The notes under the pieces are model-generated. The model searched no databases. It was not told where the DNA came from and saw only the letters and a list, made by a program, of their open reading frames with translations. Position numbers and translations under genes: made by a program. A DNA stretch of 64,000 bases from Armatimonadota bacterium. GTDB lineage: Bacteria > Armatimonadota > Fimbriimonadia > Fimbriimonadales > Fimbriimonadaceae. Numbering within the stretch: the stretch's first letter is position 1; the number at the start of each line of letters is the position of its first letter. Below are positions 1 through 64,000 of this stretch, piece after piece. The stretch covers positions 339,864 to 403,863 of the forward strand of contig JACRPN010000005.1 of assembly GCA_016223145.1 (NCBI GenBank), in the 5' to 3' direction.

Positions 1-33
1 AGGTCCAATATTCGACATGTTTCTGTCGATAAT

Positions 34-47
34 ACCATAATTATGGT
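34..47. promoter_or_regulatory. 14-bp perfect palindrome, possible operator
   Basis: ACCATAATTATGGT is a perfect palindrome in an AT-rich patch that stands out from the GC-rich surroundings. It lies just downstream of the 3' end of the first minus-strand gene, so it more likely belongs to a gene to the left of the window. Its function is not established. Confidence 0.2.
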
Positions 48-94
48 GATTCAGGCAGAATTCTGACGATTCACGTGTTGAATCAAGTGCAGTT

Positions 95-1480
95 CTACCG
101 AGGGCGCGGCGGGATGGGCTCATCACCCCGGTCCGGCTTTACATTCGGGTCCCTTCTCCACCTCAGATCAATCCGTCCATGCGGCGGAAAGCCCTTGCTG
201 AAAAGCTCATAGTGCCCGAACCGGTCAGGGAGGTATTGGAATGTGCCGTTGGCAAAGGTGTCGCGCCATTCCGCGGCAGGCGCGTCGAGCTTAGAAAGGT
301 CCTTGGGCATCCGCCCTTCGTCCCACTTGAACGAGAGGATACGGGCATGAAGCCGCAGCAACCGCAGCTGCGTGCGGGTCTTTGCTTCCGCATTCGCGAG
401 CTGGGGCAATATGGCGATGGCACCCCCCGCAAGCTGATCGGCCAGTTCGGCGCTCGATCTCGGAGGCTTAGGGCTGTAACCCGACGCCGACATCCCCTGC
501 GCCTCCAACCCTGATATCCAAAGCTCCTCTGACCCTTTGAGAACGGAAACGCCGGTTCTCAGGCTCTCTGCGTATTTGGCTTTCGCCCGTTCTACGATGA
601 CGGGCCACTCGGCTTGGCTAACGGCCAAGATCGCCTTTCGCCAATCTTCATCGTAGATCTCTGACTGCGCTGCCTCACTAGGCCTTGCGGCCATCTGACG
701 CAGCGAAGACTCGAACCGGTGGGCTTCGGCCTCGACGGCCTCGAAAATCCGGGCATCCCACTGCGGAAGTTGGGCGAGGGCTTTCGTAAGCGATCGGCAG
801 TCCGGCGACGAAAGCTGATCGAGGTGCTTTTCAAACTCGGCAAGCACGATGCCGGACATGGCGAGCGACACCAGCCTCGCAACATAACCATCCTGCGGCA
901 CGTGGTGCGCCATCGAAAGGCAAACGATGAGGCTGTCGGTGCCCGCGTTCGATTTGCCCTGGGCGAAGTAAGCATTCGCCTCGCAGGCGAAGAACTTGGC
1001 GAGAAGCTTCATTCGAGCCAGAAAGGTGTTTCGAAGCTCGCTGTCAGGTGGGAGTGCCCGAACAGGCTTGCCGTTTCCGCGCCTGACCAACTCCTTCACT
1101 TGATCCAGACCGGCGAGGGCGACGCGGCTGGCCTCAAGCACCGAAGTCTTGCGAAGATCGCCAAACGGGAGCTTCGAGAGCCCATCAAGCTCCTCTTTCG
1201 AGGCAAACTCTGCGCCCGATGGAGACATCTTGTAGCCGAGCCAGTTCTGGAAATCCCCAAAGCGGCTTCTCGCCACCATGTCGGTGGCAAGGACGTATTC
1301 CTCCATCCCGTTCTGCCCGGTCGGATTCGGAAAGAGCTTGGGAAACAGCGGGGCATTCAGTTCGGCGAGCTGCGCCGAGCTTGCAGGACTTGGGTCCTTC
1401 TGCACCTGGCCAGGCGATTCAAGCAAGAAACAGGACCAGCCAACCAAGGCTGTCGTCAAGCATAGGGCGAAGAGCTTCAA
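95..1480 (-). CDS. Secreted protein of unknown function
   Basis: The product has 461 residues. The N-terminus looks like a Sec signal (residues 1 to about 25, a hydrophobic stretch around LCLTTALVG), so export to the periplasm or cell surface is likely. The rest is mostly predicted alpha-helical with no family motif I recognise; the tail after about residue 440 is Pro/Arg/Asp-rich. The start is a TTG, chosen because a good Shine-Dalgarno (GGAGGG) sits 6-7 nt upstream and because the signal peptide begins exactly there. The gene is monocistronic within what can be seen: RNase P RNA lies upstream on the same strand after a repeat-filled gap. I assign no function. Confidence 0.75.
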   Translation of the reverse strand: MKLFALCLTTALVGWSCFLLESPGQVQKDPSPASSAQLAELNAPLFPKLFPNPTGQNGMEEYVLATDMVARSRFGDFQNWLGYKMSPSGAEFASKEELDGLSKLPFGDLRKTSVLEASRVALAGLDQVKELVRRGNGKPVRALPPDSELRNTFLARMKLLAKFFACEANAYFAQGKSNAGTDSLIVCLSMAHHVPQDGYVARLVSLAMSGIVLAEFEKHLDQLSSPDCRSLTKALAQLPQWDARIFEAVEAEAHRFESSLRQMAARPSEAAQSEIYDEDWRKAILAVSQAEWPVIVERAKAKYAESLRTGVSVLKGSEELWISGLEAQGMSASGYSPKPPRSSAELADQLAGGAIAILPQLANAEAKTRTQLRLLRLHARILSFKWDEGRMPKDLSKLDAPAAEWRDTFANGTFQYLPDRFGHYELFSKGFPPHGRIDLRWRRDPNVKPDRGDEPIPPRPR

Positions 1481-1856
1481 CGTTCATCCCTCCAGCAGCT
1501 TCAGTATGGGCGGATTCTTGCGGATGAGGGCAACGAATATGGCCGATTTGACTAGGGTTATGTGGGGCCGCGCAACACCTAACACCTAACACCTAACACC
1601 TACGGGGCCGTTGACCCTTCGCTCATCGTTCCTGGCCCCTCACCCGGTTCGCCATGGTCACCGACCTCTCCCCCTTTTGGGGCGAGGTGGGTTCCTTCGC
1701 CCCTCGCCCAATCCCAACGCTCCAATGCCCTTCGCCTCTCGCCTCTCGCTTCTCGCCCGTTGAGAATGGCCCTAATGCCCTAATGCCCTAATGCCCTAAT
1801 GCCCCAATGCCTAATGCCCCAATGCCATTCGCCCTTCGCCTCTCGCCGAAAATCCT
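1481..1856. repeat. Intergenic low-complexity short-period repeats
   Basis: This gap between the secreted-protein gene and rnpB holds no credible gene. It contains four copies of the 7-mer AACACCT (about 1573-1603), runs of CGCCTCTCGC/CGCCCTTCGCC-like text (about 1700-1760 and 1828-1850), and four or more copies of the 8-mer CCCTAATG grading into CCCCAATG (about 1768-1826). The same units occur in inverted orientation at 38043-38168, so this is a dispersed family and not one chance microsatellite. Confidence 0.7.
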
Positions 1857-2565
1857 GGAGTTGGCCTATAAGCCGGATTCTGTCTTTGTGCGACGATTTG
1901 TCTCTGCGGCCGACCCGGGGGCTCCGCGGGCCGCCTCAACGCCCCCCTATTCGGCCTTGCTTCCAGCGGGGTTTGCCCCACCGCCGGTTACCCGGACGGC
2001 GCGTGAGCTCTTACCTCGCGATTTCACCCTTGCCGAAGATGGTGCTGGGTTTTGGGTCATTAGGTTGTCCGGTTCTCGGGTATTCAGGTTTTCAGGTGTT
2101 CGGAGCTTTGTTTTCCGATAACCTGACCACCTGAAAACCGGTCGCCAAACACCCAAGACCCAGCACCCCTTCGGCGGTTTGTTTCTGTGGCACTTTCCAT
2201 CGGGTCGCCCCGTCCCGCCTTGGGCCGGCGTTCCGACCACCCGTAGCCGCCGGTTCCGTGCCGGCGCCAAGTTCCTCACAACCCGGGTGGAGCAAGGTCC
2301 GTAGCCGCCGGTTCCGTGCCGGCGCTAAGTTCCTCGCGACCAGGGTGGAGCAAGGTCCGTAGCCGCCGGTTCCGTGCCGGCGCATTGCCAAGGGTCGTCG
2401 GAAGGCCGGCCCTCGACGGGCGCCGTGCCCTGTGAAGTCCGGACTTTCCTCCCCGATCCTTCGCCTGGCCCGCCATTTTGCGCAGGCTGAAGACCAGCGG
2501 CTACGTCTATGCAGCTTATCTGGCAAGCTCAAGCCAAGGATCGGGGCCGTCGCCCGGCCAACTCC
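1857..2565 (-). ncRNA. rnpB: RNase P RNA, bacterial type A, unusually long (about 709 nt)
   Basis: This is the catalytic RNA that trims tRNA 5' leaders. Read on the minus strand, the ends pair perfectly as helix P1 (GGAGTTGGCC with GGCCAACTCC). An 11-bp P3 follows (2536-2546 with 2451-2461). The hallmark conserved blocks are present: GAGGAAAGTCCGG near 2440-2452, the ACAGAAACAAACCGCC block near 2180, AAGGGTGAAATCGCGAGGTAAGAG near 2010-2035, GCAAGGCCGAATAGGGG near 1945-1960, and ACAGAATCCGGCTTAT at 1868-1883. Typical bacterial RNAs are about 350-450 nt. The extra length comes from a 74-nt P3 loop, a 58-bp tandem repeat between the first and second conserved blocks, and a very long P12 hairpin (about 2040-2175). 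Identity is secure; the exact ends are inferred from P1. Confidence 0.93.
2241..2383 (-). repeat. 58-bp tandem repeat inside RNase P RNA, each unit with a CACGGAA-loop hairpin
   Basis: Copies begin at 2241, 2299 and 2357, exactly 58 bp apart; the last is partial. Each contains, on the minus strand, the stem CGCCGG, loop CACGGAA and stem CCGGCG, followed by GCGGCTACGG. The same hairpin with altered arms recurs near 40.94-41.00 kb. The array sits in the variable region of RNase P RNA between conserved blocks I and II, where insertions are structurally tolerated. Confidence 0.9.
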
Positions 2566-2684
2566 ACCTCCATTATCCCCTTTCACGGCCCAAACGGTCC
2601 CATTTTTCCGCGCGGTATCCAACCTCCGGGATCAGCGCGAGGGCATGCTATCGTAAGGAAGGACAGACCGAGGTACCCCGACAC

Positions 2685-4139
2685 ATGGCCTTTTCGATCC
2701 TCTCCCTCCGCCCGATTTTGGTCTCTGCCCTCACGCTCTTTGCCCTTGGGAGCCAATCTGGCAGCCTGGTCCAACGATTCGTAGAAGCCCTTAACTCCGG
2801 CGACAAGGCAATACTCGAGGCATTCGTTCGGAGCGAATTTAATGAGTCCGTTCCGGTTCAGCAAAGAGTGGATCGGATCTTCCCGCTCACACAGCAAGGT
2901 GCGCCCTTCAAGCTGGTCAAGATGGTGGAAGAGAAGGCCAACGCGATTCGCGCACTGATCGAGGACAAGAACAAGGAACGCCTTGGCCTAACCCTGGAGC
3001 TCGCGGGAAGCCCGCCCAAAATCGCCCGCATCTTGTTGGCGGATCCCGAGTCACTAAACGCCGCCCCACCCAAGGACTACTCAGGCTGGACCGATCTCTC
3101 CTCGCTCGCTGCGGCAATCTGCAAGGACACCGGGGTTCCAGCCCTTGGACTGGCGGTGTGGCGAGCCGATCGCCCGATCGAAATCGCGGTCGCGGGGCTT
3201 CGTAAGGCAACCGGCAAAGAGGAAGTGAAGACCGACGACCTTTGGCACATCGGTTCGATCACCAAGTCCATGACAGCGACCCTGATCGGAAAACTGATCG
3301 ACCTTGGCAAACTCCGGTGGGACATGACGATAGAAGAGGCGCTGCCGGGCGTCCCCATGAAGGAGCCTTATCGCAAGGTCACTCTTGAGCAGATCATGCA
3401 CCATCGCGGCGGAATCCCCCAAGATATGGGCTTCACCGCAGTCCGCGTGAACGAGATCTGTGGCAACGAAACCAACCCTGTCAAGCTCCGCGAGCGATAC
3501 ACAAAGAACATTCTGGGCCGCGAGCCCATCGCCAAGCCGGATGAGAGCTTCGCCTATTCGAACGCCGGCTACTCCCTGCTGGGACACATCGCAGAACGCT
3601 CCATGGGCCAGCCCTATGAGCAATTGATGGACATCTACGTCTTCAAGCCTCTTGGCATGAATCGGTCCAAGGTCGGCAGTAGCGGCTTCCCGGGAGCCCG
3701 CACCACCGGGCACATGAAGGTGAACGGAAAGACGGTCCCGATGCCATCGGAGGGCAACCTGGGCACGATCGTCGCGCCTGCCGGCAACACCTGGTGCTCT
3801 ATGCAAGACCTGGCGACTTACGCCAAAGCGCACATGGACGGCCTGAAGGGCAAGAACGGGCTCCTCAAGGCCGCGACCTTCCAGCGCCTCCACGAGGGTG
3901 TGCCGGAGCGGCCCGGCGATTCGATCTATGCCTGCGGCTGGAGCGTTGGCGCGATGCAGGGCACGGCGCTTCGCCACGGGCACAACGGCTCCAACGGCAG
4001 GTTCTTTGCTGAACTGGCGTTCTTTCCAAGCCAGGGATTGGTGGTGGCCTCGATGGTGAACTGCGGCGGCGAGGCGTTCCCCTCGCCACCTCTTCAGGCC
4101 GTACAGGCAGTGGCCCGGCGCTACGCGCCTGAGAAGTAG
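2685..4139 (+). CDS. Serine beta-lactamase-family hydrolase (class C/penicillin-binding-like), exported
   Basis: The product has 484 residues: a signal peptide (about 1-25), an N-terminal roughly 100-residue helical domain (about 28-125), then a beta-lactamase/transpeptidase-like domain. The catalytic S-x-x-K is S191-I-T-K194. The Y-x-N motif is Y291-S-N293, inside FAYSNAGYSLLG. A KTG-equivalent HNGSNG lies near the C-terminus. Enzymes of this fold hydrolyse esters, amides or D-amino peptides; many are esterases, so resistance should not be assumed. I chose ATG 2685 because it begins the signal peptide and because the upstream in-frame extension would overlap the RNase P RNA, which is divergently transcribed and ends 120 bp away. 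The substrate is unknown. Confidence 0.85.
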   Translation: MAFSILSLRPILVSALTLFALGSQSGSLVQRFVEALNSGDKAILEAFVRSEFNESVPVQQRVDRIFPLTQQGAPFKLVKMVEEKANAIRALIEDKNKERLGLTLELAGSPPKIARILLADPESLNAAPPKDYSGWTDLSSLAAAICKDTGVPALGLAVWRADRPIEIAVAGLRKATGKEEVKTDDLWHIGSITKSMTATLIGKLIDLGKLRWDMTIEEALPGVPMKEPYRKVTLEQIMHHRGGIPQDMGFTAVRVNEICGNETNPVKLRERYTKNILGREPIAKPDESFAYSNAGYSLLGHIAERSMGQPYEQLMDIYVFKPLGMNRSKVGSSGFPGARTTGHMKVNGKTVPMPSEGNLGTIVAPAGNTWCSMQDLATYAKAHMDGLKGKNGLLKAATFQRLHEGVPERPGDSIYACGWSVGAMQGTALRHGHNGSNGRFFAELAFFPSQGLVVASMVNCGGEAFPSPPLQAVQAVARRYAPEK

Positions 4140-4220
4140 CCCACCGGCACAGAACAGGGGGGCCTATCAACAGCCTGCTGATTCAGGCCCCAACGGCGCT
4201 CAGGTCGCTTCCGCCCGCCT

Positions 4221-4311
4221 CTCACCGACTCTCCCACTCTCCCACTCACCGACTCACCGACTCACCCATTCTCCCGTTCCCCGACTCTCCCACTCACCGA
4301 CTCCCGTCACC
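4221..4311. repeat. Low-complexity CTCACCGA/CTCCCACT repeats before tRNA-Val
   Basis: The gap between the hydrolase and tRNA-Val carries a run of CCCACTC/CACCGACT units with period about 7-10. The same style of repeat occurs at 35212-35300. No coding potential was seen here. Confidence 0.6.
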
Positions 4312-4341
4312 AACCCTCGGGTACAATTTTCGCTCCCCGTC

Positions 4342-4416
4342 GGGCGGTTAGCTCAGTGGTAGAGCACTACAATGACACTGTAGGGGTCACTGGTTCAAAT
4401 CCAGTACCGCCCACCA
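4342..4416 (+). tRNA. tRNA-Val (GAC)
   Basis: A complete cloverleaf can be drawn. The acceptor GGGCGGT pairs with ACCGCCC. The D-arm contains AGCTCAGTGGTAGAGC. The anticodon stem CTACA/TGTAG encloses loop ATGACAC (anticodon GAC at 4374-4376). The T-arm ACTGG/CCAGT encloses loop TTCAAAT. CCA is encoded. A 45-bp near-copy of its 3' half lies at 17326-17370. Confidence 0.97.
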
Positions 4417-4680
4417 TTTTTTGAACCTGAATCGGGTTCGGGCTCCTAGCTGGTTCCTAAACGGATTCAAAACCCAAGAAGACGTCCTGATTAGGCGCTG
4501 ACCCCGACGGTTTGGTTGCAGGCGTCAACGATGCTGGGTCGTCTCATCTGGAGCTCTGGTCCAACCCCCGAACGTAAGCCCCGCACGATGATAGGCCCGC
4601 GTTTCAGCCTAAGGGCGAATAGATCATGCCCCAGCCCCACGTCGCTGAGGTATGAAGAAGGCTGGACTGGGAACGCAGCC
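4417..4680. other. Gap downstream of tRNA-Val
   Basis: The bases just after the tRNA (TTTTTTGAACCTGAATCGGGTTC) resemble those after the tRNA relic at 17371-17400. The block at about 4439-4463 (TCCTAGCTGGTTCCTAAACG) resembles 17227-17251. Nothing else is recognisable. The next gene could be extended upstream in frame to 4516, but this adds residues with no signal-peptide character. Confidence 0.4.
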
Positions 4681-6339
4681 ATGAAGTTGGTAGATTCTTC
4701 GCGTAACGCGTTTCAGAAGGCACTTGCCTCATGGGTGGCGGTGCTTGCGTGCACGGCATTAGCGGGCAAGCTGGGCTCATGGCGCGAGGAATACCTGGCC
4801 GGATATCTGATCATTCAGACCGGCGAGCGCGTGGACCGCTCCTACAATGCGGGCTTCTCGATGTACGTCGCGGTATGGCCCCTGCTGAATGCCTATCCCG
4901 GCCACCAATTTCAGACCGGCCTGCCGAGCACGTGGATGTTCGCCCAGCATGACGGCGAAGCTCCCAAAGACGCTTACTCCGACGTCGAGGGCGGTCTTGG
5001 CTGGTGGCGCGACACACGGTTCCCGACTGAAACGCCCAAGTTCATCATGGGCGGTGTGGGCCCACGATTCTCCGAGATCGCCAACGGGCCGGCCCACGGC
5101 GCAGGAAACTGGAAGGAGCCTCGAGGGCTCTACGGCGTCGCGCAGCTCAGCCCATGGCTGCTGTTCCCCATCGATGGCCTAAACCTCAAACAAGGGGAGT
5201 GTGGCGGGCTCTTCGGCTACGGGTACCTAAACCTCCCACTCTGCGAGGCAAAGGCCACGACCGACGGGAAGGATGTACCTACAGGCGGAAACTGCTGGAC
5301 GCTGTTCTTGAGCGCCAAGAACTTCAAGGGGCCCGTCGCCTTTTTCACGCCCTACTTCTGGTCGCACTGCGCCGCCAAGGAACCACGCCTCGCGGGCAAG
5401 CTCCTAGACAGCCGGCCCATGGATCCCAACATGGCGATCCAGATGGAGACGCAATACATTCCTTGCCAGGTAGCGACGGACGCCAAGGGAAACTCCTACG
5501 CCCGCATCGCGCCCACGTCGTTCCCGAAAAACGCCGGGGAGGATTCCGCGCTCGTCCACCAGGCCATCGCATACAACAAGTCGGCGCTGTATGATTCCGT
5601 CGCTGCCTGGTTCGCGGGCGGCAAGCCTAGTAGAGGCGCGGTAGACCCGAAGGGCGCGTTCGCGCGGTCTTTCCCAGGCAAGGGCTACGCGACGTGGGAA
5701 ATTCACGTCCCCGTTCCCGGCCAAAAGGAAGACCGAGTGCCGCTCGCGTGGAACGCTTTCGCCTCGCCAATCGCCGCGGATGCGGCCACCCACGGCTACC
5801 GATGGACCGGCGTCACAAGCACGCCGATCCGCGGCCACAGCTCCTTGGCGACGTTGCCGGAGTACTACAAGCTGGCGCCGGGCGACGAGAAGACCAAACC
5901 TCGATGGGATCCGGTGACGCCTTCCAGCGTGCCGGGGGAAACTGGCCTTCAGAATGTTGAGTGGAAGCGCCCAGAGGAGCCACCGCAAAGGCCATACGAC
6001 ACGCCCGACGATCCGGCTAGCTGTTGGAAGAAACCGGGGCCGGAGGCTGGACCCTACAAAGCCTATCTGGGCGATGGCACCGTGGTCACCTACTATTGGT
6101 ATCGCTTCGCCGACCAGCCCGCGCTGCTGAATGCCGGCCTTACGGACGCCGAGCGCGAACGACTGCAAAAGCGCGTCGAGAAGCTGCACCGAGCCTGGCC
6201 CAAGAACCGCGACTATCTCGCTCCGCCCAAACTCGGCAGCCTGGCCGAACTCGATCCCGCGCAGATCGTGAAGCCCCCGAAAGGGCTGGAAGTGGGGTTC
6301 GTACCGATTGCGACCCGGCAGGAGCTTCGCAAGAAGTAG
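4681..6339 (+). CDS. Exported protein of unknown function, about 552 aa
   Basis: A plausible signal peptide covers residues 1 to about 31 (SWVAVLACTALAG hydrophobic core). The mature part is rich in aromatic residues, Gly and Pro, with Trp- and Tyr-rich stretches such as GGLGWWRDTRFP and CWTLFLSAKNFKGPVAFFTPYFWS. This suggests a beta-rich extracellular fold, as in polysaccharide-binding or degrading proteins, but I recognise no catalytic motif. ATG 4681 was preferred over the in-frame 4516 because the signal peptide begins there; no strong Shine-Dalgarno is visible. It is the first gene of the carbohydrate island on the plus strand, convergent with the esterase at 6385-7389. Confidence 0.7.
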   Translation: MKLVDSSRNAFQKALASWVAVLACTALAGKLGSWREEYLAGYLIIQTGERVDRSYNAGFSMYVAVWPLLNAYPGHQFQTGLPSTWMFAQHDGEAPKDAYSDVEGGLGWWRDTRFPTETPKFIMGGVGPRFSEIANGPAHGAGNWKEPRGLYGVAQLSPWLLFPIDGLNLKQGECGGLFGYGYLNLPLCEAKATTDGKDVPTGGNCWTLFLSAKNFKGPVAFFTPYFWSHCAAKEPRLAGKLLDSRPMDPNMAIQMETQYIPCQVATDAKGNSYARIAPTSFPKNAGEDSALVHQAIAYNKSALYDSVAAWFAGGKPSRGAVDPKGAFARSFPGKGYATWEIHVPVPGQKEDRVPLAWNAFASPIAADAATHGYRWTGVTSTPIRGHSSLATLPEYYKLAPGDEKTKPRWDPVTPSSVPGETGLQNVEWKRPEEPPQRPYDTPDDPASCWKKPGPEAGPYKAYLGDGTVVTYYWYRFADQPALLNAGLTDAERERLQKRVEKLHRAWPKNRDYLAPPKLGSLAELDPAQIVKPPKGLEVGFVPIATRQELRKK

Positions 6340-6384
6340 CCGCCTCGGCCAAGGGCGGTTCCGGATGCCAGACCATCGGGTCCG

Positions 6385-7389
6385 TCACCTGACCCGCAGA
6401 AGCCGCTTCATCGCTTCGCCCATGGCTTGGCCGATATCCCAATAGGTCCCCGCGTTGCAGTTCCAGTGGTAGCCCTGGTTGTTTGGCGACAGCTCGGCCG
6501 GCCGCCAAAACCCGCGCGTACCGACGAATACCACGTTGCCCTTGAACTCCGGCTCCTCGGCGACGTCGGCTTGGGCCTTCATCAGTGCCAAGGCGCGCGC
6601 GTTCTTCTCTTCGGGACCGCCCTGTCCAGTTTCTGCAATGACGAAAGGCAGCTTGGGAGCGCCGAGATCCTTGCGCATGTCGCGGATAAAATGGGCCATG
6701 TTGCTCTGGTATTCGGCGACGAATTGCTCGTTGATGCGGTCGTTCCAGCCCTGATGCCATCCAAAACCCGACAGCACGTATTTTCCGTCGCTTCCGGGAA
6801 CGAGCTCTTTGATACTCTCGAGCGCCGCCTTCACCAGCGACACGGTCTCGCGGTAGTACTTGCCCACGATGCCTGGGTCCTGCGCGATGGCGGCATCGTT
6901 CTTCTCCCCAACCGAGCAGGGCACTTTGCCCGCGCCGGGCGGTCGAAAGTCCACGCCCAGGCTCTTTCCACCCCATGCGCACTTGATGAGCAGAACCGGC
7001 TCCTTGAAGGCATCCCCCATAACCCATCCGAAGCCGAGTTCGGGGCCGATCCGCTCCTCGTTCGCGCCGTAGCCTGTCGTTAACGGACCTTTGCGCTCCA
7101 GATAAGTGATGAGCACGTCGTCGCGCTTCTTCCATGCTCCGTCCTTGTCGAGCAACGACGCAAACGCTTTCGCCGTTGCCGGGTCCTTGGTGAAGAACTC
7201 CAGAGACCCCTTCCCACCGTTGCGCTTCTCGTCGGCGGCCACGAATCCATGCCCCTCCATGTTCGACTGCCCCGCGAGGATGAACACGCGCACGGGTCTT
7301 GCCCAAGGCGCGTGTTCCGCTAAGGAGTGATTGGCTGCAACGATCAGGAAGAGGCCTGCCAGGAGCGAGTACGACGTTCGTCGGTTCAT
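6385..7389 (-). CDS. SGNH-type carbohydrate esterase, sialate O-acetylesterase-like (SASA/DUF303)
   Basis: The product has 334 residues with a signal peptide (residues 1 to about 24). The catalytic Ser lies in VFILAGQSNMEGHG, the block I motif of the SASA family (CE6-like acetyl-xylan and sialate O-acetylesterases). A C-terminal GWHQGWNDR segment corresponds to the block with conserved Gly/Asn that precedes the catalytic Asp/His. It would remove acetyl groups from polysaccharides in the periplasm or outside the cell. ATG 7389 is supported by an AAGG Shine-Dalgarno and the signal peptide. It is divergent from the rhamnosidase, 110 bp apart. A paralogue with the same GQSNMEG motif lies at 12721-13740. 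Confidence 0.85.
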   Translation of the reverse strand: MNRRTSYSLLAGLFLIVAANHSLAEHAPWARPVRVFILAGQSNMEGHGFVAADEKRNGGKGSLEFFTKDPATAKAFASLLDKDGAWKKRDDVLITYLERKGPLTTGYGANEERIGPELGFGWVMGDAFKEPVLLIKCAWGGKSLGVDFRPPGAGKVPCSVGEKNDAAIAQDPGIVGKYYRETVSLVKAALESIKELVPGSDGKYVLSGFGWHQGWNDRINEQFVAEYQSNMAHFIRDMRKDLGAPKLPFVIAETGQGGPEEKNARALALMKAQADVAEEPEFKGNVVFVGTRGFWRPAELSPNNQGYHWNCNAGTYWDIGQAMGEAMKRLLRVR

Positions 7390-7487
7390 GGGCTCTGTTT
7401 CGACCTTCTTGGTTCGATTCCTTTGCGAGTCGAGAAGCCGGCCGAGCTTGGCGATGCGGCGGGCCAACAGGCCATGCAAGAATCGCC

Positions 7488-7499
7488 TACACTTCGAGA
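7488..7499 (+). promoter_or_regulatory. Leaderless-type promoter element of the GH78 gene
   Basis: TACACT (7488-7493) is followed by exactly 6 nt and then ATG 7500. No Shine-Dalgarno is present. This fits the TANNNT-N6-start pattern seen at several other genes here. Confidence 0.5.
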
Positions 7500-10292
7500 A
7501 TGACCTTGCCGATGGTTCTTGCGTCGCTTCTGGGGTCCTTCTCGTGCGCAGCAATGGACGCCCCTCGAAATCCTCTGTCAGCAAGGAACCTAACTTGCGA
7601 GTTTCGCCAAGATCCCCTGGGTGTCGACGTTGCACATCCAAGGTTGGGTTGGACCCTTGACGGGACTTCCTCGGTACGGACCCAACGCCAGAGTGCGTAT
7701 CGCGTGCTCGTGGCAGCCTCTATTGAACGGCTCGTCAAAGATGACGGGAATCTGTGGGACAGCGGAAACGTATCGAGCAGCCAACAGAACAATATCCCCT
7801 ATCAGGGTCTCGCGCTCAAATCCGGACAGACTTGCTACTGGAAGGTGCGCGTTCGCGATAACGCCGGACAATGGTCTTCCTGGAGCCCAGTGGCGCGTTG
7901 GGAAATGGGCCTGCTCAGCCCCGGAGACTGGAAGGCGCTGTGGTTGGACGACGGTAAGCCAGTCCCAGCATCGGACGCCGACTTCTATAAGGAGGATCAT
8001 GCGCCGCTGTTCAGGAAGGAGTTTTCGGCGTCGAGGAAGATCAGGCGGGCTCGCCTTTCCATCGCCGGGCTGGGATACTACGAGGCCAGCCTGAACGGGA
8101 AACGGGTCGGCGACCACGTCCTAGACCCCGGCTGGACCGCGTTCTCCGAGCGCGTCCTCTATGACACCTACGACGTGACGAAGATGCTGGTTCGAGGAAG
8201 GAACTGCATCGGCGTGACGTTGGGCAACGGGTGGTTCAACCCGTTGCCGATGCGCATGTGGGGGAGCCGCAACCTGCGAGACGCACTGACGACGGGACGT
8301 CCCCGTTTCATCGCGCAATTGCGGCTTGAATATGTGGGCGGGGGCTCGGATACGATCGTATCCGACACCTCATGGAAGGTCGGGGAAGGCGCAATCCGGC
8401 GAAACAACGTCTACCTTGGTGAGGTCGTGGATGCCCGGCTGGATCCAGCCCTCTGGGGCCACGTCGGATTCGACGACGCCAAGTGGCGCGCTCCGAGCGT
8501 CGCCGCCAAGAAGCTGGGCAGGCTCTCCTCTCCCACCCATCCGCCAATTCGTGAGACCAGGCGTTGGAGCGCCGTGTCCGTGAAGGAGCCCAAGCCCGGG
8601 ATCTATGTGTACGATATGGGCGAGAACTTCGCCGGCTGGGTGAGCCTCAAGCTCAATGTCCCCGCGGGAACCCAGGTTCAGCTCCGCTACGGCGAACTCC
8701 TGTATGCCGACGGGACCTTGAACCCCATGACCGGCGTGGCCGGCCAGATAAAGGGGCTCAAGCGAGGCTCGCAGGAGAGCGTCGGGGGTCCGGGTGCGCC
8801 ACCTGTGGCGTGGCAAGCCGACACCTACATCGCCCGAGGAGGCCGCGAAACCTATCAGCCCAGGTTCACGTTCCACGGGTTTCGCTACGTCGAGGTGAGC
8901 GGGGTCCCCAAGCCTTTGCCTCTGGAGGCGGTGGTCGCTTCGCGGCTGAACTCGGACCTGGAAACAGCCGGATCGTTCGAGTGCTCCGATCCGATGCTCA
9001 ACCGGATCCAGGCGATGTGTCGGCGGACGTTTCTCTCGAACGTGTTCAGCGTCCAATCCGACTGTCCGCATCGAGAGAAGTTTGGTTACGGGGGCGATAT
9101 CGTAGCGACGAGCGAAGCCATGATCATGAACTTCGACATGGCCGGCTTCTATCAGAAGGCCGTCCGGGATTGGTCGGACAGCGCCCTCAAGGATGGAATG
9201 TTCACCGACACGGCGCCGTTCGTGGGCATCCAGTACTGCGGCGTCGTTTGGGCGATGGCCCATCCCTTGCTCATTGATCAACTATTCCGCTACTACGGCG
9301 ACTCGTCTATCAGCGAAGAGCAATACGATGCGGCGAAGAAGTGGCTGGCGCTGGTTGAGGAGCGCTATCCGAACGGCATCGTGACGGATGGCCTGAGCGA
9401 CCACGAGGGGCTGGCCCCAGCGCCCGCGCCTGACATGGTCACGCCGATGACCTTCCATACCGCGAACCTGCTTCGCCGAATGGCGGATCGCCTGGGGCGA
9501 AAGGCGGACGCGGCTCATTTTGCCGATTTGGCGGGCAAGATCCAGAGCGCGTACGTCGCGAAGTTCGTGAATGCCGAGACCGGGAAGATCGGGCCGGGGA
9601 CGCAGGCGAGCCAGTCCGTCGCCCTTTACTCGGGCATTGTCCCAGAAGTTATCCGTCCGCAAGCGTTCGCGTTCCTGGTGAAGGACATCGAGGCGCACGC
9701 CGGCCACCTGACGACAGGGATCATCGGCACGAAGGCGATGCTTGACGTCCTATCGCGAAACGGAAGGGCGGATCTGGCTTACGCCATCGTTTCGAAGAAG
9801 GACTTTCCGAGCTGGGGATGGATGCTCGAAAACGGCGCAACCACGCTTTGGGAACATTGGGAATTGAGCGACAACACGTTCTCGCATAACCACCCGATGT
9901 TCGGATCGGTTAGCCAATGGTTCATGCAGTGGCTTGGCGGGATTCAGCCCGGTCCTGAGAGCCGGGGGTTCGACCGCGTGTCGATCAGCCCGCGCACGCC
10001 GGAAGGGCTGAAGTGGGTGAAATCAAGCTACCGCAGCATTCGCGGGAAGGTCGTGAGCAACTGGGCCCGTGAGGGAAGCGGGATCACGTTCGAGATCGAG
10101 ATTCCGGCAAACACGGTGGCCAGAGTATCGCTTCTGGCGGACTCGGTGGCCCACGTGCATGAGAGTGGCCGTCCGCTGGCAAAAGCTCAGGGCGTCAGCA
10201 ATGTCATGACGGACGGACACACCGTCGAGTTCGAAATTGGCTCAGGAGCCTATTCATTCTTCGTAGCGTCTGACAGGAATGCTCAGGAATAG
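7500..10292 (+). CDS. Alpha-L-rhamnosidase, GH78
   Basis: The product has 930 residues and is exported (signal peptide about 1-20). It hydrolyses terminal alpha-L-rhamnose from pectins, ulvan-like or glycosylated plant compounds. Domain order follows the family: an N-terminal Ig-like domain (LTCEFRQDPLGVD... about 28-150), beta-sandwich domains (about 165-480), an (alpha/alpha)6 barrel (about 500-830), and a C-terminal beta domain. The general acid motif is D521-CPHRE526 followed by GYGGD. The general base is E785 in GATTLWEHW. The length fits GH78. ATG 7500 is chosen because it begins the signal peptide and is preceded at 6 nt by TACACT. The stop is 2 bp from the convergent GH95 stop. Confidence 0.95.
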   Translation: MTLPMVLASLLGSFSCAAMDAPRNPLSARNLTCEFRQDPLGVDVAHPRLGWTLDGTSSVRTQRQSAYRVLVAASIERLVKDDGNLWDSGNVSSSQQNNIPYQGLALKSGQTCYWKVRVRDNAGQWSSWSPVARWEMGLLSPGDWKALWLDDGKPVPASDADFYKEDHAPLFRKEFSASRKIRRARLSIAGLGYYEASLNGKRVGDHVLDPGWTAFSERVLYDTYDVTKMLVRGRNCIGVTLGNGWFNPLPMRMWGSRNLRDALTTGRPRFIAQLRLEYVGGGSDTIVSDTSWKVGEGAIRRNNVYLGEVVDARLDPALWGHVGFDDAKWRAPSVAAKKLGRLSSPTHPPIRETRRWSAVSVKEPKPGIYVYDMGENFAGWVSLKLNVPAGTQVQLRYGELLYADGTLNPMTGVAGQIKGLKRGSQESVGGPGAPPVAWQADTYIARGGRETYQPRFTFHGFRYVEVSGVPKPLPLEAVVASRLNSDLETAGSFECSDPMLNRIQAMCRRTFLSNVFSVQSDCPHREKFGYGGDIVATSEAMIMNFDMAGFYQKAVRDWSDSALKDGMFTDTAPFVGIQYCGVVWAMAHPLLIDQLFRYYGDSSISEEQYDAAKKWLALVEERYPNGIVTDGLSDHEGLAPAPAPDMVTPMTFHTANLLRRMADRLGRKADAAHFADLAGKIQSAYVAKFVNAETGKIGPGTQASQSVALYSGIVPEVIRPQAFAFLVKDIEAHAGHLTTGIIGTKAMLDVLSRNGRADLAYAIVSKKDFPSWGWMLENGATTLWEHWELSDNTFSHNHPMFGSVSQWFMQWLGGIQPGPESRGFDRVSISPRTPEGLKWVKSSYRSIRGKVVSNWAREGSGITFEIEIPANTVARVSLLADSVAHVHESGRPLAKAQGVSNVMTDGHTVEFEIGSGAYSFFVASDRNAQE

Positions 10293-10294
10293 CC

Positions 10295-12757
10295 TCACTC
10301 AAACACAATTTCCAGCGAAATAGTCTTCATTGCGGGAAGGATTGTCTGGATCGTCCGCGTGCCAACAGCCGACGAGACCTTTGTTCCGGCACCGGACGCC
10401 ACAACTCTCTTTATCCGCCTCGGAACAGAGATTTCCACCGTCTGAGCCTTCTTCGACAGCAACGTCACGGTGACGCGGCCCGGCTTCCAAGTCAGGCGTT
10501 TGACCTCGATCTGGCCGCGACACAGCGCCCCCTCGATCGTCCCGGCGGGCCACTCCCTGGGCAGCGCGGGGAGCAACTGCACCTTGCCGGGCGCGGAGTT
10601 CACCAGCATCTGGATGAGCACCGCCGGCAGCCCGCCGCTGACGTCCATGTTGAACAGCGACTTGGGGTTGTGCATCGAAGCGAGGTTGCTCAGCCAGTAG
10701 CTGTTCACGAGCCGGACGACGGACTGATAGGCCAGCTCGCCCTCTCCGAGCGTCGCTGCAGCCTGGCCGAGTTGCACGACTCCGAACGACATGAAGCCGG
10801 CCTTCTTGTAGTGGTTCTCCAGCTTGATCTCGACGATCTTGCGAAATGCGGCCTGCAGTTTGGGGCTCGCGGCAATCTCGTCCGGCATCCAGTAGTAGAG
10901 CGGATAAAGGTGCGAGGAATGCCGGTGGTCCAAGTTGTCCTCGATCTTCGGCGTCAGCCACTCCTTGACCACACCCTGATCGCTGATCATGTAGGGCGGC
11001 ATCTTGCCCAGCATCGCCCGCCAGACCGGGATCTTCTTCTGGTTGACGCCGAGTTCGCGCAAGGCCGCGATGAGGTTGGTGAGAAGCTCCTTGGCGGCGG
11101 CCACGTCCATGGTCGCGTTGAAGGAGCCCTGCGAACCCGTGTTCTTGGCGAAGTTCTCCGGCGAGGTCGTCGGGCTGAAGACGTACTTCCCATCGGGCCC
11201 GAGGTAGAGGTAGTCCTCGAAGAAGAGAGCCACCTCCTGCATGAACGGCAGCGCGTGCTCCACCAGGAACTTCCGATCACCTGTGAACAAATAGTAGTCA
11301 TAGAAGAAGTGCGCCGCCCACGGCGCCCCGGCCACCCACATGCCGCCTGCGAAATCCGGCGCGAGCGCGTTGTTGAAGGCGGTCGCCGAGGACCTTGACG
11401 GCAACACCATGCCGCGCGCGCCGAAGATGTGCTTGGCGTTGACGCGCAGGTAGGGCGCCATGGACTCGATGTACGACGTATAGGCGAGCATGAGTTCGGG
11501 ATTGTTGCCTGGGAGCATCGCTGCGATCGCCGAGGGCACATTGCCGTTGTGCGTGAAGTCGCTCGCCCAAGGCGGCACGTAGGTCCCTGCCCAAATGCCC
11601 TGCAAAGTCGGCGGCAGGTCGCCCGTGCAGCAGATGATGTTGTACCGGCCGGCGTCGAAAACCTTCTCGGTCAGCGCGCGGGAGAGGTTCTCGTTGGTCG
11701 AGGAGGCCAGAAGCTCTTCCGAGGTCTTCTTGGCTTCCGCGCCGCCGCCGAGGTCCAGGCGCATCCGGTCGAACATCGCGCCGTGGATCTTCGCGTGCTT
11801 CTTTAGCAGGCCTGCGTAATCGGGTGCCAGACGGTCCAGCGCCTTCTTCATGGGCTCGATCAGGGGCTTCTCGGGATCGTAGATCGGCTCGATCTTCGTG
11901 AACACGAGCACCTCGTCGGCGCCCTTGATCGTGAGGACGGAGCCCTTGACGCTCGCCTCGCCGCCTGGCGCGACGACCCGGCAAACGGCTTCGAGCCGGT
12001 GAATGCTCCCCGGATAGGCGCGCGTGAACGTGCTGGAAAACGTCAGGTGCGCGGAATCCGCCGTGCAGACGACGTTCGAGACATGGCTCTTGAACGTCTC
12101 CTCGGAGGCTTGGAGGGTTTTGGCGCCAAGCTTGGGATCGAGTGAGCGCGGCGTCAGTTACAGAGCGCAGTCGACGCTTCCCTTCCCCGGGCCGGTAATG
12201 CGCAGCACGGCGACCCCGTCGGCGCGCGACACGAACAGCCTTCGCTCGTACGCGCCTCGGCCATCGGCCCAATACACCGCAGCCTCCGCCGTACGGAAAT
12301 CGACGCTCCGCGCGTAGTCCCGCACCGACCCTTTCGCGGGCATCGTGAGGCGCATGTCGAACCCAGGAACGAACGGGTCCGGGTACATGAAGCTCTGCTG
12401 GCCCGAGAGGTCGAACGCGAGCCGCGTCGCCTGTTTGTAGAGGCCGCGATTAATGAGGCTTCTGACTTCAGCGAGCCGTGACGAGGTGTCCGGCGGGGCA
12501 AGGGGAGGCCGCATCGGCAGGAACATCCGACTGTGCGTGAACACGATCGTCTCGTCGAGCGGCCGGCCGAAGACGTTGGCGCCGATCGTGCCGTTGCCGC
12601 TCAGGAGCCCTTGCTCCCAAGTCTCGGCGGGCGTCGTGCTGACGAAGCCGCGTTCAGGGTGCGGCAGGCCCTGCCCGGCGGCACTTGAGGGTTGACAAGT
12701 CATGGCCAGTATTGCAGCGGTCAGGAGCGTCGTCGAGAAGGTGAGTGAGTTGTCCAC
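10295..12757 (-). pseudogene. GH95 alpha-L-fucosidase, interrupted by an in-frame TAA
   Basis: GH95 enzymes are inverting alpha-1,2-L-fucosidases. The N-terminal part (GTG 12757 to 12161) has a signal peptide and the typical GLLSGNGTIGANVFGRP entry motif. The C-terminal part (12157 to 10295) contains GDLPPTLQGIWAG, WASDFTHN, MVLPSRSS and EDNLDHRHSSHLYPLYYW, all typical of the catalytic (alpha/alpha)6 domain. Between them, a TAA at 12158-12160 interrupts one continuous frame: the codons on both sides read straight through, so this is a nonsense change and not a frameshift. The N-terminal part overlaps the upstream esterase gene by 37 bp. It could be a recent pseudogene, a sequencing error or a read-through site; a split functional enzyme is less likely because the break lies inside the N-terminal beta domain. 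Confidence 0.85.
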
Positions 12758-13740
12758 GTCTGTACGGCATTTTGCCCCAGGGTCTTCATCCCATACAGGC
12801 CCAGCATCCCCTTTCCCAGCGCGTCGCCGACGAGGAAGTACGTCTCGGCGTTGCCGAACTCGTGGTGGCCGTGCGTGGGGTTGGGCGAGTCCTCGGGCTT
12901 GCGCACGAAGTCGTGCGTGGGCACGAACACCACATTGCCGCCGAGTTCGGGCCTTTCCGCCGCCGCGGCCTGCGCCTTTCGCAGCGCGTCCCAGCCGCCT
13001 TCGGCCTTCACCCAGGGGCCGGTGAGTTCCCCGATGACGACGGGCAGCTTGGGAGTTTTGAACTCGCGCCGAACGTCCAGGATCAGGTTGACCAGATTCT
13101 CCTCGTATTCGGGCACCGCCGTCTTTGGCTCCACGCCGTCGTTCCAGCCGTGATACCAGACGAAGCCGGCCAACTCGCAGCGTCGGCCCTTGAGTTCGGG
13201 GAAGTCCTTGTCCAGGTTGGCGATCGCCTCGCGTACTTGGGCGATCATGAGCGTGTAGTACTTGCCCACCTCGCCGCCGGAAGAGGGTGGGCGGAAGTCC
13301 TTGTAAAGGCTCTTGCCGCCCCAGGCCGTCTTGACGAGCAGCACGGGGTTCTTGAAGTGGTTGCCGACGACGTGGCCGAACTGAAGCTCCGGCCCGAAGT
13401 GGTGCGTGCCGCCGTAGACTGCGAATCCGACACCCAAAGGACCGACCAGCAGCGGACGGTTCTCGCGCTGGTAGCGCACCCATACGTCGTCGCGCACCGT
13501 CCACCGGCCGTCGGCGCCTTTCAAGTGCTTGAACATAGCGGCTTTGGCAGGGTCGGCCATGAGCGTTTCGAGCGTGCCCTTGCCGTTGTTGTAGTCGGGG
13601 CCGGCCAGGTCCACGACCGCCTGGCCTTCCATGTTGGATTGTCCTGCGAGGATGAACACCTTGACGGGACCTTTGGGGACCTGCGCCGGCAACGCAAGCC
13701 CTGCGAGCATGTGGGCGCCGAGAACGGTCAAGAGCAGCAT
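12721..13740 (-). CDS. SGNH-type carbohydrate esterase, sialate O-acetylesterase-like, paralogue
   Basis: The product has 339 residues with a signal peptide (about 1-20) and VFILAGQSNMEGQA (catalytic Ser at about residue 36). FVWYHGWNDG is the downstream conserved block. It is the same family as the product of 6385-7389, but the middle differs enough that this is not a recent duplication. ATG 13740 has an AAGGAAG Shine-Dalgarno upstream. It is first in a two-gene unit with the GH95 gene, whose GTG start lies 37 bp inside this gene's end, suggesting coupled translation. It probably deacetylates the polysaccharide attacked by the fucosidases. Confidence 0.85.
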   Translation of the reverse strand: MLLLTVLGAHMLAGLALPAQVPKGPVKVFILAGQSNMEGQAVVDLAGPDYNNGKGTLETLMADPAKAAMFKHLKGADGRWTVRDDVWVRYQRENRPLLVGPLGVGFAVYGGTHHFGPELQFGHVVGNHFKNPVLLVKTAWGGKSLYKDFRPPSSGGEVGKYYTLMIAQVREAIANLDKDFPELKGRRCELAGFVWYHGWNDGVEPKTAVPEYEENLVNLILDVRREFKTPKLPVVIGELTGPWVKAEGGWDALRKAQAAAAERPELGGNVVFVPTHDFVRKPEDSPNPTHGHHEFGNAETYFLVGDALGKGMLGLYGMKTLGQNAVQTWTTHSPSRRRS

Positions 13741-13850
13741 GACGGTGTTTTACTTCCTTTCGGCGACGGAAGCGGCTACACCCGTGTCGTGAGGTCTGAT
13801 GGGGTGCGTCTCCGCAGGCAATTCGGACAATATCCTGGTAGCGTAGCGAC

Positions 13851-15569
13851 ATGAGCCCGCTCATTGCCCTCGCCATGCTTTCGTCGCAAACCCCCCAGGC
13901 CAGCCCGGATCCCTACGCCAACGAGACCCCCGCCCAGCGGGATGTGCGCATGAAGTGGTTCCGCGAGGCGCGCTTCGGCATGTTCATCCACTGGGGCGTT
14001 TACTCGGTGCCCGCAGGGGTTTACGATGGCAAACCGATCGGCGGCATCGGCGAGTGGATCATGCATCAAGGCAGGATCCCGGTGGATCGCTACCGCGCCT
14101 ACGCCAAGGAGTTCAACCCGGTCAAGTACGACGCCGACAGATGGGTGCGGATCGCCAAGAACGCCGGCATGAAGTACATCGTGATCACGAGCAAGCACCA
14201 CGACGGCTTCGCGATGTTCGACTCCAAGGCCTCAGACTGGAACATCGTGAAGGCCACGCCGTTCGGGCGCGACCCGCTTGCCGAACTCGCCAAGGCCTGC
14301 CAGAAGCATGGCCTCCGGCTTGGCTTCTACTACAGCCAGGCTCAGGACTGGAACAACGGCGGCTCTGCGGCGGGCGGGCATTGGGACCCGAAGCAAGACC
14401 GCAACATGACCGAGTACATCCAGAACGTCGCCGTGCCGCAGGTGAAGGAGATCCTCACCAAGTACGGCAAGATCTCGGTGCTCTGGTGGGACACCCCTTA
14501 CGAGATGACCAAAGAGCGCGCCGACATCCTCCTTCCCCTCTTCAAGCTCCAGCCCGGGATCATCCACAACAACCGCCTCGGAGGCGGCTATCGCGGCGAC
14601 ACCGAGACTCCCGAGCAGTTCGTCCCGGCGACCGGTTACCCCGGGCGCGACTGGGAAACCTGCATGACCATGAACGACACCTGGGGCTACAAGAGCACCG
14701 ACCACAACTGGAAGTCGAGCAAGGACCTGATCCGGATGCTCGTGGACATCGCCAGCGAGGGCGGCAACTTCCTGCTGAACGTCGGGCCGACTTCGCTGGG
14801 CGAGATCCCGCCTCCCTCGGTTGAACGCCTGGCCGCGGTCGGCGCATGGATGAAGAAGAACGGCTCTGCAATCTACGCGACGTCGGCGAGCCCGTTCAAG
14901 AAGCTCCCCTGGGGCCGCTGCACGAAGGTGCTCGGCAAGGACGGCGCGGCGCTTTACCTGCACGTTTTCGATTGGCCCACGAACGGCAAGCTGCTGGTGC
15001 CCGGCCTGAGGAGCAAGGTGGGTTCTGCCTGGCTTTTGGATGGCGAGAAGAAGCTCGCGGCCCGGAACACGCCCGAGGGGGTCGAGATCGCGGTGCCTCT
15101 CCGGGCGCCCGACGCGGTTTCGACCACGGTCAGGCTCATGGTGAAGGGCGAGATCATGATCGAACAGCCGGAGTCAACCTTGAAGCTCGGGGCGTCGCTC
15201 GCTCTGACGCCCGATGAGGCGACGCTGCACGGGGAGCTTCAGTCCGAAGAGCGTGGTGGCAAGCCCAACCTTGGCTTCTGGACCGACCCGAAGGACTACG
15301 CCGAGTGGACGTTCACCGCGGACAAGGCGGGATCGGTGAGCCTGACGACCGAAATCGCTGCGCCCGCTTCGGCGTCGTTCACGGTCACGCTGGGCGGCAA
15401 GACGGCGCGGCTCACCTCTCCTAACACCGGCTCCTACGACTCCTACCACGCCGTGGATCTGGGGACATTCTCGGTGGTGGCGGGGAAGAACACTCTCGTG
15501 GTCCGCGCGGTCGCGGAGGGCTGGAAGCCGATGAACCTTCGGGCGATCCAGATGAAGGCTGTGCCGTAG
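13851..15569 (+). CDS. Alpha-L-fucosidase, GH29
   Basis: This 572-residue enzyme is a retaining exo-alpha-L-fucosidase. The catalytic TIM barrel covers about residues 25-345, with WFREARFGMFIHWGVYSVPAG, ITSKHHDGFAMFDS (substrate-binding His pair) and the nucleophile D214 in VLWWDTPYE. GGNFLLNVGP near residue 305 closes the barrel. A C-terminal beta-sandwich (about 350-435) and an added carbohydrate-binding-like domain (about 445-572) follow. The N-terminal signal peptide is short (about 1-18). TAGCGT lies exactly 6 nt before ATG 13851, with no Shine-Dalgarno, so the mRNA may be leaderless. It is divergent from the esterase/GH95 pair. Confidence 0.94.
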   Translation: MSPLIALAMLSSQTPQASPDPYANETPAQRDVRMKWFREARFGMFIHWGVYSVPAGVYDGKPIGGIGEWIMHQGRIPVDRYRAYAKEFNPVKYDADRWVRIAKNAGMKYIVITSKHHDGFAMFDSKASDWNIVKATPFGRDPLAELAKACQKHGLRLGFYYSQAQDWNNGGSAAGGHWDPKQDRNMTEYIQNVAVPQVKEILTKYGKISVLWWDTPYEMTKERADILLPLFKLQPGIIHNNRLGGGYRGDTETPEQFVPATGYPGRDWETCMTMNDTWGYKSTDHNWKSSKDLIRMLVDIASEGGNFLLNVGPTSLGEIPPPSVERLAAVGAWMKKNGSAIYATSASPFKKLPWGRCTKVLGKDGAALYLHVFDWPTNGKLLVPGLRSKVGSAWLLDGEKKLAARNTPEGVEIAVPLRAPDAVSTTVRLMVKGEIMIEQPESTLKLGASLALTPDEATLHGELQSEERGGKPNLGFWTDPKDYAEWTFTADKAGSVSLTTEIAAPASASFTVTLGGKTARLTSPNTGSYDSYHAVDLGTFSVVAGKNTLVVRAVAEGWKPMNLRAIQMKAVP

Positions 15570-15709
15570 GCTTGCGCTGCTGTCGAAACCCAACCCTTCA
15601 GAGCGCAAGCACGATTGCCGGATTTCAGGGCAGTGATCTACCCCAGGGGCAACTGATGAATGCACCTTTTGGGGCGGCCCGTTCCTTCCGGAGTAAGCAC
15701 CAAACGGCA

Positions 15710-17092
15710 CTAGTCCTGGGACTGAAGTCCGCCGGCCGCGCTTCTTAGCTCCTCCAAACGGCGGCGCATGCGAGTCAGCACGCCCGCTTGTTTCGGATCG
15801 ATCGCGAGGTTGGTCAGCTCTTTTGGGTCCGTCTTTAGGTCGTGCAGGAACTCGTACGGCGGCTTCTGCTCGAAGTAGCGCGCGTACACATATCGCTCGC
15901 CTCGCACGCCTTCCCACTTCGGGATGTAAGGATTCACGAAGAGGTGCTCGCAGAAAAAGTCGCGCCGCCATCTTGGTCTCTCCCCTCGGACTAGCGGCGC
16001 GAGGCTCCTGCCCTGGCATTCTTTGGGGACCTTTTGGCCGGCCAGTTCCAGCAGAGTGGGCGCGACGTCGATGTTCAGGGCCAACTGCTCCGCCGACTTG
16101 CCCCGTCGGCTGGCGGGCATGCGCGGGTCGACGATGAGAAGGGGGACCCGCAGAGACTCCTCGTAATGAACCCATTTGCCGGAGAAGCCGCGCTCGCCCA
16201 GAAGATAGCCATTGTCAGACATAAACACGATGATCGTGTTGTCTGCCAAGTGGAGTCGCTCCAACTCGTCCGTGAGTCTGCCGATCTCGTGGTCCACGCC
16301 AGAAATCATGCGGTAGTACGCGCGCACGTTCTTGACGTACTTATTCGGAGTGTCGAACTGCCAGTACCAGCGGATGCGGTTCATGCTCTTTCGGAGGAAC
16401 TCGGGCTCAGCCTGGAACTGCTTCTCCTCTGCCGGTGTCGGCGTCGGGATAGCCGCGTCGTCGTACAGACCGTCCACGGTCTTGGGCCAAGGATAAAGGT
16501 TCTCCAGGCTGCCGTCCTCGGCGTGGGGGCTGTTGAAGCTGACGGACAGGCAGAACGGTTGCTGGGCCGGCTGCTTTTGCAGGAACTCGATGGCGCGATC
16601 GGTCGCGATCTGGTCAATATGCCGGATCTCGCCGGACGGCAATTCGCGCAGGAAGGGGTAGCCGATGGGCGACAGCAGATCGAACATCTTGGCCCCTTGC
16701 CCTTTCTCCACCGCGATCCCGAACTTGCCGATCAGCCCCGTGCGGTAGCCCACCCCACGCATCAACGAGGGGTAGCTGGTCTCGCAGAGCTGGGCGCCGA
16801 GGGGATGTGTGCCGAAGGTGTACCCGTGCCTACGCTCGAAGCAGCCAGTGAGGATCGAGGCCCGACTGGCGGCGCAGATCGGCGTGGTCACGAAGCTGTT
16901 TGGAAAGCGGACGCCCTGCGTCGCGAGGCGATCGAGGTTGGGGGTTTTGAGGAACGGATGCCCCAGGTAGCCCGCCGCGTCGTACCGCTGATCGTCGGTC
17001 AGGAGGATCAGGAAGTTCAGCGGCTTCGCTGATGGCCTCATGGGCGCAGATGAAATCCCCAGGGCATAGAGCGCCAGCAAGGCAAGGTGCAT
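15710..17092 (-). CDS. Exported sulfatase (formylglycine-dependent, C-x-A-x-R type)
   Basis: The 460-residue product belongs to the alkaline phosphatase superfamily and hydrolyses sulfate esters. A signal peptide covers about residues 1-19. Metal-binding DD lies at residues 33-34 (LLTDDQRYD). The modified residue is C73 in TPICAASRASILTG, i.e. C-A-A-S-R and not the usual C-x-P-x-R; anSME enzymes accept C-x-A/P-x-R. IIVFMSDNGYLLGERGFSGKWVHYEESLRVPLL is the C-terminal metal and substrate block. ATG 17092 was chosen over TTG 17098 because GGAG sits 8 nt upstream. It is the last gene of the putative island, on the far side from tRNA-Val. Confidence 0.92.
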   Translation of the reverse strand: MHLALLALYALGISSAPMRPSAKPLNFLILLTDDQRYDAAGYLGHPFLKTPNLDRLATQGVRFPNSFVTTPICAASRASILTGCFERRHGYTFGTHPLGAQLCETSYPSLMRGVGYRTGLIGKFGIAVEKGQGAKMFDLLSPIGYPFLRELPSGEIRHIDQIATDRAIEFLQKQPAQQPFCLSVSFNSPHAEDGSLENLYPWPKTVDGLYDDAAIPTPTPAEEKQFQAEPEFLRKSMNRIRWYWQFDTPNKYVKNVRAYYRMISGVDHEIGRLTDELERLHLADNTIIVFMSDNGYLLGERGFSGKWVHYEESLRVPLLIVDPRMPASRRGKSAEQLALNIDVAPTLLELAGQKVPKECQGRSLAPLVRGERPRWRRDFFCEHLFVNPYIPKWEGVRGERYVYARYFEQKPPYEFLHDLKTDPKELTNLAIDPKQAGVLTRMRRRLEELRSAAGGLQSQD

Positions 17093-17519
17093 TTCCAATT
17101 CTCCAAGTCCTAAGGGACGTCAGCATTTTGGCAGACGCACCGGAGAGACAAAGAGCCTCTGCGATGCCCTTCTGCGTTCTCTCAGGCACCACTCCGTCGG
17201 CCCATCTGAGGCTCCATAGGTGATACGGGTTCCTAAGCTGGTTCCAAAACGAGATGACCCGATATGACCCAAATTGACCCGATTCAAGAACCCTAACCGG
17301 GCTTCTTGAGCCCGCCAAGATTGCCATGACACTGAAGGGGTCACTGGTTCAAATCCAGTGCCACCCACCATCCTGCTGAACTTGAATGACGATCGGGTTC
17401 CCATGCGGTTCGTCAGCTCCATAAGGTGATCCTTGCCACCGCAGCTGCCTTGTAGGGGTCGGAGTGTTGCCGACGATTCCGGAATCGCGTAGCGAGGCTT
17501 CGCGGCCGTGCTGCCATGA
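17093..17519. other. Intergenic region carrying the tRNA-Val 3'-half copy
   Basis: The region holds GACCC-rich short repeats (GATGACCCGATATGACCCAAATTGACCCG, about 17252-17284), a GGGCTTCTTGAGCCC hairpin (about 17300-17313) and the tRNA relic. No gene is supported. Confidence 0.5.
17326..17370 (+). pseudogene. tRNA-Val 3'-half relic (att-like direct repeat)
   Basis: It matches 4372-4416 (anticodon loop to CCA end of tRNA-Val) at 42 of 45 positions. The 5' half is absent, so it cannot be a tRNA. Weaker similarity to the tRNA flank continues for about 30 bp downstream. This is the arrangement expected at the right end of an element that integrated in the 3' half of tRNA-Val, although no integrase gene lies in between. 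Confidence 0.85.
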
Positions 17520-18962
17520 CTATGGTTTGCGGCCCGGACAGGCGAGAACTCGGCGTCGAATGCCGTCCAGCATCGTGCGAAAGATGACCTGGTGCAGCGG
17601 GTACACAAGATACCAGTACGCGAGACCGGCGACCCCCACGGGATCGAAAATGGCCGTCAGTCGGATGGTGCAGCCCGAGTCGCTCTCTTGCACTTCAAAC
17701 TGCAACCAAGCTCTCCCTGGCAGCTTCATCTCGGCGGCAAGAAGGAGCAGCCTGTCCGGCTCGATTCGTTCCACGCGCCACCAGTCCAGGAAGTCCCCGA
17801 CCACCAGTTGGTCGGGATGTCTGCGCCCTCTGCGCTTGCCCACGCCCCCAAGGACAAGGTCGATCGCTGCCCGAAGGTTCCAAAGCCAGTCGAAACCATA
17901 CCAGCCCCGGGCACCCCCTATCTCACGGATGGGGCGAAAAGCCGCTTGGGCTGAGCACTCCACGTGAACGCTTCGAGAGTCCACGAGACGGTTGCCATAT
18001 CGGCGAATTGCGTTGGTAGGTCGGGTTCCGGACGAGCCGAACGAATCGGACCAGCGCGACTCGGCAAACTCCCTGTCCTCGTTTCGCATTGCCAGCGCTA
18101 CCGCCTCAGTGAATCTGTGAGGCCGCACCGAGAAATCAGCCAATGCCTCCGTTCGACGAACGACAGAGGCGTATCGAATACTCTCGATAAGCATTCGACC
18201 CACGCGCGCATAGATCGGTGTGACGAGCCCGAGCCAAAGGCTCGACAGGTGAGGGGTCAAAACGGGGACTGGGATGATCCAGCGTCGCAAACCCCGCTGG
18301 CGCGCGTACTCCAACATCATCTCTTGATAGGTGACCACTTCAGGGCCCCCGATCTCGTAGACCCGGCTTTCAGATGCGTTCAGAGACAGCGCTTCAACCA
18401 AATAGTCCAGAACATCCTCGATCCCTATCGGCTGTGCCGGCATCTGCACCCAGCGCGGGGCGACCATTGCGGGAAGCCGTTCGACGAGCGCTCGGATGAG
18501 TTCGAAGCTGAGACTTCCCGATCCGATGATCACCGAGGCGCGAAACTCAATGACGGGCACGCCGGTCGAACGTAGGAGTTCACCAACTTCAAGCCGACTT
18601 CGGAAGTGACTGGAAAGCTCCCCTTCATCGTTGCTCAGCCCTCCCAGGTAGACGATTTTCCGAACGCCTGCATGCGCGGCCGCTTCGGCGAAGTTCGACG
18701 CGCATCGGCGGTCTCGCTCTTCGAAGTCGGGTCCAACCGCCATCGAATGAATCAGATAGTAGGCCGTTTCGACGCCCGCCATGGCTGCCTCTAGGGACTC
18801 CAAGTCGAGCGCATCGCCCTGAGCCACTTCGCTGCTCGACGCGTCGGGTAATGGCATCGATCTGGGCCCTCGAACGAGGCACCGGACCTTGTGGCCGCTC
18901 TTGGCAAGTCTCGCAAGGAGCCTTCCACCCACGTAACCTGAAGCTCCTGTCAACAGAATCAT
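17520..18962 (-). CDS. NAD(P)-binding SDR/epimerase-like protein with C-terminal DUF2867
   Basis: This 480-residue protein has an extended-SDR Rossmann domain: GASGYVGG at residues 5-12 and YLIHSM near residue 73. A C-terminal DUF2867 domain (about 330-480; GARGWYGFDWLWNLR, VVGDFLDWWRVERIEPDRLLLLAAEMKLPGRAWLQFEV) is an SRPBCC-like ligand-binding fold. The substrate is unknown. The start is fixed by an ATGA overlap with the stop of the MerR/B12 regulator upstream, so the two are co-transcribed and translationally coupled. SDR-DUF2867 genes are frequent neighbours of CarH/LitR light regulators, which suggests a light- or stress-induced role in lipid or isoprenoid modification; this is inference. 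Confidence 0.85.
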   Translation of the reverse strand: MILLTGASGYVGGRLLARLAKSGHKVRCLVRGPRSMPLPDASSSEVAQGDALDLESLEAAMAGVETAYYLIHSMAVGPDFEERDRRCASNFAEAAAHAGVRKIVYLGGLSNDEGELSSHFRSRLEVGELLRSTGVPVIEFRASVIIGSGSLSFELIRALVERLPAMVAPRWVQMPAQPIGIEDVLDYLVEALSLNASESRVYEIGGPEVVTYQEMMLEYARQRGLRRWIIPVPVLTPHLSSLWLGLVTPIYARVGRMLIESIRYASVVRRTEALADFSVRPHRFTEAVALAMRNEDREFAESRWSDSFGSSGTRPTNAIRRYGNRLVDSRSVHVECSAQAAFRPIREIGGARGWYGFDWLWNLRAAIDLVLGGVGKRRGRRHPDQLVVGDFLDWWRVERIEPDRLLLLAAEMKLPGRAWLQFEVQESDSGCTIRLTAIFDPVGVAGLAYWYLVYPLHQVIFRTMLDGIRRRVLACPGRKP

Positions 18963-19888
18963 AAACTCGCCCGCACTGAAGAGAACGTTCGAGCATGGCT
19001 GAGCCACTCGCGCAGCGCGCCCATATCCGGGCAGATCTTTGCCCCAATCGCCTCTATTGTAGGGGCATAGCTTGTCGCTGCTTCGCCGCCAACAAGAAGG
19101 AACGTGTGCTTCTCCAGCAAAGAGCCAAGCCCGCGAATTTGATTCTCTGTATCAGGATCGCGCAGAGGATACACGAGGCTGATGGCTACCGCTGAGGCAC
19201 GTGTTCTCGCGGCCGCTTCTGCAATCTCCACTGCAGGCAAGTCGGGACCCAAATAGGTGACATCCCAGTCCATCCTGGCGGCCACGATAGCGGCCAGCAT
19301 GGCTCCGATTTCGTGGCGGTGACCCGTCGGTGTTGCGGCAATAAGCTTTGGCGCGTCTCGCGAAGGCAGGATCGAAAGCCTCATTCTCTCCAAATGGGTG
19401 CGGACCAGTGCGGAAGCCAAGTGCTCTTGAGCGATGCTGAGCTCGCTCGATGCCCACTTTTGTCCGACTTCCCGTAGCAGGGGCACCACGAAATCGTCCA
19501 GGAAGGCATCGACGCCAAGCAATAGACTTGCGCGCACGAGAACGGACTCAAAGGACGAAGCATCCAGGCTCTGCAGCGCCCGCATCGCAGAACTCAGAAA
19601 GCTTGGAGCCGCCTCTCCAGACCCGACTCCGTCGTGTCTCTCTCCAGGTGACGTCAAGCGGTCGAGGTCCTCTGCCGGCAAGACGGCGATCATGCTGATG
19701 CTGTGGCCCAACTCCACGGCACGATGCAGGAGTTTGAGCCGGCGGACGTCTGCTTCGTCGTACACACGCCTGTTGGTGCCTGTCCGCACGGGTGCGATCA
19801 CCCCGTAGCGGCGCTCCCACGCGCGTATGGTGTGGACCGTCAGGCCTGTCTCTTCAGCCACGGCGCGGATGGAGTAGTAGGAGTTCAT
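18959..19888 (-). CDS. MerR-family regulator with cobalamin-binding domain, CarH/LitR-like
   Basis: This 309-residue protein is a probable adenosylcobalamin-dependent photoreceptor repressor. The winged-helix HTH (about 5-70) contains SIRAVAEETGLTVHTIRAWERRYGVI. A four-helix B12-cap domain carries the diagnostic W-x9-E-H motif: W145, E155, H156. The Rossmann-type B12 domain has H192-E-I-G195, the lower-axial-ligand H-x-x-G. The acidic residue normally two positions before that His is His190 here. The start ATG 19888 matches the MerR domain and lies 6 nt after a CATAAT -10 with a perfect TTGACA -35, so the transcript is probably leaderless. The gene shares a divergent control region with DUF378 and fasciclin and would repress both directions in the dark. 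Confidence 0.92.
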   Translation of the reverse strand: MNSYYSIRAVAEETGLTVHTIRAWERRYGVIAPVRTGTNRRVYDEADVRRLKLLHRAVELGHSISMIAVLPAEDLDRLTSPGERHDGVGSGEAAPSFLSSAMRALQSLDASSFESVLVRASLLLGVDAFLDDFVVPLLREVGQKWASSELSIAQEHLASALVRTHLERMRLSILPSRDAPKLIAATPTGHRHEIGAMLAAIVAARMDWDVTYLGPDLPAVEIAEAAARTRASAVAISLVYPLRDPDTENQIRGLGSLLEKHTFLLVGGEAATSYAPTIEAIGAKICPDMGALREWLSHARTFSSVRASL

Positions 19889-19894
19889 AGTGAG

Positions 19895-20005
19895 ATTATG
19901 GGCCTCTTGTCTAAATATTGTCAAGCAAGTTTTGAGTCTGAGCAACACAAATGCGGAAAATATTGCGACAAATTCTTGACAAACAATAGACAATGGCTGT
20001 ACCAT
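19895..20005. promoter_or_regulatory. Divergent promoters with inverted operator pair for the CarH/LitR-like regulator
   Basis: Minus-strand promoter: TTGACA (19924-19919), 18 nt, CATAAT (19900-19895). Plus-strand promoter: TTGACA (19976-19981), 18 nt, TACCAT (20000-20005). Each -35 is embedded in a 19-nt site: TTGTCTAAATATTGTCAAG at 19907-19925, and CTTGACAAACAATAGACAA at 19975-19993. The second is the reverse complement of the first at 16 of 19 positions. Placement over both -35 boxes fits repression of both genes by one regulator. Confidence 0.7.
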
Positions 20006-20052
20006 GTTCTCGTCGCCCGGTCCCAGAGGGGTGCAGCGACAAGGACAAAAAC

Positions 20053-20271
20053 ATGAAAACGCTCGACATGCTCTCTCGCATCCTCGTCATCGTCGGCGGG
20101 CTCAACTGGGGCCTCGTCGGCATCGCCAAGTTCGACCTCGTCGCCACCCTGCTTGGTGCCGGCAGCGCGCTCGCCAACATCGTGTACGTGCTGGTCGGAA
20201 TCTCGGCCGTAGTGCAAGCGATCCGACTAACCGGCGCATCTTCTGCACCTGCATCCGCTCACGCCCACTGA
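20053..20271 (+). CDS. Small two-helix membrane protein, DUF378 family
   Basis: This 72-residue protein has two hydrophobic segments. The first holds [26 protein letters not shown] and the second [19 protein letters not shown], which is the DUF378 pattern (conserved GGxNWGLVG and YxLVGxxA). The function of the family is not known. ATG 20053 follows AAGGA at a normal distance. It is the first gene right of the CarH-like operator, with fasciclin next. Confidence 0.9.
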
Positions 20272-20309
20272 CGCCTCATCGTCAGACCCAATCCAAAGGA
20301 ACAACTAAC

Positions 20310-20807
20310 ATGAAGAAAATCATCCTCAGCATTGCCCTGGCCGGTATGGCCGTCGCCGCTTTGTCGTCTATGGCTTTGAAGCCCTCTCCCTCTGCAGACA
20401 TCGTGGATACGGCGGTCGCCTCCAAGCAATTCCCCACTCTTGTTGCCGCGGTGCAGGCCGCCGGACTTGTCGAGGCCCTCAAGGGCAGCGGACCGTTTAC
20501 CGTCTTCGCCCCGACCGAAGAGGCTTTCAAGAAGCTGCCCAAGGGCACACTGGAGTCGCTGCTCAAGCCTGAGAACAAGGCCAAGCTCGTCGCGATCCTG
20601 AAGTACCACGTGGTCCCGGGCAAGGTCATGGCCGCAGACGTTCTCAAGCTGAAGAACGGCACGGAAGTTCCGACCCTTCAGGGCCAGTCTGTCAAGGTCA
20701 AGAACAAGCACGGCGTTCAGGTCAACAACGCCAAAGTCGTCAAGACGGACATCGAGTGCAAGAACGGGGTCATCCACGTGATCGACACCGTCATCCTGCC
20801 GAAGTAA
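20310..20807 (+). CDS. Secreted fasciclin-domain protein
   Basis: This 165-residue protein has a signal peptide (about 1-23) and one complete FAS1 domain: [24 protein letters not shown] (H1 region), [27 protein letters not shown] and [12 protein letters not shown] (H2). FAS1 proteins mediate adhesion or bind small molecules outside the cell. AAAGGA precedes the ATG by 9 nt. It lies 38 bp after DUF378, so it probably belongs to the same B12/light-controlled transcript. A 22-bp palindrome 30 bp downstream may end that transcript. Confidence 0.93.
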
Positions 20808-20836
20808 CCGCTACGCAACACCCACCCCGACCCTGC

Positions 20837-20858
20837 AGCCCGGCCGATCGGCCGGGCT
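20837..20858 (+). terminator. 22-bp perfect palindrome after fasciclin, probable terminator hairpin
   Basis: The palindrome runs AGCCCGGCCGA then its exact complement and is followed by CTCCCCTCTTC without a T-run. A strong hairpin between two genes fits a terminator or mRNA 3'-end stabiliser, but it is not a canonical intrinsic terminator. Confidence 0.5.
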
Positions 20859-20877
20859 CCCCTCTTCAAGGAATGCC

Positions 20878-21384
20878 ATGAACACAATCATCACCCTCAT
20901 CGCAGCTGTGGCCCTTTCCCAGCTTCCGAAGGACGCAAAGACCCTGAATCTCGGTGACGGCTACTCGCGTGTCGAGACGGCGTCCTACCTTATCGAGGTT
21001 CCCGCCGGGTGGGAGGTCTCCGAAGAGACACCCTGGGGCCAGCGCAAGGCCCATCCCAAGGGAGCCGAAGGAGAGTTGGGAGTCATGACGGCTCCTCCCG
21101 GAGGCCAGAGTTGGGATCAGCTCTATCAGACTTCTCTCTACTTCATCCTTCGCGAATCGAAAGGCAAGCCCACGCCGTATCGGCTCGGCAAAACGGCGAG
21201 CGGATTGGAGACTGCCTCATTCGAAGTGCTCGATGACCAAGGATTCGCCGCCAGGCGTTTCGTCCTGATGCGCGGCAAGGACGGCCGACTGTTGGCGCTT
21301 TCCGTAAAAGTACCCACCCGAAATGCCGACAAGGAGTGGTCCAAGCACTTCGATCGATTGGCAGCCACCGCCAAATTCAAGTAG
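20878..21384 (+). CDS. Small secreted protein of unknown function
   Basis: This 168-residue protein has a short signal peptide (about 1-14, ITLIAAVALSQ). The remainder has a PsbP/Mog1-like feel: SYLIEVPAGWEVSEETPWGQRKAHP, LMRGKDGRLLALSVKVPT, EWSKHFDRLAATAKF. Such domains often bind membranes or lipids, but similarity by eye is weak, so I give no function. AAGGA lies 6 nt before the ATG. It is on the same strand between fasciclin and the NmrA-like gene. Confidence 0.75.
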   Translation: MNTIITLIAAVALSQLPKDAKTLNLGDGYSRVETASYLIEVPAGWEVSEETPWGQRKAHPKGAEGELGVMTAPPGGQSWDQLYQTSLYFILRESKGKPTPYRLGKTASGLETASFEVLDDQGFAARRFVLMRGKDGRLLALSVKVPTRNADKEWSKHFDRLAATAKFK

Positions 21385-21473
21385 CTGGCGGTTTCGCCTG
21401 CAAGCCAGATGACGTAACTGAAAGAGGAGCTTCAAGCAAGTCCAGAAGAGCCTCGTTGAAGGATCAATACCAA

Positions 21474-22433
21474 ATGAAAGAAAAAAAGATCATCGCAGTC
21501 GTTGGCGCCACCGGCGCCCAAGGCGGGGGGCTCGTTCGAGCGATCCTGTCCGACCCGAACGGAGGTTTCGCAGTTCGCGCCCTAACGCGGAACGTGGAAT
21601 CTGAGAAAGCCAAGGAACTCGCTGCTCTTGGCGCCCAGGTTGTTTCGGCCGATATGGAGGACGTTGAAAGCCTCAATCGGGCTTTCGAAGGCGCGTATGG
21701 CGTCTTCGGCGTCACGAACTACTGGGAGCACTTCTCGCCAGAGAAAGAACTCCGCCACGCGAGCAACATGGCCGAAGCCGCCAAAGCCACGGGCGTGCAG
21801 CACTTCGTATGGTCGACGCTTGAAGACACGAGACGTTGGGTTCCTCTTGACAGCGATCAGATGCCCACGCTCATGGGCAAGTACAAGGTGCCCCATTTCG
21901 ACGCCAAGGGAGAGTCGGACCAGTTCTTCCGCGATCTCGGAGTGCCCACGACCTTTCTTCTCACCTCGTTCTATTGGGACAACCTCATCCACTTCGGGAT
22001 GGGTCCGCAAGCCGGACCGGATGGTTCGTTGGCCATCGCGTTCCCCATGGACGACGCGAAGCTGCCCGGAATTGCATCCGAGGATATCGGCAAGTGCGCG
22101 TACGGAGTATTCAAGACTGGCTCTGCCATGATCGGCCAAACGGTTGGCATTTCGGGCGATCACCTTTCTGGTCGTGAGATGGCGGCCGCGATGTCCCAGG
22201 CTCTTGATAGGGAGATCCGCTTCTTCCCGATCACCCCCGACGCCTATCGCGCGCTCGGCTTTCCTGGCGCCGATGACCTGGGCAACATGTTTCAGTTCTA
22301 TCGCGACTTTACCGAGGACTTCCGCGCAATTCGTAGTGTGGAGAACACTCGCAAACTCAACTCGGAGCTGAAGTCCTTCCACGACTGGCTAAAGGCTCAT
22401 GGCTCCAAAATCCCCCTGCCGGTCAGCGCCTGA
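21474..22433 (+). CDS. NmrA-like NAD(P)-binding protein (atypical SDR, HSCARG-type)
   Basis: This 319-residue protein has an N-terminal dinucleotide motif VVGATGAQGGGL (residues 8-19) and the NmrA pattern VRALTRNVESEKAKELAALGAQVVSADMEDVESLNRAFEGAYGVFGVTNYW. It lacks the SDR Y-x3-K catalytic pair, as usual for NmrA/HSCARG sensors of NADPH/NADP redox state. ATG 21474 has GAAGGA upstream and begins at the Rossmann strand. It is the middle gene of the stress/light cluster. It may act as a redox sensor or quinone/flavin reductase; which one cannot be told from sequence. Confidence 0.88.
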   Translation: MKEKKIIAVVGATGAQGGGLVRAILSDPNGGFAVRALTRNVESEKAKELAALGAQVVSADMEDVESLNRAFEGAYGVFGVTNYWEHFSPEKELRHASNMAEAAKATGVQHFVWSTLEDTRRWVPLDSDQMPTLMGKYKVPHFDAKGESDQFFRDLGVPTTFLLTSFYWDNLIHFGMGPQAGPDGSLAIAFPMDDAKLPGIASEDIGKCAYGVFKTGSAMIGQTVGISGDHLSGREMAAAMSQALDREIRFFPITPDAYRALGFPGADDLGNMFQFYRDFTEDFRAIRSVENTRKLNSELKSFHDWLKAHGSKIPLPVSA

Positions 22434-22464
22434 GGCAAAAACATGGGAATCGTGAGTGGCCTGA

Positions 22465-22830
22465 TTGCGACCCTGGGCTCCGCCGGCCGGCGTGTTCGGG
22501 CCTGTATGGACCTTGCTGTACGTTCTAATGGCCGTCGCCGCTTGGCGGATCTATCGAAGCGGGTCGGCAAACACAAAATCCCTGCTCGGCCTCTTCCTCT
22601 TTCAACTTGGGCTCAACGCCCTTTGGAGTTGGACATTCTTCAAGTGGGAATCGGGCTTTGGCTCGATGATCACGATCGTTGCCCTTTGGGTTTCGATTCT
22701 TGCGACGATGATCGGCTTTTGGAGAGTGAACTTCGCTTCGGGAATGATGCTGATTCCATACCTCGCCTGGGTTTCTTTTGCTGCGGCACTGAATTGGGCG
22801 ATCTGGAACCTGAATCGAGGGGCGCTTTAG
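22465..22830 (+). CDS. tspO: TspO/MBR-family membrane protein, N-terminally truncated
   Basis: The 121 codons match TspO from helix I/II onward: WAPPAGVFGPVWTLLYVLMAVAAW, then FLFQLGLNALWSWTFFKWESG, and SFAAALNWAIWNLN at the end. TspO proteins are usually 150-160 residues with about 45 residues (TM1) before the PP-x-W/G-VFGPVWT motif. Here a TGA codon at 22462-22464 immediately precedes the only possible start (TTG 22465), and the NmrA gene ends 29 bp upstream, so TM1 is missing. It may be a degraded gene. TspO binds porphyrins and tetrapyrroles, which suits a B12/light regulon. No Shine-Dalgarno is evident. Confidence 0.75.
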   Translation: MRPWAPPAGVFGPVWTLLYVLMAVAAWRIYRSGSANTKSLLGLFLFQLGLNALWSWTFFKWESGFGSMITIVALWVSILATMIGFWRVNFASGMMLIPYLAWVSFAAALNWAIWNLNRGAL

Positions 22831-22948
22831 GAATGAAGGACAAACGCATAGGAAAGAAGTTCGAAACTGCTACGGCAGTAGCCGTTGTTTGGTTCGAGGG
22901 ACATTCGATATGTGCTGGCCGGCAAGAAGCGGTTGAGGGCCCGAGCCA

Positions 22949-23455
22949 ATGATCGGGCGAGTGGTCGTCGTCAACGACAAGATGCAGCAGGGCTATATCT
23001 ACGTCCTTCAAGAACCGGAGGGGCAGAACTTCGACCCTGACTTCCGGCCCGAACTGACCCCAAGAGAGATGCTCGAGCTTGGCGTCTTCGGCGGCAAATA
23101 CATGACCGACTGCCGAGAGGAGTTCCCGTCCGACTGGTTCGAGAACACCAAGCTCTGCCAGGAGCGTCACGATCCAACGCTTAACTGCTTCGGCGTCAAC
23201 GCTTCCAAGCCGCTCTCCTACTGGCAGGACAAGGGCTGGATATATCCGGAGGATCCACGCGGCTGGTTCCAGTGGTACTGCCGCTACTATATGGGCCGGC
23301 GCGGCGCCGATGACGCGCGACAGATCAAGCGCTGGCGGGCCATGAAACGGCACCTCGCCCAGCTCCAAAAACACTGCAGGCCCGGAGAGGCCAACTGCCG
23401 ACGACGCCAAAGACAGGCGCTCCTGCATTGGGCGTACGACACGAGGCGGGTCTGA
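22949..23455 (+). CDS. Conserved hypothetical protein, 168 aa
   Basis: This is a soluble Trp/Tyr/Arg-rich protein with many likely invariant residues: TPREMLELGVFGGKYMTDC, CFGVNASKPLSYW, PEDPRGWFQWYCRYYMGRR and RQRQALLHWAYDTRR. I believe the family is widespread in bacteria but of unknown function. The Cys and Trp pattern hints at a cofactor or nucleic-acid binding role; this is a guess. TGATG overlap with the next gene (SRPBCC) shows co-translation. It sits in the CarH-like regulon region. Confidence 0.85.
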   Translation: MIGRVVVVNDKMQQGYIYVLQEPEGQNFDPDFRPELTPREMLELGVFGGKYMTDCREEFPSDWFENTKLCQERHDPTLNCFGVNASKPLSYWQDKGWIYPEDPRGWFQWYCRYYMGRRGADDARQIKRWRAMKRHLAQLQKHCRPGEANCRRRQRQALLHWAYDTRRV

Positions 23456-23910
23456 TGCGAGTTCGGACCCTCTCCCGTGAAATCGTCGTCCCGGCGAGGC
23501 TGGAAGAGGTGTTCGAGTTCTTCTCAAACGCGGAGAACCTAGAGAAGCTGACCCCTGCCTCCCTCCGCTTTGAGATCCTCACTCCGATACCCATCGACAT
23601 GAAGCCGGGCGCGCTCATCGAGTACCGACTGCGGCTAATCGGCGTCCCTTTCCGATGGCTGACAGAAATCACCGCGTGGGAACCAGGAGTTCGATTCGTG
23701 GACGTCCAGCGTGCGGGACCATACTTGCTCTGGGAACACGAGCACTTCTTTGAGGCGATTGAGGGAGGCACGGTGATTCGTGATTGCCTTCGCTTCGCCG
23801 TTCCCGGTGGACTCATCGAGCCCTTGATAACGCATCTCTTTGTTCGGCGCCAGGTCGAACGCATCTTCGACTACCGCGAACGCCAGGTCTTGGCGATACT
23901 TGGCGGCTGA
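23455..23910 (+). CDS. SRPBCC-superfamily ligand-binding protein
   Basis: The 151-residue product has a START/Bet v1-like fold. It begins with LSREIVVPARLEEVFEFFSNAENLEKLTPASLRFEIL, has GALIEYRLRLIGVPFRWLTEITAWEPGVRFVDVQRAGPYLLWEHEHFFE in the middle, and ends with a long C-terminal helix. Such proteins bind hydrophobic ligands such as lipids or isoprenoids. ATG 23455 overlaps the previous stop (TGATG), and the start coincides with the first beta strand of the family. It is often found beside SDR-DUF2867 genes, as here. Confidence 0.9.
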   Translation: MRVRTLSREIVVPARLEEVFEFFSNAENLEKLTPASLRFEILTPIPIDMKPGALIEYRLRLIGVPFRWLTEITAWEPGVRFVDVQRAGPYLLWEHEHFFEAIEGGTVIRDCLRFAVPGGLIEPLITHLFVRRQVERIFDYRERQVLAILGG

Positions 23911-24042
23911 TGGGCCCATGACATAGCTCAAGTCGGTTCTTTGCTCAGGACGAACAAGATCCACGGCGGGCAGTTGTCCCAATCTCCTAAAGACGCCGGA
24001 CCTCACATACCGTAGTTTTCGCCTCGCAGAGCCGACAAAGGG

Positions 24043-24054
24043 TATGGTCCGAGC
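24043..24054 (+). promoter_or_regulatory. Leaderless-type promoter element of first sulfatase gene
   Basis: TATGGT (24043-24048) plus exactly 6 nt precedes ATG 24055. No Shine-Dalgarno is present. Confidence 0.45.
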
Positions 24055-25596
24055 ATGCTCAGCCTTCTTGCCGCTGCGGCAGTGTGCCAGGCCCCTCCCC
24101 GGCCCAACATCGTCATGATCTTCTCTGACGATCATGCGCGACGGGCGATCTCAGCCTACGGGTCCCGGCTGATCGCGACGCCGAATATCGACCGCATCGC
24201 CCAAGAAGGCGTCCGGTTCGACCGGCACTACACGGCCAACCCCATTTGCGCGCCAAGCCGTGCCACGCTCCTCACCGGCAAATACAGCCATTTGAACGGA
24301 ATAAAAGACAACGCCTCCACCTTCGACGGCTCGCAAGAGACATTTCCCAAGCTGCTGCAGGCGGCAGGCTACAAGACCGCGTTCATCGGCAAATGGCACC
24401 TTGCCTCCGATCCCACGGGCTTTGACCACTGGGAGGTTCTGCCCGGCCAAGGCGCCTACTACAACCCGGACTTCCTGACCCCAAGAGGCAGGGTCACCGA
24501 ACACGGCTATGTCACCGAGATCATTAGCAAGAAGGCGGTGGATTGGCTTGAAACCACCGACGGTAAGCCGTTTTGCCTCTTGGTCGGACACAAAGCGCCT
24601 CATAGGAACTGGGTCCCTGGTCCAAAGCAGATGGCCCTCTTCAACGACCGGACCTTTCCTGAACCGCCGACTCTTCGAACCGGATACGAGGGCCTGGCCA
24701 CCGCCGCCAAGTCCGTTAGGATGCGGCTCGACCAACACATTCGGCCTGCCGCGGACCTCTTGGTGGACACCGTCCCGCCGAGAATGGACGAGGCGCAGCG
24801 GGCGCTCTGGAAGCAGGCTATGGCCCAACAGGACGCCTCGTATAGGTCGCAGTTGGAGTCTTCTGGCGATCTCCTGGGCACCAACTACCAGCGCTACCTG
24901 AAGAACTACCTGCGGTGCGTAGCGGCCGTAGATGAGAGCGTTGGGGAGATCTATGGCTACCTAAACTCCCGAGGTCTGCTCAAGAACACCGTCCTCATTT
25001 ATGCCTCGGACCAGGGCTTCTTCCTCGGGGAGAATGGATGGTACGACAAGCGCTGGTTCTACGAGCCCTCAGCGGGTACGCCCCTGGTCGTTCGCCCCGC
25101 TGGAGGGGCGAGGCGGTCCAAAGCAATGACGGTGGGCTCCCTGACGAGCAACGTCGACCTTGCTCCGACCCTCCTGGATCTGGCGGGAGTCGCGGTTCCA
25201 AAGACGATGCAGGGCACTTCGCTCAAGGCGATGCTCAACGGCCGCGGCGCTCGATCGAAGGATTCGGCGGTTTATGGCCACTTTTATGAGAGCGACGACG
25301 GCGACCATAAGGCGCCGAAGTATGTCGCGGTTACGACGGCTCGCCACAAGCTGATCTATTACTACGAACAGGAAGAGTGGGAGCTATTCGATCTCTCCCA
25401 GGACCCGAACGAGACAAGGAACCTGTGGCTGGAAGGCGCCTCGGGGACGGTCAAAGCCGAAATGCGCCGAAAGCTCCTCTCCCGGATGCGCGAGCTGGAG
25501 GAAGAGGAAGGCCTCATTCAAAGCGTCGAACGGGCGGCCCGGATCACCCCTCGACCTTTCCTGGGGGGCGCACTTCGGCACCCTTCGTCTTCGTGA
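24055..25596 (+). CDS. Exported sulfatase, C-A-P-S-R type
   Basis: The product has 513 residues. Signal peptide: about 1-14. The metal-binding acidic pair is D25-D26 (IFSDDHARR). The formylglycine site is C65-A-P-S-R69 in NPICAPSRATLLTGKYSH. FIGKWHLASDP contains the conserved Lys/His block, and VLIYASDQGFFLGENGWYDKRWFYEPSAGTPLVV the second metal site. The GENGWYDKRW motif is common in choline-sulfatase/iduronate-2-sulfatase-like family members that act on glycans. It converges with the next gene and overlaps it by 53 bp at the 3' ends. Substrate not determined. Confidence 0.94.
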   Translation: MLSLLAAAAVCQAPPRPNIVMIFSDDHARRAISAYGSRLIATPNIDRIAQEGVRFDRHYTANPICAPSRATLLTGKYSHLNGIKDNASTFDGSQETFPKLLQAAGYKTAFIGKWHLASDPTGFDHWEVLPGQGAYYNPDFLTPRGRVTEHGYVTEIISKKAVDWLETTDGKPFCLLVGHKAPHRNWVPGPKQMALFNDRTFPEPPTLRTGYEGLATAAKSVRMRLDQHIRPAADLLVDTVPPRMDEAQRALWKQAMAQQDASYRSQLESSGDLLGTNYQRYLKNYLRCVAAVDESVGEIYGYLNSRGLLKNTVLIYASDQGFFLGENGWYDKRWFYEPSAGTPLVVRPAGGARRSKAMTVGSLTSNVDLAPTLLDLAGVAVPKTMQGTSLKAMLNGRGARSKDSAVYGHFYESDDGDHKAPKYVAVTTARHKLIYYYEQEEWELFDLSQDPNETRNLWLEGASGTVKAEMRRKLLSRMRELEEEEGLIQSVERAARITPRPFLGGALRHPSSS

Positions 25597-26920
25597 TCGC
25601 GTCTCCCAATTCTTTGCGCCCGATTTCGATCATCCGCAGCAGGCGCTGGACCACCTGCGGATGCTGATCGGCGACGTTTGTCGTCTCTGCCGGGTCCTTT
25701 TTTAGGTCAAACAGCGACAGTTCGATCTCCTGCGTCACCTCTCCGGCGGATTTGCCGTCGCGGCCTGCGGGCTCAGTCTGATGGCGATGCCTGTGTGGCA
25801 CATGCAGCTTCCAGTCTCCGCTGCGGACAGCCTGCAACTGGTCGGGCCAATAATAGTAGAACCACTTCCAAGGGGTCCTCGCGCCCGGTTCGCCGGAGAT
25901 AAGCGGCCGGATATCGTGCCCGTCGATCTTGGCCTCCGGCAACTTTGCCCCCGCAAGCGCGGCAATGGTGGGAAGCAAGTCCATGGTCGAGGCCACCTCG
26001 TCACACACGGCGCCGGCTGGGACCCTTCCCGGCCAGCGAAAGATCCCGGGTACGCGGAATCCGGCCTCAAACGTCGTGCCCTTGCCCTCTCGGAAGCCTC
26101 CCGACGAGCCGGCGTGATCGCCATAGGGACGCCAAGGGCCGTTGTCTGAGGAGAAAACGACGAGCGTGTCCTTGTCCAGGCCGGTCTGGCGAAGCGTCTT
26201 GAGGATCTCTCCAACCGACCAGTCGATCTCTTGGACCACGTCGCCATAGAGCCCGGCGCCGCTCTTTCCCAGGAAGCGCTCGCTCGCCGCGAGGGGCACG
26301 TGCGGCATGGAGTGCGGCAGATAAAGGAAGAAGGGGCGGTCTCGGTTGGCGCGGATGAACTCGGTGGCGATCCGCGTGTACTTTTGGGTGAGCTGGGCCG
26401 TATCGTCGAGCGTCTTCACCTCCTCGATCCGCTTGTCGTTTCGATAGAGCCACAGCGGAGGCCAGGCGTTTCGATTGGGCGGCCACATGTCGTGCGAATA
26501 GGGTAGGCCGTAGAACGTGTCAAAGCCTTGTCGGGTGGGAAGGAGGTTATTGACGCCGAGGTGCCACTTGCCCACGCACGCCGTGGCGTATCCGAGCGGC
26601 TTGAGGATGCTCGCAATGTTCGCTTCCCCGGGGTTCAGACCGGTCCTGGACTCCGGGCCGAGCACCTCCGGCACGCTGACACGCACGGGGTAGCAGCCCG
26701 TCATCAGCGCTGCCCGCGAAGGGCTGCACGCCGGTGAGGCGACATAGAAGCTGGTGAAGCGCGTCCCTTCCTTCGCCATCCGGTCGAGGTTGGGGGTCAT
26801 GTAGGCTCTGTTGCCGTAGCAGCTTAGGTCCCCGTAGCCCAAATCGTCGCAGTAGATGACCACGAAGTTGGGTGGCCGAGAGGCCACCGTCATGGCGAGT
26901 GCGGCAAGCCCAAGGATCAC
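25544..26920 (-). CDS. Exported arylsulfatase, C-S-P-S-R type
   Basis: The product has 458 residues and starts with GTG. Signal peptide: about 1-15. Metal pair D25-D26 in IYCDDLGYGDLSCYG; formylglycine site C65-S-P-S-R69. Downstream are CVGKWHLG, LPHSMPHVPLAAS, VVFSSDNGPW and a C-terminal WKLHVPHRHRHQTEP segment, typical of arylsulfatase A/N-acetylgalactosamine-6-sulfatase-like enzymes. TAGAAT lies exactly 6 nt before the GTG with no Shine-Dalgarno, indicating a leaderless mRNA. It is divergent from the next sulfatase (71 bp) and convergent and overlapping with the previous one. Confidence 0.94.
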   Translation of the reverse strand: MILGLAALAMTVASRPPNFVVIYCDDLGYGDLSCYGNRAYMTPNLDRMAKEGTRFTSFYVASPACSPSRAALMTGCYPVRVSVPEVLGPESRTGLNPGEANIASILKPLGYATACVGKWHLGVNNLLPTRQGFDTFYGLPYSHDMWPPNRNAWPPLWLYRNDKRIEEVKTLDDTAQLTQKYTRIATEFIRANRDRPFFLYLPHSMPHVPLAASERFLGKSGAGLYGDVVQEIDWSVGEILKTLRQTGLDKDTLVVFSSDNGPWRPYGDHAGSSGGFREGKGTTFEAGFRVPGIFRWPGRVPAGAVCDEVASTMDLLPTIAALAGAKLPEAKIDGHDIRPLISGEPGARTPWKWFYYYWPDQLQAVRSGDWKLHVPHRHRHQTEPAGRDGKSAGEVTQEIELSLFDLKKDPAETTNVADQHPQVVQRLLRMIEIGRKELGDAITKTKGAEVRPPGKVEG

Positions 26921-26991
26921 GGGCTCATTCTACTGCGGCAGAAAGTGATCGCGGGAGGCGAGCTTTCGTCTATGCTGAAACGGGGAAGGAT

Positions 26992-28338
26992 ATGAGAAGC
27001 CTCAAGATCGCCGCTTTGGCCGCCATCCTCACGGTGGGAGGCGCGACGCAGCCCGGCGCAGCCGCTCCTGCTCATTCGAAAGCGGCCGCCAAGCCCAATA
27101 TCGTGCTGATCGTGGCGGACGACCTAGGCTACGGCGAATTGGGCTGCTACGGCGGCAAGGAGGTCCCCACCCCGAACATCGACTCGCTCGCCAAAGACGG
27201 GGTGCGGCTAACCGACGGCTATGTGAGCTGCCCCGTGTGTGCGCCAACGCGAGCAGGCCTGATGACCGGCCGGTATGGCCCTCGATTCGGCTTCGAGCTC
27301 AACCCCGGCCCGCAGCAGAATGCCTCAAGCGGATTCGGCCTTCCGAAATCGGAGAAGACCCTGGCAGAGAGGCTGAAGGCAGAGGGGTACGCGACCGGAA
27401 TGGTGGGCAAGTGGCACCTTGGCTACAAGGATGGCCTGACGCCCCCCGACCGCGGTTTTGACAGCTTCTTCGGTTTCCTGGGTGGCGCGCACAACTACCG
27501 AAGAAGCGGGCAAGGCGGCGCGATCTTGCGAGGAAAAGAGAAGACCACAGGGGCCGCCTACCTGACGTATGCCTTCGGGCGAGAAGCGGTCGGATTCATC
27601 GAGGCAAACAAGCGCCACCCGTTTTTCCTCTATCTTCCCTTCAACGCGGTGCATGCACCTCTTCAGGCGCCCACGCGGCTCGCCGAGAAAACGGCCTCGT
27701 TCCCAGAAGGTAAGCGGCGAACGTTCGCCGGCATGCTCATGGCGATGGATGAAGCGGTTGGCCAGGTCCTGGCTACGCTCAGGAAGAGCGGCCTCGACGA
27801 GAACACACTGGTGATCTTCATCTCGGACAACGGCGGACCCACCCCACAAACGACCTCCTCCAACGGGCCGCTACGGGGGTTCAAGGGCCAGACCTGGGAA
27901 GGCGGGATCCGGGTCCCAATGCTGGTCCGCTGGAAGGAGAAGCTCCCTGCTGGAAAGGAGTTTAGGGAACCGGTGATTGCGCTGGACATCGTGCCCACCG
28001 TACTCGGCGCCGCTGGCAAGCCGATTTCCGCTGATGAGAAGCTGGACGGGGTGAACTTGCTTCCCTTCTTAACCGGCGGCGACAAGGGCGCCCCGCACGA
28101 TCTGCTCTATTGGCGCTTCGGCCAGCAGTACGCCCTCCGGGAGGGTGACTGGAAGCTGGTCACAGCGCAAGGAACGACGGACGCCCTGTTTGACCTCGCA
28201 AAGGACATCGCTGAGAAGAACAACTTGGCGGCCGACGAGCCCACGCGCGTTCGTGCGATGAAGGCCAAGTGGGAGGCCTGGTCCAAGACGTTGATGGCCC
28301 CAAAATGGGGTCGCAACAGCGGTAAGGTCGAAGACTGA
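26992..28338 (+). CDS. Exported sulfatase, C-A-P-T-R type
   Basis: The product has 448 residues. Signal peptide: about 1-24. Metal pair D43-D44 in IVADDLGYGELGCYGG; formylglycine site C83-A-P-T-R87 in CPVCAPTRAGLMTG. GMVGKWHLGYKDGLTPPDRGFDSFFGFLGGAHNY and VIFISDNGGPTPQTTSSNGPLRGFKGQTWEGGIRVPM are the family blocks. GGGGAAGG directly before ATG 26992 is the Shine-Dalgarno. It is followed after 19 bp by the anSME gene, so maturase and substrate are co-transcribed. Confidence 0.95.
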   Translation: MRSLKIAALAAILTVGGATQPGAAAPAHSKAAAKPNIVLIVADDLGYGELGCYGGKEVPTPNIDSLAKDGVRLTDGYVSCPVCAPTRAGLMTGRYGPRFGFELNPGPQQNASSGFGLPKSEKTLAERLKAEGYATGMVGKWHLGYKDGLTPPDRGFDSFFGFLGGAHNYRRSGQGGAILRGKEKTTGAAYLTYAFGREAVGFIEANKRHPFFLYLPFNAVHAPLQAPTRLAEKTASFPEGKRRTFAGMLMAMDEAVGQVLATLRKSGLDENTLVIFISDNGGPTPQTTSSNGPLRGFKGQTWEGGIRVPMLVRWKEKLPAGKEFREPVIALDIVPTVLGAAGKPISADEKLDGVNLLPFLTGGDKGAPHDLLYWRFGQQYALREGDWKLVTAQGTTDALFDLAKDIAEKNNLAADEPTRVRAMKAKWEAWSKTLMAPKWGRNSGKVED

Positions 28339-28357
28339 ACCTCGCCCCCATTCGCCC

Positions 28358-29623
28358 ATGAACAAGCTCAAGTACGCCGTGCCTGCGGAAGCCGCCCGCA
28401 AGCCTCGGAGCTTTCACCTCCTTGCAAAGCCTACGGGCGCTGTCTGCAACCTCGATTGCACCTACTGCTACTACCTCTCCAAGGAGGCACTGTATCCGGG
28501 TTCGCCTTTTCGCATGTCCGACGAGGTGCTTGAGAGCTATGTCCGGCAACTCCTCGAGGCGGTCGAGGCGCCGGAGGTCCAGATCGCTTTTCAGGGCGGC
28601 GAGCCCACCCTGATGGGCCTCGAGTTCTTTGAACGGGCTGTCGAGCTTGCGAGGAAGGTTCGCCGAAGCGGGCAGACCCTCTCCTTCAGCCTGCAGACCA
28701 ACGGCACCCGCATCGACGAGGCGTGGTGTGAGTTCTTCAAGCGAAACAGGGTTCTTGTGGGGCTCAGCATAGATGGGCCGAAGGACGTGCACGACACCTA
28801 CCGCGTAAACAAGGGAGGGAAGGGCACGTTCGACAGGGTCCTGCAAGCCTGGAACGACATGAAGCGAACCGGGGTGGACGTGAACGTGCTCTGCACGGTA
28901 CACGCGGCGAACCAAGACCGGGGGCTGGAGGTGTATCGCTTCTTCAGGGACGAATTAGGGGCAGAGTTCGTCCAGTTCATCCCGATCGTCGAGCGCGTCA
29001 CCACCGAGAACGCCGTCCTTGCCGAGCAGGGCTGGCACACACGGCCCGGTGGCGAGCGTCCGCTCTACGAGCAGACGGGCTCAGCGGTGACGAGCCGATC
29101 TGTCAGTCCGGACGCCTACGGGCGGTTTCTCTGCGACATCTTTGATGAGTGGGTGCAGCGAGACGTCGGAAAGGTCTTCGTCCAGATGTTCGATGTGACT
29201 CTGGGGTCCTATTTCGGCCTACATTCCCTATGCATCTTCGCCCCGACTTGCGGCGAGGCTCTGGCGCTGGAGCACAACGGCGATCTCTATTCTTGCGACC
29301 ACTTCGTAGAGCCGCGCTTCCGACTCGGGAACATCTTGGAGCGGCGGATGGCAGACTTGGTGGAACTGCCGCTTCAAAGGAAGTTTGGGCGCGACAAGCG
29401 AGACACCTTGCCGCAGATGTGCCGGAAGTGCGACGTGCGTTTTGCCTGCAACGGAGGCTGCCCAAAGGACCGCTTTGCCTGCACACCGGACGGCGAAGAG
29501 GGGCTCAACTACCTCTGCCCCGGATTCATGGCGTTCTTTCGGCACTCGAAGCCAAAGATGGAGCGCATGGCGGAGCTGCTGAGACGCGGAAGGCTCGCAG
29601 CCGAGATCATGAAGGAGGCCTGA
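28358..29623 (+). CDS. Anaerobic sulfatase-maturating enzyme (radical SAM, SPASM)
   Basis: This 421-residue cytoplasmic enzyme oxidises the active-site Cys or Ser of sulfatases to C-alpha-formylglycine before export. The radical-SAM cluster is C30-x3-C34-x2-C37 in KPTGAVCNLDCTYCYYLSKE, a sequence typical of anSME. QGGEPTL is the SAM-binding GGE motif. The C-terminal SPASM domain, with two auxiliary [4Fe-4S] clusters, shows CIFAPTCGEALALEHNGDLYSCDHFV and CRKCDVRFACNGGCPKDRF. All five sulfatases in this window have Cys at the modified position, so this one enzyme could mature them all. It is in an operon between two sulfatases. Confidence 0.96.
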   Translation: MNKLKYAVPAEAARKPRSFHLLAKPTGAVCNLDCTYCYYLSKEALYPGSPFRMSDEVLESYVRQLLEAVEAPEVQIAFQGGEPTLMGLEFFERAVELARKVRRSGQTLSFSLQTNGTRIDEAWCEFFKRNRVLVGLSIDGPKDVHDTYRVNKGGKGTFDRVLQAWNDMKRTGVDVNVLCTVHAANQDRGLEVYRFFRDELGAEFVQFIPIVERVTTENAVLAEQGWHTRPGGERPLYEQTGSAVTSRSVSPDAYGRFLCDIFDEWVQRDVGKVFVQMFDVTLGSYFGLHSLCIFAPTCGEALALEHNGDLYSCDHFVEPRFRLGNILERRMADLVELPLQRKFGRDKRDTLPQMCRKCDVRFACNGGCPKDRFACTPDGEEGLNYLCPGFMAFFRHSKPKMERMAELLRRGRLAAEIMKEA

Positions 29624-29652
29624 GACCTCGCCGCCTGCGGTAAATTCCCTCC

Positions 29653-31116
29653 ATGGTTCTTGGGCTCTTGCCGCTCTTGGCCTTTACCGTCGCGAATCGT
29701 CCCCCTAACATCATCCTCGTGATGGCGGACGACCTGGGTTTTGGCGAGCTTGGCTGCTTTGGCCAAACCAAGATTAAGACCCCCAATATCGACCGCCTTG
29801 CATCCGAGGGGGTCCGATTCACCCGTTTCTACTCGGCCAGCACCGTGTGCGCTCCCACCCGCTGCTGCCTGCTGACAGGCAAGCACACGGGCCATGCGGC
29901 GATTCGAGGCAACAAGGAGGTCGGCGGCTGGGGCCTGAATGAGGGCGAGGGCCAGGCGCCCCTTCCGACATCGGAGGCGACCCTCGCCGAAATGCTGCGA
30001 CGGCGGGGTTATGCGACAGCCTGCGTCGGTAAATGGGGGCTCGGCGGTCCGGGCTCAGAAGGGCACCCACTCAAGCATGGCTTCGACTTCTTCTTCGGGT
30101 ATCTGTGCCAGCGTCAGGCTCACAACTACACGCCGACCCACCTATGGCGCAATAACGACGTGTACCTTCTAGAACAAAACCGCTATTTTGCCGCCCACCA
30201 AAAGCTCCAAAGGGCGCAGGATGCCGACGCGGCGTTCGAACAGTACATGGGGCCCCAGTACGCCCCCGCCGTCACACACCAGCAAGCAGAAGACTTCATC
30301 AGGGACAACAGAGCGAAGCCATTCTTCCTTTACTATGCTTCCACACTGCCCCATGGTGCGCTCCAGGCGCCGAAGGAGTGGGTCGGCCGCTATCCGCGTG
30401 AATGGGATCCGCAGCCCTATCTTGGCCAGAACAGCTATCTTCCAAACCTGAGGCCAAGAGCATCCTATGCGGCGATGATCAGCTATCTGGACGAGTGCGT
30501 GGGCAAGTTAACGAAGCTCGTGGACGATTTGGGCCTCTCGGGAGACACGATGTTCCTATTCAAGGCGGACAATGGCACTGCCCCCAATGCCGGAGTGGAC
30601 AGGGCGTTTTTCAACTCGCTTGGCGGGTTGCGGGGGATGAAAACGAACCTCTATGAGGGCGGAATCCGCGTTCCGTTCATCGCGAGGTGGAAGGGCCGTT
30701 TCTTGCCGGGAGTCGTGGAGGGTCGCCCTTGGGCAAGCTACGACGTCATGCCCTCGCTTGCCGAACTCTCGGGGGCGAGGATGCCTGCCGGTGCCGATGG
30801 AGTCAGCTTTGCTCCGCTGCTCAGAGGTGAGCAGCAGAAGAAGACTCATGAGTTTCTGTACTTTGAGTACCCGGAGGGATCTCAACAGCAGGCGGTGATC
30901 TCGCGAGATCTGAAGCTGATTCGTCCCAGCCTTAAGGGCGATCCCGGCAAGGCAGAGCTCTATGACCTGGAATCTGACCCAGGTGAAACGAAGGACTTGG
31001 CAGCTACCAGGCCGCGGGACGTCGAACGGCTGCTGGCGATCGCGAGAAGAGAGCACCGTTCCTCCAAGGCCTTTCCCATTGCAGCTCTCGATGGAAAGCC
31101 AACTCCCCGCCGCTAG
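29653..31116 (+). CDS. Exported sulfatase, C-A-P-T-R type
   Basis: The product has 487 residues. Signal peptide: about 1-15. Metal pair D26-D27 in VMADDLGFGELGCFGQ; formylglycine site C66-A-P-T-R70, unusually followed by two more Cys (C-C-L-L-T-G). CVGKWGLGGPGSEG has Gly in place of the more common His after KW; the Lys is kept. HNYTPTHLW, YYASTLPHGALQAP and MFLFKADNGTAPNAGVDRAFF are family blocks. TAAATT plus exactly 6 nt precedes ATG 29653, so the gene may have its own leaderless promoter as well as read-through from anSME. Confidence 0.94.
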   Translation: MVLGLLPLLAFTVANRPPNIILVMADDLGFGELGCFGQTKIKTPNIDRLASEGVRFTRFYSASTVCAPTRCCLLTGKHTGHAAIRGNKEVGGWGLNEGEGQAPLPTSEATLAEMLRRRGYATACVGKWGLGGPGSEGHPLKHGFDFFFGYLCQRQAHNYTPTHLWRNNDVYLLEQNRYFAAHQKLQRAQDADAAFEQYMGPQYAPAVTHQQAEDFIRDNRAKPFFLYYASTLPHGALQAPKEWVGRYPREWDPQPYLGQNSYLPNLRPRASYAAMISYLDECVGKLTKLVDDLGLSGDTMFLFKADNGTAPNAGVDRAFFNSLGGLRGMKTNLYEGGIRVPFIARWKGRFLPGVVEGRPWASYDVMPSLAELSGARMPAGADGVSFAPLLRGEQQKKTHEFLYFEYPEGSQQQAVISRDLKLIRPSLKGDPGKAELYDLESDPGETKDLAATRPRDVERLLAIARREHRSSKAFPIAALDGKPTPRR

Positions 31117-31219
31117 TGCCGCGGGCATCATGCCCATGGATCCGGGGTTCCCCTTGCTTGGCCTTTTCGCCTCTCAACGTATCATGGGCATCTTGCCAAA
31201 AGACACGTCCGGTCCATCT

Positions 31220-32143
31220 TTAGTCGATGCGGCTTCTGGCCAAGAGCAGCTTTCTCGTCCGGAACGAGCCCAGCGCTAGGGTCTCCTGCTCCTCAAACCC
31301 ATCCAGTTTGACCGAGCCATCGGCAAAAACCGACAGCCGGGAGAAGCCGCAGTTCGCGATTTCCGGCCCGTCGATCACAGAGCGCAAGACCGTATACGGG
31401 ATGCCTTGGATCGTGCGCAGACGATTCTGATGAAAGTGCCCCTGAAAGACCGCGGCGACCTTCCCCGACTTGGTGAGGACCTGGCGGACCCGCTCATGGT
31501 TGCGCACGCTCATCGTGGGCATTCCGTCGAGCAACTGGTGCGAAAACACCACCACAGGCCCTTTGGCGCTGGAGAGCTGACGCCCAATCCAGTCGATCTG
31601 CTTTTCCGGGATGAAGCTGTCTTGCCAGTCGTATCTCCCCATGGCGTAGTCGGCGCCATCTGACCGGTGACAAGCGTCCAGGCACAGGAACCGGACCCCA
31701 TTGATGTCGAAGGCCTCGTAGGTACCCGCCGACTTGGTGACTTCGGCATAACGGTCCTTGTCCATCCTGTTCAGGCAGTGGTTCCCCATGATGAAGTGGT
31801 AGGGGATTCCCGTCTCCAGGAACCGCTGCGCGACCGTGCGTGCGGCCATTTCCTCGGCGAGGTCGGTCTTGTGGGAGTCGATCAGGTCACCCAAGTGAAC
31901 CAGTCGGTCGGGCGCCAGCGGAACCAACTTGCTGAGGGCGAAGTTCACCTTCGAGAGCGACGCACGGTAGCACCGCGACCCCATGTCGATCTTGTTGGCG
32001 TGGTGAATGTCCGTCAGGAGCCCGATCGTAGCAAGCGGCTTCCCGCCATCGAACGCAGCCCAGGCCCTCCCGGACGCGAGTCCGGCAAGAACAAGTGACC
32101 CCTGGCCCAGAAAGGCCCTACGCGATAGTCCTCCGCCCACCAA
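31220..32143 (-). CDS. Tat-exported calcineurin-like metallophosphoesterase
   Basis: The product has 307 residues. The N-terminus carries a twin-arginine signal (SRRAFLGQGSLVLAGLASGRAWA). Metal ligands follow the family order: D-x-H in LLTDIHHANK, G-D-L-I-D in HLGDLIDSHK, G-N-H in IMGNHCLN, H in VVFSHQLLDG and G-H-x-H in FQGHFHQN. It acts on a phosphoester in the periplasm; the substrate is unknown. The start appears to be a TTG with TACAAT 8 nt upstream and no Shine-Dalgarno. It lies downstream of nuoC on the same strand after 79 bp. Confidence 0.88.
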   Translation of the reverse strand: MVGGGLSRRAFLGQGSLVLAGLASGRAWAAFDGGKPLATIGLLTDIHHANKIDMGSRCYRASLSKVNFALSKLVPLAPDRLVHLGDLIDSHKTDLAEEMAARTVAQRFLETGIPYHFIMGNHCLNRMDKDRYAEVTKSAGTYEAFDINGVRFLCLDACHRSDGADYAMGRYDWQDSFIPEKQIDWIGRQLSSAKGPVVVFSHQLLDGMPTMSVRNHERVRQVLTKSGKVAAVFQGHFHQNRLRTIQGIPYTVLRSVIDGPEIANCGFSRLSVFADGSVKLDGFEEQETLALGSFRTRKLLLARSRID

Positions 32144-32222
32144 TAGGCGCTATTGTAGGACAGGAATTCGCAAACGCAAAGAGATAGTACTGCTGAAAAG
32201 GTACTAAAGAACCCGCAATTCC

Positions 32223-32819
32223 CTACCTGCCGCCGACATCTTCAGTACCAGCCTTGCCTTCCCAGCTTTCGCCGGCGTGCGGCATCTGCAGGTCTTCGAT
32301 CGCCGGTCCACGGTCTCCCTGGTCGAAGAGAACGTCCTCGCCTCCCAATGGATACTCCTTGCGCAAGGGGAAACCCACCCAATCGTCGGGAAGCAAGAAC
32401 CGCTGCTTCTGCTCGTTGCCCTCGAATACCACGCCATAGAGATCCCACACTTCGCGCTCGGGATATTCGGCGCCAAGGTACACGGGCACCAAACTTGGCA
32501 CCTTCTGGCCGTCGTCGACGCCCACTTTCAGAAAGAGCCGCAATCCAAGGTGTAACGAATACAAGTTATAGATGACCTCGAACCGCTCTGACAGGTCGCG
32601 TTCGTGGTCCCATTTGCTGTAATCCGCCCCAAGACACTCGCCGAAATAGGTGAACTGCATCGCCGGGTCGTTCTTGAGGAAATCGGCCACCTCGCGAATG
32701 CTCTCGCGGGCCACGCAGACAAAGGTGTCCCCACAGGATTCCTTCACCTTCAGCACCTTGCCGCCGAACTTGGCCTGAAGCGCCTTGACGTCGGGCCGAT
32801 CCACTGCGGTCTGGCTCAT
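32223..32819 (-). CDS. nuoC: NADH-quinone oxidoreductase subunit C (30-kDa)
   Basis: This 198-residue peripheral subunit of complex I lies next to NuoB and NuoD in the hydrophilic arm. Family blocks: MQFTYFGECLGADYS, YNLYSLHLGLRLFLKV and YLGAEYPEREVWDLYGVVFEGN, the last being the 30-kDa signature (E-R-E-x-x-D-x-x-G). FLLPDDWVGFPLRKEYPL is the conserved end. It overlaps nuoA by ATGA. It is a separate NuoC, not a NuoCD fusion. Neither nuoB nor nuoD is adjacent, which is unusual. Confidence 0.95.
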   Translation of the reverse strand: MSQTAVDRPDVKALQAKFGGKVLKVKESCGDTFVCVARESIREVADFLKNDPAMQFTYFGECLGADYSKWDHERDLSERFEVIYNLYSLHLGLRLFLKVGVDDGQKVPSLVPVYLGAEYPEREVWDLYGVVFEGNEQKQRFLLPDDWVGFPLRKEYPLGGEDVLFDQGDRGPAIEDLQMPHAGESWEGKAGTEDVGGR

Positions 32820-33250
32820 GAGCCCGCTCCAACAGCCTGAGGTTCGGCGTCGGGCGTCGTGCCCTTGGCGAGCGAGACCGTATCATCCCATTCCAGCGCG
32901 CCAACGCGGATAGCGTAGACGTATCCGAGAACCCAAGTGGACATGTAGATCAGCACCTCGATGAAGCTGAAGACCTGAAACGCCGGGCTTCCGTGCTTGA
33001 AATAGGCCATCCAGCCCCAAAGGAACACGATTTCGATGTCGAACAGAACGAAGAGGATTGCCACCAGATAGAACTTGATCGGAAAGCGTTCGCGAGCCGA
33101 CCCGATCGGCTGCACGCCGCACTCATAGGGCGATTCCTTGTACGGGGTGACTTTCTTGGGCCCCAGAATGGTGCTCGCCAGGATCATCACCACGCTGATC
33201 AGCCCAGCCACCAAGACCAGCATCAAGAGGCCGAGGTACCCGCTGTCCAT
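32816..33250 (-). CDS. nuoA: NADH-quinone oxidoreductase subunit A
   Basis: This 144-residue membrane subunit of complex I has three TM helices (about 6-28, 63-83, 92-113). The conserved loop is YKESPYECGVQPIGSARERFPIKFYLVAILFVLFDIEIVFLWGW, including the Cys of the deactive-state loop and the FDIE helix. ATG 33250 has TAAACT 8 nt upstream and no Shine-Dalgarno. It is followed directly by nuoC; the usual nuoB between them is missing. It is divergent from rsmA with under 45 bp between the starts. Confidence 0.96.
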   Translation of the reverse strand: MDSGYLGLLMLVLVAGLISVVMILASTILGPKKVTPYKESPYECGVQPIGSARERFPIKFYLVAILFVLFDIEIVFLWGWMAYFKHGSPAFQVFSFIEVLIYMSTWVLGYVYAIRVGALEWDDTVSLAKGTTPDAEPQAVGAGS

Positions 33251-33292
33251 TGAGTCGGAGTTTACCTACGGAGCCCATAATCTTCCATCGCA

Positions 33293-34132
33293 CTGCTCGA
33301 TCTCACCGAACGATCTCAGCTCCGCGTCTTTCTGGCAAAGCACGACCTTCGGGCCAGGAAGGGGTATGGGCAGCATTTTCTTTGCTCCTCGAAGGTCGTC
33401 CAGGCCATTCTCGCGGAACTCAATGGAATCGCCGGCGTGCTGGAGGTGGGTCCCGGGCCGGGGGTTCTGACCCAGGCTTTGGCAGACGAAATGCGCAAGG
33501 TGGCGGCGGTCGAGCTGGACCCGCGCATGGCCGGCGCGCTGTCAGAGTCCGCCCCGCTCGCCGAGGTGCTGATCGCGGATGCTCTCAAGGCGGACCTCAG
33601 CGGCCTTCTGGACCGGCTTCCCGCACCCAGGGCCATCGTCTCCAACATGCCTTACAACATCACGGGTCCTCTGCTGGGGAGGTTTGCAGAAGTTCGCGGC
33701 CAGATCGATCGCGCCGTGCTGATGATGCAGAAGGAGGTCGGTGACCGCATCCTCGCCGAGCCGGGCAGCTCGGACCGAGGAGCGCTAAGCGTGTGCCTGC
33801 AGGCGCAGTTCTCAATTCGCAAGGTCTGTGTCGTGCCGCCGGGGGCGTTCGATCCACCGCCCAAAGTGGACAGCATCGTACTGAGACTGATCCCTCGCCA
33901 CTTGCAAGGCTCGGAGAACCAGGAGTCTCGGTTCTTTGGGTTGGTACGTGCCGGGTTTGCGCAGCCTAGAAAAACGCTCCTGAACAACCTGGGCGGAACG
34001 TACGGCAAGCCGGAGGTCGAGCGCCTGCTTGCTTCATTGGAACTAGATCCGAGAATTCGGCCCCACATGCTCGATCTCGAGCAGTGGCGTCAGGTTTCAC
34101 GAGCTTTGGAGCCAACCGATGGGCAAGTTTGA
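33293..34132 (+). CDS. rsmA: 16S rRNA (adenine1518/1519-N6)-dimethyltransferase, non-canonical start
   Basis: The enzyme dimethylates two adjacent adenosines in helix 45 of 16S rRNA. Motifs: DLRARKGYGQHFLCSSKVVQAIL (N-terminal RNA-binding and SAM-entry segment), VLEVGPGPGVLTQAL (motif I), the acidic loop VAAVELDPRMAG, and SNMPYNITGPLL (motif IV, N-[ML]-P-Y). PPPKVDSIVLRL lies in the C-terminal part. GTG 33437 would cut off the conserved GQHFL segment, yet between the upstream in-frame stop (TAA 33278) and that segment there is no ATG, GTG or TTG. The start is therefore probably CTG 33293 (279 aa) or ATC 33287. Its stop lies 11 bp inside queG. Confidence 0.88.
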   Translation: MLDLTERSQLRVFLAKHDLRARKGYGQHFLCSSKVVQAILAELNGIAGVLEVGPGPGVLTQALADEMRKVAAVELDPRMAGALSESAPLAEVLIADALKADLSGLLDRLPAPRAIVSNMPYNITGPLLGRFAEVRGQIDRAVLMMQKEVGDRILAEPGSSDRGALSVCLQAQFSIRKVCVVPPGAFDPPPKVDSIVLRLIPRHLQGSENQESRFFGLVRAGFAQPRKTLLNNLGGTYGKPEVERLLASLELDPRIRPHMLDLEQWRQVSRALEPTDGQV

Positions 34133-35081
34133 GGTCTCGGTGTTGCCCAGCGCTTCAGTAAAAGCCTCTGCGCTGGAGTTGGGCTTCGCCACGGTCGGCA
34201 TCTGCGATGCGGCGCCGTCGCCTGGCATCACCGCCTACGCCGATTGGCTCGCCAATGGGCGACATGGCACGATGAGCTACTTGGCCAAGAGCTCTGACCT
34301 TAGGGCCGATCCTCGCGCCTTGCTTCCGTCTTGCAGGTCCGTAGTCGCAGTGACGCTCAACTATGCCCAGCCCAATCCGCCAGTTCCCGGCCAGCCGCGC
34401 ATCGCCACCTACGCCCTAGGCCGCGACTACCACAAGGTTCTGCGATCCAAGCTCCGAAAGCTGGAGAGATGGCTACAGGCCATGCATCCAGGAGTGGAAA
34501 CGCGAGCCTGCGTGGACTCCGCGCCGATCCTCGAGCGCGATTTCGCCCACTTGGCGGGACTGGGCTGGTTCGGCAAGAACACCCTGCTCATCGACTCGCG
34601 CCGAGGCAGCTGGTTCTTCATCGGCCTGCTGCTGACGAGCCTGCACTTTGAGCCGGATCTTCCTTCGATGGGCTCCTGTGGAAGCTGCATGCGCTGTGTC
34701 GAAGCGTGCCCGACGGGCGCGATCATCCAGGAGAACAGAAGGTGGCAGGTGGACGCCCGCCACTGCATCAGCTACTTGACCATCGAGCACAAGGGTGACA
34801 TCGAACCTGAACTGGCAGCGAAGATGGGAGCGTGGACCTTTGGCTGCGACGTCTGCCAGGAGGTCTGCCCCTTCAACGAGCCGCGCGCTTCCCAGCCGTT
34901 GCGGGCCGCAAAGGCTTCGGAGCCAGACTTCTTGACTGGGCGCGCGTGGCCGGGACTGAACGAACTCGCGCAGATCTCGCACGAGGATTGGGATGGTCTC
35001 ACGAGGGGCTCGGCGGTTCGGCGAACGGGCTTACTGGGCCTCCGCCGCAACGCTCGGATCAACTTGGAAAATGAACGGTGA
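34119..35081 (+). CDS. queG: Epoxyqueuosine reductase
   Basis: This 320-residue cobalamin- and [4Fe-4S]-dependent enzyme makes the last step of queuosine synthesis in tRNA (epoxyqueuosine to queuosine). Motifs: YALGRDYHKVLRSKL, ACVDSAPILERDFAHLAGLGWFGKNTLLI (catalytic Asp in the D-S-A-P block), and two ferredoxin-like clusters CGSCMRCVEACPTGAI and CDVCQEVCPFN. It is shorter at the C-terminus than the long QueG form with HEAT repeats. The start overlaps the end of rsmA by 14 bp, so rsmA-queG form an RNA-modification operon. Confidence 0.96.
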   Translation: MGKFEVSVLPSASVKASALELGFATVGICDAAPSPGITAYADWLANGRHGTMSYLAKSSDLRADPRALLPSCRSVVAVTLNYAQPNPPVPGQPRIATYALGRDYHKVLRSKLRKLERWLQAMHPGVETRACVDSAPILERDFAHLAGLGWFGKNTLLIDSRRGSWFFIGLLLTSLHFEPDLPSMGSCGSCMRCVEACPTGAIIQENRRWQVDARHCISYLTIEHKGDIEPELAAKMGAWTFGCDVCQEVCPFNEPRASQPLRAAKASEPDFLTGRAWPGLNELAQISHEDWDGLTRGSAVRRTGLLGLRRNARINLENER

Positions 35082-35140
35082 GACAGCCTCCCAAAAAGGG
35101 TTGCGATTCCGGGGACGGGTTGGCGCGGACTGGAGACCGC

Positions 35141-35176
35141 CCACCCTAAAAAGGCTGGGGTGAGCCCCGTCATCCG
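35141..35176. repeat. Dispersed palindromic repeat, copy 1
   Basis: CCACCCTAAAAAGGC followed by TGGGGTGAGCCCCG resembles 55191-55226 (CTCACCCTGAAAAGGC followed by GGGGTATACCCCGCC). Both have a central GGGG/CCCC inverted repeat and both lie in intergenic gaps. Confidence 0.5.
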
Positions 35177-35211
35177 TCGCCCAAGCATCCATTCCTCAAC
35201 CCGCATTCAGC

Positions 35212-35300
35212 AAGCCTCACCCACTCATCCACTCACCCTCTCACCCACTCACCCTTTCCCCCACTCACCGCCTCATCCCTCTCTCCCCGCCCTCCCAAGC
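35212..35300. repeat. Low-complexity CTCACCCACTC repeats before xylA
   Basis: Short-period (7-10 bp) repeats of CACTCA/CCCACTC, nearly free of G, fill the space between queG and xylA. They share style with 4221-4311. No coding potential is seen. Confidence 0.6.
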
Positions 35301-35325
35301 CTTCCTCTGCTATGCTCAAGACGCC

Positions 35326-36639
35326 ATGTCGTACTTCCCGGAAGTCCCATCCAAGGTGCCCTATGAGGGCAAGAGCAGCAAGAACCCGCTCGCGTTCAAG
35401 CACTACGACGCCGACAAAATGGTCGGCGGAAAGGCCATGCGCGACCACTTCCGGTTCGCGGTCTGCTATTGGCACACGTTCAAAGGCACGGGCCAGGACC
35501 CCTTCGGAGCACCCACGATGCTCCATCCATGGGCCATCGCCGCCGACCCGATGATTCGCGCTCGCGAGACGATGGATGCCGCGTTTGAGTTCTTCGTCAA
35601 GCTCGGCGTAGGGTTTTGGTGCTTCCACGACCGCGACATTGCTCCTGAGGGCGCGGACTTTCGCGAGTCCTGCGACAACCTGAAAGCCCTGGTGGACTAC
35701 GCCGCCCAGAAGCAAACTGAGACCGGCGTCAAGCTGCTCTGGGGCACGGCGAACCTCTTCAGCCATCCGCGCTATCAGGCGGGCGCCGCGACCAACCCCG
35801 ACCCTGAGGTCTTTGCCTATGCCGCCGCACAAGTCAAACACGCTCTCGACGCCACAAAGGCACTGGGAGGACAGGGCTACACCTTCTGGGGCGGCCGTGA
35901 GGGCTACGACACGCTCTGGAACACCGAGATGCAGCGAGAAAGAGCGCAGTTCGCCCGGTTCCTGCATCTGGCAGTCGACTACGCCGCGAAGATCGGCTTC
36001 AAAGGCCAGTTTTACATTGAGCCCAAGCCGATGGAGCCTACCAAGCACCAGTACGATTCCGACGCCGAAGCCTGCCTGAACTTCCTACGTGAGTTCGGGC
36101 TGATGGACCACCTGAAGCTGAACCTGGAAACCAACCACGCGACCTTGGCTGGGCATTCGATGGTCCACGAAATGCGCGCGGCCAGGGAGGCGGGCATTTT
36201 GGGCTCGGTGGACGCCAACGTCGGCGACGAACTGCTGGGTTGGGACACCGACCAGTTCCCGACCAACGTGTACCTGACGACCCAGATCATGCTTGAAGTG
36301 ATGGCGATGGGCGGGTTCACGACCGGAGGTCTGAACTTCGACGCCAAGGTGAGGCGGCAATCGCACGAGCCGGTGGACCTTTTCCATGCGCATATCGGCG
36401 GTATGGACGCCTTCGCCCGCGGCCTGGAAATCGCGCACGCTATCCGCGAGGATGGGCGTTTGGAAGGGTTCGTCAAGCAACGCTACGCAGGCTGGGCCGA
36501 CGGCTTCGGCAAAGACCTCTTCGAAGGCAAGGTCAGCTATGAGGCTTGCGTCGAAAGAGTTCTCGAGAAAGGCGAGCCGACGCGCCGCTCGGGCCGCCAG
36601 GAGATGCTGGAGAACCTGATCAACGAGTTTGTGCTGTAG
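35326..36639 (+). CDS. xylA: Xylose isomerase
   Basis: This 437-residue cytoplasmic aldose isomerase (D-xylose to D-xylulose, also glucose/fructose) needs two divalent metals. Blocks: [13 protein letters not shown] (catalytic His), [39 protein letters not shown] (metal site) and [18 protein letters not shown], plus [21 protein letters not shown]. The length fits the class II (about 440 aa) form. TATGCT lies 9 nt upstream of ATG 35326 without an obvious Shine-Dalgarno. It stands alone among unrelated genes, with no xylulokinase nearby. Confidence 0.97.
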
Positions 36640-36660
36640 CTGGTCGAAGCTCGCTTGGAA

Positions 36661-36672
36661 TAAGATGAACCC
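36661..36672 (+). promoter_or_regulatory. Leaderless-type promoter element of M28 peptidase gene
   Basis: TAAGAT (36661-36666) plus exactly 6 nt precedes ATG 36673. No Shine-Dalgarno is present, and the element sits in the 33-bp gap after xylA. Confidence 0.5.
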
Positions 36673-38043
36673 ATGTCGCTCTGGGCCCTTATTCCGATAG
36701 CCGCTAGCACTATTTGTGTTTCACAGGGGTCGCCTTCCCCTCAGTCTGCGCCAAGACCCGAGCCCATCCAGATTCGTCAGCGCGGACTAACCGACCTTGG
36801 GGCTTACGCGATGCTCCATGAACTCTGCACCAAGATCGGCGGGCGTGTCAGCGGCTCCCCTGAAGCGGAGCGAGCCGTGGCCTGGGTCGAGAAGCAGATG
36901 CGGACCATCGGCCTTGAGAACATCCAGCGGGTCCCCTGCATGGTGCCCCACTGGGTTCGCGGCAGGCCCGAGTCCGCCACGATGAAAGCCGCCGGCATCA
37001 AGACCAAGCTCGCGGTCTGTGCGCTGGGTGGGAGTGTGGCGACCCCCAGGGGCGGCCTTGAGGCCGATGTGATCGAGGTGCACTCGCTGAAGGAAGCCGA
37101 GGAGCTCGGCGAGCGGGGGAGGGGCAAGATCGTGTTCTTCAACCGGGGCTTTGATCCCACGCTGCCCGCAGGGCAATCCGGCTATGGCGGCGCGGTGGAC
37201 CAGCGGACCAGCGGCGCTTCGGCGGCGGTGAAGTCGGGTGCGGTGGCGGTCTTGGTGCGCTCGATGACGCTGGCCGATGACGATGCCCCTCACACGGGCG
37301 CGATGAATTACACCGATCCGCGAAAGATCCCTGCCGCTGCCCTGGGAATCCAGAGCGCCAATAAGCTCAGCGCGGCCCTTAAGAAGGGGCCGGTTCGGGT
37401 GAAGCTGGAGATGTTCTGCCAGACCTTTGAAGATGCGCCCTCAGCGAGCGTGATGGGTGAAATCCGAGGTTCCGAGCTTCCAGACGAGGTGATCGTGATG
37501 GGCGGGCATCTGGACAGTTGGGACCTGGGCCAGGGCGCGCACGACGACGGCGCGGGGATCACTCAATCGCTCGAGGCTTTGAGGATCCTGAAGGTGCTCG
37601 GGCTCAAACCGAAGCGCACGATTCGGGTGGTCGCGTTCATGAACGAGGAGAACGGGCTTCGCGGCGCGACGTCCTATGCCGAGATGGCGAAGGCTTCACC
37701 CCAGAAGCACATCGCCGCCATCGAGAGCGACGCGGGCGGGTTTATGCCGAGAGCGTTCGGCGTCACGGAGAGCCAGCACGAGAGGGTTTCCGGCTGGCTG
37801 GAGGACCTGCGCCAGTTCGGGATCGAGCGGATCAATCGGGGTGGCGGCGGCGGGGACATCGGGCCGCTGGGTGCGCTCGGAACGGTCCTTTTTGGGCTGG
37901 AGCCGGAAGGCACGCGCTATTTCGATATGCACCACTCGCGGAACGACAACATCAAAATCGTCCACCCGCGCGAGCTGGAGTTTGGGGCTTGCGCAATGGC
38001 CTCGCTGGCGTGGTTGATCTCTCAGGAGGGGTTTGGCCGGTAG
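36673..38043 (+). CDS. Exported M28-family zinc aminopeptidase/carboxypeptidase
   Basis: The product has 456 residues with a signal peptide (about 1-18). A PA-like insert domain (about 125-260) precedes the peptidase core. Zinc-site motifs are GGHLDSWDLGQGAHDDGAG (His and bridging Asp), FMNEENGLRG (catalytic Glu plus Glu ligand), ESDAGGF (Asp ligand) and YFDMHHSRNDN (terminal His ligand). The arrangement matches plasma glutamate carboxypeptidase-like M28B enzymes. It probably trims peptides in the periplasm. Confidence 0.95.
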   Translation: MSLWALIPIAASTICVSQGSPSPQSAPRPEPIQIRQRGLTDLGAYAMLHELCTKIGGRVSGSPEAERAVAWVEKQMRTIGLENIQRVPCMVPHWVRGRPESATMKAAGIKTKLAVCALGGSVATPRGGLEADVIEVHSLKEAEELGERGRGKIVFFNRGFDPTLPAGQSGYGGAVDQRTSGASAAVKSGAVAVLVRSMTLADDDAPHTGAMNYTDPRKIPAAALGIQSANKLSAALKKGPVRVKLEMFCQTFEDAPSASVMGEIRGSELPDEVIVMGGHLDSWDLGQGAHDDGAGITQSLEALRILKVLGLKPKRTIRVVAFMNEENGLRGATSYAEMAKASPQKHIAAIESDAGGFMPRAFGVTESQHERVSGWLEDLRQFGIERINRGGGGGDIGPLGALGTVLFGLEPEGTRYFDMHHSRNDNIKIVHPRELEFGACAMASLAWLISQEGFGR

Positions 38044-38168
38044 GGCGTTGAGGCGTTGGGGCATTGGGGCATTGGGGCATTTGGGCATTTGGGCATTAGG
38101 GTGTTAGGGCATTCCGCATATGGAATTCGTCATACAATCCTTGGCGAAGGGCGAAGGGCGAAGGGCGC
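38043..38168. repeat. Short-period GGGCATT and CGAAGGG repeats
   Basis: At 38043-38113 the unit GGGGCATT/GGGCATTT repeats about eight times; at 38144-38168 CGAAGGG repeats three times. Both are reverse complements of the units at 1768-1826 and 1828-1850, so the two loci share a repeat family in opposite orientation. Confidence 0.75.
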
Positions 38169-38454
38169 TTATGCCCAAGCCGACGGAAACATCTCCTTGC
38201 TCCCGCAGGCATGGGTAGGTCCTTAGGGCTCCCCCCGGAATCCTCCAAATCCTTGAAATCCTTGGCCACTTCTGGGTTTTGAGGACTTTGGGACTGTTTG
38301 CCTCGCGATGATCCTCCCTTCGCTGGTGAGGTCATCTGAACTAGGTGGTCTGGCGAGCCCCTTGTCAACCGCAACGTCGTGTTTTCAAGCTCAGAACGCC
38401 CCAAGCTCGGGGAGAACTTGTGGCGGCTTCATCCGGACACCCCGCTAAAGCGGT

Positions 38455-38496
38455 GGTGGCACCCATCACCGGTTGCATAGAGTTTGGGGTGCCACC
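38455..38496. repeat. 10-bp perfect inverted repeat
   Basis: GGTGGCACCC at 38455-38464 pairs with GGGTGCCACC at 38487-38496 around a 22-nt loop. It lies in the repeat-rich gap with no flanking gene that would need a terminator, and may be part of a decayed mobile or palindromic element. Confidence 0.5.
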
Positions 38497-38540
38497 GGCC
38501 AAGAGTAGTCTTGTTTCCTATCTCATCCCCGATGATCGGG

Positions 38541-38737
38541 GCAGCCACCCGAATCTACAATTCCTCTGATTGCCCACCCGAAGGGTGGCCGCCGCCAAGT
38601 GCGGTTGCCTAGGATGTCGTTCCTAACTCCTATGTTCACCAGATTGTCCAAAAGTAGTACTGACTTCAATCTCAGCAGTCTGCGACTGCAGCCACCCGAA
38701 TCTCACAATTGTTCTGATTGCCCACCCGAAGGGTGGC
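38541..38737. repeat. Direct repeat of about 50 bp, two copies, each with a CACCCGAAGGGTG hairpin
   Basis: Copy 1 is 38541-38589, copy 2 is 38688-38737. Both start GCAGCCACCCGAATCT, share CTGATTGCCC and end in ACCCGAAGGGTGGC. The end forms a small hairpin. Copy 2 abuts the YD-repeat relic and supplies its last codons, which suggests that insertion of this element truncated that gene. Confidence 0.75.
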
Positions 38738-38953
38738 TAGCCGGTCGGTGGCCCAGGAGCCAGAGGCCCCATGCTTCCAGGTCGTGCCCGTCCTAAGGCG
38801 GGTCGTGCCGTCGTAGGCGTAATCCTGCTTGAGGAGCTTGGTCGAGGTGTAGCTTCCGCCCGAATAGGCGTCCCAATAGTGCTCGACGGCGTTGGCTCTG
38901 CCTGCGGGGTCATAGAGATAGCGTGCTCTGGCTCTGCGCGTGGCGGGGTGAGG
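38672..38953 (-). pseudogene. RHS/YD-repeat protein fragment
   Basis: An open stretch of 94 codons, bounded by in-frame stops and lacking a start, encodes RYLYDPAGRANAVEHYWDAY, GSYTSTKLLKQDYAYDGTTR and LRTGTTWKHGASGSWATDRL. The YDPAGR and Y-x-YDGTTR pattern is that of YD repeats in RHS/wall-associated toxin-like proteins. Only part of a repeat region survives. Upstream (38954-39125) nothing coding is seen. The last 20 or so codons lie in the adjacent dispersed repeat. Confidence 0.65.
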
Positions 38954-39125
38954 TTAGTCCGTGGATTGAGGGCGTCACGATGAGACGGCCTCCAAGTGGG
39001 TAGCCACAAAACAAGAAGGCTAACAGCAGTCATGGCTCCCGCAACAATAGGCCACGAAGTGGCCGGCCGTCTCCGTTCGTGCTCGCAAGACCAAAGCTCC
39101 TTAGACCACGTACCTACTGATAGAG

Positions 39126-39836
39126 ATGAGAGTGTTTACGCTCGGTTTGGCAAGAACGCCCGCGCTCCAGACGCTCTCCTCGCTCTATCGCCCGCCAACC
39201 GGTTCTACCGTTCCCGGTCTGATTTGCGCCGAGTGCCTCACACCCATGATGCTCGGGTCGCCAATCCTATCGCCCCAAAGGATGCAGCTTCACAAGCTCG
39301 TCATGTTCGCCGATTGGGCAAGCGAGGATGCTCTTGACGAATTCCTTAACACATCCAAGCTTGGGCAATACATCGTCGCCGGATGGCACGTCCGAATGAC
39401 TTTTCTTCGCAGATGGGGATCCGTGCGCGAATTCGCCTCACTTCCAGAGTCCAGCGGTGAATCTGACGCCAATGCCCCCGTCGCTGCCTTCACTCTCGCA
39501 CGAATGAGGCTCCCAGAAATCCCCAGGTTCGTCCATTGGGGGAGGCCCGTCGAAGCGATGGTCAGAGACAACCCGGAGGCATCCTACTCACTCGCCGCAA
39601 TCCGGTATCCACGGACCATCGCGACCTTCTCCATTTGGAACTCTCAGCAGGCGATGCTCGACATGGTGAGGGGAAAGAGCAAGGTCGTCAGGCCGATGCG
39701 CCACTTCGAAGCCATGCAGGAGCGGGAGCGTCGTGACTTTCATCACGAGTTCACCACGCTCCGATTCCGGCCGCTCGCCGAATACGGAACCTGGGAGGGG
39801 CGATCCACGCTCTTGCCGACGGGGACAAGTGGATGA
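39126..39836 (+). CDS. Spheroidene monooxygenase-like (CrtA-like) protein
   Basis: This 236-residue protein is built from two dimeric alpha/beta-barrel-like halves. The second half shows the pattern I associate with CrtA: FTLARMRLPEIPRFVHWGRPVEAMVRDNPEASYSLAAIRYPRTIATFSIW, then MRHFEAMQERERRDFHHEFTTLRFRPL. CrtA inserts a keto group into carotenoids using heme, but many homologues lie outside carotenoid loci and their role is unknown. The first about 45 residues are less certain, so the start could be later. It overlaps the DUF4166 gene by ATGA and is co-transcribed with it. Confidence 0.7.
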   Translation: MRVFTLGLARTPALQTLSSLYRPPTGSTVPGLICAECLTPMMLGSPILSPQRMQLHKLVMFADWASEDALDEFLNTSKLGQYIVAGWHVRMTFLRRWGSVREFASLPESSGESDANAPVAAFTLARMRLPEIPRFVHWGRPVEAMVRDNPEASYSLAAIRYPRTIATFSIWNSQQAMLDMVRGKSKVVRPMRHFEAMQERERRDFHHEFTTLRFRPLAEYGTWEGRSTLLPTGTSG

Positions 39837-40513
39837 GCAAATCAATCTACTCTTTGGTTCTTGGAGAAGACTTCAGTCGGCTTCACCCGAAGATCCAAGA
39901 GCGTTTTGGGTTTGACAGCAGTTCCCGCAAGCGGGCCATCGGGCGCGGCACTATGGATCGGGTGTGGCACGGGAGGTTCTATACAATCCCGTTCCTCATG
40001 GTCGGCACTTGGCGGAACATCATGTTCCCAGAAAGGGGCGAAAACGTTCCGTTTACCATTGAGAATTGGGCCTATGTAGACTCTTTCGGGCGCGAAACCG
40101 TCACCGAACTTCGCACCTTCAGGTTAGGGCGGGAACGACGATTCGACGCCTACATGGTGAGAGATCCCATTCGCAACCAAGTGGTCGACTACTTGGGGAC
40201 CCACCAGCATTTGGCCGTCGATCTTCACTTGAGCGTCGCCGAAAACGGAGGTCTTCGCATCGAATCTGGGGAGCAGCGGTTCTACGAAGGCCCGATTGCA
40301 TTCAAGTTTCCAATGTTCTTTTCCGGAAGAGCCTGCGTTGATGTCTGGTTCGACGAAGAGATCCAGAGATATCGCATCGAGGTTGAAGTCAAGAACGAGT
40401 TCTGGGGCACTCTCTTCGGCTACGTCGGTACCTTTGATGTCGAATGGGAAGAAGTCGATCCCGCGGCCATCCCGAAGGGGATCCAGCCCAAGCGCGAGGA
40501 ATCTCGGTACTGA
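39833..40513 (+). CDS. DUF4166-domain protein
   Basis: This 226-residue soluble protein begins YSLVLGEDFSRLHPKIQERFGFDSSS and ends with VEVKNEFWGTLFGYVGTFDVEW, both typical of DUF4166, a beta-rich domain often fused to or next to SDR/DUF2867 proteins. The function is unknown; a lipid- or carotenoid-linked role is possible given the CrtA-like partner. The start is set by the ATGA overlap with the preceding gene. No membrane segment or signal peptide. Confidence 0.85.
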   Translation: MSKSIYSLVLGEDFSRLHPKIQERFGFDSSSRKRAIGRGTMDRVWHGRFYTIPFLMVGTWRNIMFPERGENVPFTIENWAYVDSFGRETVTELRTFRLGRERRFDAYMVRDPIRNQVVDYLGTHQHLAVDLHLSVAENGGLRIESGEQRFYEGPIAFKFPMFFSGRACVDVWFDEEIQRYRIEVEVKNEFWGTLFGYVGTFDVEWEEVDPAAIPKGIQPKREESRY

Positions 40514-40632
40514 TTGTTGTCCAGAACCAACCGCAGCAGCTCAAGCTCGCCTTATTCATGACTCAGTGATGGCAGAACTCGGGACTATGTTGGCAGGGCG
40601 ATGATTCACGACGCATCCCCAGGCCACTTGGT

Positions 40633-40708
<76 letters not shown>

Positions 40709-40741
40709 ACTATGCGATTGTCTGCTGGATGGTCCCGTCCA

Positions 40742-40793
40742 ACGTGACCTTCCCGATTCCATCGGGACGCTCTCCCAGCTGAGCTAAATCCTC
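40742..40793 (-). pseudogene. tRNA-Ala-like relic with GGA anticodon arm
   Basis: The first 26 nt match tRNA-Ala at 25 positions (GAGGATTTAGCTCAGCTGGG and onward). The next 17 nt form a perfect but different anticodon arm (TCCCG/CGGGA) around loop ATGGAAT, i.e. anticodon GGA. The variable loop AGGTCACG is shared, but the T-arm is broken and no 3' acceptor strand follows. It lies just upstream of the intact tRNA-Ala on the same strand, as a tandem partial copy would. Confidence 0.7.
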
Positions 40794-40935
40794 ACAACGG
40801 TGGGCCAGATTATGGCCCAGGATCAAGGGCGAGGTCAAGGACTCGCAGCTCTAGCCAATCAACCGACGATTCACCGGGACTTCAGACGAGCTCACGGTCT
40901 GCTTCTGGCATCGAGCATCCGTTCGCGCAAAGGAT

Positions 40936-41001
40936 CGCCGGCACGGAACCTGCGGCTACGGACAATGGGTGGGTTCCTGTAGCGCAGGCACGGAACCTGC
41001 G
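40936..41001 (+). repeat. REP-like hairpins with CACGGAA loop, two copies
   Basis: Copy 1 (40936-40954) has arms CGCCGG/CCTGCG; copy 2 (40983-41001) has arms CGCAGG/CCTGCG, a perfect stem. Both have loop CACGGAA and are followed by GCTAC/GCTGC. The same element, with arms CGCCGG/CCGGCG, occurs three times inside RNase P RNA. The change in both arms with the loop kept points to selection for the hairpin. Confidence 0.8.
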
Positions 41002-41028
41002 GCTGCACGCCTTTGATATTTAGGCAAC

Positions 41029-43086
41029 CTACGCCGCCGCTTCTGCCTCGGTGCTCACCAGGGCCAGGTTGTATTGCGCCTTTTGGTGCGAAGGCTGCAG
41101 GGTGAGCGTCTGTCGGTAAGCGGTTCTTGCCCCATCGAGCACCCCCATTTGCGCGAACGCGTTGCCCAACACGAACCACCCCTCGGCGTTGTCGGGCTGC
41201 AGCCGGAGGCCAAACTCATAGGCCTCGGCGGAGTCCACATAGGCCCCTAGGCGATAGAGGAGATCCCCTGTGTTGAAGTAGGAATTCGGGTTCGCGGGAT
41301 CCTGCTCGATCGCTTCGCCATATCTGCGCAGCGCGCCGTCATTGTCGCCGGTTTCCGCGAGCGCGCGCCCCCAGTTGATGAGCAGCTCGCAGTTGGGCTC
41401 CTTGACTCTGGCATAGGCCTCATAGGCCTCGATGGCGTCGGCCGGCGTGCCGGCCTGCTCCAGGATCTGGGTCCAGGCGACCCAGCAGTCAAGTTCGGAG
41501 GGCCGCGCCTCCCAAGCCTGCTTGAAGCAAGCGGCCGCCTTGCGAAAGTCCCCCTGCTGCAAGGCGATTCGGCCCAAGGTCTTGGTCGCCGGTTGAGCAA
41601 AGTCCTCGTGCTTGGAGGAGGCTTCGATGAAGGCAATCGCTTCGTCGACCCTGCCCAGACGCTCAAGCGTGAGACCTTTGGCAAAGTTTGCCGGCGCAAA
41701 CTGTGGGTCAACACCCAAGGAAACTTCAAGGTAGGCCAGCGCCTCTTCCAGCCTTCCAAGCTCGCTCAGAATCTGGCCCTTGATGGCGTGCCTCTTGTGG
41801 CGGAAGATGCCGTAGTCCCCGGTCAGGCCCTCGGGCCATTCCATCGCCAGGCACTCGTCGATGGCCTCCAGCGCCTGGTCAAACCGCGCCAGCTGAAGCA
41901 GTGCAAGCGCCCTTTCAAACTGGTTGAGGATCGTAAAGAAGTTCAGCTTTCGGCTCGCTTCAGTGGCTTCCAAAGCCTCTTCAGATCTTCCAGTGGCGTT
42001 CAGCCCAGAAGCCAGAATCTGATAGGCGAGCGAACCAAATGCGTTGCGTTCATGGATGAACTCGATGCACTTGCGCGCGGCCCTCACCGCGTCTTCGGGG
42101 CGCTTGGCCACGCTGTAGGCGTTCGCCAGGTTGAACCAGTGGAAGCTGTCTTCGGGCGATTCGTCGACCTCACGTTCGAGCATGCCGACGGTGCGGTCGA
42201 TCTTGCGCTTTTCCTGCATGTCCTCCGGCGCGTAGCCGTAGTGGTTCAGGGTGACGTTTCGCAGCGTCGCGCTTGGCATTCCAAGCTGGTCGAAGCACTG
42301 GAGCACCTGCTCGTGAACGCGGCCCTCAAAGTGGACCTCCGGCAGGCGCTGGAAGATGCGGACGGGCGTATGGACATATTGCTGCCGGCCCTCTTTGTCC
42401 ATCAGGTTCAAGATGCGGACGTAATAGCCGCCGAACTGCGGGCGGATCAGACCCTCGGCGATGGCGGTCCAGCTTCGCGGGTCCACCTCTTCGTCGGCGT
42501 CGATCCAGAGCACCCAGTTGCCCGTGGCCATGCGCAGGCTTTCGTTTCTGGCCGCGGAGAAGTCGTCACACCACTTGAAGAAGCCGATCTTGGCGTCGAA
42601 GGAGCGGGCGATCTCGATGGTGCTGTCGGTCGAGCCGGTGTCCACGACGACGATTTCGTCGACGTGGTTGGCGATGCTGCGCAGGCATCGCTCCAGGTGG
42701 CGCTCTTCGTTCTTGACGATTAGGCACGCGCTGAGTTTGATGCCGCACTCGCCGACGGGTTCGATGGCAAACTTGGAGACCTTCTCTGCGATGGCCCTGC
42801 CTTTGGCGTCGTCCACCTTCAGGCGGGCGGCCATCAGCTTGCGGCAGTGCGCATAGCGGTTCAGGATCTGGGCGAGCTCGCCAAAGCGCTCCGCGCCCAC
42901 GGCGCGGTCGAGCAGGTTCGCAGCCTCGTCCTCGCGCTGAAGAAAGCAAAACACGATCGCGACCTCGCAGTTGAGGTCGGGATCATTTGGCGATTGGGCC
43001 AAGGCGGCCTCCAGAATCTGGAGCGCCTGTTGGTGCTCCTCGGTCTTGAAGGCGGCCCTTGCCCGAGCGATGGCGTCCTTGCTCAT
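41029..43086 (-). CDS. Glycosyltransferase family 2 with TPR repeats
   Basis: The product has 685 residues. A short TPR region (about 1-70) is followed by a GT2 domain (about 118-330): LSACLIVKNEERHLERCLRSIANHVDEIVVVDTGSTDSTIEIA (nucleotide-sugar binding) and WVLWIDADEEVD (DxD metal motif). At least eight C-terminal TPR-like repeats (about 335-680) follow, e.g. LGRLEEALAYLEVSLGVDPQFAPA. This layout resembles SunS-type and O-GlcNAc-like protein glycosyltransferases, in which TPRs present the acceptor. Donor and acceptor are unknown. The ATGA overlap with the MerR gene upstream shows coupling. Confidence 0.92.
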   Translation of the reverse strand: MSKDAIARARAAFKTEEHQQALQILEAALAQSPNDPDLNCEVAIVFCFLQREDEAANLLDRAVGAERFGELAQILNRYAHCRKLMAARLKVDDAKGRAIAEKVSKFAIEPVGECGIKLSACLIVKNEERHLERCLRSIANHVDEIVVVDTGSTDSTIEIARSFDAKIGFFKWCDDFSAARNESLRMATGNWVLWIDADEEVDPRSWTAIAEGLIRPQFGGYYVRILNLMDKEGRQQYVHTPVRIFQRLPEVHFEGRVHEQVLQCFDQLGMPSATLRNVTLNHYGYAPEDMQEKRKIDRTVGMLEREVDESPEDSFHWFNLANAYSVAKRPEDAVRAARKCIEFIHERNAFGSLAYQILASGLNATGRSEEALEATEASRKLNFFTILNQFERALALLQLARFDQALEAIDECLAMEWPEGLTGDYGIFRHKRHAIKGQILSELGRLEEALAYLEVSLGVDPQFAPANFAKGLTLERLGRVDEAIAFIEASSKHEDFAQPATKTLGRIALQQGDFRKAAACFKQAWEARPSELDCWVAWTQILEQAGTPADAIEAYEAYARVKEPNCELLINWGRALAETGDNDGALRRYGEAIEQDPANPNSYFNTGDLLYRLGAYVDSAEAYEFGLRLQPDNAEGWFVLGNAFAQMGVLDGARTAYRQTLTLQPSHQKAQYNLALVSTEAEAAA

Positions 43087-43367
43087 GCTACGCGCTCGCG
43101 GTAGAGCTGCTCAAGATGCCTTCTGGCGCCCGCGATGCTGAAGAGGTCGTCGCGCAGCAGCTTCTTGATGATGAAGACGGTCTGGATATCTTGCGGACGA
43201 TAACGCCGCTGGCCGCCTTCGGTGCGCCCAGGCTCCAAAAACGACTCGAATTCGCGCTCCCAATAGCGCAAGGTATGGACTTCGACGCCGGTGATCCGGC
43301 TGGCCATGCTGATGCTAACGGGCCGTTCTGCCCTGGTTGGTCGTCGCTCGATGGTCATTCCCGACAA
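43083..43367 (-). CDS. Small MerR-family regulator
   Basis: This 94-residue DNA-binding protein has ISMASRITGVEVHTLRYWEREFESFLEPGRTEGGQRRYRPQDIQTVFIIKKLL, a full MerR winged HTH. It has no ligand-binding domain beyond a short helix, so it may sense through dimer partners or act as a developmental-type regulator. TTG 43367 has GGAG 6 nt upstream; ATG 43358 is a possible alternative. It is co-translated with the GT2-TPR gene (ATGA). Confidence 0.85.
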   Translation of the reverse strand: MSGMTIERRPTRAERPVSISMASRITGVEVHTLRYWEREFESFLEPGRTEGGQRRYRPQDIQTVFIIKKLLRDDLFSIAGARRHLEQLYRERVA

Positions 43368-43508
43368 AGTTCACTCCCCGGTGATGGTTCCAAGGTAAGT
43401 GATCGGCAGGTTCCCGGTACTTTTGCAGGGGTGGGAGGGGTTGAACGACTCTCCGGGTCAAGGCAGGCTCGTTTGGGGGGAGCGGATTCCGCTGTCGGGG
43501 GACCGCGC

Positions 43509-44555
43509 CTACTCCTCGACGATGTATTCGGCGATGAGGAGGGCTGTGTCCATCAGGGCGTCGACGTGGGTGCGTTCGTAGCCGTGGCTGGTGTCCACAC
43601 CCGGGCCGATCAGCGCGACCTCGGCCTTGCCGCCTCCCCGCCAATAGACCGAGCCGTCGCTGGTGTAGTACGGATAGACGTCGGGACGGACCTCGATCCC
43701 CGCGCGGTCGGCGAGGTTGCGCATCTTTTCGGTCAGCGGGCGGCTGTAGGGCCCGGACGAATCTTTGACGCAGACCGAGCAGTGGAACTCATCGCTCTGA
43801 AGGCCCTTGCCGATGGCGGCCATATCCACGACGACCAGCTCAGAAAGATCGTCCGGCAGGCCGTCAAGCCCACCATGGCCCACCTCTTCGTAGTTGCTGA
43901 AAAGGATCGTGGTGTTCTCCGCGGGAGTCACCCGAACATCGCGGATCGCTTTGATCGCGGCGAGGATGCAAGCAACTGCCGCTTTATCGTCGAGGAACCG
44001 CGAGCGGATAAAGCCAGAGCCTGACTGCTCCACACGGGGGTCGAAGGCGACGAAGTCGCCGACTTCGATGCCAAGCAAACGGGTTTCATCGGCGCTCGAA
44101 GTGCGCTCATCGAGCCGGACTTCCAGGTTCCCGTCGTTTCGGGCCGCCGAGGTGGCTTCTTTGTTGACATGGGCGGCTCCGTTTTCAAAGACGATGGAGC
44201 CGCGGATTTGTCGGCCTTGGCGGGTCTCGATGGTTACTCCCTCGCTTTCGACCGTGGGCCACATGACTCCGTTGAGCGCGGTCAGCCTAAGCCGTCCGCT
44301 GGGCTTGATCTCTTTGACCATCGCGCCCAGGGTGTCCACATGCGCGGTAAGCCCTCTCGGCTTGCGGTAGCTCAGACCCTCCAGGTGGGCGATCAAAGCG
44401 CCTTTCTGCGTGCGCTTGCAGTCCACATCCAAGCTGAGCAGCTCTTGCTCTACGAAGCTGATTGCCCAGTCCGTCGAGCCGGTGGGGCTCGGTGTGTTCA
44501 GCAGGTCGATGAGGACCCGGGTGAGGTAGTCGATGGAGATTTCGAATTGGGACAA
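43509..44555 (-). CDS. M42-family metallo-aminopeptidase (TET/glutamyl-aminopeptidase type)
   Basis: This 348-residue cytoplasmic peptidase usually forms dodecamers that degrade peptides from the proteasome or proteases. Metal and catalytic motifs: LTAHVDTLGAMV (His, Asp), SRFLDDKAAVA (bridging Asp), FSNYEEVGHGG (catalytic Glu plus Glu ligand), VVVDMAAIG (Asp) and DTSHGYERTH (terminal His). TTG 44555 is chosen because GGAG lies 6 nt upstream and the N-terminus matches the family. Confidence 0.95.
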   Translation of the reverse strand: MSQFEISIDYLTRVLIDLLNTPSPTGSTDWAISFVEQELLSLDVDCKRTQKGALIAHLEGLSYRKPRGLTAHVDTLGAMVKEIKPSGRLRLTALNGVMWPTVESEGVTIETRQGRQIRGSIVFENGAAHVNKEATSAARNDGNLEVRLDERTSSADETRLLGIEVGDFVAFDPRVEQSGSGFIRSRFLDDKAAVACILAAIKAIRDVRVTPAENTTILFSNYEEVGHGGLDGLPDDLSELVVVDMAAIGKGLQSDEFHCSVCVKDSSGPYSRPLTEKMRNLADRAGIEVRPDVYPYYTSDGSVYWRGGGKAEVALIGPGVDTSHGYERTHVDALMDTALLIAEYIVEE

Positions 44556-44750
44556 GGGCGGCTCCGAGGTGCTTGAGTGTTTACCCGATGGGTGGTGCGG
44601 AGCATTGCCCGTCGCGCTTCATATCGCGGGAGCCTCAGGGTCTCCCACCCCAACCCCTCCCCTCCCGACAAGCCGGGACTCGGAAGGATTTACGAACCAA
44701 AACGAGGGAGGGGCTCAGACAAATCGCCCATCGCGCATCGCGTCAGTTCT

Positions 44751-45992
44751 CTATCCAGAGTCGTGCTGGTAGTTCACCAGCGCCTTGGCCCGCGACCAAT
44801 GCGCGGCGACCAACAGGCACATTCCGCCGCCGATCACGATCGACACGCGCTCGCCCCAAAAATGGGCAACCGCGCCGGCCTCGAAGTCGCCCAATTGAGG
44901 ACCGGAGATGTGGAACAGGCTGCTGGTGGCGTTCATGCGGCCGCGGATTTCGTCAGGCGTCGCGAGCTGGCGGATGGTCTGGCGCATCACCGTGCTCACC
45001 ATGTCCGACGCCCCCACCGCCGCCAGGCTCGCCATCGCCATCGGCAGGCTCTGCGAGAACCCGAAGGCGATCGTGAAAAGCCCGTAGAAACCGATCATGC
45101 TCACGACTAGCCGCCCCTGCCGGTGGACCGTTGGCATCCAGGCCAGCGCAGAGGCCGCGATGAGCGCCCCCAGGCCCGAGGAAGCCGCCAGCAGCCCATA
45201 GCCCCGCTCATCCAGCTTGAGAATTGTGGTGGCCATGGCGGGCAGAAGCGCCTCGGCGCCGGAGCAGAAGGTGGCCCAAAAGTCCACCCACATCGCGCTG
45301 CGAAGGGCGGGAGTCCGGTTGACGAAGCGCAGACCCTCCTTGATCCGCGCGATCACCTCGGCGGCGGTCTTCGCCCTGTCTCCCTCGTTCTCCGGGAGGC
45401 ACGGCGGAAGCATCCACACGGCGATCAGCACGGCGAAGAAGGAAAGGAAGTTGAAACCATAGCCCAGGGCAATTCCGGACACGCCCAAGATTCCTTTCCA
45501 GCCGATAAAGACCCCCGCGAGCACGGGACCGAGCACCTCTGAAAGCCTCCATACGACGCCATTGAGGCTTGCTGCGTTGGGGAAGTGCTCCTTTGGCACC
45601 AGCCTGACAACCATCGCTTGGCGGGCCGGGCCGTCGAAGGCGCGTGCGACCGAGCTGAGCGCCACGATCGCATAGAGGCCCGCGACCGTGGCCCAGCCCA
45701 GGGCGGCCATCAGGCAGAGCGCCAAAGAAACCAGCGCCATGCCGCTCTGGGTGAGGAGCATCACCTTGCGCCGGTCCGCCTGATCGGCGAGCACGCCTCC
45801 GAAGAGCGAAAGTGAAACCAGCGGCACCACCCGCACCAAGCCAAGCAGCCCGACCATCAGGGAGCTTCCGGTCAGGTGGTAGACGTGCCACGAGATCACC
45901 CACGTCTGAACGTATGCGCCAACGTTCGAAACGAAGCTTCCGGCCAGGTAGCCGCGAAAGCCGGAGTGTCGTAGGGCAGGAGGGAGTGGCAT
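44751..45992 (-). CDS. MFS transporter, EntS/MFS_3-like
   Basis: This 413-residue inner-membrane protein has about 12 hydrophobic segments. It opens with FRGYLAGSFVSNVGAYVQTWVISWHVYHLTGSS, typical of the MFS_3 group (EntS-like exporters). The A-motif GGVLADQADRRKVMLLTQ lies between TM2 and TM3, with its counterpart GRMNATSSLFHISGPQLGDFEAGAVAHFWG in the second half. It probably exports a small molecule; the substrate is unknown. It is monocistronic. Confidence 0.92.
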   Translation of the reverse strand: MPLPPALRHSGFRGYLAGSFVSNVGAYVQTWVISWHVYHLTGSSLMVGLLGLVRVVPLVSLSLFGGVLADQADRRKVMLLTQSGMALVSLALCLMAALGWATVAGLYAIVALSSVARAFDGPARQAMVVRLVPKEHFPNAASLNGVVWRLSEVLGPVLAGVFIGWKGILGVSGIALGYGFNFLSFFAVLIAVWMLPPCLPENEGDRAKTAAEVIARIKEGLRFVNRTPALRSAMWVDFWATFCSGAEALLPAMATTILKLDERGYGLLAASSGLGALIAASALAWMPTVHRQGRLVVSMIGFYGLFTIAFGFSQSLPMAMASLAAVGASDMVSTVMRQTIRQLATPDEIRGRMNATSSLFHISGPQLGDFEAGAVAHFWGERVSIVIGGGMCLLVAAHWSRAKALVNYQHDSG

Positions 45993-46080
45993 TGGGGCTG
46001 GAGTAGGTCCCCGATACTACTCCGTACGGGGCTTTGCCTTGCTGGCCAGGATTGGCTTCGCCAACCAGTGGGGCAACGCA

Positions 46081-46114
46081 ACACACCCCTCCGGCTCAGC
46101 CGGGAGGGGTGTGT
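46081..46114 (-). terminator. Strong hairpin after the PEP-CTERM gene
   Basis: ACACACCCCTCCGGC and GCCGGGAGGGGTGTGT form a 15-bp stem with one bulged base and a TCA loop, 24 bp beyond the stop of the PEP-CTERM gene. On the minus strand it is followed by TGCGTTG, without a long T-run. Confidence 0.65.
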
Positions 46115-46138
46115 CTTTCTTGAGGAACGAACGGAGGC

Positions 46139-46864
46139 TTATTTTCGCTTGCGTCGAAGCAAGCCGAGCAATGCGATGGCCATCGCCGCCGAGGTGGCAG
46201 GCTCGGGGACCGCGTTCAGCTCGAAGTCATCGACCACATACGCCTGCCCCCCGCCGAGCGGGTTGCTATGGGCGCCGATCATCGAGGCCCTGGCTCGAAC
46301 CGTGACCGTGCTGGCCGGTGCAAACGCTCGAACCGAATACATCTTGTACTGAAAGGCTTGTCCGTTCGGAGTTACAAGCGTCGGCAGCAGGGAGAGAACG
46401 GCTCCTCCCACCTGTGCGCCCGCAGCGTTATAAAACTCGAGCGCAAACTCGGCGTCCTGCATGAGAGCGTTTGGCTCGCCGCCTGCCCAGCCGGTCAGCA
46501 GGTACGTGACTCCGCCGCCTGCCGCCACATCTTGGTAGAGATGGCCGGTCGCGTCGCCGTCATTGGCATTGCCTGAGAACGGCTTGAAGAACACGCCAAA
46601 GTCCTTGCCGCCGGTCCCGTTATTGGTCACCGGGGTGGGTGCAGGGCCGGCCCAGTCTTCCGAGGACATCTCGTCTTCGTATGGGCCGGTGATTGAGCGC
46701 GTACCGACGTTTTGCCAATCGGCGGGTTTGGGCAGAAAGAACCCAGGAACGATTTCCTGTTGGTAGGTCTGGTCGAGGTCGCCATTTAGCAATAGGTTTG
46801 CATTTGCGACGCCACTGGCCATGAGCACGAGGCCCAAGCTTAGAAACTTAACACCATTGTTCAC
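46139..46864 (-). CDS. Secreted protein with PEP-CTERM sorting signal
   Basis: This 241-residue protein has a signal peptide (about 1-22, LSLGLVLMASGVANA). Its body resembles a beta-sandwich (NLLLNGDLDQTYQQEIVPGFFLPKPADWQNV and a DUF642/CBM-like pattern). The C-terminus is VPEPATSAAMAIALLGLLRRKRK, which is the PEP motif, a TM helix and a basic tail. Exosortase would cut it and sort it to the envelope or EPS. The start is GTG 46864, since GGAGGAGGAG lies 6 nt upstream. A LacI-type operator-like palindrome lies 36 bp upstream. Confidence 0.9.
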   Translation of the reverse strand: MNNGVKFLSLGLVLMASGVANANLLLNGDLDQTYQQEIVPGFFLPKPADWQNVGTRSITGPYEDEMSSEDWAGPAPTPVTNNGTGGKDFGVFFKPFSGNANDGDATGHLYQDVAAGGGVTYLLTGWAGGEPNALMQDAEFALEFYNAAGAQVGGAVLSLLPTLVTPNGQAFQYKMYSVRAFAPASTVTVRARASMIGAHSNPLGGGQAYVVDDFELNAVPEPATSAAMAIALLGLLRRKRK

Positions 46865-46899
46865 AGTAGTCTCCTCCTCCAATAAAACAGAGGTTGAAC

Positions 46900-46913
46900 C
46901 TGAAACGGTTCAG
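46900..46913. promoter_or_regulatory. LacI-type operator-like palindrome, site 1
   Basis: CTGAAACGGTTCAG has symmetric arms and a central CG, like operators of LacI/GalR regulators. It lies upstream of the PEP-CTERM gene. Confidence 0.35.
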
Positions 46914-47088
46914 TAACGAACGGTACCAGTATATGTGATGGCAGTGGCCCCTGCACAGGCGGTCCCGCCAAATACGGCAAAAATGCTGGGCGATCCGCCT
47001 ATTGGCGCGAGTCGTGCGAATTCAGATCTGGCGTCCGACGAGGAGTTCAGCCGAGTCAAGGTGCCCAGCACCTAAGTCCTAAGCCCAA

Positions 47089-47102
47089 CCGAACCGTTTC
47101 AG
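47089..47102. promoter_or_regulatory. LacI-type operator-like palindrome, site 2
   Basis: CCGAACCGTTTCAG matches the reverse complement of site 1 at 13 of 14 positions and lies 189 bp away, a distance compatible with DNA looping. Confidence 0.35.
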
Positions 47103-47501
47103 GACCTCCGAGCCCACCGCCCACGAAAGTGCTGTCGGGCGGCTTAAGCCCGATGGCCGGCCTATGTGCGGCAGCAGTAACGGGCCAAGAGAGCCAACCT
47201 ATACATTTATTGATAGTATGTTTTCAGCGCCCGAAAGCGGGGGTAGGAGCACCTCAAAACAACCGACGGTTTGCCGCAGATTGAACTCGCAAGGTCCCTT
47301 GAGGCTATCGAGAAGCCCAGCGATCGGCGCCATGGCCACCCCTGTCGCCCCTCCGGCCTCCATTCAAAAATGTGGACTTGACGCCACATCTTGGGCCATC
47401 TTCTAGAGCAGGCCCCTTTGGCCGACCAACGACGACCGGCCGGGCGGCCTTTGCCAGTAACCCAGCGCGCTCCAACTACGGACCTTCGCGCTGCGGAGGC
47501 C

Positions 47502-48404
47502 ATGCTTGTGATCGACAAATTCGAAATCGTCGCTCGTGAGGACTACTCCGACGTCACGTTTATGCTGGAGGTCCGCCATCCCTTGATGGCCAAGGCCGCC
47601 AAGCCAGGGCAATTCGTCATTGTGATGTCGCACGCAGAAGGCGAGCGGATCCCCCTGACAATCGCCGACTTCAGCACCGAGCGCGGAACGATCACGCTGG
47701 TCATCCAGGCGGTCGGCAAGAGCACGCTCGAAATGCAGCGAGACTGTGTGGTGGGTGCGACGCTCTATGGCCTGGCTGGACCGATGGGTATTCCCAGCCC
47801 CCTCAGCCACGCGAGGAAGGTGATCTGCGTCGGCGGCGGCCTCGGCGTGGCGCCGGTTTATCCGCAGGCCCGTGGGTTCAAGGACAACGGCGCGACCGTG
47901 ATTGGCGTCCTCGGCTTTAGGAACAAGGATCTCGTGTTCTGGGAGGACAAGTTTCGGGCGATCTGCGACGAACTCGTGCTCTGCACCGACGACGGCTCCG
48001 CTGGGATCAAGGGTTTCGTCAGCGACGGCATCAAAAAGGTTCTTGAAACCCACACCGACGTCGATGAGGTGGTGGCGATCGGCCCACCCGTGATGATGAA
48101 GGCCTGCGCCGAGGTCACGCGGCCGCACGGAATCAAAACCGTCGTCAGCCTGAACCCCATCATGGTGGACGGCACGGGGATGTGCGGCGGCTGCCGGGTG
48201 AAGGTGGGTGAGCAGGTGAAGTTTGCCTGCGTCGACGGGCCCGATTTCGATGGGCACCAAGTCGATTTCGACGATCTCATGGTGCGCCTCAGGCGCTATA
48301 AAGAGGAAGAGCGGGTGGCCAAAGAGAGGTGGAGCGAGACCTGCCGCATGAGGGGCGAGCCTGGCCAAGTCGTGTCCGAGCTGCCTGCGGGGAGAGGAGC
48401 CTGA
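47502..48404 (+). CDS. nfnA: Ferredoxin-NADP+ reductase subunit alpha of the bifurcating Nfn complex (sulfide dehydrogenase beta-like)
   Basis: This 300-residue FAD/[2Fe-2S] subunit transfers electrons between NADH and the NfnB subunit. Motifs: HPLMAKAAKPGQFVIVM and RIPLTIADF (FAD domain), KVICVGGGLGVAPVYPQAR (NAD-binding) and DGTGMCGGCRVKVGEQVKFACVDGPDFDGHQVDF (the Cys-rich [2Fe-2S] site near the C-terminus). ATG 47502 follows GGAGG directly. It is the first gene of a five-gene operon, with nfnB 4 bp downstream. In organisms without H2 metabolism the complex balances NADH/NADPH/ferredoxin pools. Confidence 0.93.
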   Translation: MLVIDKFEIVAREDYSDVTFMLEVRHPLMAKAAKPGQFVIVMSHAEGERIPLTIADFSTERGTITLVIQAVGKSTLEMQRDCVVGATLYGLAGPMGIPSPLSHARKVICVGGGLGVAPVYPQARGFKDNGATVIGVLGFRNKDLVFWEDKFRAICDELVLCTDDGSAGIKGFVSDGIKKVLETHTDVDEVVAIGPPVMMKACAEVTRPHGIKTVVSLNPIMVDGTGMCGGCRVKVGEQVKFACVDGPDFDGHQVDFDDLMVRLRRYKEEERVAKERWSETCRMRGEPGQVVSELPAGRGA

Positions 48405-48408
48405 CGCC

Positions 48409-49917
48409 ATGGCCAAGAAGCGTACGATTCGATCGATTCCCCAGGCGCGTACTCCGGTCCGCGAACTGGACCCCGAGGTTCGCGCGCGCAACTTCGAAGA
48501 AGTCAACTGCGGTTACTCCGACTCGGAGGCCGTGCTCGAATCCGAGCGCTGCCTCTTTTGCGACAACCCGAAGTGCATCGCGGGATGCCCGGTCAACATC
48601 AACATCCCGGAGTTTATCCGCAAGGTCGGCGAGAACGACTTGCGCGGCGCTTACGATGTCATCACCGCGACAAACTTACTTCCTTCGGTCTGCGGACGGG
48701 TGTGCCCTCAGGAGAACCAGTGCGAGAAGGTCTGTGTGGTGGGAGAAACGCTGGAGCCGGTCGCGATCGGCCGTCTTGAGCGCTTTGTGGGCGATCGGGC
48801 GATCGCCAACGGTTGGGCGAACATCCCCTACATCGAACCGGGGCCGTTCAAGGTCGGCATTGTGGGTTCGGGGCCGGCCGGTATGGCCTGCGCAGCCGAC
48901 ATGGCCAAGGCGGGTTGCGAGGTTATCGTCTTCGAGGCGTTCCACCTGCCGGGAGGCGTTCTGCGGTACGGCATTCCTGAGTTTCGCTTGCCAAACTCGG
49001 TCGTGGACGCCGAGATCGAGAACCTGAAGAAGCTGGGCGTGAAGTTTGAGTGCAACACGCTCGTGGGGCGGCTCTTCACGGTCGAAGAGATGCTTCAGGA
49101 GCACGGTTTCCATGCGGTGTTCATCGGCACCGGCGCGGGGTATCCGGCGCTTCTTGGGGTTCCCGGCGACTCGTTGAACGGTGTGCTCTCCGCCAACGAA
49201 CTGCTCACGCGCTGCAATCTGATGAACGCGCGCGACTTCCCGAACACCGACACCCCGATGCCGCTTGGCAAGCATGTGGTCGTGGTCGGTGCGGGCAATA
49301 CAGCGATGGACGCCCTGCGCGTGAGCCTTCGCTTGGGCGCGGAGAAGGTGAGTTGCGTCTACCGCAGGTCGAAGGCCGAGGCGCCGGCGCGGGCCGAAGA
49401 GGTGCATCACGCCGAGCAGGAAGGCATCGACTTCCACTGGCTGACGAACCCGGTGGAGGTGCTCGATGATGGGCAGGGCAGCGTTCGAGCAATTCGCTGC
49501 GTGCGCATGGAGCTTGGCGAGCCGGACGATTCGGGCCGCCGCCGTCCTGTACCGGTCGCGGGAAGCGAGTTCGAGATAGAGACCGACCAAGTGGTGTTCG
49601 CCATCGGCACGAACGCCAACCCCATCATGGGGCAGACCTCCAGCCTGGACCTAAACAAGCGAGGCTACATCGCGACGGACCGCAACCTGGCGACCTCGAT
49701 CGCGGGTGTGTTTGCAGGCGGCGACATCGTGACCGGGGCTGCTACCGTGATCCAGGCGATGGGCGCCGGCCGGCGCGCGGCACGGGGCATGAAGGCTTAC
49801 CTCGGCATTCGCGAGGGCTTCGAGTGGCCGACGGCAGAGAGCGAGCATGCGGCAAGTCCAGCTTTTGGGCTGGCCGACGCCGAGCGCCACTTCGTGAGGC
49901 TCAAAGCAGCAGTTTGA
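48409..49917 (+). CDS. nfnB: NfnB / NADPH-dependent glutamate synthase small-chain-like oxidoreductase
   Basis: This 502-residue flavoprotein carries two [4Fe-4S] clusters and NADPH-binding FAD domains. The N-terminal Fe-S region holds CLFCDNPKCIAGCPVNINIPEFI and CGRVCPQENQCEKVCVVG. FAD: KVGIVGSGPAGMACAADMAKAGCEVIVFE and VLRYGIPEFRLP. NADPH: HVVVVGAGNTAMDALRVSLRLGAEKVSCVYRRS. It ends with the GGDIVTGAATVIQAMGAGR block. Proximity to nfnA argues for the Nfn/Sud complex over glutamate synthase. It is followed by korA after 33 bp. Confidence 0.94.
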   Translation: MAKKRTIRSIPQARTPVRELDPEVRARNFEEVNCGYSDSEAVLESERCLFCDNPKCIAGCPVNINIPEFIRKVGENDLRGAYDVITATNLLPSVCGRVCPQENQCEKVCVVGETLEPVAIGRLERFVGDRAIANGWANIPYIEPGPFKVGIVGSGPAGMACAADMAKAGCEVIVFEAFHLPGGVLRYGIPEFRLPNSVVDAEIENLKKLGVKFECNTLVGRLFTVEEMLQEHGFHAVFIGTGAGYPALLGVPGDSLNGVLSANELLTRCNLMNARDFPNTDTPMPLGKHVVVVGAGNTAMDALRVSLRLGAEKVSCVYRRSKAEAPARAEEVHHAEQEGIDFHWLTNPVEVLDDGQGSVRAIRCVRMELGEPDDSGRRRPVPVAGSEFEIETDQVVFAIGTNANPIMGQTSSLDLNKRGYIATDRNLATSIAGVFAGGDIVTGAATVIQAMGAGRRAARGMKAYLGIREGFEWPTAESEHAASPAFGLADAERHFVRLKAAV

Positions 49918-49950
49918 TCCGGCCGCATCGGCGGCAACAAGGCTCCCACC

Positions 49951-51870
49951 ATGATCGAAACACAGGAGAAATCGGGTTTGCAGAAGAAGAAGGCCCCGCA
50001 GAGCGGCGCCAAGGGTCCCAAGCGGGTCACTAAACTGCACGAACACATCATCGAGATCATCAGCGACTCAGGCGAAGGCGCACAGCGCTGCGGCCAGTCG
50101 CTAGGCGCGATCGCCGCGAGGATGGGCTACGGCATCTGGACCATCGAGATCATCCCTGCCGAGATTCGGCCCCCGGCCCGCAGCGTCGCCGGGGCGAGCG
50201 GCAACCGAATCCGCATCGGCGAGGGGCAGGTCACGAACGGTGGCAACGAGACCGACCTCGTGGTGGCGTTCAACGAGCAGGTGCTTTTGGGGCGCGTTCG
50301 CTCGGGGCAGCTCAAGCCAGGCTGCCTGATCCTGCTCGAGGACAAGTGGCGACAGGACCCCGACCCGGCAATTGTCGCTTCGTATGTCGAGACCTACGGG
50401 CAGCTCGTCAAGGCGGGGTTCCGGGTGCTCGAAATACCCATGGAGGTCGAGTGTCTCAAGCACGTGCGGGACGCCCGCAAAGGCAAGAACATGTTCGCGC
50501 TGGGGGTGCTGTGCAGCATCTATTCACTCGACCTTCAGGTCGCCAAGGACCAGATCGCTTTGACCTTCGGCAAAAAGGCCGAGTCGGTCATTCAGGCGAA
50601 CATCGAACTGCTCCTCGCCGGCTTCGAGTGGGCCGAGGCTAGCCTCGATTTCAAGTACGCGATACCCTGCAAACGCCCGACGGAGGCGCAGATCGTGGTG
50701 AACGGCAACACCGCCTTGGCGCTCGGGGTACTCGCATCGGGTATGGAGGTCTGCGCGATGTATCCGATCACGCCCGCCACTTCCGCCTCGCACTACCTCG
50801 CGGAGGCGTTCGAGAAGGTGGGCGGCGTGCTGCACCAGGCCGAAGACGAGATTGCGGCCTGCGCGTTCGCCGTCGGCGCTTCCTATGCTGGCAAGTGCGC
50901 GGTGACCATCACGTCAGGGCCTGGCTATTCGCTCAAACAGGAGGTGATCGGCCTGGCGGTCATGGCGGAAATCCCGCTGGTGATCGTCAACGTCCAGCGC
51001 GGCGGACCCAGCACCGGGCAGCCGACCAAGGTGGAGCAAGGCGACATGCTTTGCGCCGTTTTTGGCAGCCACGGCGACGCGCCGAAGGTGGTGCTCGCGC
51101 CGGCGACGATTGAAGAGTGCTTCTATTGCGTGATCACCGCACGGAAAATCGCCGAGACGTTCCGCATGCCGGTGGTGGTGCTCAGCGACGCAAACCTGGC
51201 GACCTCGCAGAGCCCCTTCCCAAGACCGGCGTTCGATGTGGCGTGGTTTGCGCCGCCCATCGACCAAACACCGGCGCCCGCCGGTGCGAAGCCCTATGCC
51301 TGGGACCCGGAAACAGGGCTCTCGCAGCGGTTCATCCCGGGCCAAGCGGGTGGAACGCACACTTTGACGGGTCTGGCGCACGACGAGAACAGCCACGTGG
51401 CCTACGACCCCGAGATCAACCAGCGCTCCCTTCGGGCCAGGAGCCTCAAGCTTGCAGCGCTGCAGAAGACCCTGCTCCCACCGCCGGTTTTTGGCGATCC
51501 CGAGGGCGACCTCTTGGTCATTGGATGGGGCAGCACCAAGGGCGCGATCGAGGAGGCGGTCGCAGGGCTCCGCAAGGAGGGCCACCGGATCTCAAGCGTC
51601 CACTTCAGCTTCATTCAGCCCCTGCCGCCGGGCGTGAAGGAGATCCTCGGCCGGTTCAAACACCACGTGGCGGTGGAAGTGAACTGGTCGGACGACCCGA
51701 ACGACGCACTGATCGACGAGACGAATCGCCGCTACACAGCCCTGGCCATGATGCTCCGTTCGCGCTATTTGGTGGATATCGATTGCTGGAGCGAGGTCAA
51801 GGGCCAGCCCCTGCGGCCAGCGAAGATTCGCGAGGTCCTCATGAAAAAGCTTGAGGAGGTGGAAGCATGA
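49951..51870 (+). CDS. korA: 2-oxoacid:ferredoxin oxidoreductase, fused gamma-alpha subunit
   Basis: The product has 639 residues. Residues about 30-230 are the gamma domain (EIISDSGEGAQRCGQSLGAIAARMGYGIWTIEIIPAEIRPPARSVAGAS), 250-480 the alpha pyrimidine domain (GNTALALGVLASGMEVCAMYPITPATSASHYLAEAF, AEDEIAACAFAVGASYAGKCAVTITSGPGYSLKQEVIGLAVMAEIPLVIVNVQRGGPSTGQPT), and the rest domain II (LLVIGWGSTKGAIEEAV). With korB it makes succinyl-CoA (or another acyl-CoA) and reduced ferredoxin from the 2-oxoacid. GGPSTGQPTK is typical of 2-oxoglutarate/2-oxoacid enzymes of this fused type. It overlaps korB (ATGA). The first about 30 residues are a Lys-rich extension. Confidence 0.94.
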   Translation: MIETQEKSGLQKKKAPQSGAKGPKRVTKLHEHIIEIISDSGEGAQRCGQSLGAIAARMGYGIWTIEIIPAEIRPPARSVAGASGNRIRIGEGQVTNGGNETDLVVAFNEQVLLGRVRSGQLKPGCLILLEDKWRQDPDPAIVASYVETYGQLVKAGFRVLEIPMEVECLKHVRDARKGKNMFALGVLCSIYSLDLQVAKDQIALTFGKKAESVIQANIELLLAGFEWAEASLDFKYAIPCKRPTEAQIVVNGNTALALGVLASGMEVCAMYPITPATSASHYLAEAFEKVGGVLHQAEDEIAACAFAVGASYAGKCAVTITSGPGYSLKQEVIGLAVMAEIPLVIVNVQRGGPSTGQPTKVEQGDMLCAVFGSHGDAPKVVLAPATIEECFYCVITARKIAETFRMPVVVLSDANLATSQSPFPRPAFDVAWFAPPIDQTPAPAGAKPYAWDPETGLSQRFIPGQAGGTHTLTGLAHDENSHVAYDPEINQRSLRARSLKLAALQKTLLPPPVFGDPEGDLLVIGWGSTKGAIEEAVAGLRKEGHRISSVHFSFIQPLPPGVKEILGRFKHHVAVEVNWSDDPNDALIDETNRRYTALAMMLRSRYLVDIDCWSEVKGQPLRPAKIREVLMKKLEEVEA

Positions 51871-52880
51871 GCACGGTCACTCCCAACCCCAACGAATGCC
51901 TGATGGCGCTCTACGAGGAGCGCCACGAAATCGAAGATTATCAGAAGGGCGTCCCGCGATGGTGCCCTGGATGCGGCGACAACGCCATCCTGACTGCGGT
52001 CCAAAGGCTCTGCCGAGACCAGAACCTCCGGCCCGAGCGCACCGTGTTCGTCTCCGGCATCGGCTGCTCCAGCCGCCTGCCCCACTACATGAACACCTAC
52101 GGTTTCCACAGCCTTCACGGCAGGGCGCTCCCGGTCGCCGAGGGCATCAAGATGAGCCGCCCCGAACTGGACGTGTTCGTGAACATGGGCGACGGTGACT
52201 GTTGCAGCATCGGTGCGGCGCACTGGATCCACGCCATCCGCTACAACATGAACCTGACCATCATGCTTCACGACAACCAGATCTACGGCCTGACGAAGAA
52301 GCAGATGTCCCCCACCAGCCCGCTGGGCCTCAAAAGCAACACCTCGCCGCGCGGGGCTTATCTGGAGGCCTTGAACCCGCTGACGGTTACGCTGGGCGTT
52401 CAGAACGTCTCCTTCGTCGCCCAAACGGTGGATTGGAACCCGGAGCTCCTCTATCAGGTGCTCTCGGCCGCCTACAGGCACAAGGGCTTCTCGTTCGTTC
52501 GGATCGTGCAGCGCTGCCCGGAGTGGCTGCCGAAGATGATGGACCCGTGGATGCAGGACGCGAGCAAGGTTCTGCTGCTGCAGCATCCCGACGGTGTGAC
52601 GCTTTCGCCCGAATCGTCGCGCCTCTTCAACAACCAGGAGGCGCACGACCCCAGCGACATCGACCGTGCGCGAGAGATTGCATCGGACATCGACCCCATT
52701 CCCGTGGGCGTTCTCTATCGGAACCCGGAAGTGCCCTGCTACGAGGAAGTCCGGCACGATCCCCACCTTCGTACGAGCGCATTCGTGCAGCACGGCCTCG
52801 AGGCGGAGTTCGACAAGTTCACGGTTTGGCCAGAGGAGCCGGAAGCGCCCAAGAGCCATAGGAAACAGACAAGGAAATGA
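51867..52880 (+). CDS. korB: 2-oxoacid:ferredoxin oxidoreductase beta subunit
   Basis: This 337-residue subunit binds thiamine diphosphate and one [4Fe-4S] cluster. PRWCPGCGDNAIL gives the first cluster Cys pair; GIGCSSRLPHYMNTYGFHSLHGRALPVAEGIKM matches family block 2; GDGDCCSIGAAHWIHAIRYNMNLTIMLHDNQIYGLTKKQMSPTSP is the ThDP motif (GDG...N). TKKQMSPTSP is typical of 2-oxoglutarate-type beta subunits. ATGA overlaps lie at both ends (with korA and with the next gene), so all three are translationally coupled. Confidence 0.95.
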   Translation: MSTVTPNPNECLMALYEERHEIEDYQKGVPRWCPGCGDNAILTAVQRLCRDQNLRPERTVFVSGIGCSSRLPHYMNTYGFHSLHGRALPVAEGIKMSRPELDVFVNMGDGDCCSIGAAHWIHAIRYNMNLTIMLHDNQIYGLTKKQMSPTSPLGLKSNTSPRGAYLEALNPLTVTLGVQNVSFVAQTVDWNPELLYQVLSAAYRHKGFSFVRIVQRCPEWLPKMMDPWMQDASKVLLLQHPDGVTLSPESSRLFNNQEAHDPSDIDRAREIASDIDPIPVGVLYRNPEVPCYEEVRHDPHLRTSAFVQHGLEAEFDKFTVWPEEPEAPKSHRKQTRK

Positions 52881-55096
52881 ACCCAGCGGAAGTCCAGCAG
52901 GTCGTCGCGTTCCACCTCACCGGACGGTGCGTGGGGTCGGCGGTGTCTCCCGTCGAGCGAGGGATGGTTCCCGCCCTAATGGCGCGCCGAATGCCCTTGG
53001 CGAGCTTACGGTACGACTACCCGGTCGTGCTATGCGGCGGCAAAGCAGAGGAGGCGGTCCAGTCCCTATCAAGCGCTTTCGAGAACGCCGCATCTCAAGT
53101 CGTCGGATTCGAGCGCGGACGCCTGGAGAAGCAGACCCTCAAGCTGGAAGTGGGGGTTCGACTTGCGCTTGCTAAGTTGCCCGGAAAGAGTTTGGGCGAG
53201 GTCGTGGAGGGGTGTCTTGCGTTGAAAACCAACGCGCACTTGCGCGAGGTCGCCGATGCATTGAAGCCCTTCCTGCCCCTCGATGGCGTGTTGAGGGAGT
53301 GCGGGCCGGAGGCGGTTCTGGAGATCGCGCGCCATCTGCACGAAGCGGCGCAAAGCGCCAAGGCCCGTCGGTTTCTTTCAACGCTCGATCGGCTTGAGTA
53401 CCGGCTATCGGAAATCCTCCGATCGGGAGACCAAGGGACCTCAGCCGCAAGGGAGCCTGAGAAGCTGAGAGCCGCAGTCGGGACCGGGTTTGCCGGCGCC
53501 TTCGACTTCAAGGCGCTCTCGAAGGTGCTCGAAAAGGGCTCGCATGGCCGGGAGTTGCCCCCGGAACGAAGGGCGAGGCTGGAGTGGATCGTGGCGACCC
53601 TACGGTCCCAGAGGTTCACCGCCTGCCCCAAGAGGGCCAAGGACGCCACGAACGGCGCTTCGCCCTACGGGTTCGTCTATCGCTCGACCCACGACGCGCT
53701 CGCGGCCTTCAGGGAGCGCCTGCCCAGGCTGATCGAACTGGCAAAGGCGATGGCGATCGCAGAGCTTGAGATCGAGGGCGAATACCGCGAGGATTGGCAC
53801 GGTCCAGTCTTCGAGAACTATGGAAGCCACGGTCTCGACCGGGCGGTTTTGAGCCAATTCCCCGACTATCTGGTTCTGGTGAACTCAAAAGCGCTGGAAG
53901 CCGAATCCAGTACCGCCATCCTCGAAGCCCTCTCTGCGGGCCTGCCGATGAAAATCGTCGTCGTGACGGATGACCTCCTCTCAGAGACTGAGGAGGCCCC
54001 TCTCCACCTAGGGTTTGGGCTCAAGAACCGCCAACTCGCCAGCGCGGCAATGAGCCTCGCCGACGTGTTCGTGCTCCAGGCCGGCGCCTCGGAGTGGGTG
54101 CGTCTGAGGGACCGGATCGCTTCGGGGTTTGCCTCCGACGCTCCCGCACTCTTCAGCGCCTTCAGCGGGTCCAGTGGGACCTGCGGCGAGGTTCCTCCCT
54201 ATCTCGTCGCCGCCGCCGCCACCGAGAGCAGGGTTTTTCCGACCTTCGTCTACGACCCCTCGAGGGGCGGAGATTGGGCGGCGCGGTTTTCGGTCGAGGA
54301 CAACCCGCAGCACGAAGCCGAATGGCCGATGCACCGCCTGGAATATGAAACGAAAGACCTGCGCGCGTGCGCCGAGTCGGTGAGCTTCACCACGGCGGAC
54401 TTCATCGCGATGGACTCTCGGTTCTCGGGCCAAGTTGCCAAGGTGGACGCGGCTCTTTGGCCAGAAGCGCTGGAGGGGGTGCCTGCCGCGCTGGAGTCCT
54501 CGGGTGCGGGCTTGCCCGCAAGAGCGCCGTTTGTGTTCCTGGCTGATGGCGAGGGGAACCTCATCAAGGCCGCGATCACCGCACCCTTGCTGGCCGAATC
54601 GAAGCGTTGTCTGGCGATGTGGCACAGCCTACAGGAGCTTGGCGGCGTGCACAACTCCCATGCCGAGCGGCTCCTCGCAATCGAGCGCCTCCAATGGGAG
54701 GAAGAGCGCAAGCGCCTGGCGGAGCTTCCGCCGGTAGGAGCGGAGACGTCGGCCCCGGAGCTGCCGGGGGGTCCGGCCGCGGCGCTCGACGCCGAAACTG
54801 CCTTGGCGGCGCCTGTTGTGTCTGCTGAACCAGAAGCCAAGCCTCCCTCCGACGATCCCTACATCGAAACCGCCCGGTGTTCGACCTGCAACGAGTGCAC
54901 CAACCTGAACAACCGGATGTTCGCCTACAACGAAAACAAGCAGGCGTACATCAAGGACCCGACGGCAGGAACGTTCCGCCAGCTCGTGGAAGCGGCGGAG
55001 AGTTGCCAGGTGGGGATCATCCACCCCGGCAAACCGAAGAACCCCAACGAGCCGGGGCTGGAAGAGCTTCTGAAGCGGGCAGAGGCGTTTGCGTAG
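52877..55096 (+). CDS. Large KorAB-linked protein with C-terminal ferredoxin-like domain, 739 aa, function unknown
   Basis: The C-terminal about 75 residues carry C668-x2-C671-x2-C674 and C710 in RCSTCNECTNLNNRMFAYNEN...AAESCQVGIIHPGKP, a ferredoxin-type [4Fe-4S] binding pattern. The preceding 600 residues are not a family I recognise. They contain PYLVAAAATESRVFPTFVYDPSRGGDWAARFSVEDNPQHE, vaguely like thiamine-enzyme core segments, and long helical stretches (about 90-200 and 620-660). The linker before the ferredoxin is Pro/Ala/Glu-rich. Its ATG overlaps the korB stop (ATGA). It is probably an electron-carrier or accessory subunit of the KorAB/Nfn system. No membrane segments. Identity of the main domain is open. 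Confidence 0.85.
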   Translation: MNPAEVQQVVAFHLTGRCVGSAVSPVERGMVPALMARRMPLASLRYDYPVVLCGGKAEEAVQSLSSAFENAASQVVGFERGRLEKQTLKLEVGVRLALAKLPGKSLGEVVEGCLALKTNAHLREVADALKPFLPLDGVLRECGPEAVLEIARHLHEAAQSAKARRFLSTLDRLEYRLSEILRSGDQGTSAAREPEKLRAAVGTGFAGAFDFKALSKVLEKGSHGRELPPERRARLEWIVATLRSQRFTACPKRAKDATNGASPYGFVYRSTHDALAAFRERLPRLIELAKAMAIAELEIEGEYREDWHGPVFENYGSHGLDRAVLSQFPDYLVLVNSKALEAESSTAILEALSAGLPMKIVVVTDDLLSETEEAPLHLGFGLKNRQLASAAMSLADVFVLQAGASEWVRLRDRIASGFASDAPALFSAFSGSSGTCGEVPPYLVAAAATESRVFPTFVYDPSRGGDWAARFSVEDNPQHEAEWPMHRLEYETKDLRACAESVSFTTADFIAMDSRFSGQVAKVDAALWPEALEGVPAALESSGAGLPARAPFVFLADGEGNLIKAAITAPLLAESKRCLAMWHSLQELGGVHNSHAERLLAIERLQWEEERKRLAELPPVGAETSAPELPGGPAAALDAETALAAPVVSAEPEAKPPSDDPYIETARCSTCNECTNLNNRMFAYNENKQAYIKDPTAGTFRQLVEAAESCQVGIIHPGKPKNPNEPGLEELLKRAEAFA

Positions 55097-55416
55097 AACG
55101 CATCTCAAAGGCTCCTGACGAAGGGCCGAGAGTTGAACGCGAAGGGCGCAGCTCCGCGGGCTTCGGAGCAAGGCGCGGGCTTCATGCCCGCTCACCCTGA
55201 AAAGGCGGGGTATACCCCGCCCTCCGACGCGGGGTCCTTTCGGCCGATTCACCCGACACTTGAAAACCTGACAACCTGAACACCCTCCTCACCTCCTCAC
55301 CTCCACCCCTCCATACCCCTTCCCCCCCACCCCCTCCCCGCCCGGGCTCCCCCCTGCCATAATCCGCTCATAGGCTCCGGGCTTTCACCCAAACCTGCCG
55401 GGGCCGGAGAGGACAC
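55097..55416. other. Intergenic region before mdh with repeats
   Basis: It contains a dispersed palindromic repeat (listed separately), AACCTGAC/ACCTGAAC text (about 55260-55290) resembling the inner hairpin of the RNase P P12 insertion, and CACCTCC low-complexity runs (about 55285-55340). No gene is supported; a long minus-strand open frame from 57504 across this stretch is a shadow of mdh and purA. Confidence 0.6.
55191..55226. repeat. Dispersed palindromic repeat, copy 2
   Basis: It contains the perfect 18-bp palindrome GGCGGGGTATACCCCGCC (55204-55221). The flank CTCACCCTGAAAA matches CCACCCTAAAAA at 35141, so the two are copies of one element. Confidence 0.6.
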
Positions 55417-56340
55417 ATGAAAGTCAGCATTATCGGCGGGGGTGGCCGCGTCGGATCCGACGCCGCCTTCTGCCTTCAACTCGGCGGGCTCGTCCGCGAA
55501 ATCGTTCTCGTCGACATGAATCAGGATATGGCCGCGGGCGAAGCGCTCGACCTGCGCCACGGCTCGGCGCTCACCGCCAGCCAAACCATCACCTCGGGCG
55601 ATTACGACGCCGTGAAGGGCAGCGATTGCGTGGTCATCACAGCCGGTCTGCGCCGCAAGCCGGACGAGACCCGGCTCCAGCTCATCAGCCGCAACGTGGA
55701 CCTCTTCAAAGGCATCCTGGATTCGCTGAAAGGCGCTTCTCTCCCCAAGAGCGCCACGATCCTGGTGGTCTCGAACCCGGTCGATATCCTCACCCAGCTC
55801 ACCGTCGAGAGCGGCATCCTTCCCGCATCGCAAATCCTGGGCTTGGGCACGGTGCTCGATACGTGCCGCTTCCGATCGCTCCTCGCCGAGGAGTTCGGCG
55901 TGGGCGCCCGCGACATGCACGCCTTGATCCTTGGCGAGCACGGCGATTCGATGGTGCCGATCTGGTCCTCCGCGACCGTCAACGGCATCGCGCTTTCCAG
56001 CCTCCCCGGCTACACGAAGGAGAAGGCCGACGCCGTGTTCGACTTTACGAAGAAGTCGGGCGCCGAGGTCATCCGCATGAAGGGCGGCGCGGGCCGTGCA
56101 GTCGGCGTTTCGATTGCCGAAGTCGTCCACGCGATGGCGCTGAACAGCGGCGCGATCTTGCCGGTCAGCTCGATGCAGGAGGGCGCTCTGGGCATCTCCG
56201 GCGTTTGCCTCTCGCTCCCGACTCGGGTCGGCCGAGCTGGCGTGCTTGGCGTCATCGAGCCCGACGTTACGGAAGCCGAAAAGGAAGGCCTGCACAAGTC
56301 CGCCGCAAGCCTGAAGGACGTTAGGGGCCAGATTAACTAG
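55417..56340 (+). CDS. mdh: Malate dehydrogenase, LDH-like type
   Basis: The product has 307 residues. Dinucleotide motif GGGGRVGSDAA (residues 7-17); VITAGLRRKPDETRLQLISRN is the active-site loop. The second Arg of LRRKP lies at the position that decides substrate (Arg for malate, Gln for lactate), so malate/oxaloacetate is favoured. VSNPVDILT and ILGEHGDSMVPIWS (catalytic His) complete the site. The Pro-Asp-Glu after RRK, where Pro-Gly is usual, is slightly atypical. GGAG precedes the start. With korAB it forms TCA-cycle context. Confidence 0.93.
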   Translation: MKVSIIGGGGRVGSDAAFCLQLGGLVREIVLVDMNQDMAAGEALDLRHGSALTASQTITSGDYDAVKGSDCVVITAGLRRKPDETRLQLISRNVDLFKGILDSLKGASLPKSATILVVSNPVDILTQLTVESGILPASQILGLGTVLDTCRFRSLLAEEFGVGARDMHALILGEHGDSMVPIWSSATVNGIALSSLPGYTKEKADAVFDFTKKSGAEVIRMKGGAGRAVGVSIAEVVHAMALNSGAILPVSSMQEGALGISGVCLSLPTRVGRAGVLGVIEPDVTEAEKEGLHKSAASLKDVRGQIN

Positions 56341-56342
56341 GT

Positions 56343-56423
56343 TATAATTCGCCTGTTGAGAGAAGGCGAAGCGGCCTTGGGCCGGCGGATCCTCGACGAA
56401 ATTCGAGGCTACGCCGGCCTTTT
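56343..56423 (+). promoter_or_regulatory. Possible promoter and terminator-like hairpin in the purA leader
   Basis: TATAAT (56343-56348) lies just after the mdh stop. A two-part hairpin follows at 56380-56423: outer stem GGCCGGCG/CGCCGGCC, inner CCTCGA/TCGAGG, then TTTT. It could be the mdh terminator, or an attenuator if TATAAT is used. A second hairpin-prone segment (about 56449-56484) precedes the purA Shine-Dalgarno. Confidence 0.45.
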
Positions 56424-56439
56424 CGTTGGCGCAGCCTAG

Positions 56440-57783
<1,344 letters not shown>

Positions 57784-57824
57784 TGCGTTCTGGCAGAAAG
57801 ACCGGATAAGAGTGTAGATTCGGA

Positions 57825-57859
57825 GTGGCCGCCCAAGGCCAAAGGTCTTGGGCGGCCAC
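57825..57859 (+). terminator. 13-bp perfect hairpin between purA and the efflux operon
   Basis: GTGGCCGCCCAAG pairs with CTTGGGCGGCCAC around GCCAAAGGT. It is 42 bp after purA and 29 bp before the TolC-like start. There is no T-run; it could end purA transcription or be a structured leader of the next operon. Confidence 0.55.
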
Positions 57860-57887
57860 CATTCGGGCGGTATCGTCAGGTTTGACT

Positions 57888-59201
57888 ATGAGCAGACAAT
57901 CTCTTCCCTTCGTTTCAGCGTTGCTGTTCGGCGCGCTCTGCCTGCCTCAAGTCGGGTTGGCGCAGAAGACGTTGAGCCTGCTCGACGCCATCGAGATGGC
58001 CAAGCAGCGCAATGGAGACGTTCGGTCGGCGTATCTGGATCTGCAGACGTCGCGCAGCCGTGTGAAGCAGGCCTTTGCCGACTTCTTGCCGACGGTCATC
58101 CCGAACTACCGCTACCTTCACGATCGCAGCCAAGTGTTCACGGGCGCTTCGGCGGGTTCCAGCACCTCGAACACCCGAACGTCCTCCGTCTCGGCCGATT
58201 GGCTCCTGCTCGACCTTGGGCAGAGGGATTGGTCTTACCGCGCGGCCCGGCGCGGCGCCGATGCCTCCGAGGCCAGCACGACCGGAACCGTCAGGAACGT
58301 TTTATTTGCGATCCTTCAGCGGTATTTCGACACGATCCGCGCAAGGGAGCTTCTGCGCGTCTCAGAGACCCAGGTGAACCGAGCCGAAACGACGCTCGAA
58401 GCCACGAAGCTGCAGATCGAGGTGGGCGCGGCCCCCAAGAAAGATGAGCTCCAAGCCAAGGCCGACCTGCTGAACGCCAAGGTGGGCTTGCTGCAATCGC
58501 AGAACTTGACAGCTACTTCTGAAAGCGACCTGAAGGCGATCATCGGGTGGAACGCCGAAGAGACCCTGCCCGATCTTGAGAAGATCACGGCGCCAAGCAC
58601 CTTTCCTGAGGTTGCCGAGACCGAGGACCTGATCAAAGAAGGTCTTCGAGACAGGCCAGATCTGGTCGCCCTCCGCAAACGCGTGGAGGCGCAGGAGTTC
58701 AGCCGCAGAATCGCCGAGCGCAACTCGCAAGTGTCGCTTTCGGTTTCGGCCAGCTATGACCGGTTCTTCTCGCCGCTGGTCCAGGATTCCAGGCAGTTGA
58801 CCGTGCTGGCCTCCATGCCGCTCTTCGATGGCGGCTATTCCAAGGAGTCCGCTCGCCAGGCACGCTACGCGCTGGAATCGTTGAAAGCCCAGTTGATGCA
58901 GGCTGAACGGGACGCCGTCGCAGACATCGAGTCGGCGCGGACCGTGCTCGCTCAAAATGTGCTCCGGGTTCAAGCCTCACAAGCCGCATTGGACGCCGCA
59001 AGACTGAACTATGAGGCCGCCGCAGAGTCTCATAAGGCAGGAGCCGAAGGAACCTCGATTCTCACGGTGCTCACGGCGCAGGTGAGCCTCGTGACCGCGG
59101 AATCGAACTTCGTCGAGGCTCTTTTCGACTACCTCATTTCCGATGCTCGGCTGAAGCTGGCCACCGGCAAGCCGCTACCTGGCGAACAAAGCAAAAACTG
59201 A
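57888..59201 (+). CDS. TolC-like outer-membrane efflux protein
   Basis: This 437-residue protein has a signal peptide (about 1-25). Two OEP repeats follow (about 30-215 and 235-425), each with long coiled helices (e.g. LEATKLQIEVGAAPKKDELQAKADLLNAKVGLLQSQ and AARLNYEAAAESHKAGAEGTSILTVLTAQ). It should form a trimeric channel across the outer membrane and periplasm. ATG 57888 was chosen because the signal peptide begins there. It lies 4 bp before the HlyD-type adaptor. Confidence 0.92.
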   Translation: MSRQSLPFVSALLFGALCLPQVGLAQKTLSLLDAIEMAKQRNGDVRSAYLDLQTSRSRVKQAFADFLPTVIPNYRYLHDRSQVFTGASAGSSTSNTRTSSVSADWLLLDLGQRDWSYRAARRGADASEASTTGTVRNVLFAILQRYFDTIRARELLRVSETQVNRAETTLEATKLQIEVGAAPKKDELQAKADLLNAKVGLLQSQNLTATSESDLKAIIGWNAEETLPDLEKITAPSTFPEVAETEDLIKEGLRDRPDLVALRKRVEAQEFSRRIAERNSQVSLSVSASYDRFFSPLVQDSRQLTVLASMPLFDGGYSKESARQARYALESLKAQLMQAERDAVADIESARTVLAQNVLRVQASQAALDAARLNYEAAAESHKAGAEGTSILTVLTAQVSLVTAESNFVEALFDYLISDARLKLATGKPLPGEQSKN

Positions 59202-59205
59202 CACT

Positions 59206-60960
59206 ATGAAGAGATTTGGGACTTGGCTTCTTGGGCTTGTTGTCGTCTTTGCGAGCCTTTGGTTTTTCGTCTTTCGCGGCGACGGCGAAGAGCCCGAAAT
59301 CGAGTATCGCTATGAAGCGGCGAAGGTCGGCGAGCTTACGCGCTCCACTTCAGCGACCGGCACAGTGGTGCCGCTGACGACCGTCGACGTCAAATCCAAA
59401 GCCGGCGGCATCGTGGAGCGGCTGTACGTCGATGAGGGCGCTGTCGTCAAGAAAGGCGATTTGGTTGCCGAAATCGATCCTCGCGACACCAAAGCGGCCT
59501 TTGAACAGGCTCAAGCCGATCTCCGCCAGGCCGAAGCCCGAGCCGACCAAGCGGGCATGAATCTCGACCTTCAGAAGCGCAACACCAGGACCAGTTTGGC
59601 AACGGCACAGGCTGCACTCGAATCGGCGAAGCTCCGTCTCGAGCGGGCCCAGATTGAATCGAAGCGCCAGCCGACAACGAGCACTTCCAGCCTGACCAGC
59701 GCCCGGGCAGCCTACGAAAGCGCCCAAGCTGAATTGGAGAGGTTTCAGACGGTCACCAAACTCCAGCAGCGCCGCGACACCGAAGGCGGCTACAACCGTG
59801 CCAGGGCCGATCTCGATGCTGCAAAGGCGGACTTTGAGCGCCAAAAGGGCCTCCTTCAGCGTGGATATGTGAGCCAAGCGGTGGTGGAACGCGCCAAAGC
59901 GAGCCTCGAATCGGCGCAGGCCTCGTTCGACACCGCTCAGCAGAAGCGTCAATCGCTCGAGCGCGATCTCTCGGCACAGGAAAAGGCACTGACCTTCGCC
60001 GTCACGCGCTCCAGGGCTCAATTCGAACAGGCCAACGGTGACATGGCCCAGATCGACATTTCTCAGCGAAACCTCGCCGAGGCGAAGAAGGCCGTCGAAG
60101 TAGCGACGCTCGACTTACAGCGTGCCAAGGACGCCGCCAAAAACGACCAGCTTAGGGCGAGTGAGCGAGTAGCCTCCGAAGCGGCCACGGTCAGAAGCAA
60201 AGTCTCTCTGGACAACGCCAAAGTCCAGCTTGAGAGCACGACGGTGATGGCCCCACGCGACGGCGTCGTGACGCTCAAGTACTTGGAAGAGGGCACCATC
60301 ATCCCGCCAGGAACCAGCACGTTCTCCCAGGGGACGAGCATCGTTCAGATCAGCGATGTGACGACCTTGTTCGTAGACTGCAACGTCGATGAAGCCGACA
60401 TCGGCTCGGTTCGCAAAGGGCAATCGGTCTATATCCGAACCGAAGCCCACCCGGGAATGCAGCTCAATGGAGTCGTGGAACGGGTCAACCCTTCGGCAAC
60501 GACCACCAACAACATCACCGCCGTCAAGGTTCGCGTCCGCGTGCTGCCCAACCAGAAGCTCTCCCTCATGCCTGGACTCACCGCGAGTTGCGAATTTCTC
60601 ACTTTTTCCAAGAAAAATGCACTTATCGTTCCGTCCCAGGCTATTCAGCGCGAGGGGGAAAAGACCTACGTCAAGGTGAAGGGCAAGGACCCCAAGAAGC
60701 CGGTGCGCAAGGAGGTCAAGGTCGGTGCCAGCGGCGACAACGGCGTGGAGATCCTCGAGGGGATTCAAGCGGGAGACGAGATCGTCACCGCTGAGATTGA
60801 CCTCGCTCAGCTTCGCGACATCCAACAGAAGATGCAAGAGGCCCAAGAAGGCGGCGGATTGGCCGGCGGCCAAGGTCCCAAGATGCGGCCCCAGGGCGGC
60901 GCGGGCAGGATGGGTGGCGGCGGCATGGGTGGCGGCGGCAAGATGGGCGGAGGGAGATAG
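59206..60960 (+). CDS. Periplasmic adaptor of tripartite efflux (HlyD/MacA-like)
   Basis: The product has 584 residues. TM anchor about 5-25 (LLGLVVVFASLWFFVF). Split biotinyl-lipoyl domain: VVPLTTVDVKSKAGGIVERLYVDEGAVVKKGDLVAEIDP, and later VMAPRDGVVTLKYLEEGTIIPPGTS. Between them lies a very long coiled-coil hairpin (about 90-340), longer than in MacA (about 370 aa in total). Beta-barrel and membrane-proximal domains follow. The tail (about 545-584) is Gly/Met-rich. It should link the TolC-like channel to the permease at 61570. Confidence 0.93.
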   Translation: MKRFGTWLLGLVVVFASLWFFVFRGDGEEPEIEYRYEAAKVGELTRSTSATGTVVPLTTVDVKSKAGGIVERLYVDEGAVVKKGDLVAEIDPRDTKAAFEQAQADLRQAEARADQAGMNLDLQKRNTRTSLATAQAALESAKLRLERAQIESKRQPTTSTSSLTSARAAYESAQAELERFQTVTKLQQRRDTEGGYNRARADLDAAKADFERQKGLLQRGYVSQAVVERAKASLESAQASFDTAQQKRQSLERDLSAQEKALTFAVTRSRAQFEQANGDMAQIDISQRNLAEAKKAVEVATLDLQRAKDAAKNDQLRASERVASEAATVRSKVSLDNAKVQLESTTVMAPRDGVVTLKYLEEGTIIPPGTSTFSQGTSIVQISDVTTLFVDCNVDEADIGSVRKGQSVYIRTEAHPGMQLNGVVERVNPSATTTNNITAVKVRVRVLPNQKLSLMPGLTASCEFLTFSKKNALIVPSQAIQREGEKTYVKVKGKDPKKPVRKEVKVGASGDNGVEILEGIQAGDEIVTAEIDLAQLRDIQQKMQEAQEGGGLAGGQGPKMRPQGGAGRMGGGGMGGGGKMGGGR

Positions 60961-60967
60961 GAACCGA

Positions 60968-61525
60968 GGGACCAAGGGACAAAGGGACTGGTCAAGGCAC
61001 AGCTGGAGCTTGTTGATGGGAGCAGAAATCGAAAACACGGATCTCTACCAGAAGTCGTGCTCCCTCGCGGATCGAGTCTGGGCAGATGTATGTAGTTGGG
61101 AATGGCTCGCCAAGAAGACTGTCGGCGCCCAGCTTGTTTCATCGGTTGACAGCATTGCCGCAAACCTGGTGGAGGGCGATGGTAGAGAGATGGGAAAGGA
61201 CGCTCTCAGGTTCCTCATCATCGCTCGTAGCTCCGCAAGAGAAACTCGTCACTGGATTGCCAGAGCTCAGGCTCGCAAGCTTGTTGAACCGAATGTGGCT
61301 GACTGCTGGACAAGGGATCTTGAGGAGGTTCTTCGAATGCTTCGGTCGCTCATTACCTGTCGCATGGCCAAAGTAGACGGAGTCAAGGAACCACATCCTA
61401 CCTACGGCCAAGATGATATTTGGGATTGGAGCAATTGGCCATGCGCTTTGAGCAACGAGTTGCATTCCCTTCCAGATGACAAAACACAGACGGCTGCATT
61501 TCCCGTCCCTTCGTCCCTTGGTCCC
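60968..61525. mobile_element. 23S-IVS-like element: four-helix-bundle gene within inverted repeats
   Basis: Inverted repeats of 21 nt (60968-60988 and 61505-61525, 20 of 21 paired; core GGGACCAAGGGAC) enclose the four-helix-bundle gene. In 23S rRNA intervening sequences of Leptospira and other bacteria the same protein family is flanked by inverted repeats that form the stem cut out by RNase III. Here the element lies in an mRNA, between adaptor and permease genes where the ATPase gene of such operons would be expected. The repeats are built of a short GGGAC-AA period. The mechanism of movement is unknown. Confidence 0.6.
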
Positions 61526-61569
61526 TATGTCCCTTACCAAGTGGAGATGACTCGGAGGTCTCGCACCCC

Positions 61570-61573
<4 letters not shown>
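61016..61573 (+). CDS. Four-helix-bundle protein of the S23/IVS family
   Basis: The product has 185 residues. Residues about 1-120 match the family: DLYQKSCSLADRVW, then GAQLVSSVDSIAANLVEGDGREMGKDALRFLIIARSSARETRHWIARA, and a last helix LEEVLRMLRSLI. Family members are usually about 115-130 residues. Here about 60 more C-terminal residues are encoded partly by the right inverted repeat (VPSSLGPYVP) and run into an ATGA overlap with the permease gene. The protein is basic and may bind RNA, as proposed for Avd/S23 relatives. ATG 61016 has CTGGAG upstream. Confidence 0.85.
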
Positions 61574-62775
<1,202 letters not shown>

Positions 62776-62810
62776 TCTACTATTCTTTCCAGATTCATCG
62801 GCGATTGCCA

Positions 62811-62823
62811 TACAATGGTCTGC
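62811..62823 (+). promoter_or_regulatory. -10-like element just before the last gene
   Basis: TACAAT (62811-62816) lies 7 nt before ATG 62824; there is no Shine-Dalgarno. It resembles the leaderless pattern at other genes. Confidence 0.45.
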
Positions 62824-64000
62824 ATGATGTCGCGGGTGATGCTCCTAAGTGCCGTCGCGCTCCTTTTTCCCGGTTCGATTCTTTCGGGATCGTCTGGCTC
62901 CCCGCCATCTCAGGGCGAACCCCCTCCACCTGCTCTTGGCGGGCCAAAGTCCTTTGACTTTTCGATGGACCACTCGACGCTGGTTCACGTTAACATCACA
63001 ATCCATCGGGGGGGCAGAGCATGGTCCTACCCGCCTGATATGGTCTGCTCGCGGGAATGCAAGGGGCGCGTCCATTACCGGCATCCGGATTGCGACTTCA
63101 GTTGTGATGCCCGGTGTTCACAGATTCACCGCGCCAACTTGCAGCCCGAAGCTAGCTCCCAGGTTCCATACTCAAGGGACTTCGGCCCCGGCCTCCAACA
63201 GTTCGGTTTTCCCGGACACGAACCATGGACACAAGAACGGGTCTTCATCGACATGGAGCGCCAATTCGACGAAGCCGTAGCGCCAATCCTGGCCGACCCG
63301 AAGAACTCGCTCAACAAGGTATTCCCCCACTGGAACGACACTCCGTGCTCCAGGGTCTCGCGAGGATTGGGCTTTCAGGACTACATCGTCACGGCCAACT
63401 GGCAAATCTACCGATTTGACCTAGCTCCTGACGGCAGAATGATCCGCGTGAACGGCCCGAAGGGCTCGGCCGACATAGGCTCTCTCAGCATCCCGACCGA
63501 AGCGATCTGCTACGTCCGAGAACCCAGAATCGAGTGCCGATGCATGGTCGTGATTGACCCCAAGCTGGCACCAAGAACTGAGACTGGAGGAGGAAACGCC
63601 GGAGACTCCAACAAGGGTGGAGGCACGTCGACTGGCGGTGGAAACACGGGAGGCGGAACCACGGGCGGCTCGACCGGTGGAGGCACGACCGGCGGCGGAC
63701 AGACCGGGGGATCCACTGGAGGAGGCCAAACGGGTGGGAACACCGACCCCAACCCACCGCCTGAGACGCCACCCCCAGGATGCTCCAACGGAGACACCGG
63801 CGCCTGCATCGGCCCGATCGACCTGGACTACTGCAAGTTCGAGGTGGAGTGTCGGGACATGAACGTCGGCCGCTGTACCGCCGAAAACCCCACCGACAAG
63901 CCGATCACCTTCTGCATCAATCCCGGGACTCTATGCATCCCGAGCGATCCGACCTATCAGTTGATGGCGTTCTCCACGGAATGCCGTTTCAACATCATGC
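62824..64000 (+). CDS. Large secreted Cys-containing, Gly/Thr-repeat protein (partial, cut by window end)
   Basis: An open frame without a stop runs from ATG 62824 (or ATG 62827) to the window end, 392 codons. Signal peptide: about 1-22 (VMLLSAVALLFPGSILSGS). The N-terminal region has spaced Cys residues (e.g. MVCSRECKGRVHYRHPDCDFSCDARC, about 81-106). A linker at about 255-305 repeats TGGGxTGG units (GGGTSTGGGNTGGGTTGG), then a Pro-rich stretch and a second Cys-bearing part (CKFEVECRDMNVGRC). This looks like a cell-surface or extracellular protein with disulfide-bonded domains joined by a flexible linker. I recognise no family. Antisense open frames over the linker are artefacts of the repeat. 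Confidence 0.8.
   Translation, partial: MMSRVMLLSAVALLFPGSILSGSSGSPPSQGEPPPPALGGPKSFDFSMDHSTLVHVNITIHRGGRAWSYPPDMVCSRECKGRVHYRHPDCDFSCDARCSQIHRANLQPEASSQVPYSRDFGPGLQQFGFPGHEPWTQERVFIDMERQFDEAVAPILADPKNSLNKVFPHWNDTPCSRVSRGLGFQDYIVTANWQIYRFDLAPDGRMIRVNGPKGSADIGSLSIPTEAICYVREPRIECRCMVVIDPKLAPRTETGGGNAGDSNKGGGTSTGGGNTGGGTTGGSTGGGTTGGGQTGGSTGGGQTGGNTDPNPPPETPPPGCSNGDTGACIGPIDLDYCKFEVECRDMNVGRCTAENPTDKPITFCINPGTLCIPSDPTYQLMAFSTECRFNIM

Follow-up and report, generated by a model that had tools for sequence, protein, structure and literature searches.

The window analysed here, a stretch of 64,000 nucleotides from an Armatimonadota genome, contains a gene for a MerR-type, B12-binding regulator that is divergently arranged to a cluster including a fasciclin gene. 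The locus raises the question of whether this regulator controls transcription in both directions, and whether it does so as a light-sensitive, B12-dependent repressor. TtCarH serves as the standard model of light sensing by B12 and for optogenetic tools. The protein family, gene content, promoters, repeats and conservation described below are established at the level of sequence, and the locus is a real, conserved regulatory unit that is CarH-like in its predicted working.

The regulator and its neighbouring genes

The best PDB sequence matches of the regulator were TtCarH chains (5c8d, E 8.5e-32). Its AlphaFold model had a pLDDT of 93.6 and the top Foldseek matches were all TtCarH. With TtCarH (5C8D/5C8E) and the CarH/LitR class I proteins, it shares the domain order, in which the MerR recognition sequence RxWERRY precedes the four-helix B12 and Rossmann B12 domains, as well as the Wx9EH motif, the axial His and the Arg-Asp dimer pair (R191 and D216). 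The initial annotation had pointed to W145-x9-E155-H156 and H192-x-x-G195, and these residues were found as stated. Wx9EH is the feature separating CarH from CarA (PMC9304148), and its Trp, the residue lost in CarA, is present as W145. Both the adenosyl pocket (Wx9EH) and the lower axial His are intact in the sequence, and HxxG-x41-SxV-x27-GG is represented by H192, G195, S237-x-V239 and G267-G268.

Two residues tied to the cobalamin chemistry of CarH differ. Ala146, directly after W145, occupies the position of TtCarH His132, the upper light-state His that is present in many but not all CarH (PMC9304148). Residues at this position were counted in 94 non-redundant relatives carrying the W, EH and H residues; these were sampled for similarity to the window protein and its Armatimonadota kin, so the counts, with His in seven and Arg as the commonest residue (35), are not frequencies across all CarH. 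His190 is located at the position of TtCarH E175, where the motif D/ExHx2G-x41-SxT/V-x22-27-GG has an acidic residue; the remainder of that motif is present. His190 had been called an unusual replacement of the acidic residue. The residue itself is real and infrequent, but the position is seldom acidic among the 94 relatives of this similarity-based sample (Gln 79, Glu 8, His 4, Phe 2, Asn 1), and Gln is also found in the nearest relative (81% identical). Because Gln predominates among relatives at this labile position, His190 was interpreted as a recent, local variant. It was rejected as a family hallmark, since repeated changes at the position were seen on a quick tree with weak support. Leu174 and Asp207 correspond to TtCarH Gly160 and Gly192 at the tetramer interface. 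These substitutions make a TtCarH-like tetramer doubtful. A dimeric form, as known for Cystobacter CarH (PMC9304148), is possible for the window regulator. Against the NCBIfam CarH equivalog NF052513, the regulator scored 139 bits with a cut-off of 400. With the two differing residues and no D/E at its motif position, the protein was classified as a variant and not as a textbook CarH.

Downstream of the regulator, the start of the SDR-DUF2867 gene overlaps the regulator stop (Table 1); this gene was present near the regulator in 13/94 relatives. The plus-strand genes from DUF378 to SRPBCC all run in the same direction, and we infer an operon of this extent, with the SRPBCC gene as its possible end. 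Among the 94 relatives, DUF378 was found near the regulator in 14, TspO in seven and SRPBCC in 16. Of the 87 non-redundant loci with sufficient sequence, 38 had fasciclin divergent from the regulator, and these spanned several phyla. Several relatives encode a counterpart of the first orphan protein near their regulator, and L044, L046, L075 and L080 have kin of the second orphan in the same cluster. Both orphan families recur beside CarH-like regulators and look like parts of a light-stress cluster.

Table 1. Features of the regulator locus and the matching folE2 site in a relative. Positions refer to the window unless another locus is named.
Feature	Position	Strand	Basis
NAD(P)-binding epimerase-like (SDR) + DUF2867	17520..18962	-	Pfam
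CarH/LitR-like regulator (P0001), 309 aa	18959..19888	-	Pfam MerR HTH + B12-binding_2 + B12-binding
Regulator promoter, TTGACA-N18-CATAAT	19924..19895	-	Promoter scan
-10 CATAAT of regulator promoter	19895..19900	-	Promoter scan
Predicted operator, regulator's own promoter	19908..19924	-	Tandem TnnACA: TTGACA (19924-19919 = -35) + TAGACA (19913-19908)
Predicted operator, divergent operon	19965..19992	+	TTGACA (19976-19981 = -35), then TAGACA (19987-19992)
Divergent-operon promoter, TTGACA-N18-TACCAT	19976..20005	+	Promoter scan
-10 TACCAT of divergent promoter	20000..20005	+	Promoter scan
DUF378 small membrane protein, first gene of divergent operon	20053..20271	+	Pfam
Fasciclin (FAS1) domain protein	20310..20807	+	Pfam E 5.9e-41
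168-aa orphan protein	20878..21384	+	No Pfam or NCBIfam match
NmrA-like NAD(P)-binding protein	21474..22433	+	Pfam
TspO/MBR protein, listed start TTG	22465..22830	+	Pfam E 8.4e-36
Second 168-aa orphan protein	22949..23455	+	No Pfam match
SRPBCC/polyketide-cyclase-like protein, start uncertain	23428..23910	+	Pfam, just below cut-off
folE2 operator of relative G134	L145 1501-1517 = G134:C62:29613-29629		17-mer match

Divergent promoters and operator repeats

Two divergent TTGACA promoters are located between the genes (19889-20052), and no promoters besides these were detected in a scan of 17400-24100. As originally proposed, a 19-nt site covers each -35 box and both spacers comprise 18 nt; TTGACA-N18 was confirmed on either strand. 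The regulator promoter leaves 6 nt between the end of its -10 and the start codon (19888-19900, - strand), so a leaderless regulator mRNA is predicted. Relatives showed the same tendency when scanned: of 38 candidate promoters, 13 had 6 nt between -10 and start codon, the most frequent distance, and 19 had 5-7 nt.

The two 19-nt sites (19907-19925 and 19975-19993) had been described as mirror images, reverse complementary at 16/19 positions. The recount gave 15/19, a value reached by 3/300 shuffles of the intergenic region, so the symmetry of the 19-mers alone is only modestly unlikely. Within the genome (3.87 Mb), exact copies of the site pattern were found only at these two places. Each site consists of two TnnACA hexamers with an 11-bp spacing; the - strand site reads TTGACAATATTTAGACA and the + strand site TTGACAAACAATAGACA. 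A further, degenerate repeat was located 11 bp upstream of each -35 repeat, TCAAAA starting at 19935 on the - strand and GCGACA at 19965-19970 on the + strand. The mirror image was consequently abandoned as a simple 19-mer symmetry and retained as head-to-head arrays of 11-bp direct repeats. The published CarH repeat, nnnnTnnACAn, is arrayed three or four times in tandem, partly in degenerate form, and one copy contains the -35 (PMC9304148). Both predicted operators match this repeat, and their tandem 11-bp repeats overlap the -35. Operators of this type that contain the -35, in a divergent layout beside the regulated genes, are shared with TtCarH and class I; the window differs from TtCarH in having two full and one degenerate repeat per promoter. 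The combination of full and degenerate repeats, and of two operators on divergent promoters, is shared with the CarH of Cystobacter and Sorangium (PMC9304148).

The only two exact genome matches to TTGACAN5TAGACA were the two sites at the locus, and such sites were restricted to the regulator locus in most relatives too. The relaxed pattern TTGACAN5TnnACA had four exact matches, two of them at this locus. The other two, located within or next to coding sequence, look like chance occurrences and were rejected as targets. Upstream of a DinB/MST-like gene, a site with one mismatch (C14:143160) was discarded because relatives of that gene in G001 and G002 do not retain it. A perfect array of three repeats was absent from the genome; in the close relative L020, three full repeats are present, the middle of which contains the -35. 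The genome of this relative, G134, encodes two regulators of the family, L020 and L144. The latter, about 42-44% identical, has Glu before the axial His, and a TTGACAN5TAGACA site is located just upstream of it.

The 11-bp spacing was conserved far beyond the window. In the sequence upstream of the regulator, 24 of 27 Armatimonadota loci had TnnACA pairs at a spacing of 11, 53 pairs in total, versus a mean of 0.3 and a maximum of 3 in dinucleotide shuffles. A spacing of 22 accounted for 14 pairs and each remaining spacing from 6 to 39 for 0-2. The 94 relatives, which span many phyla, comprised 134 pairs at 11 bp and 35 at 22 bp, with 0-7 at the remaining spacings from 6 to 29. A TnnACA pair was present in 72/92 loci having at least 100 bp upstream, and the Thermus carH region was detected as positive control. 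Three loci of one Armatimonadota genus (L041, L042 and L043) were excluded from these counts as they lack Wx9EH and the repeats. Their MerR-B12 proteins carry D-x-H, no TnnACA repeats were found upstream, and they possibly represent a different sensor branch. The protein and structure matches, the operator motif known from the literature and the cross-phylum footprint strongly support the initial proposal that a CarH/LitR-type regulator acts on the two divergent promoters.

Predicted mode of action and alternatives

The regulator most likely depends on AdoCbl to repress, in the dark, both its own gene and a photoprotection operon, with light relieving the repression. AdoCbl binding, dark repression, release in the light and a photoprotective role are parts that we infer from the comparison with characterised proteins. 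In the dark, the AdoCbl-bound regulator would occupy, as an oligomer, the 11-bp repeats containing each -35. It would thereby repress its own gene with SDR-DUF2867 and also the operon from DUF378 and fasciclin through TspO to SRPBCC. Light would break the Co-C bond, and the adenosyl group would leave the W145/E155/H156 pocket. The oligomer would then loosen, allowing transcription in both directions. With Ala146 at the position of His132, a water- or hydroxide-ligated cobalamin is expected in the light, as in the photocobilin SasPcob, and the light state is probably of this type and not bis-His. In favour of this reading, a gene for a PduO-type cobalamin adenosyltransferase is present in the genome.

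In the main rival reading, the repressor depends on AdoCbl but responds to B12 supply, or to redox state, rather than to light. Here, photolysis would not release DNA efficiently because His132 and the acidic residue are missing, as A146 and H190 indicate. The light state of TtCarH is bis-His via H132, and the H132A variant was largely tetrameric in the light (PMC10442372). However, disassembly was reported in an earlier study of full-length H132A, according to the account given in PMC10442372, and SasPcob, without bis-His ligation, is monomeric in the light with water or hydroxide on the cobalt (PMC10979010). Some relatives without H132 also adjoin photolyase or carotenoid genes, and sensing of B12 supply was considered unlikely. 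The regulator could alternatively be a CarA-like, B12-independent repressor that is released by a partner protein of the CarS or LOV type. CarA and class II LitR document drift from B12 sensing within the family (PMC9304148, PMC9758184), but the intact Wx9EH and the retained HxxG, SxV and GG elements make this reading very unlikely. The MerR-type DNA-binding domain and the 18-bp spacers would also fit a classical MerR activator, which acts from a dyad between -35 and -10 to realign promoters whose spacers are over-long. Since the sites are direct repeats over the -35 that reach upstream of it, and the commonest spacer among relatives is 17 bp, such an activator is highly improbable.

Putative light-stress genes and related systems

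Returning to light-relieved repression, the predicted targets in the window are fasciclin, DUF378 and TspO, whereas those of TtCarH are crtB and phr. Phytoene synthase and two photolyase families had no match in the genome, which is 97% complete, a result that speaks against this reading; the CarH proteins of Cystobacter and Sorangium control carotenoid genes. Among the 94 relatives, photolyase was encoded near the regulator in nine and phytoene synthase in seven, with the same regulator motifs. Photooxidative stress induces the fasciclin gene RSP_1409 and folE2 in Rhodobacter sphaeroides, and tspO in R. capsulatus (PMC7074977). An Azospirillum fasciclin protein is cited in PMC10949492 for a role in photooxidative stress and flocculation. 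The RpoE-ChrR regulons of Rhodobacter and Azospirillum have a fasciclin target in common with the window, and that of R. sphaeroides lists folE2 beside fasciclin. They differ in the mode of control, which is exerted by a sigma/anti-sigma pair responding to singlet oxygen and, in the window, by a predicted B12 repressor. Photocobilins share the CarH-like B12 domain, and SasPcob works without the bis-His light state; unlike the window regulator, they carry a bilin-binding globin domain and no MerR domain (PMC10979010).

In the relative G134, a 17-mer identical to the - strand operator of the window begins 98 bp upstream of folE2. An operator of this kind was absent before folE2 in the genome studied here and in 12 others. 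In the open-access literature searched, no prior description was found of a combination of fasciclin with LitR or a MerR/cobalamin regulator.

A wider reading is put forward tentatively. A large, multi-phylum branch of CarH-like photoreceptors with Gln or, as here, His for the acidic residue and without H132 might combine a light reaction that is not bis-His with control of photoprotection by fasciclin, DUF378 and TspO, for which carotenoids or photolyase would not be required. If many natural CarH-like proteins without H132 (87/94 in this similarity-based sample) and without the acidic partner keep the pocket and the operators, they provide natural tests of the need for these residues in light sensing. 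The recurrent link to the fasciclin operon suggests a testable light-stress role for DUF378 and bacterial fasciclin genes.

Fasciclin divergent from a MerR-B12 regulator was also observed in a distant phylum, on a Burkholderiales plasmid (L128 2415-3891, Eleftheria terrae NZ_CP106953.1). In the window, the cluster is flanked at 13851-17098 and 24055-26920 by sulfatase-type genes, of which the one at 15710-17098 was assigned by Pfam and two more by resemblance only, and by an alpha-L-fucosidase-like gene. These flanking genes suggest a degrader of sulfated polysaccharides.
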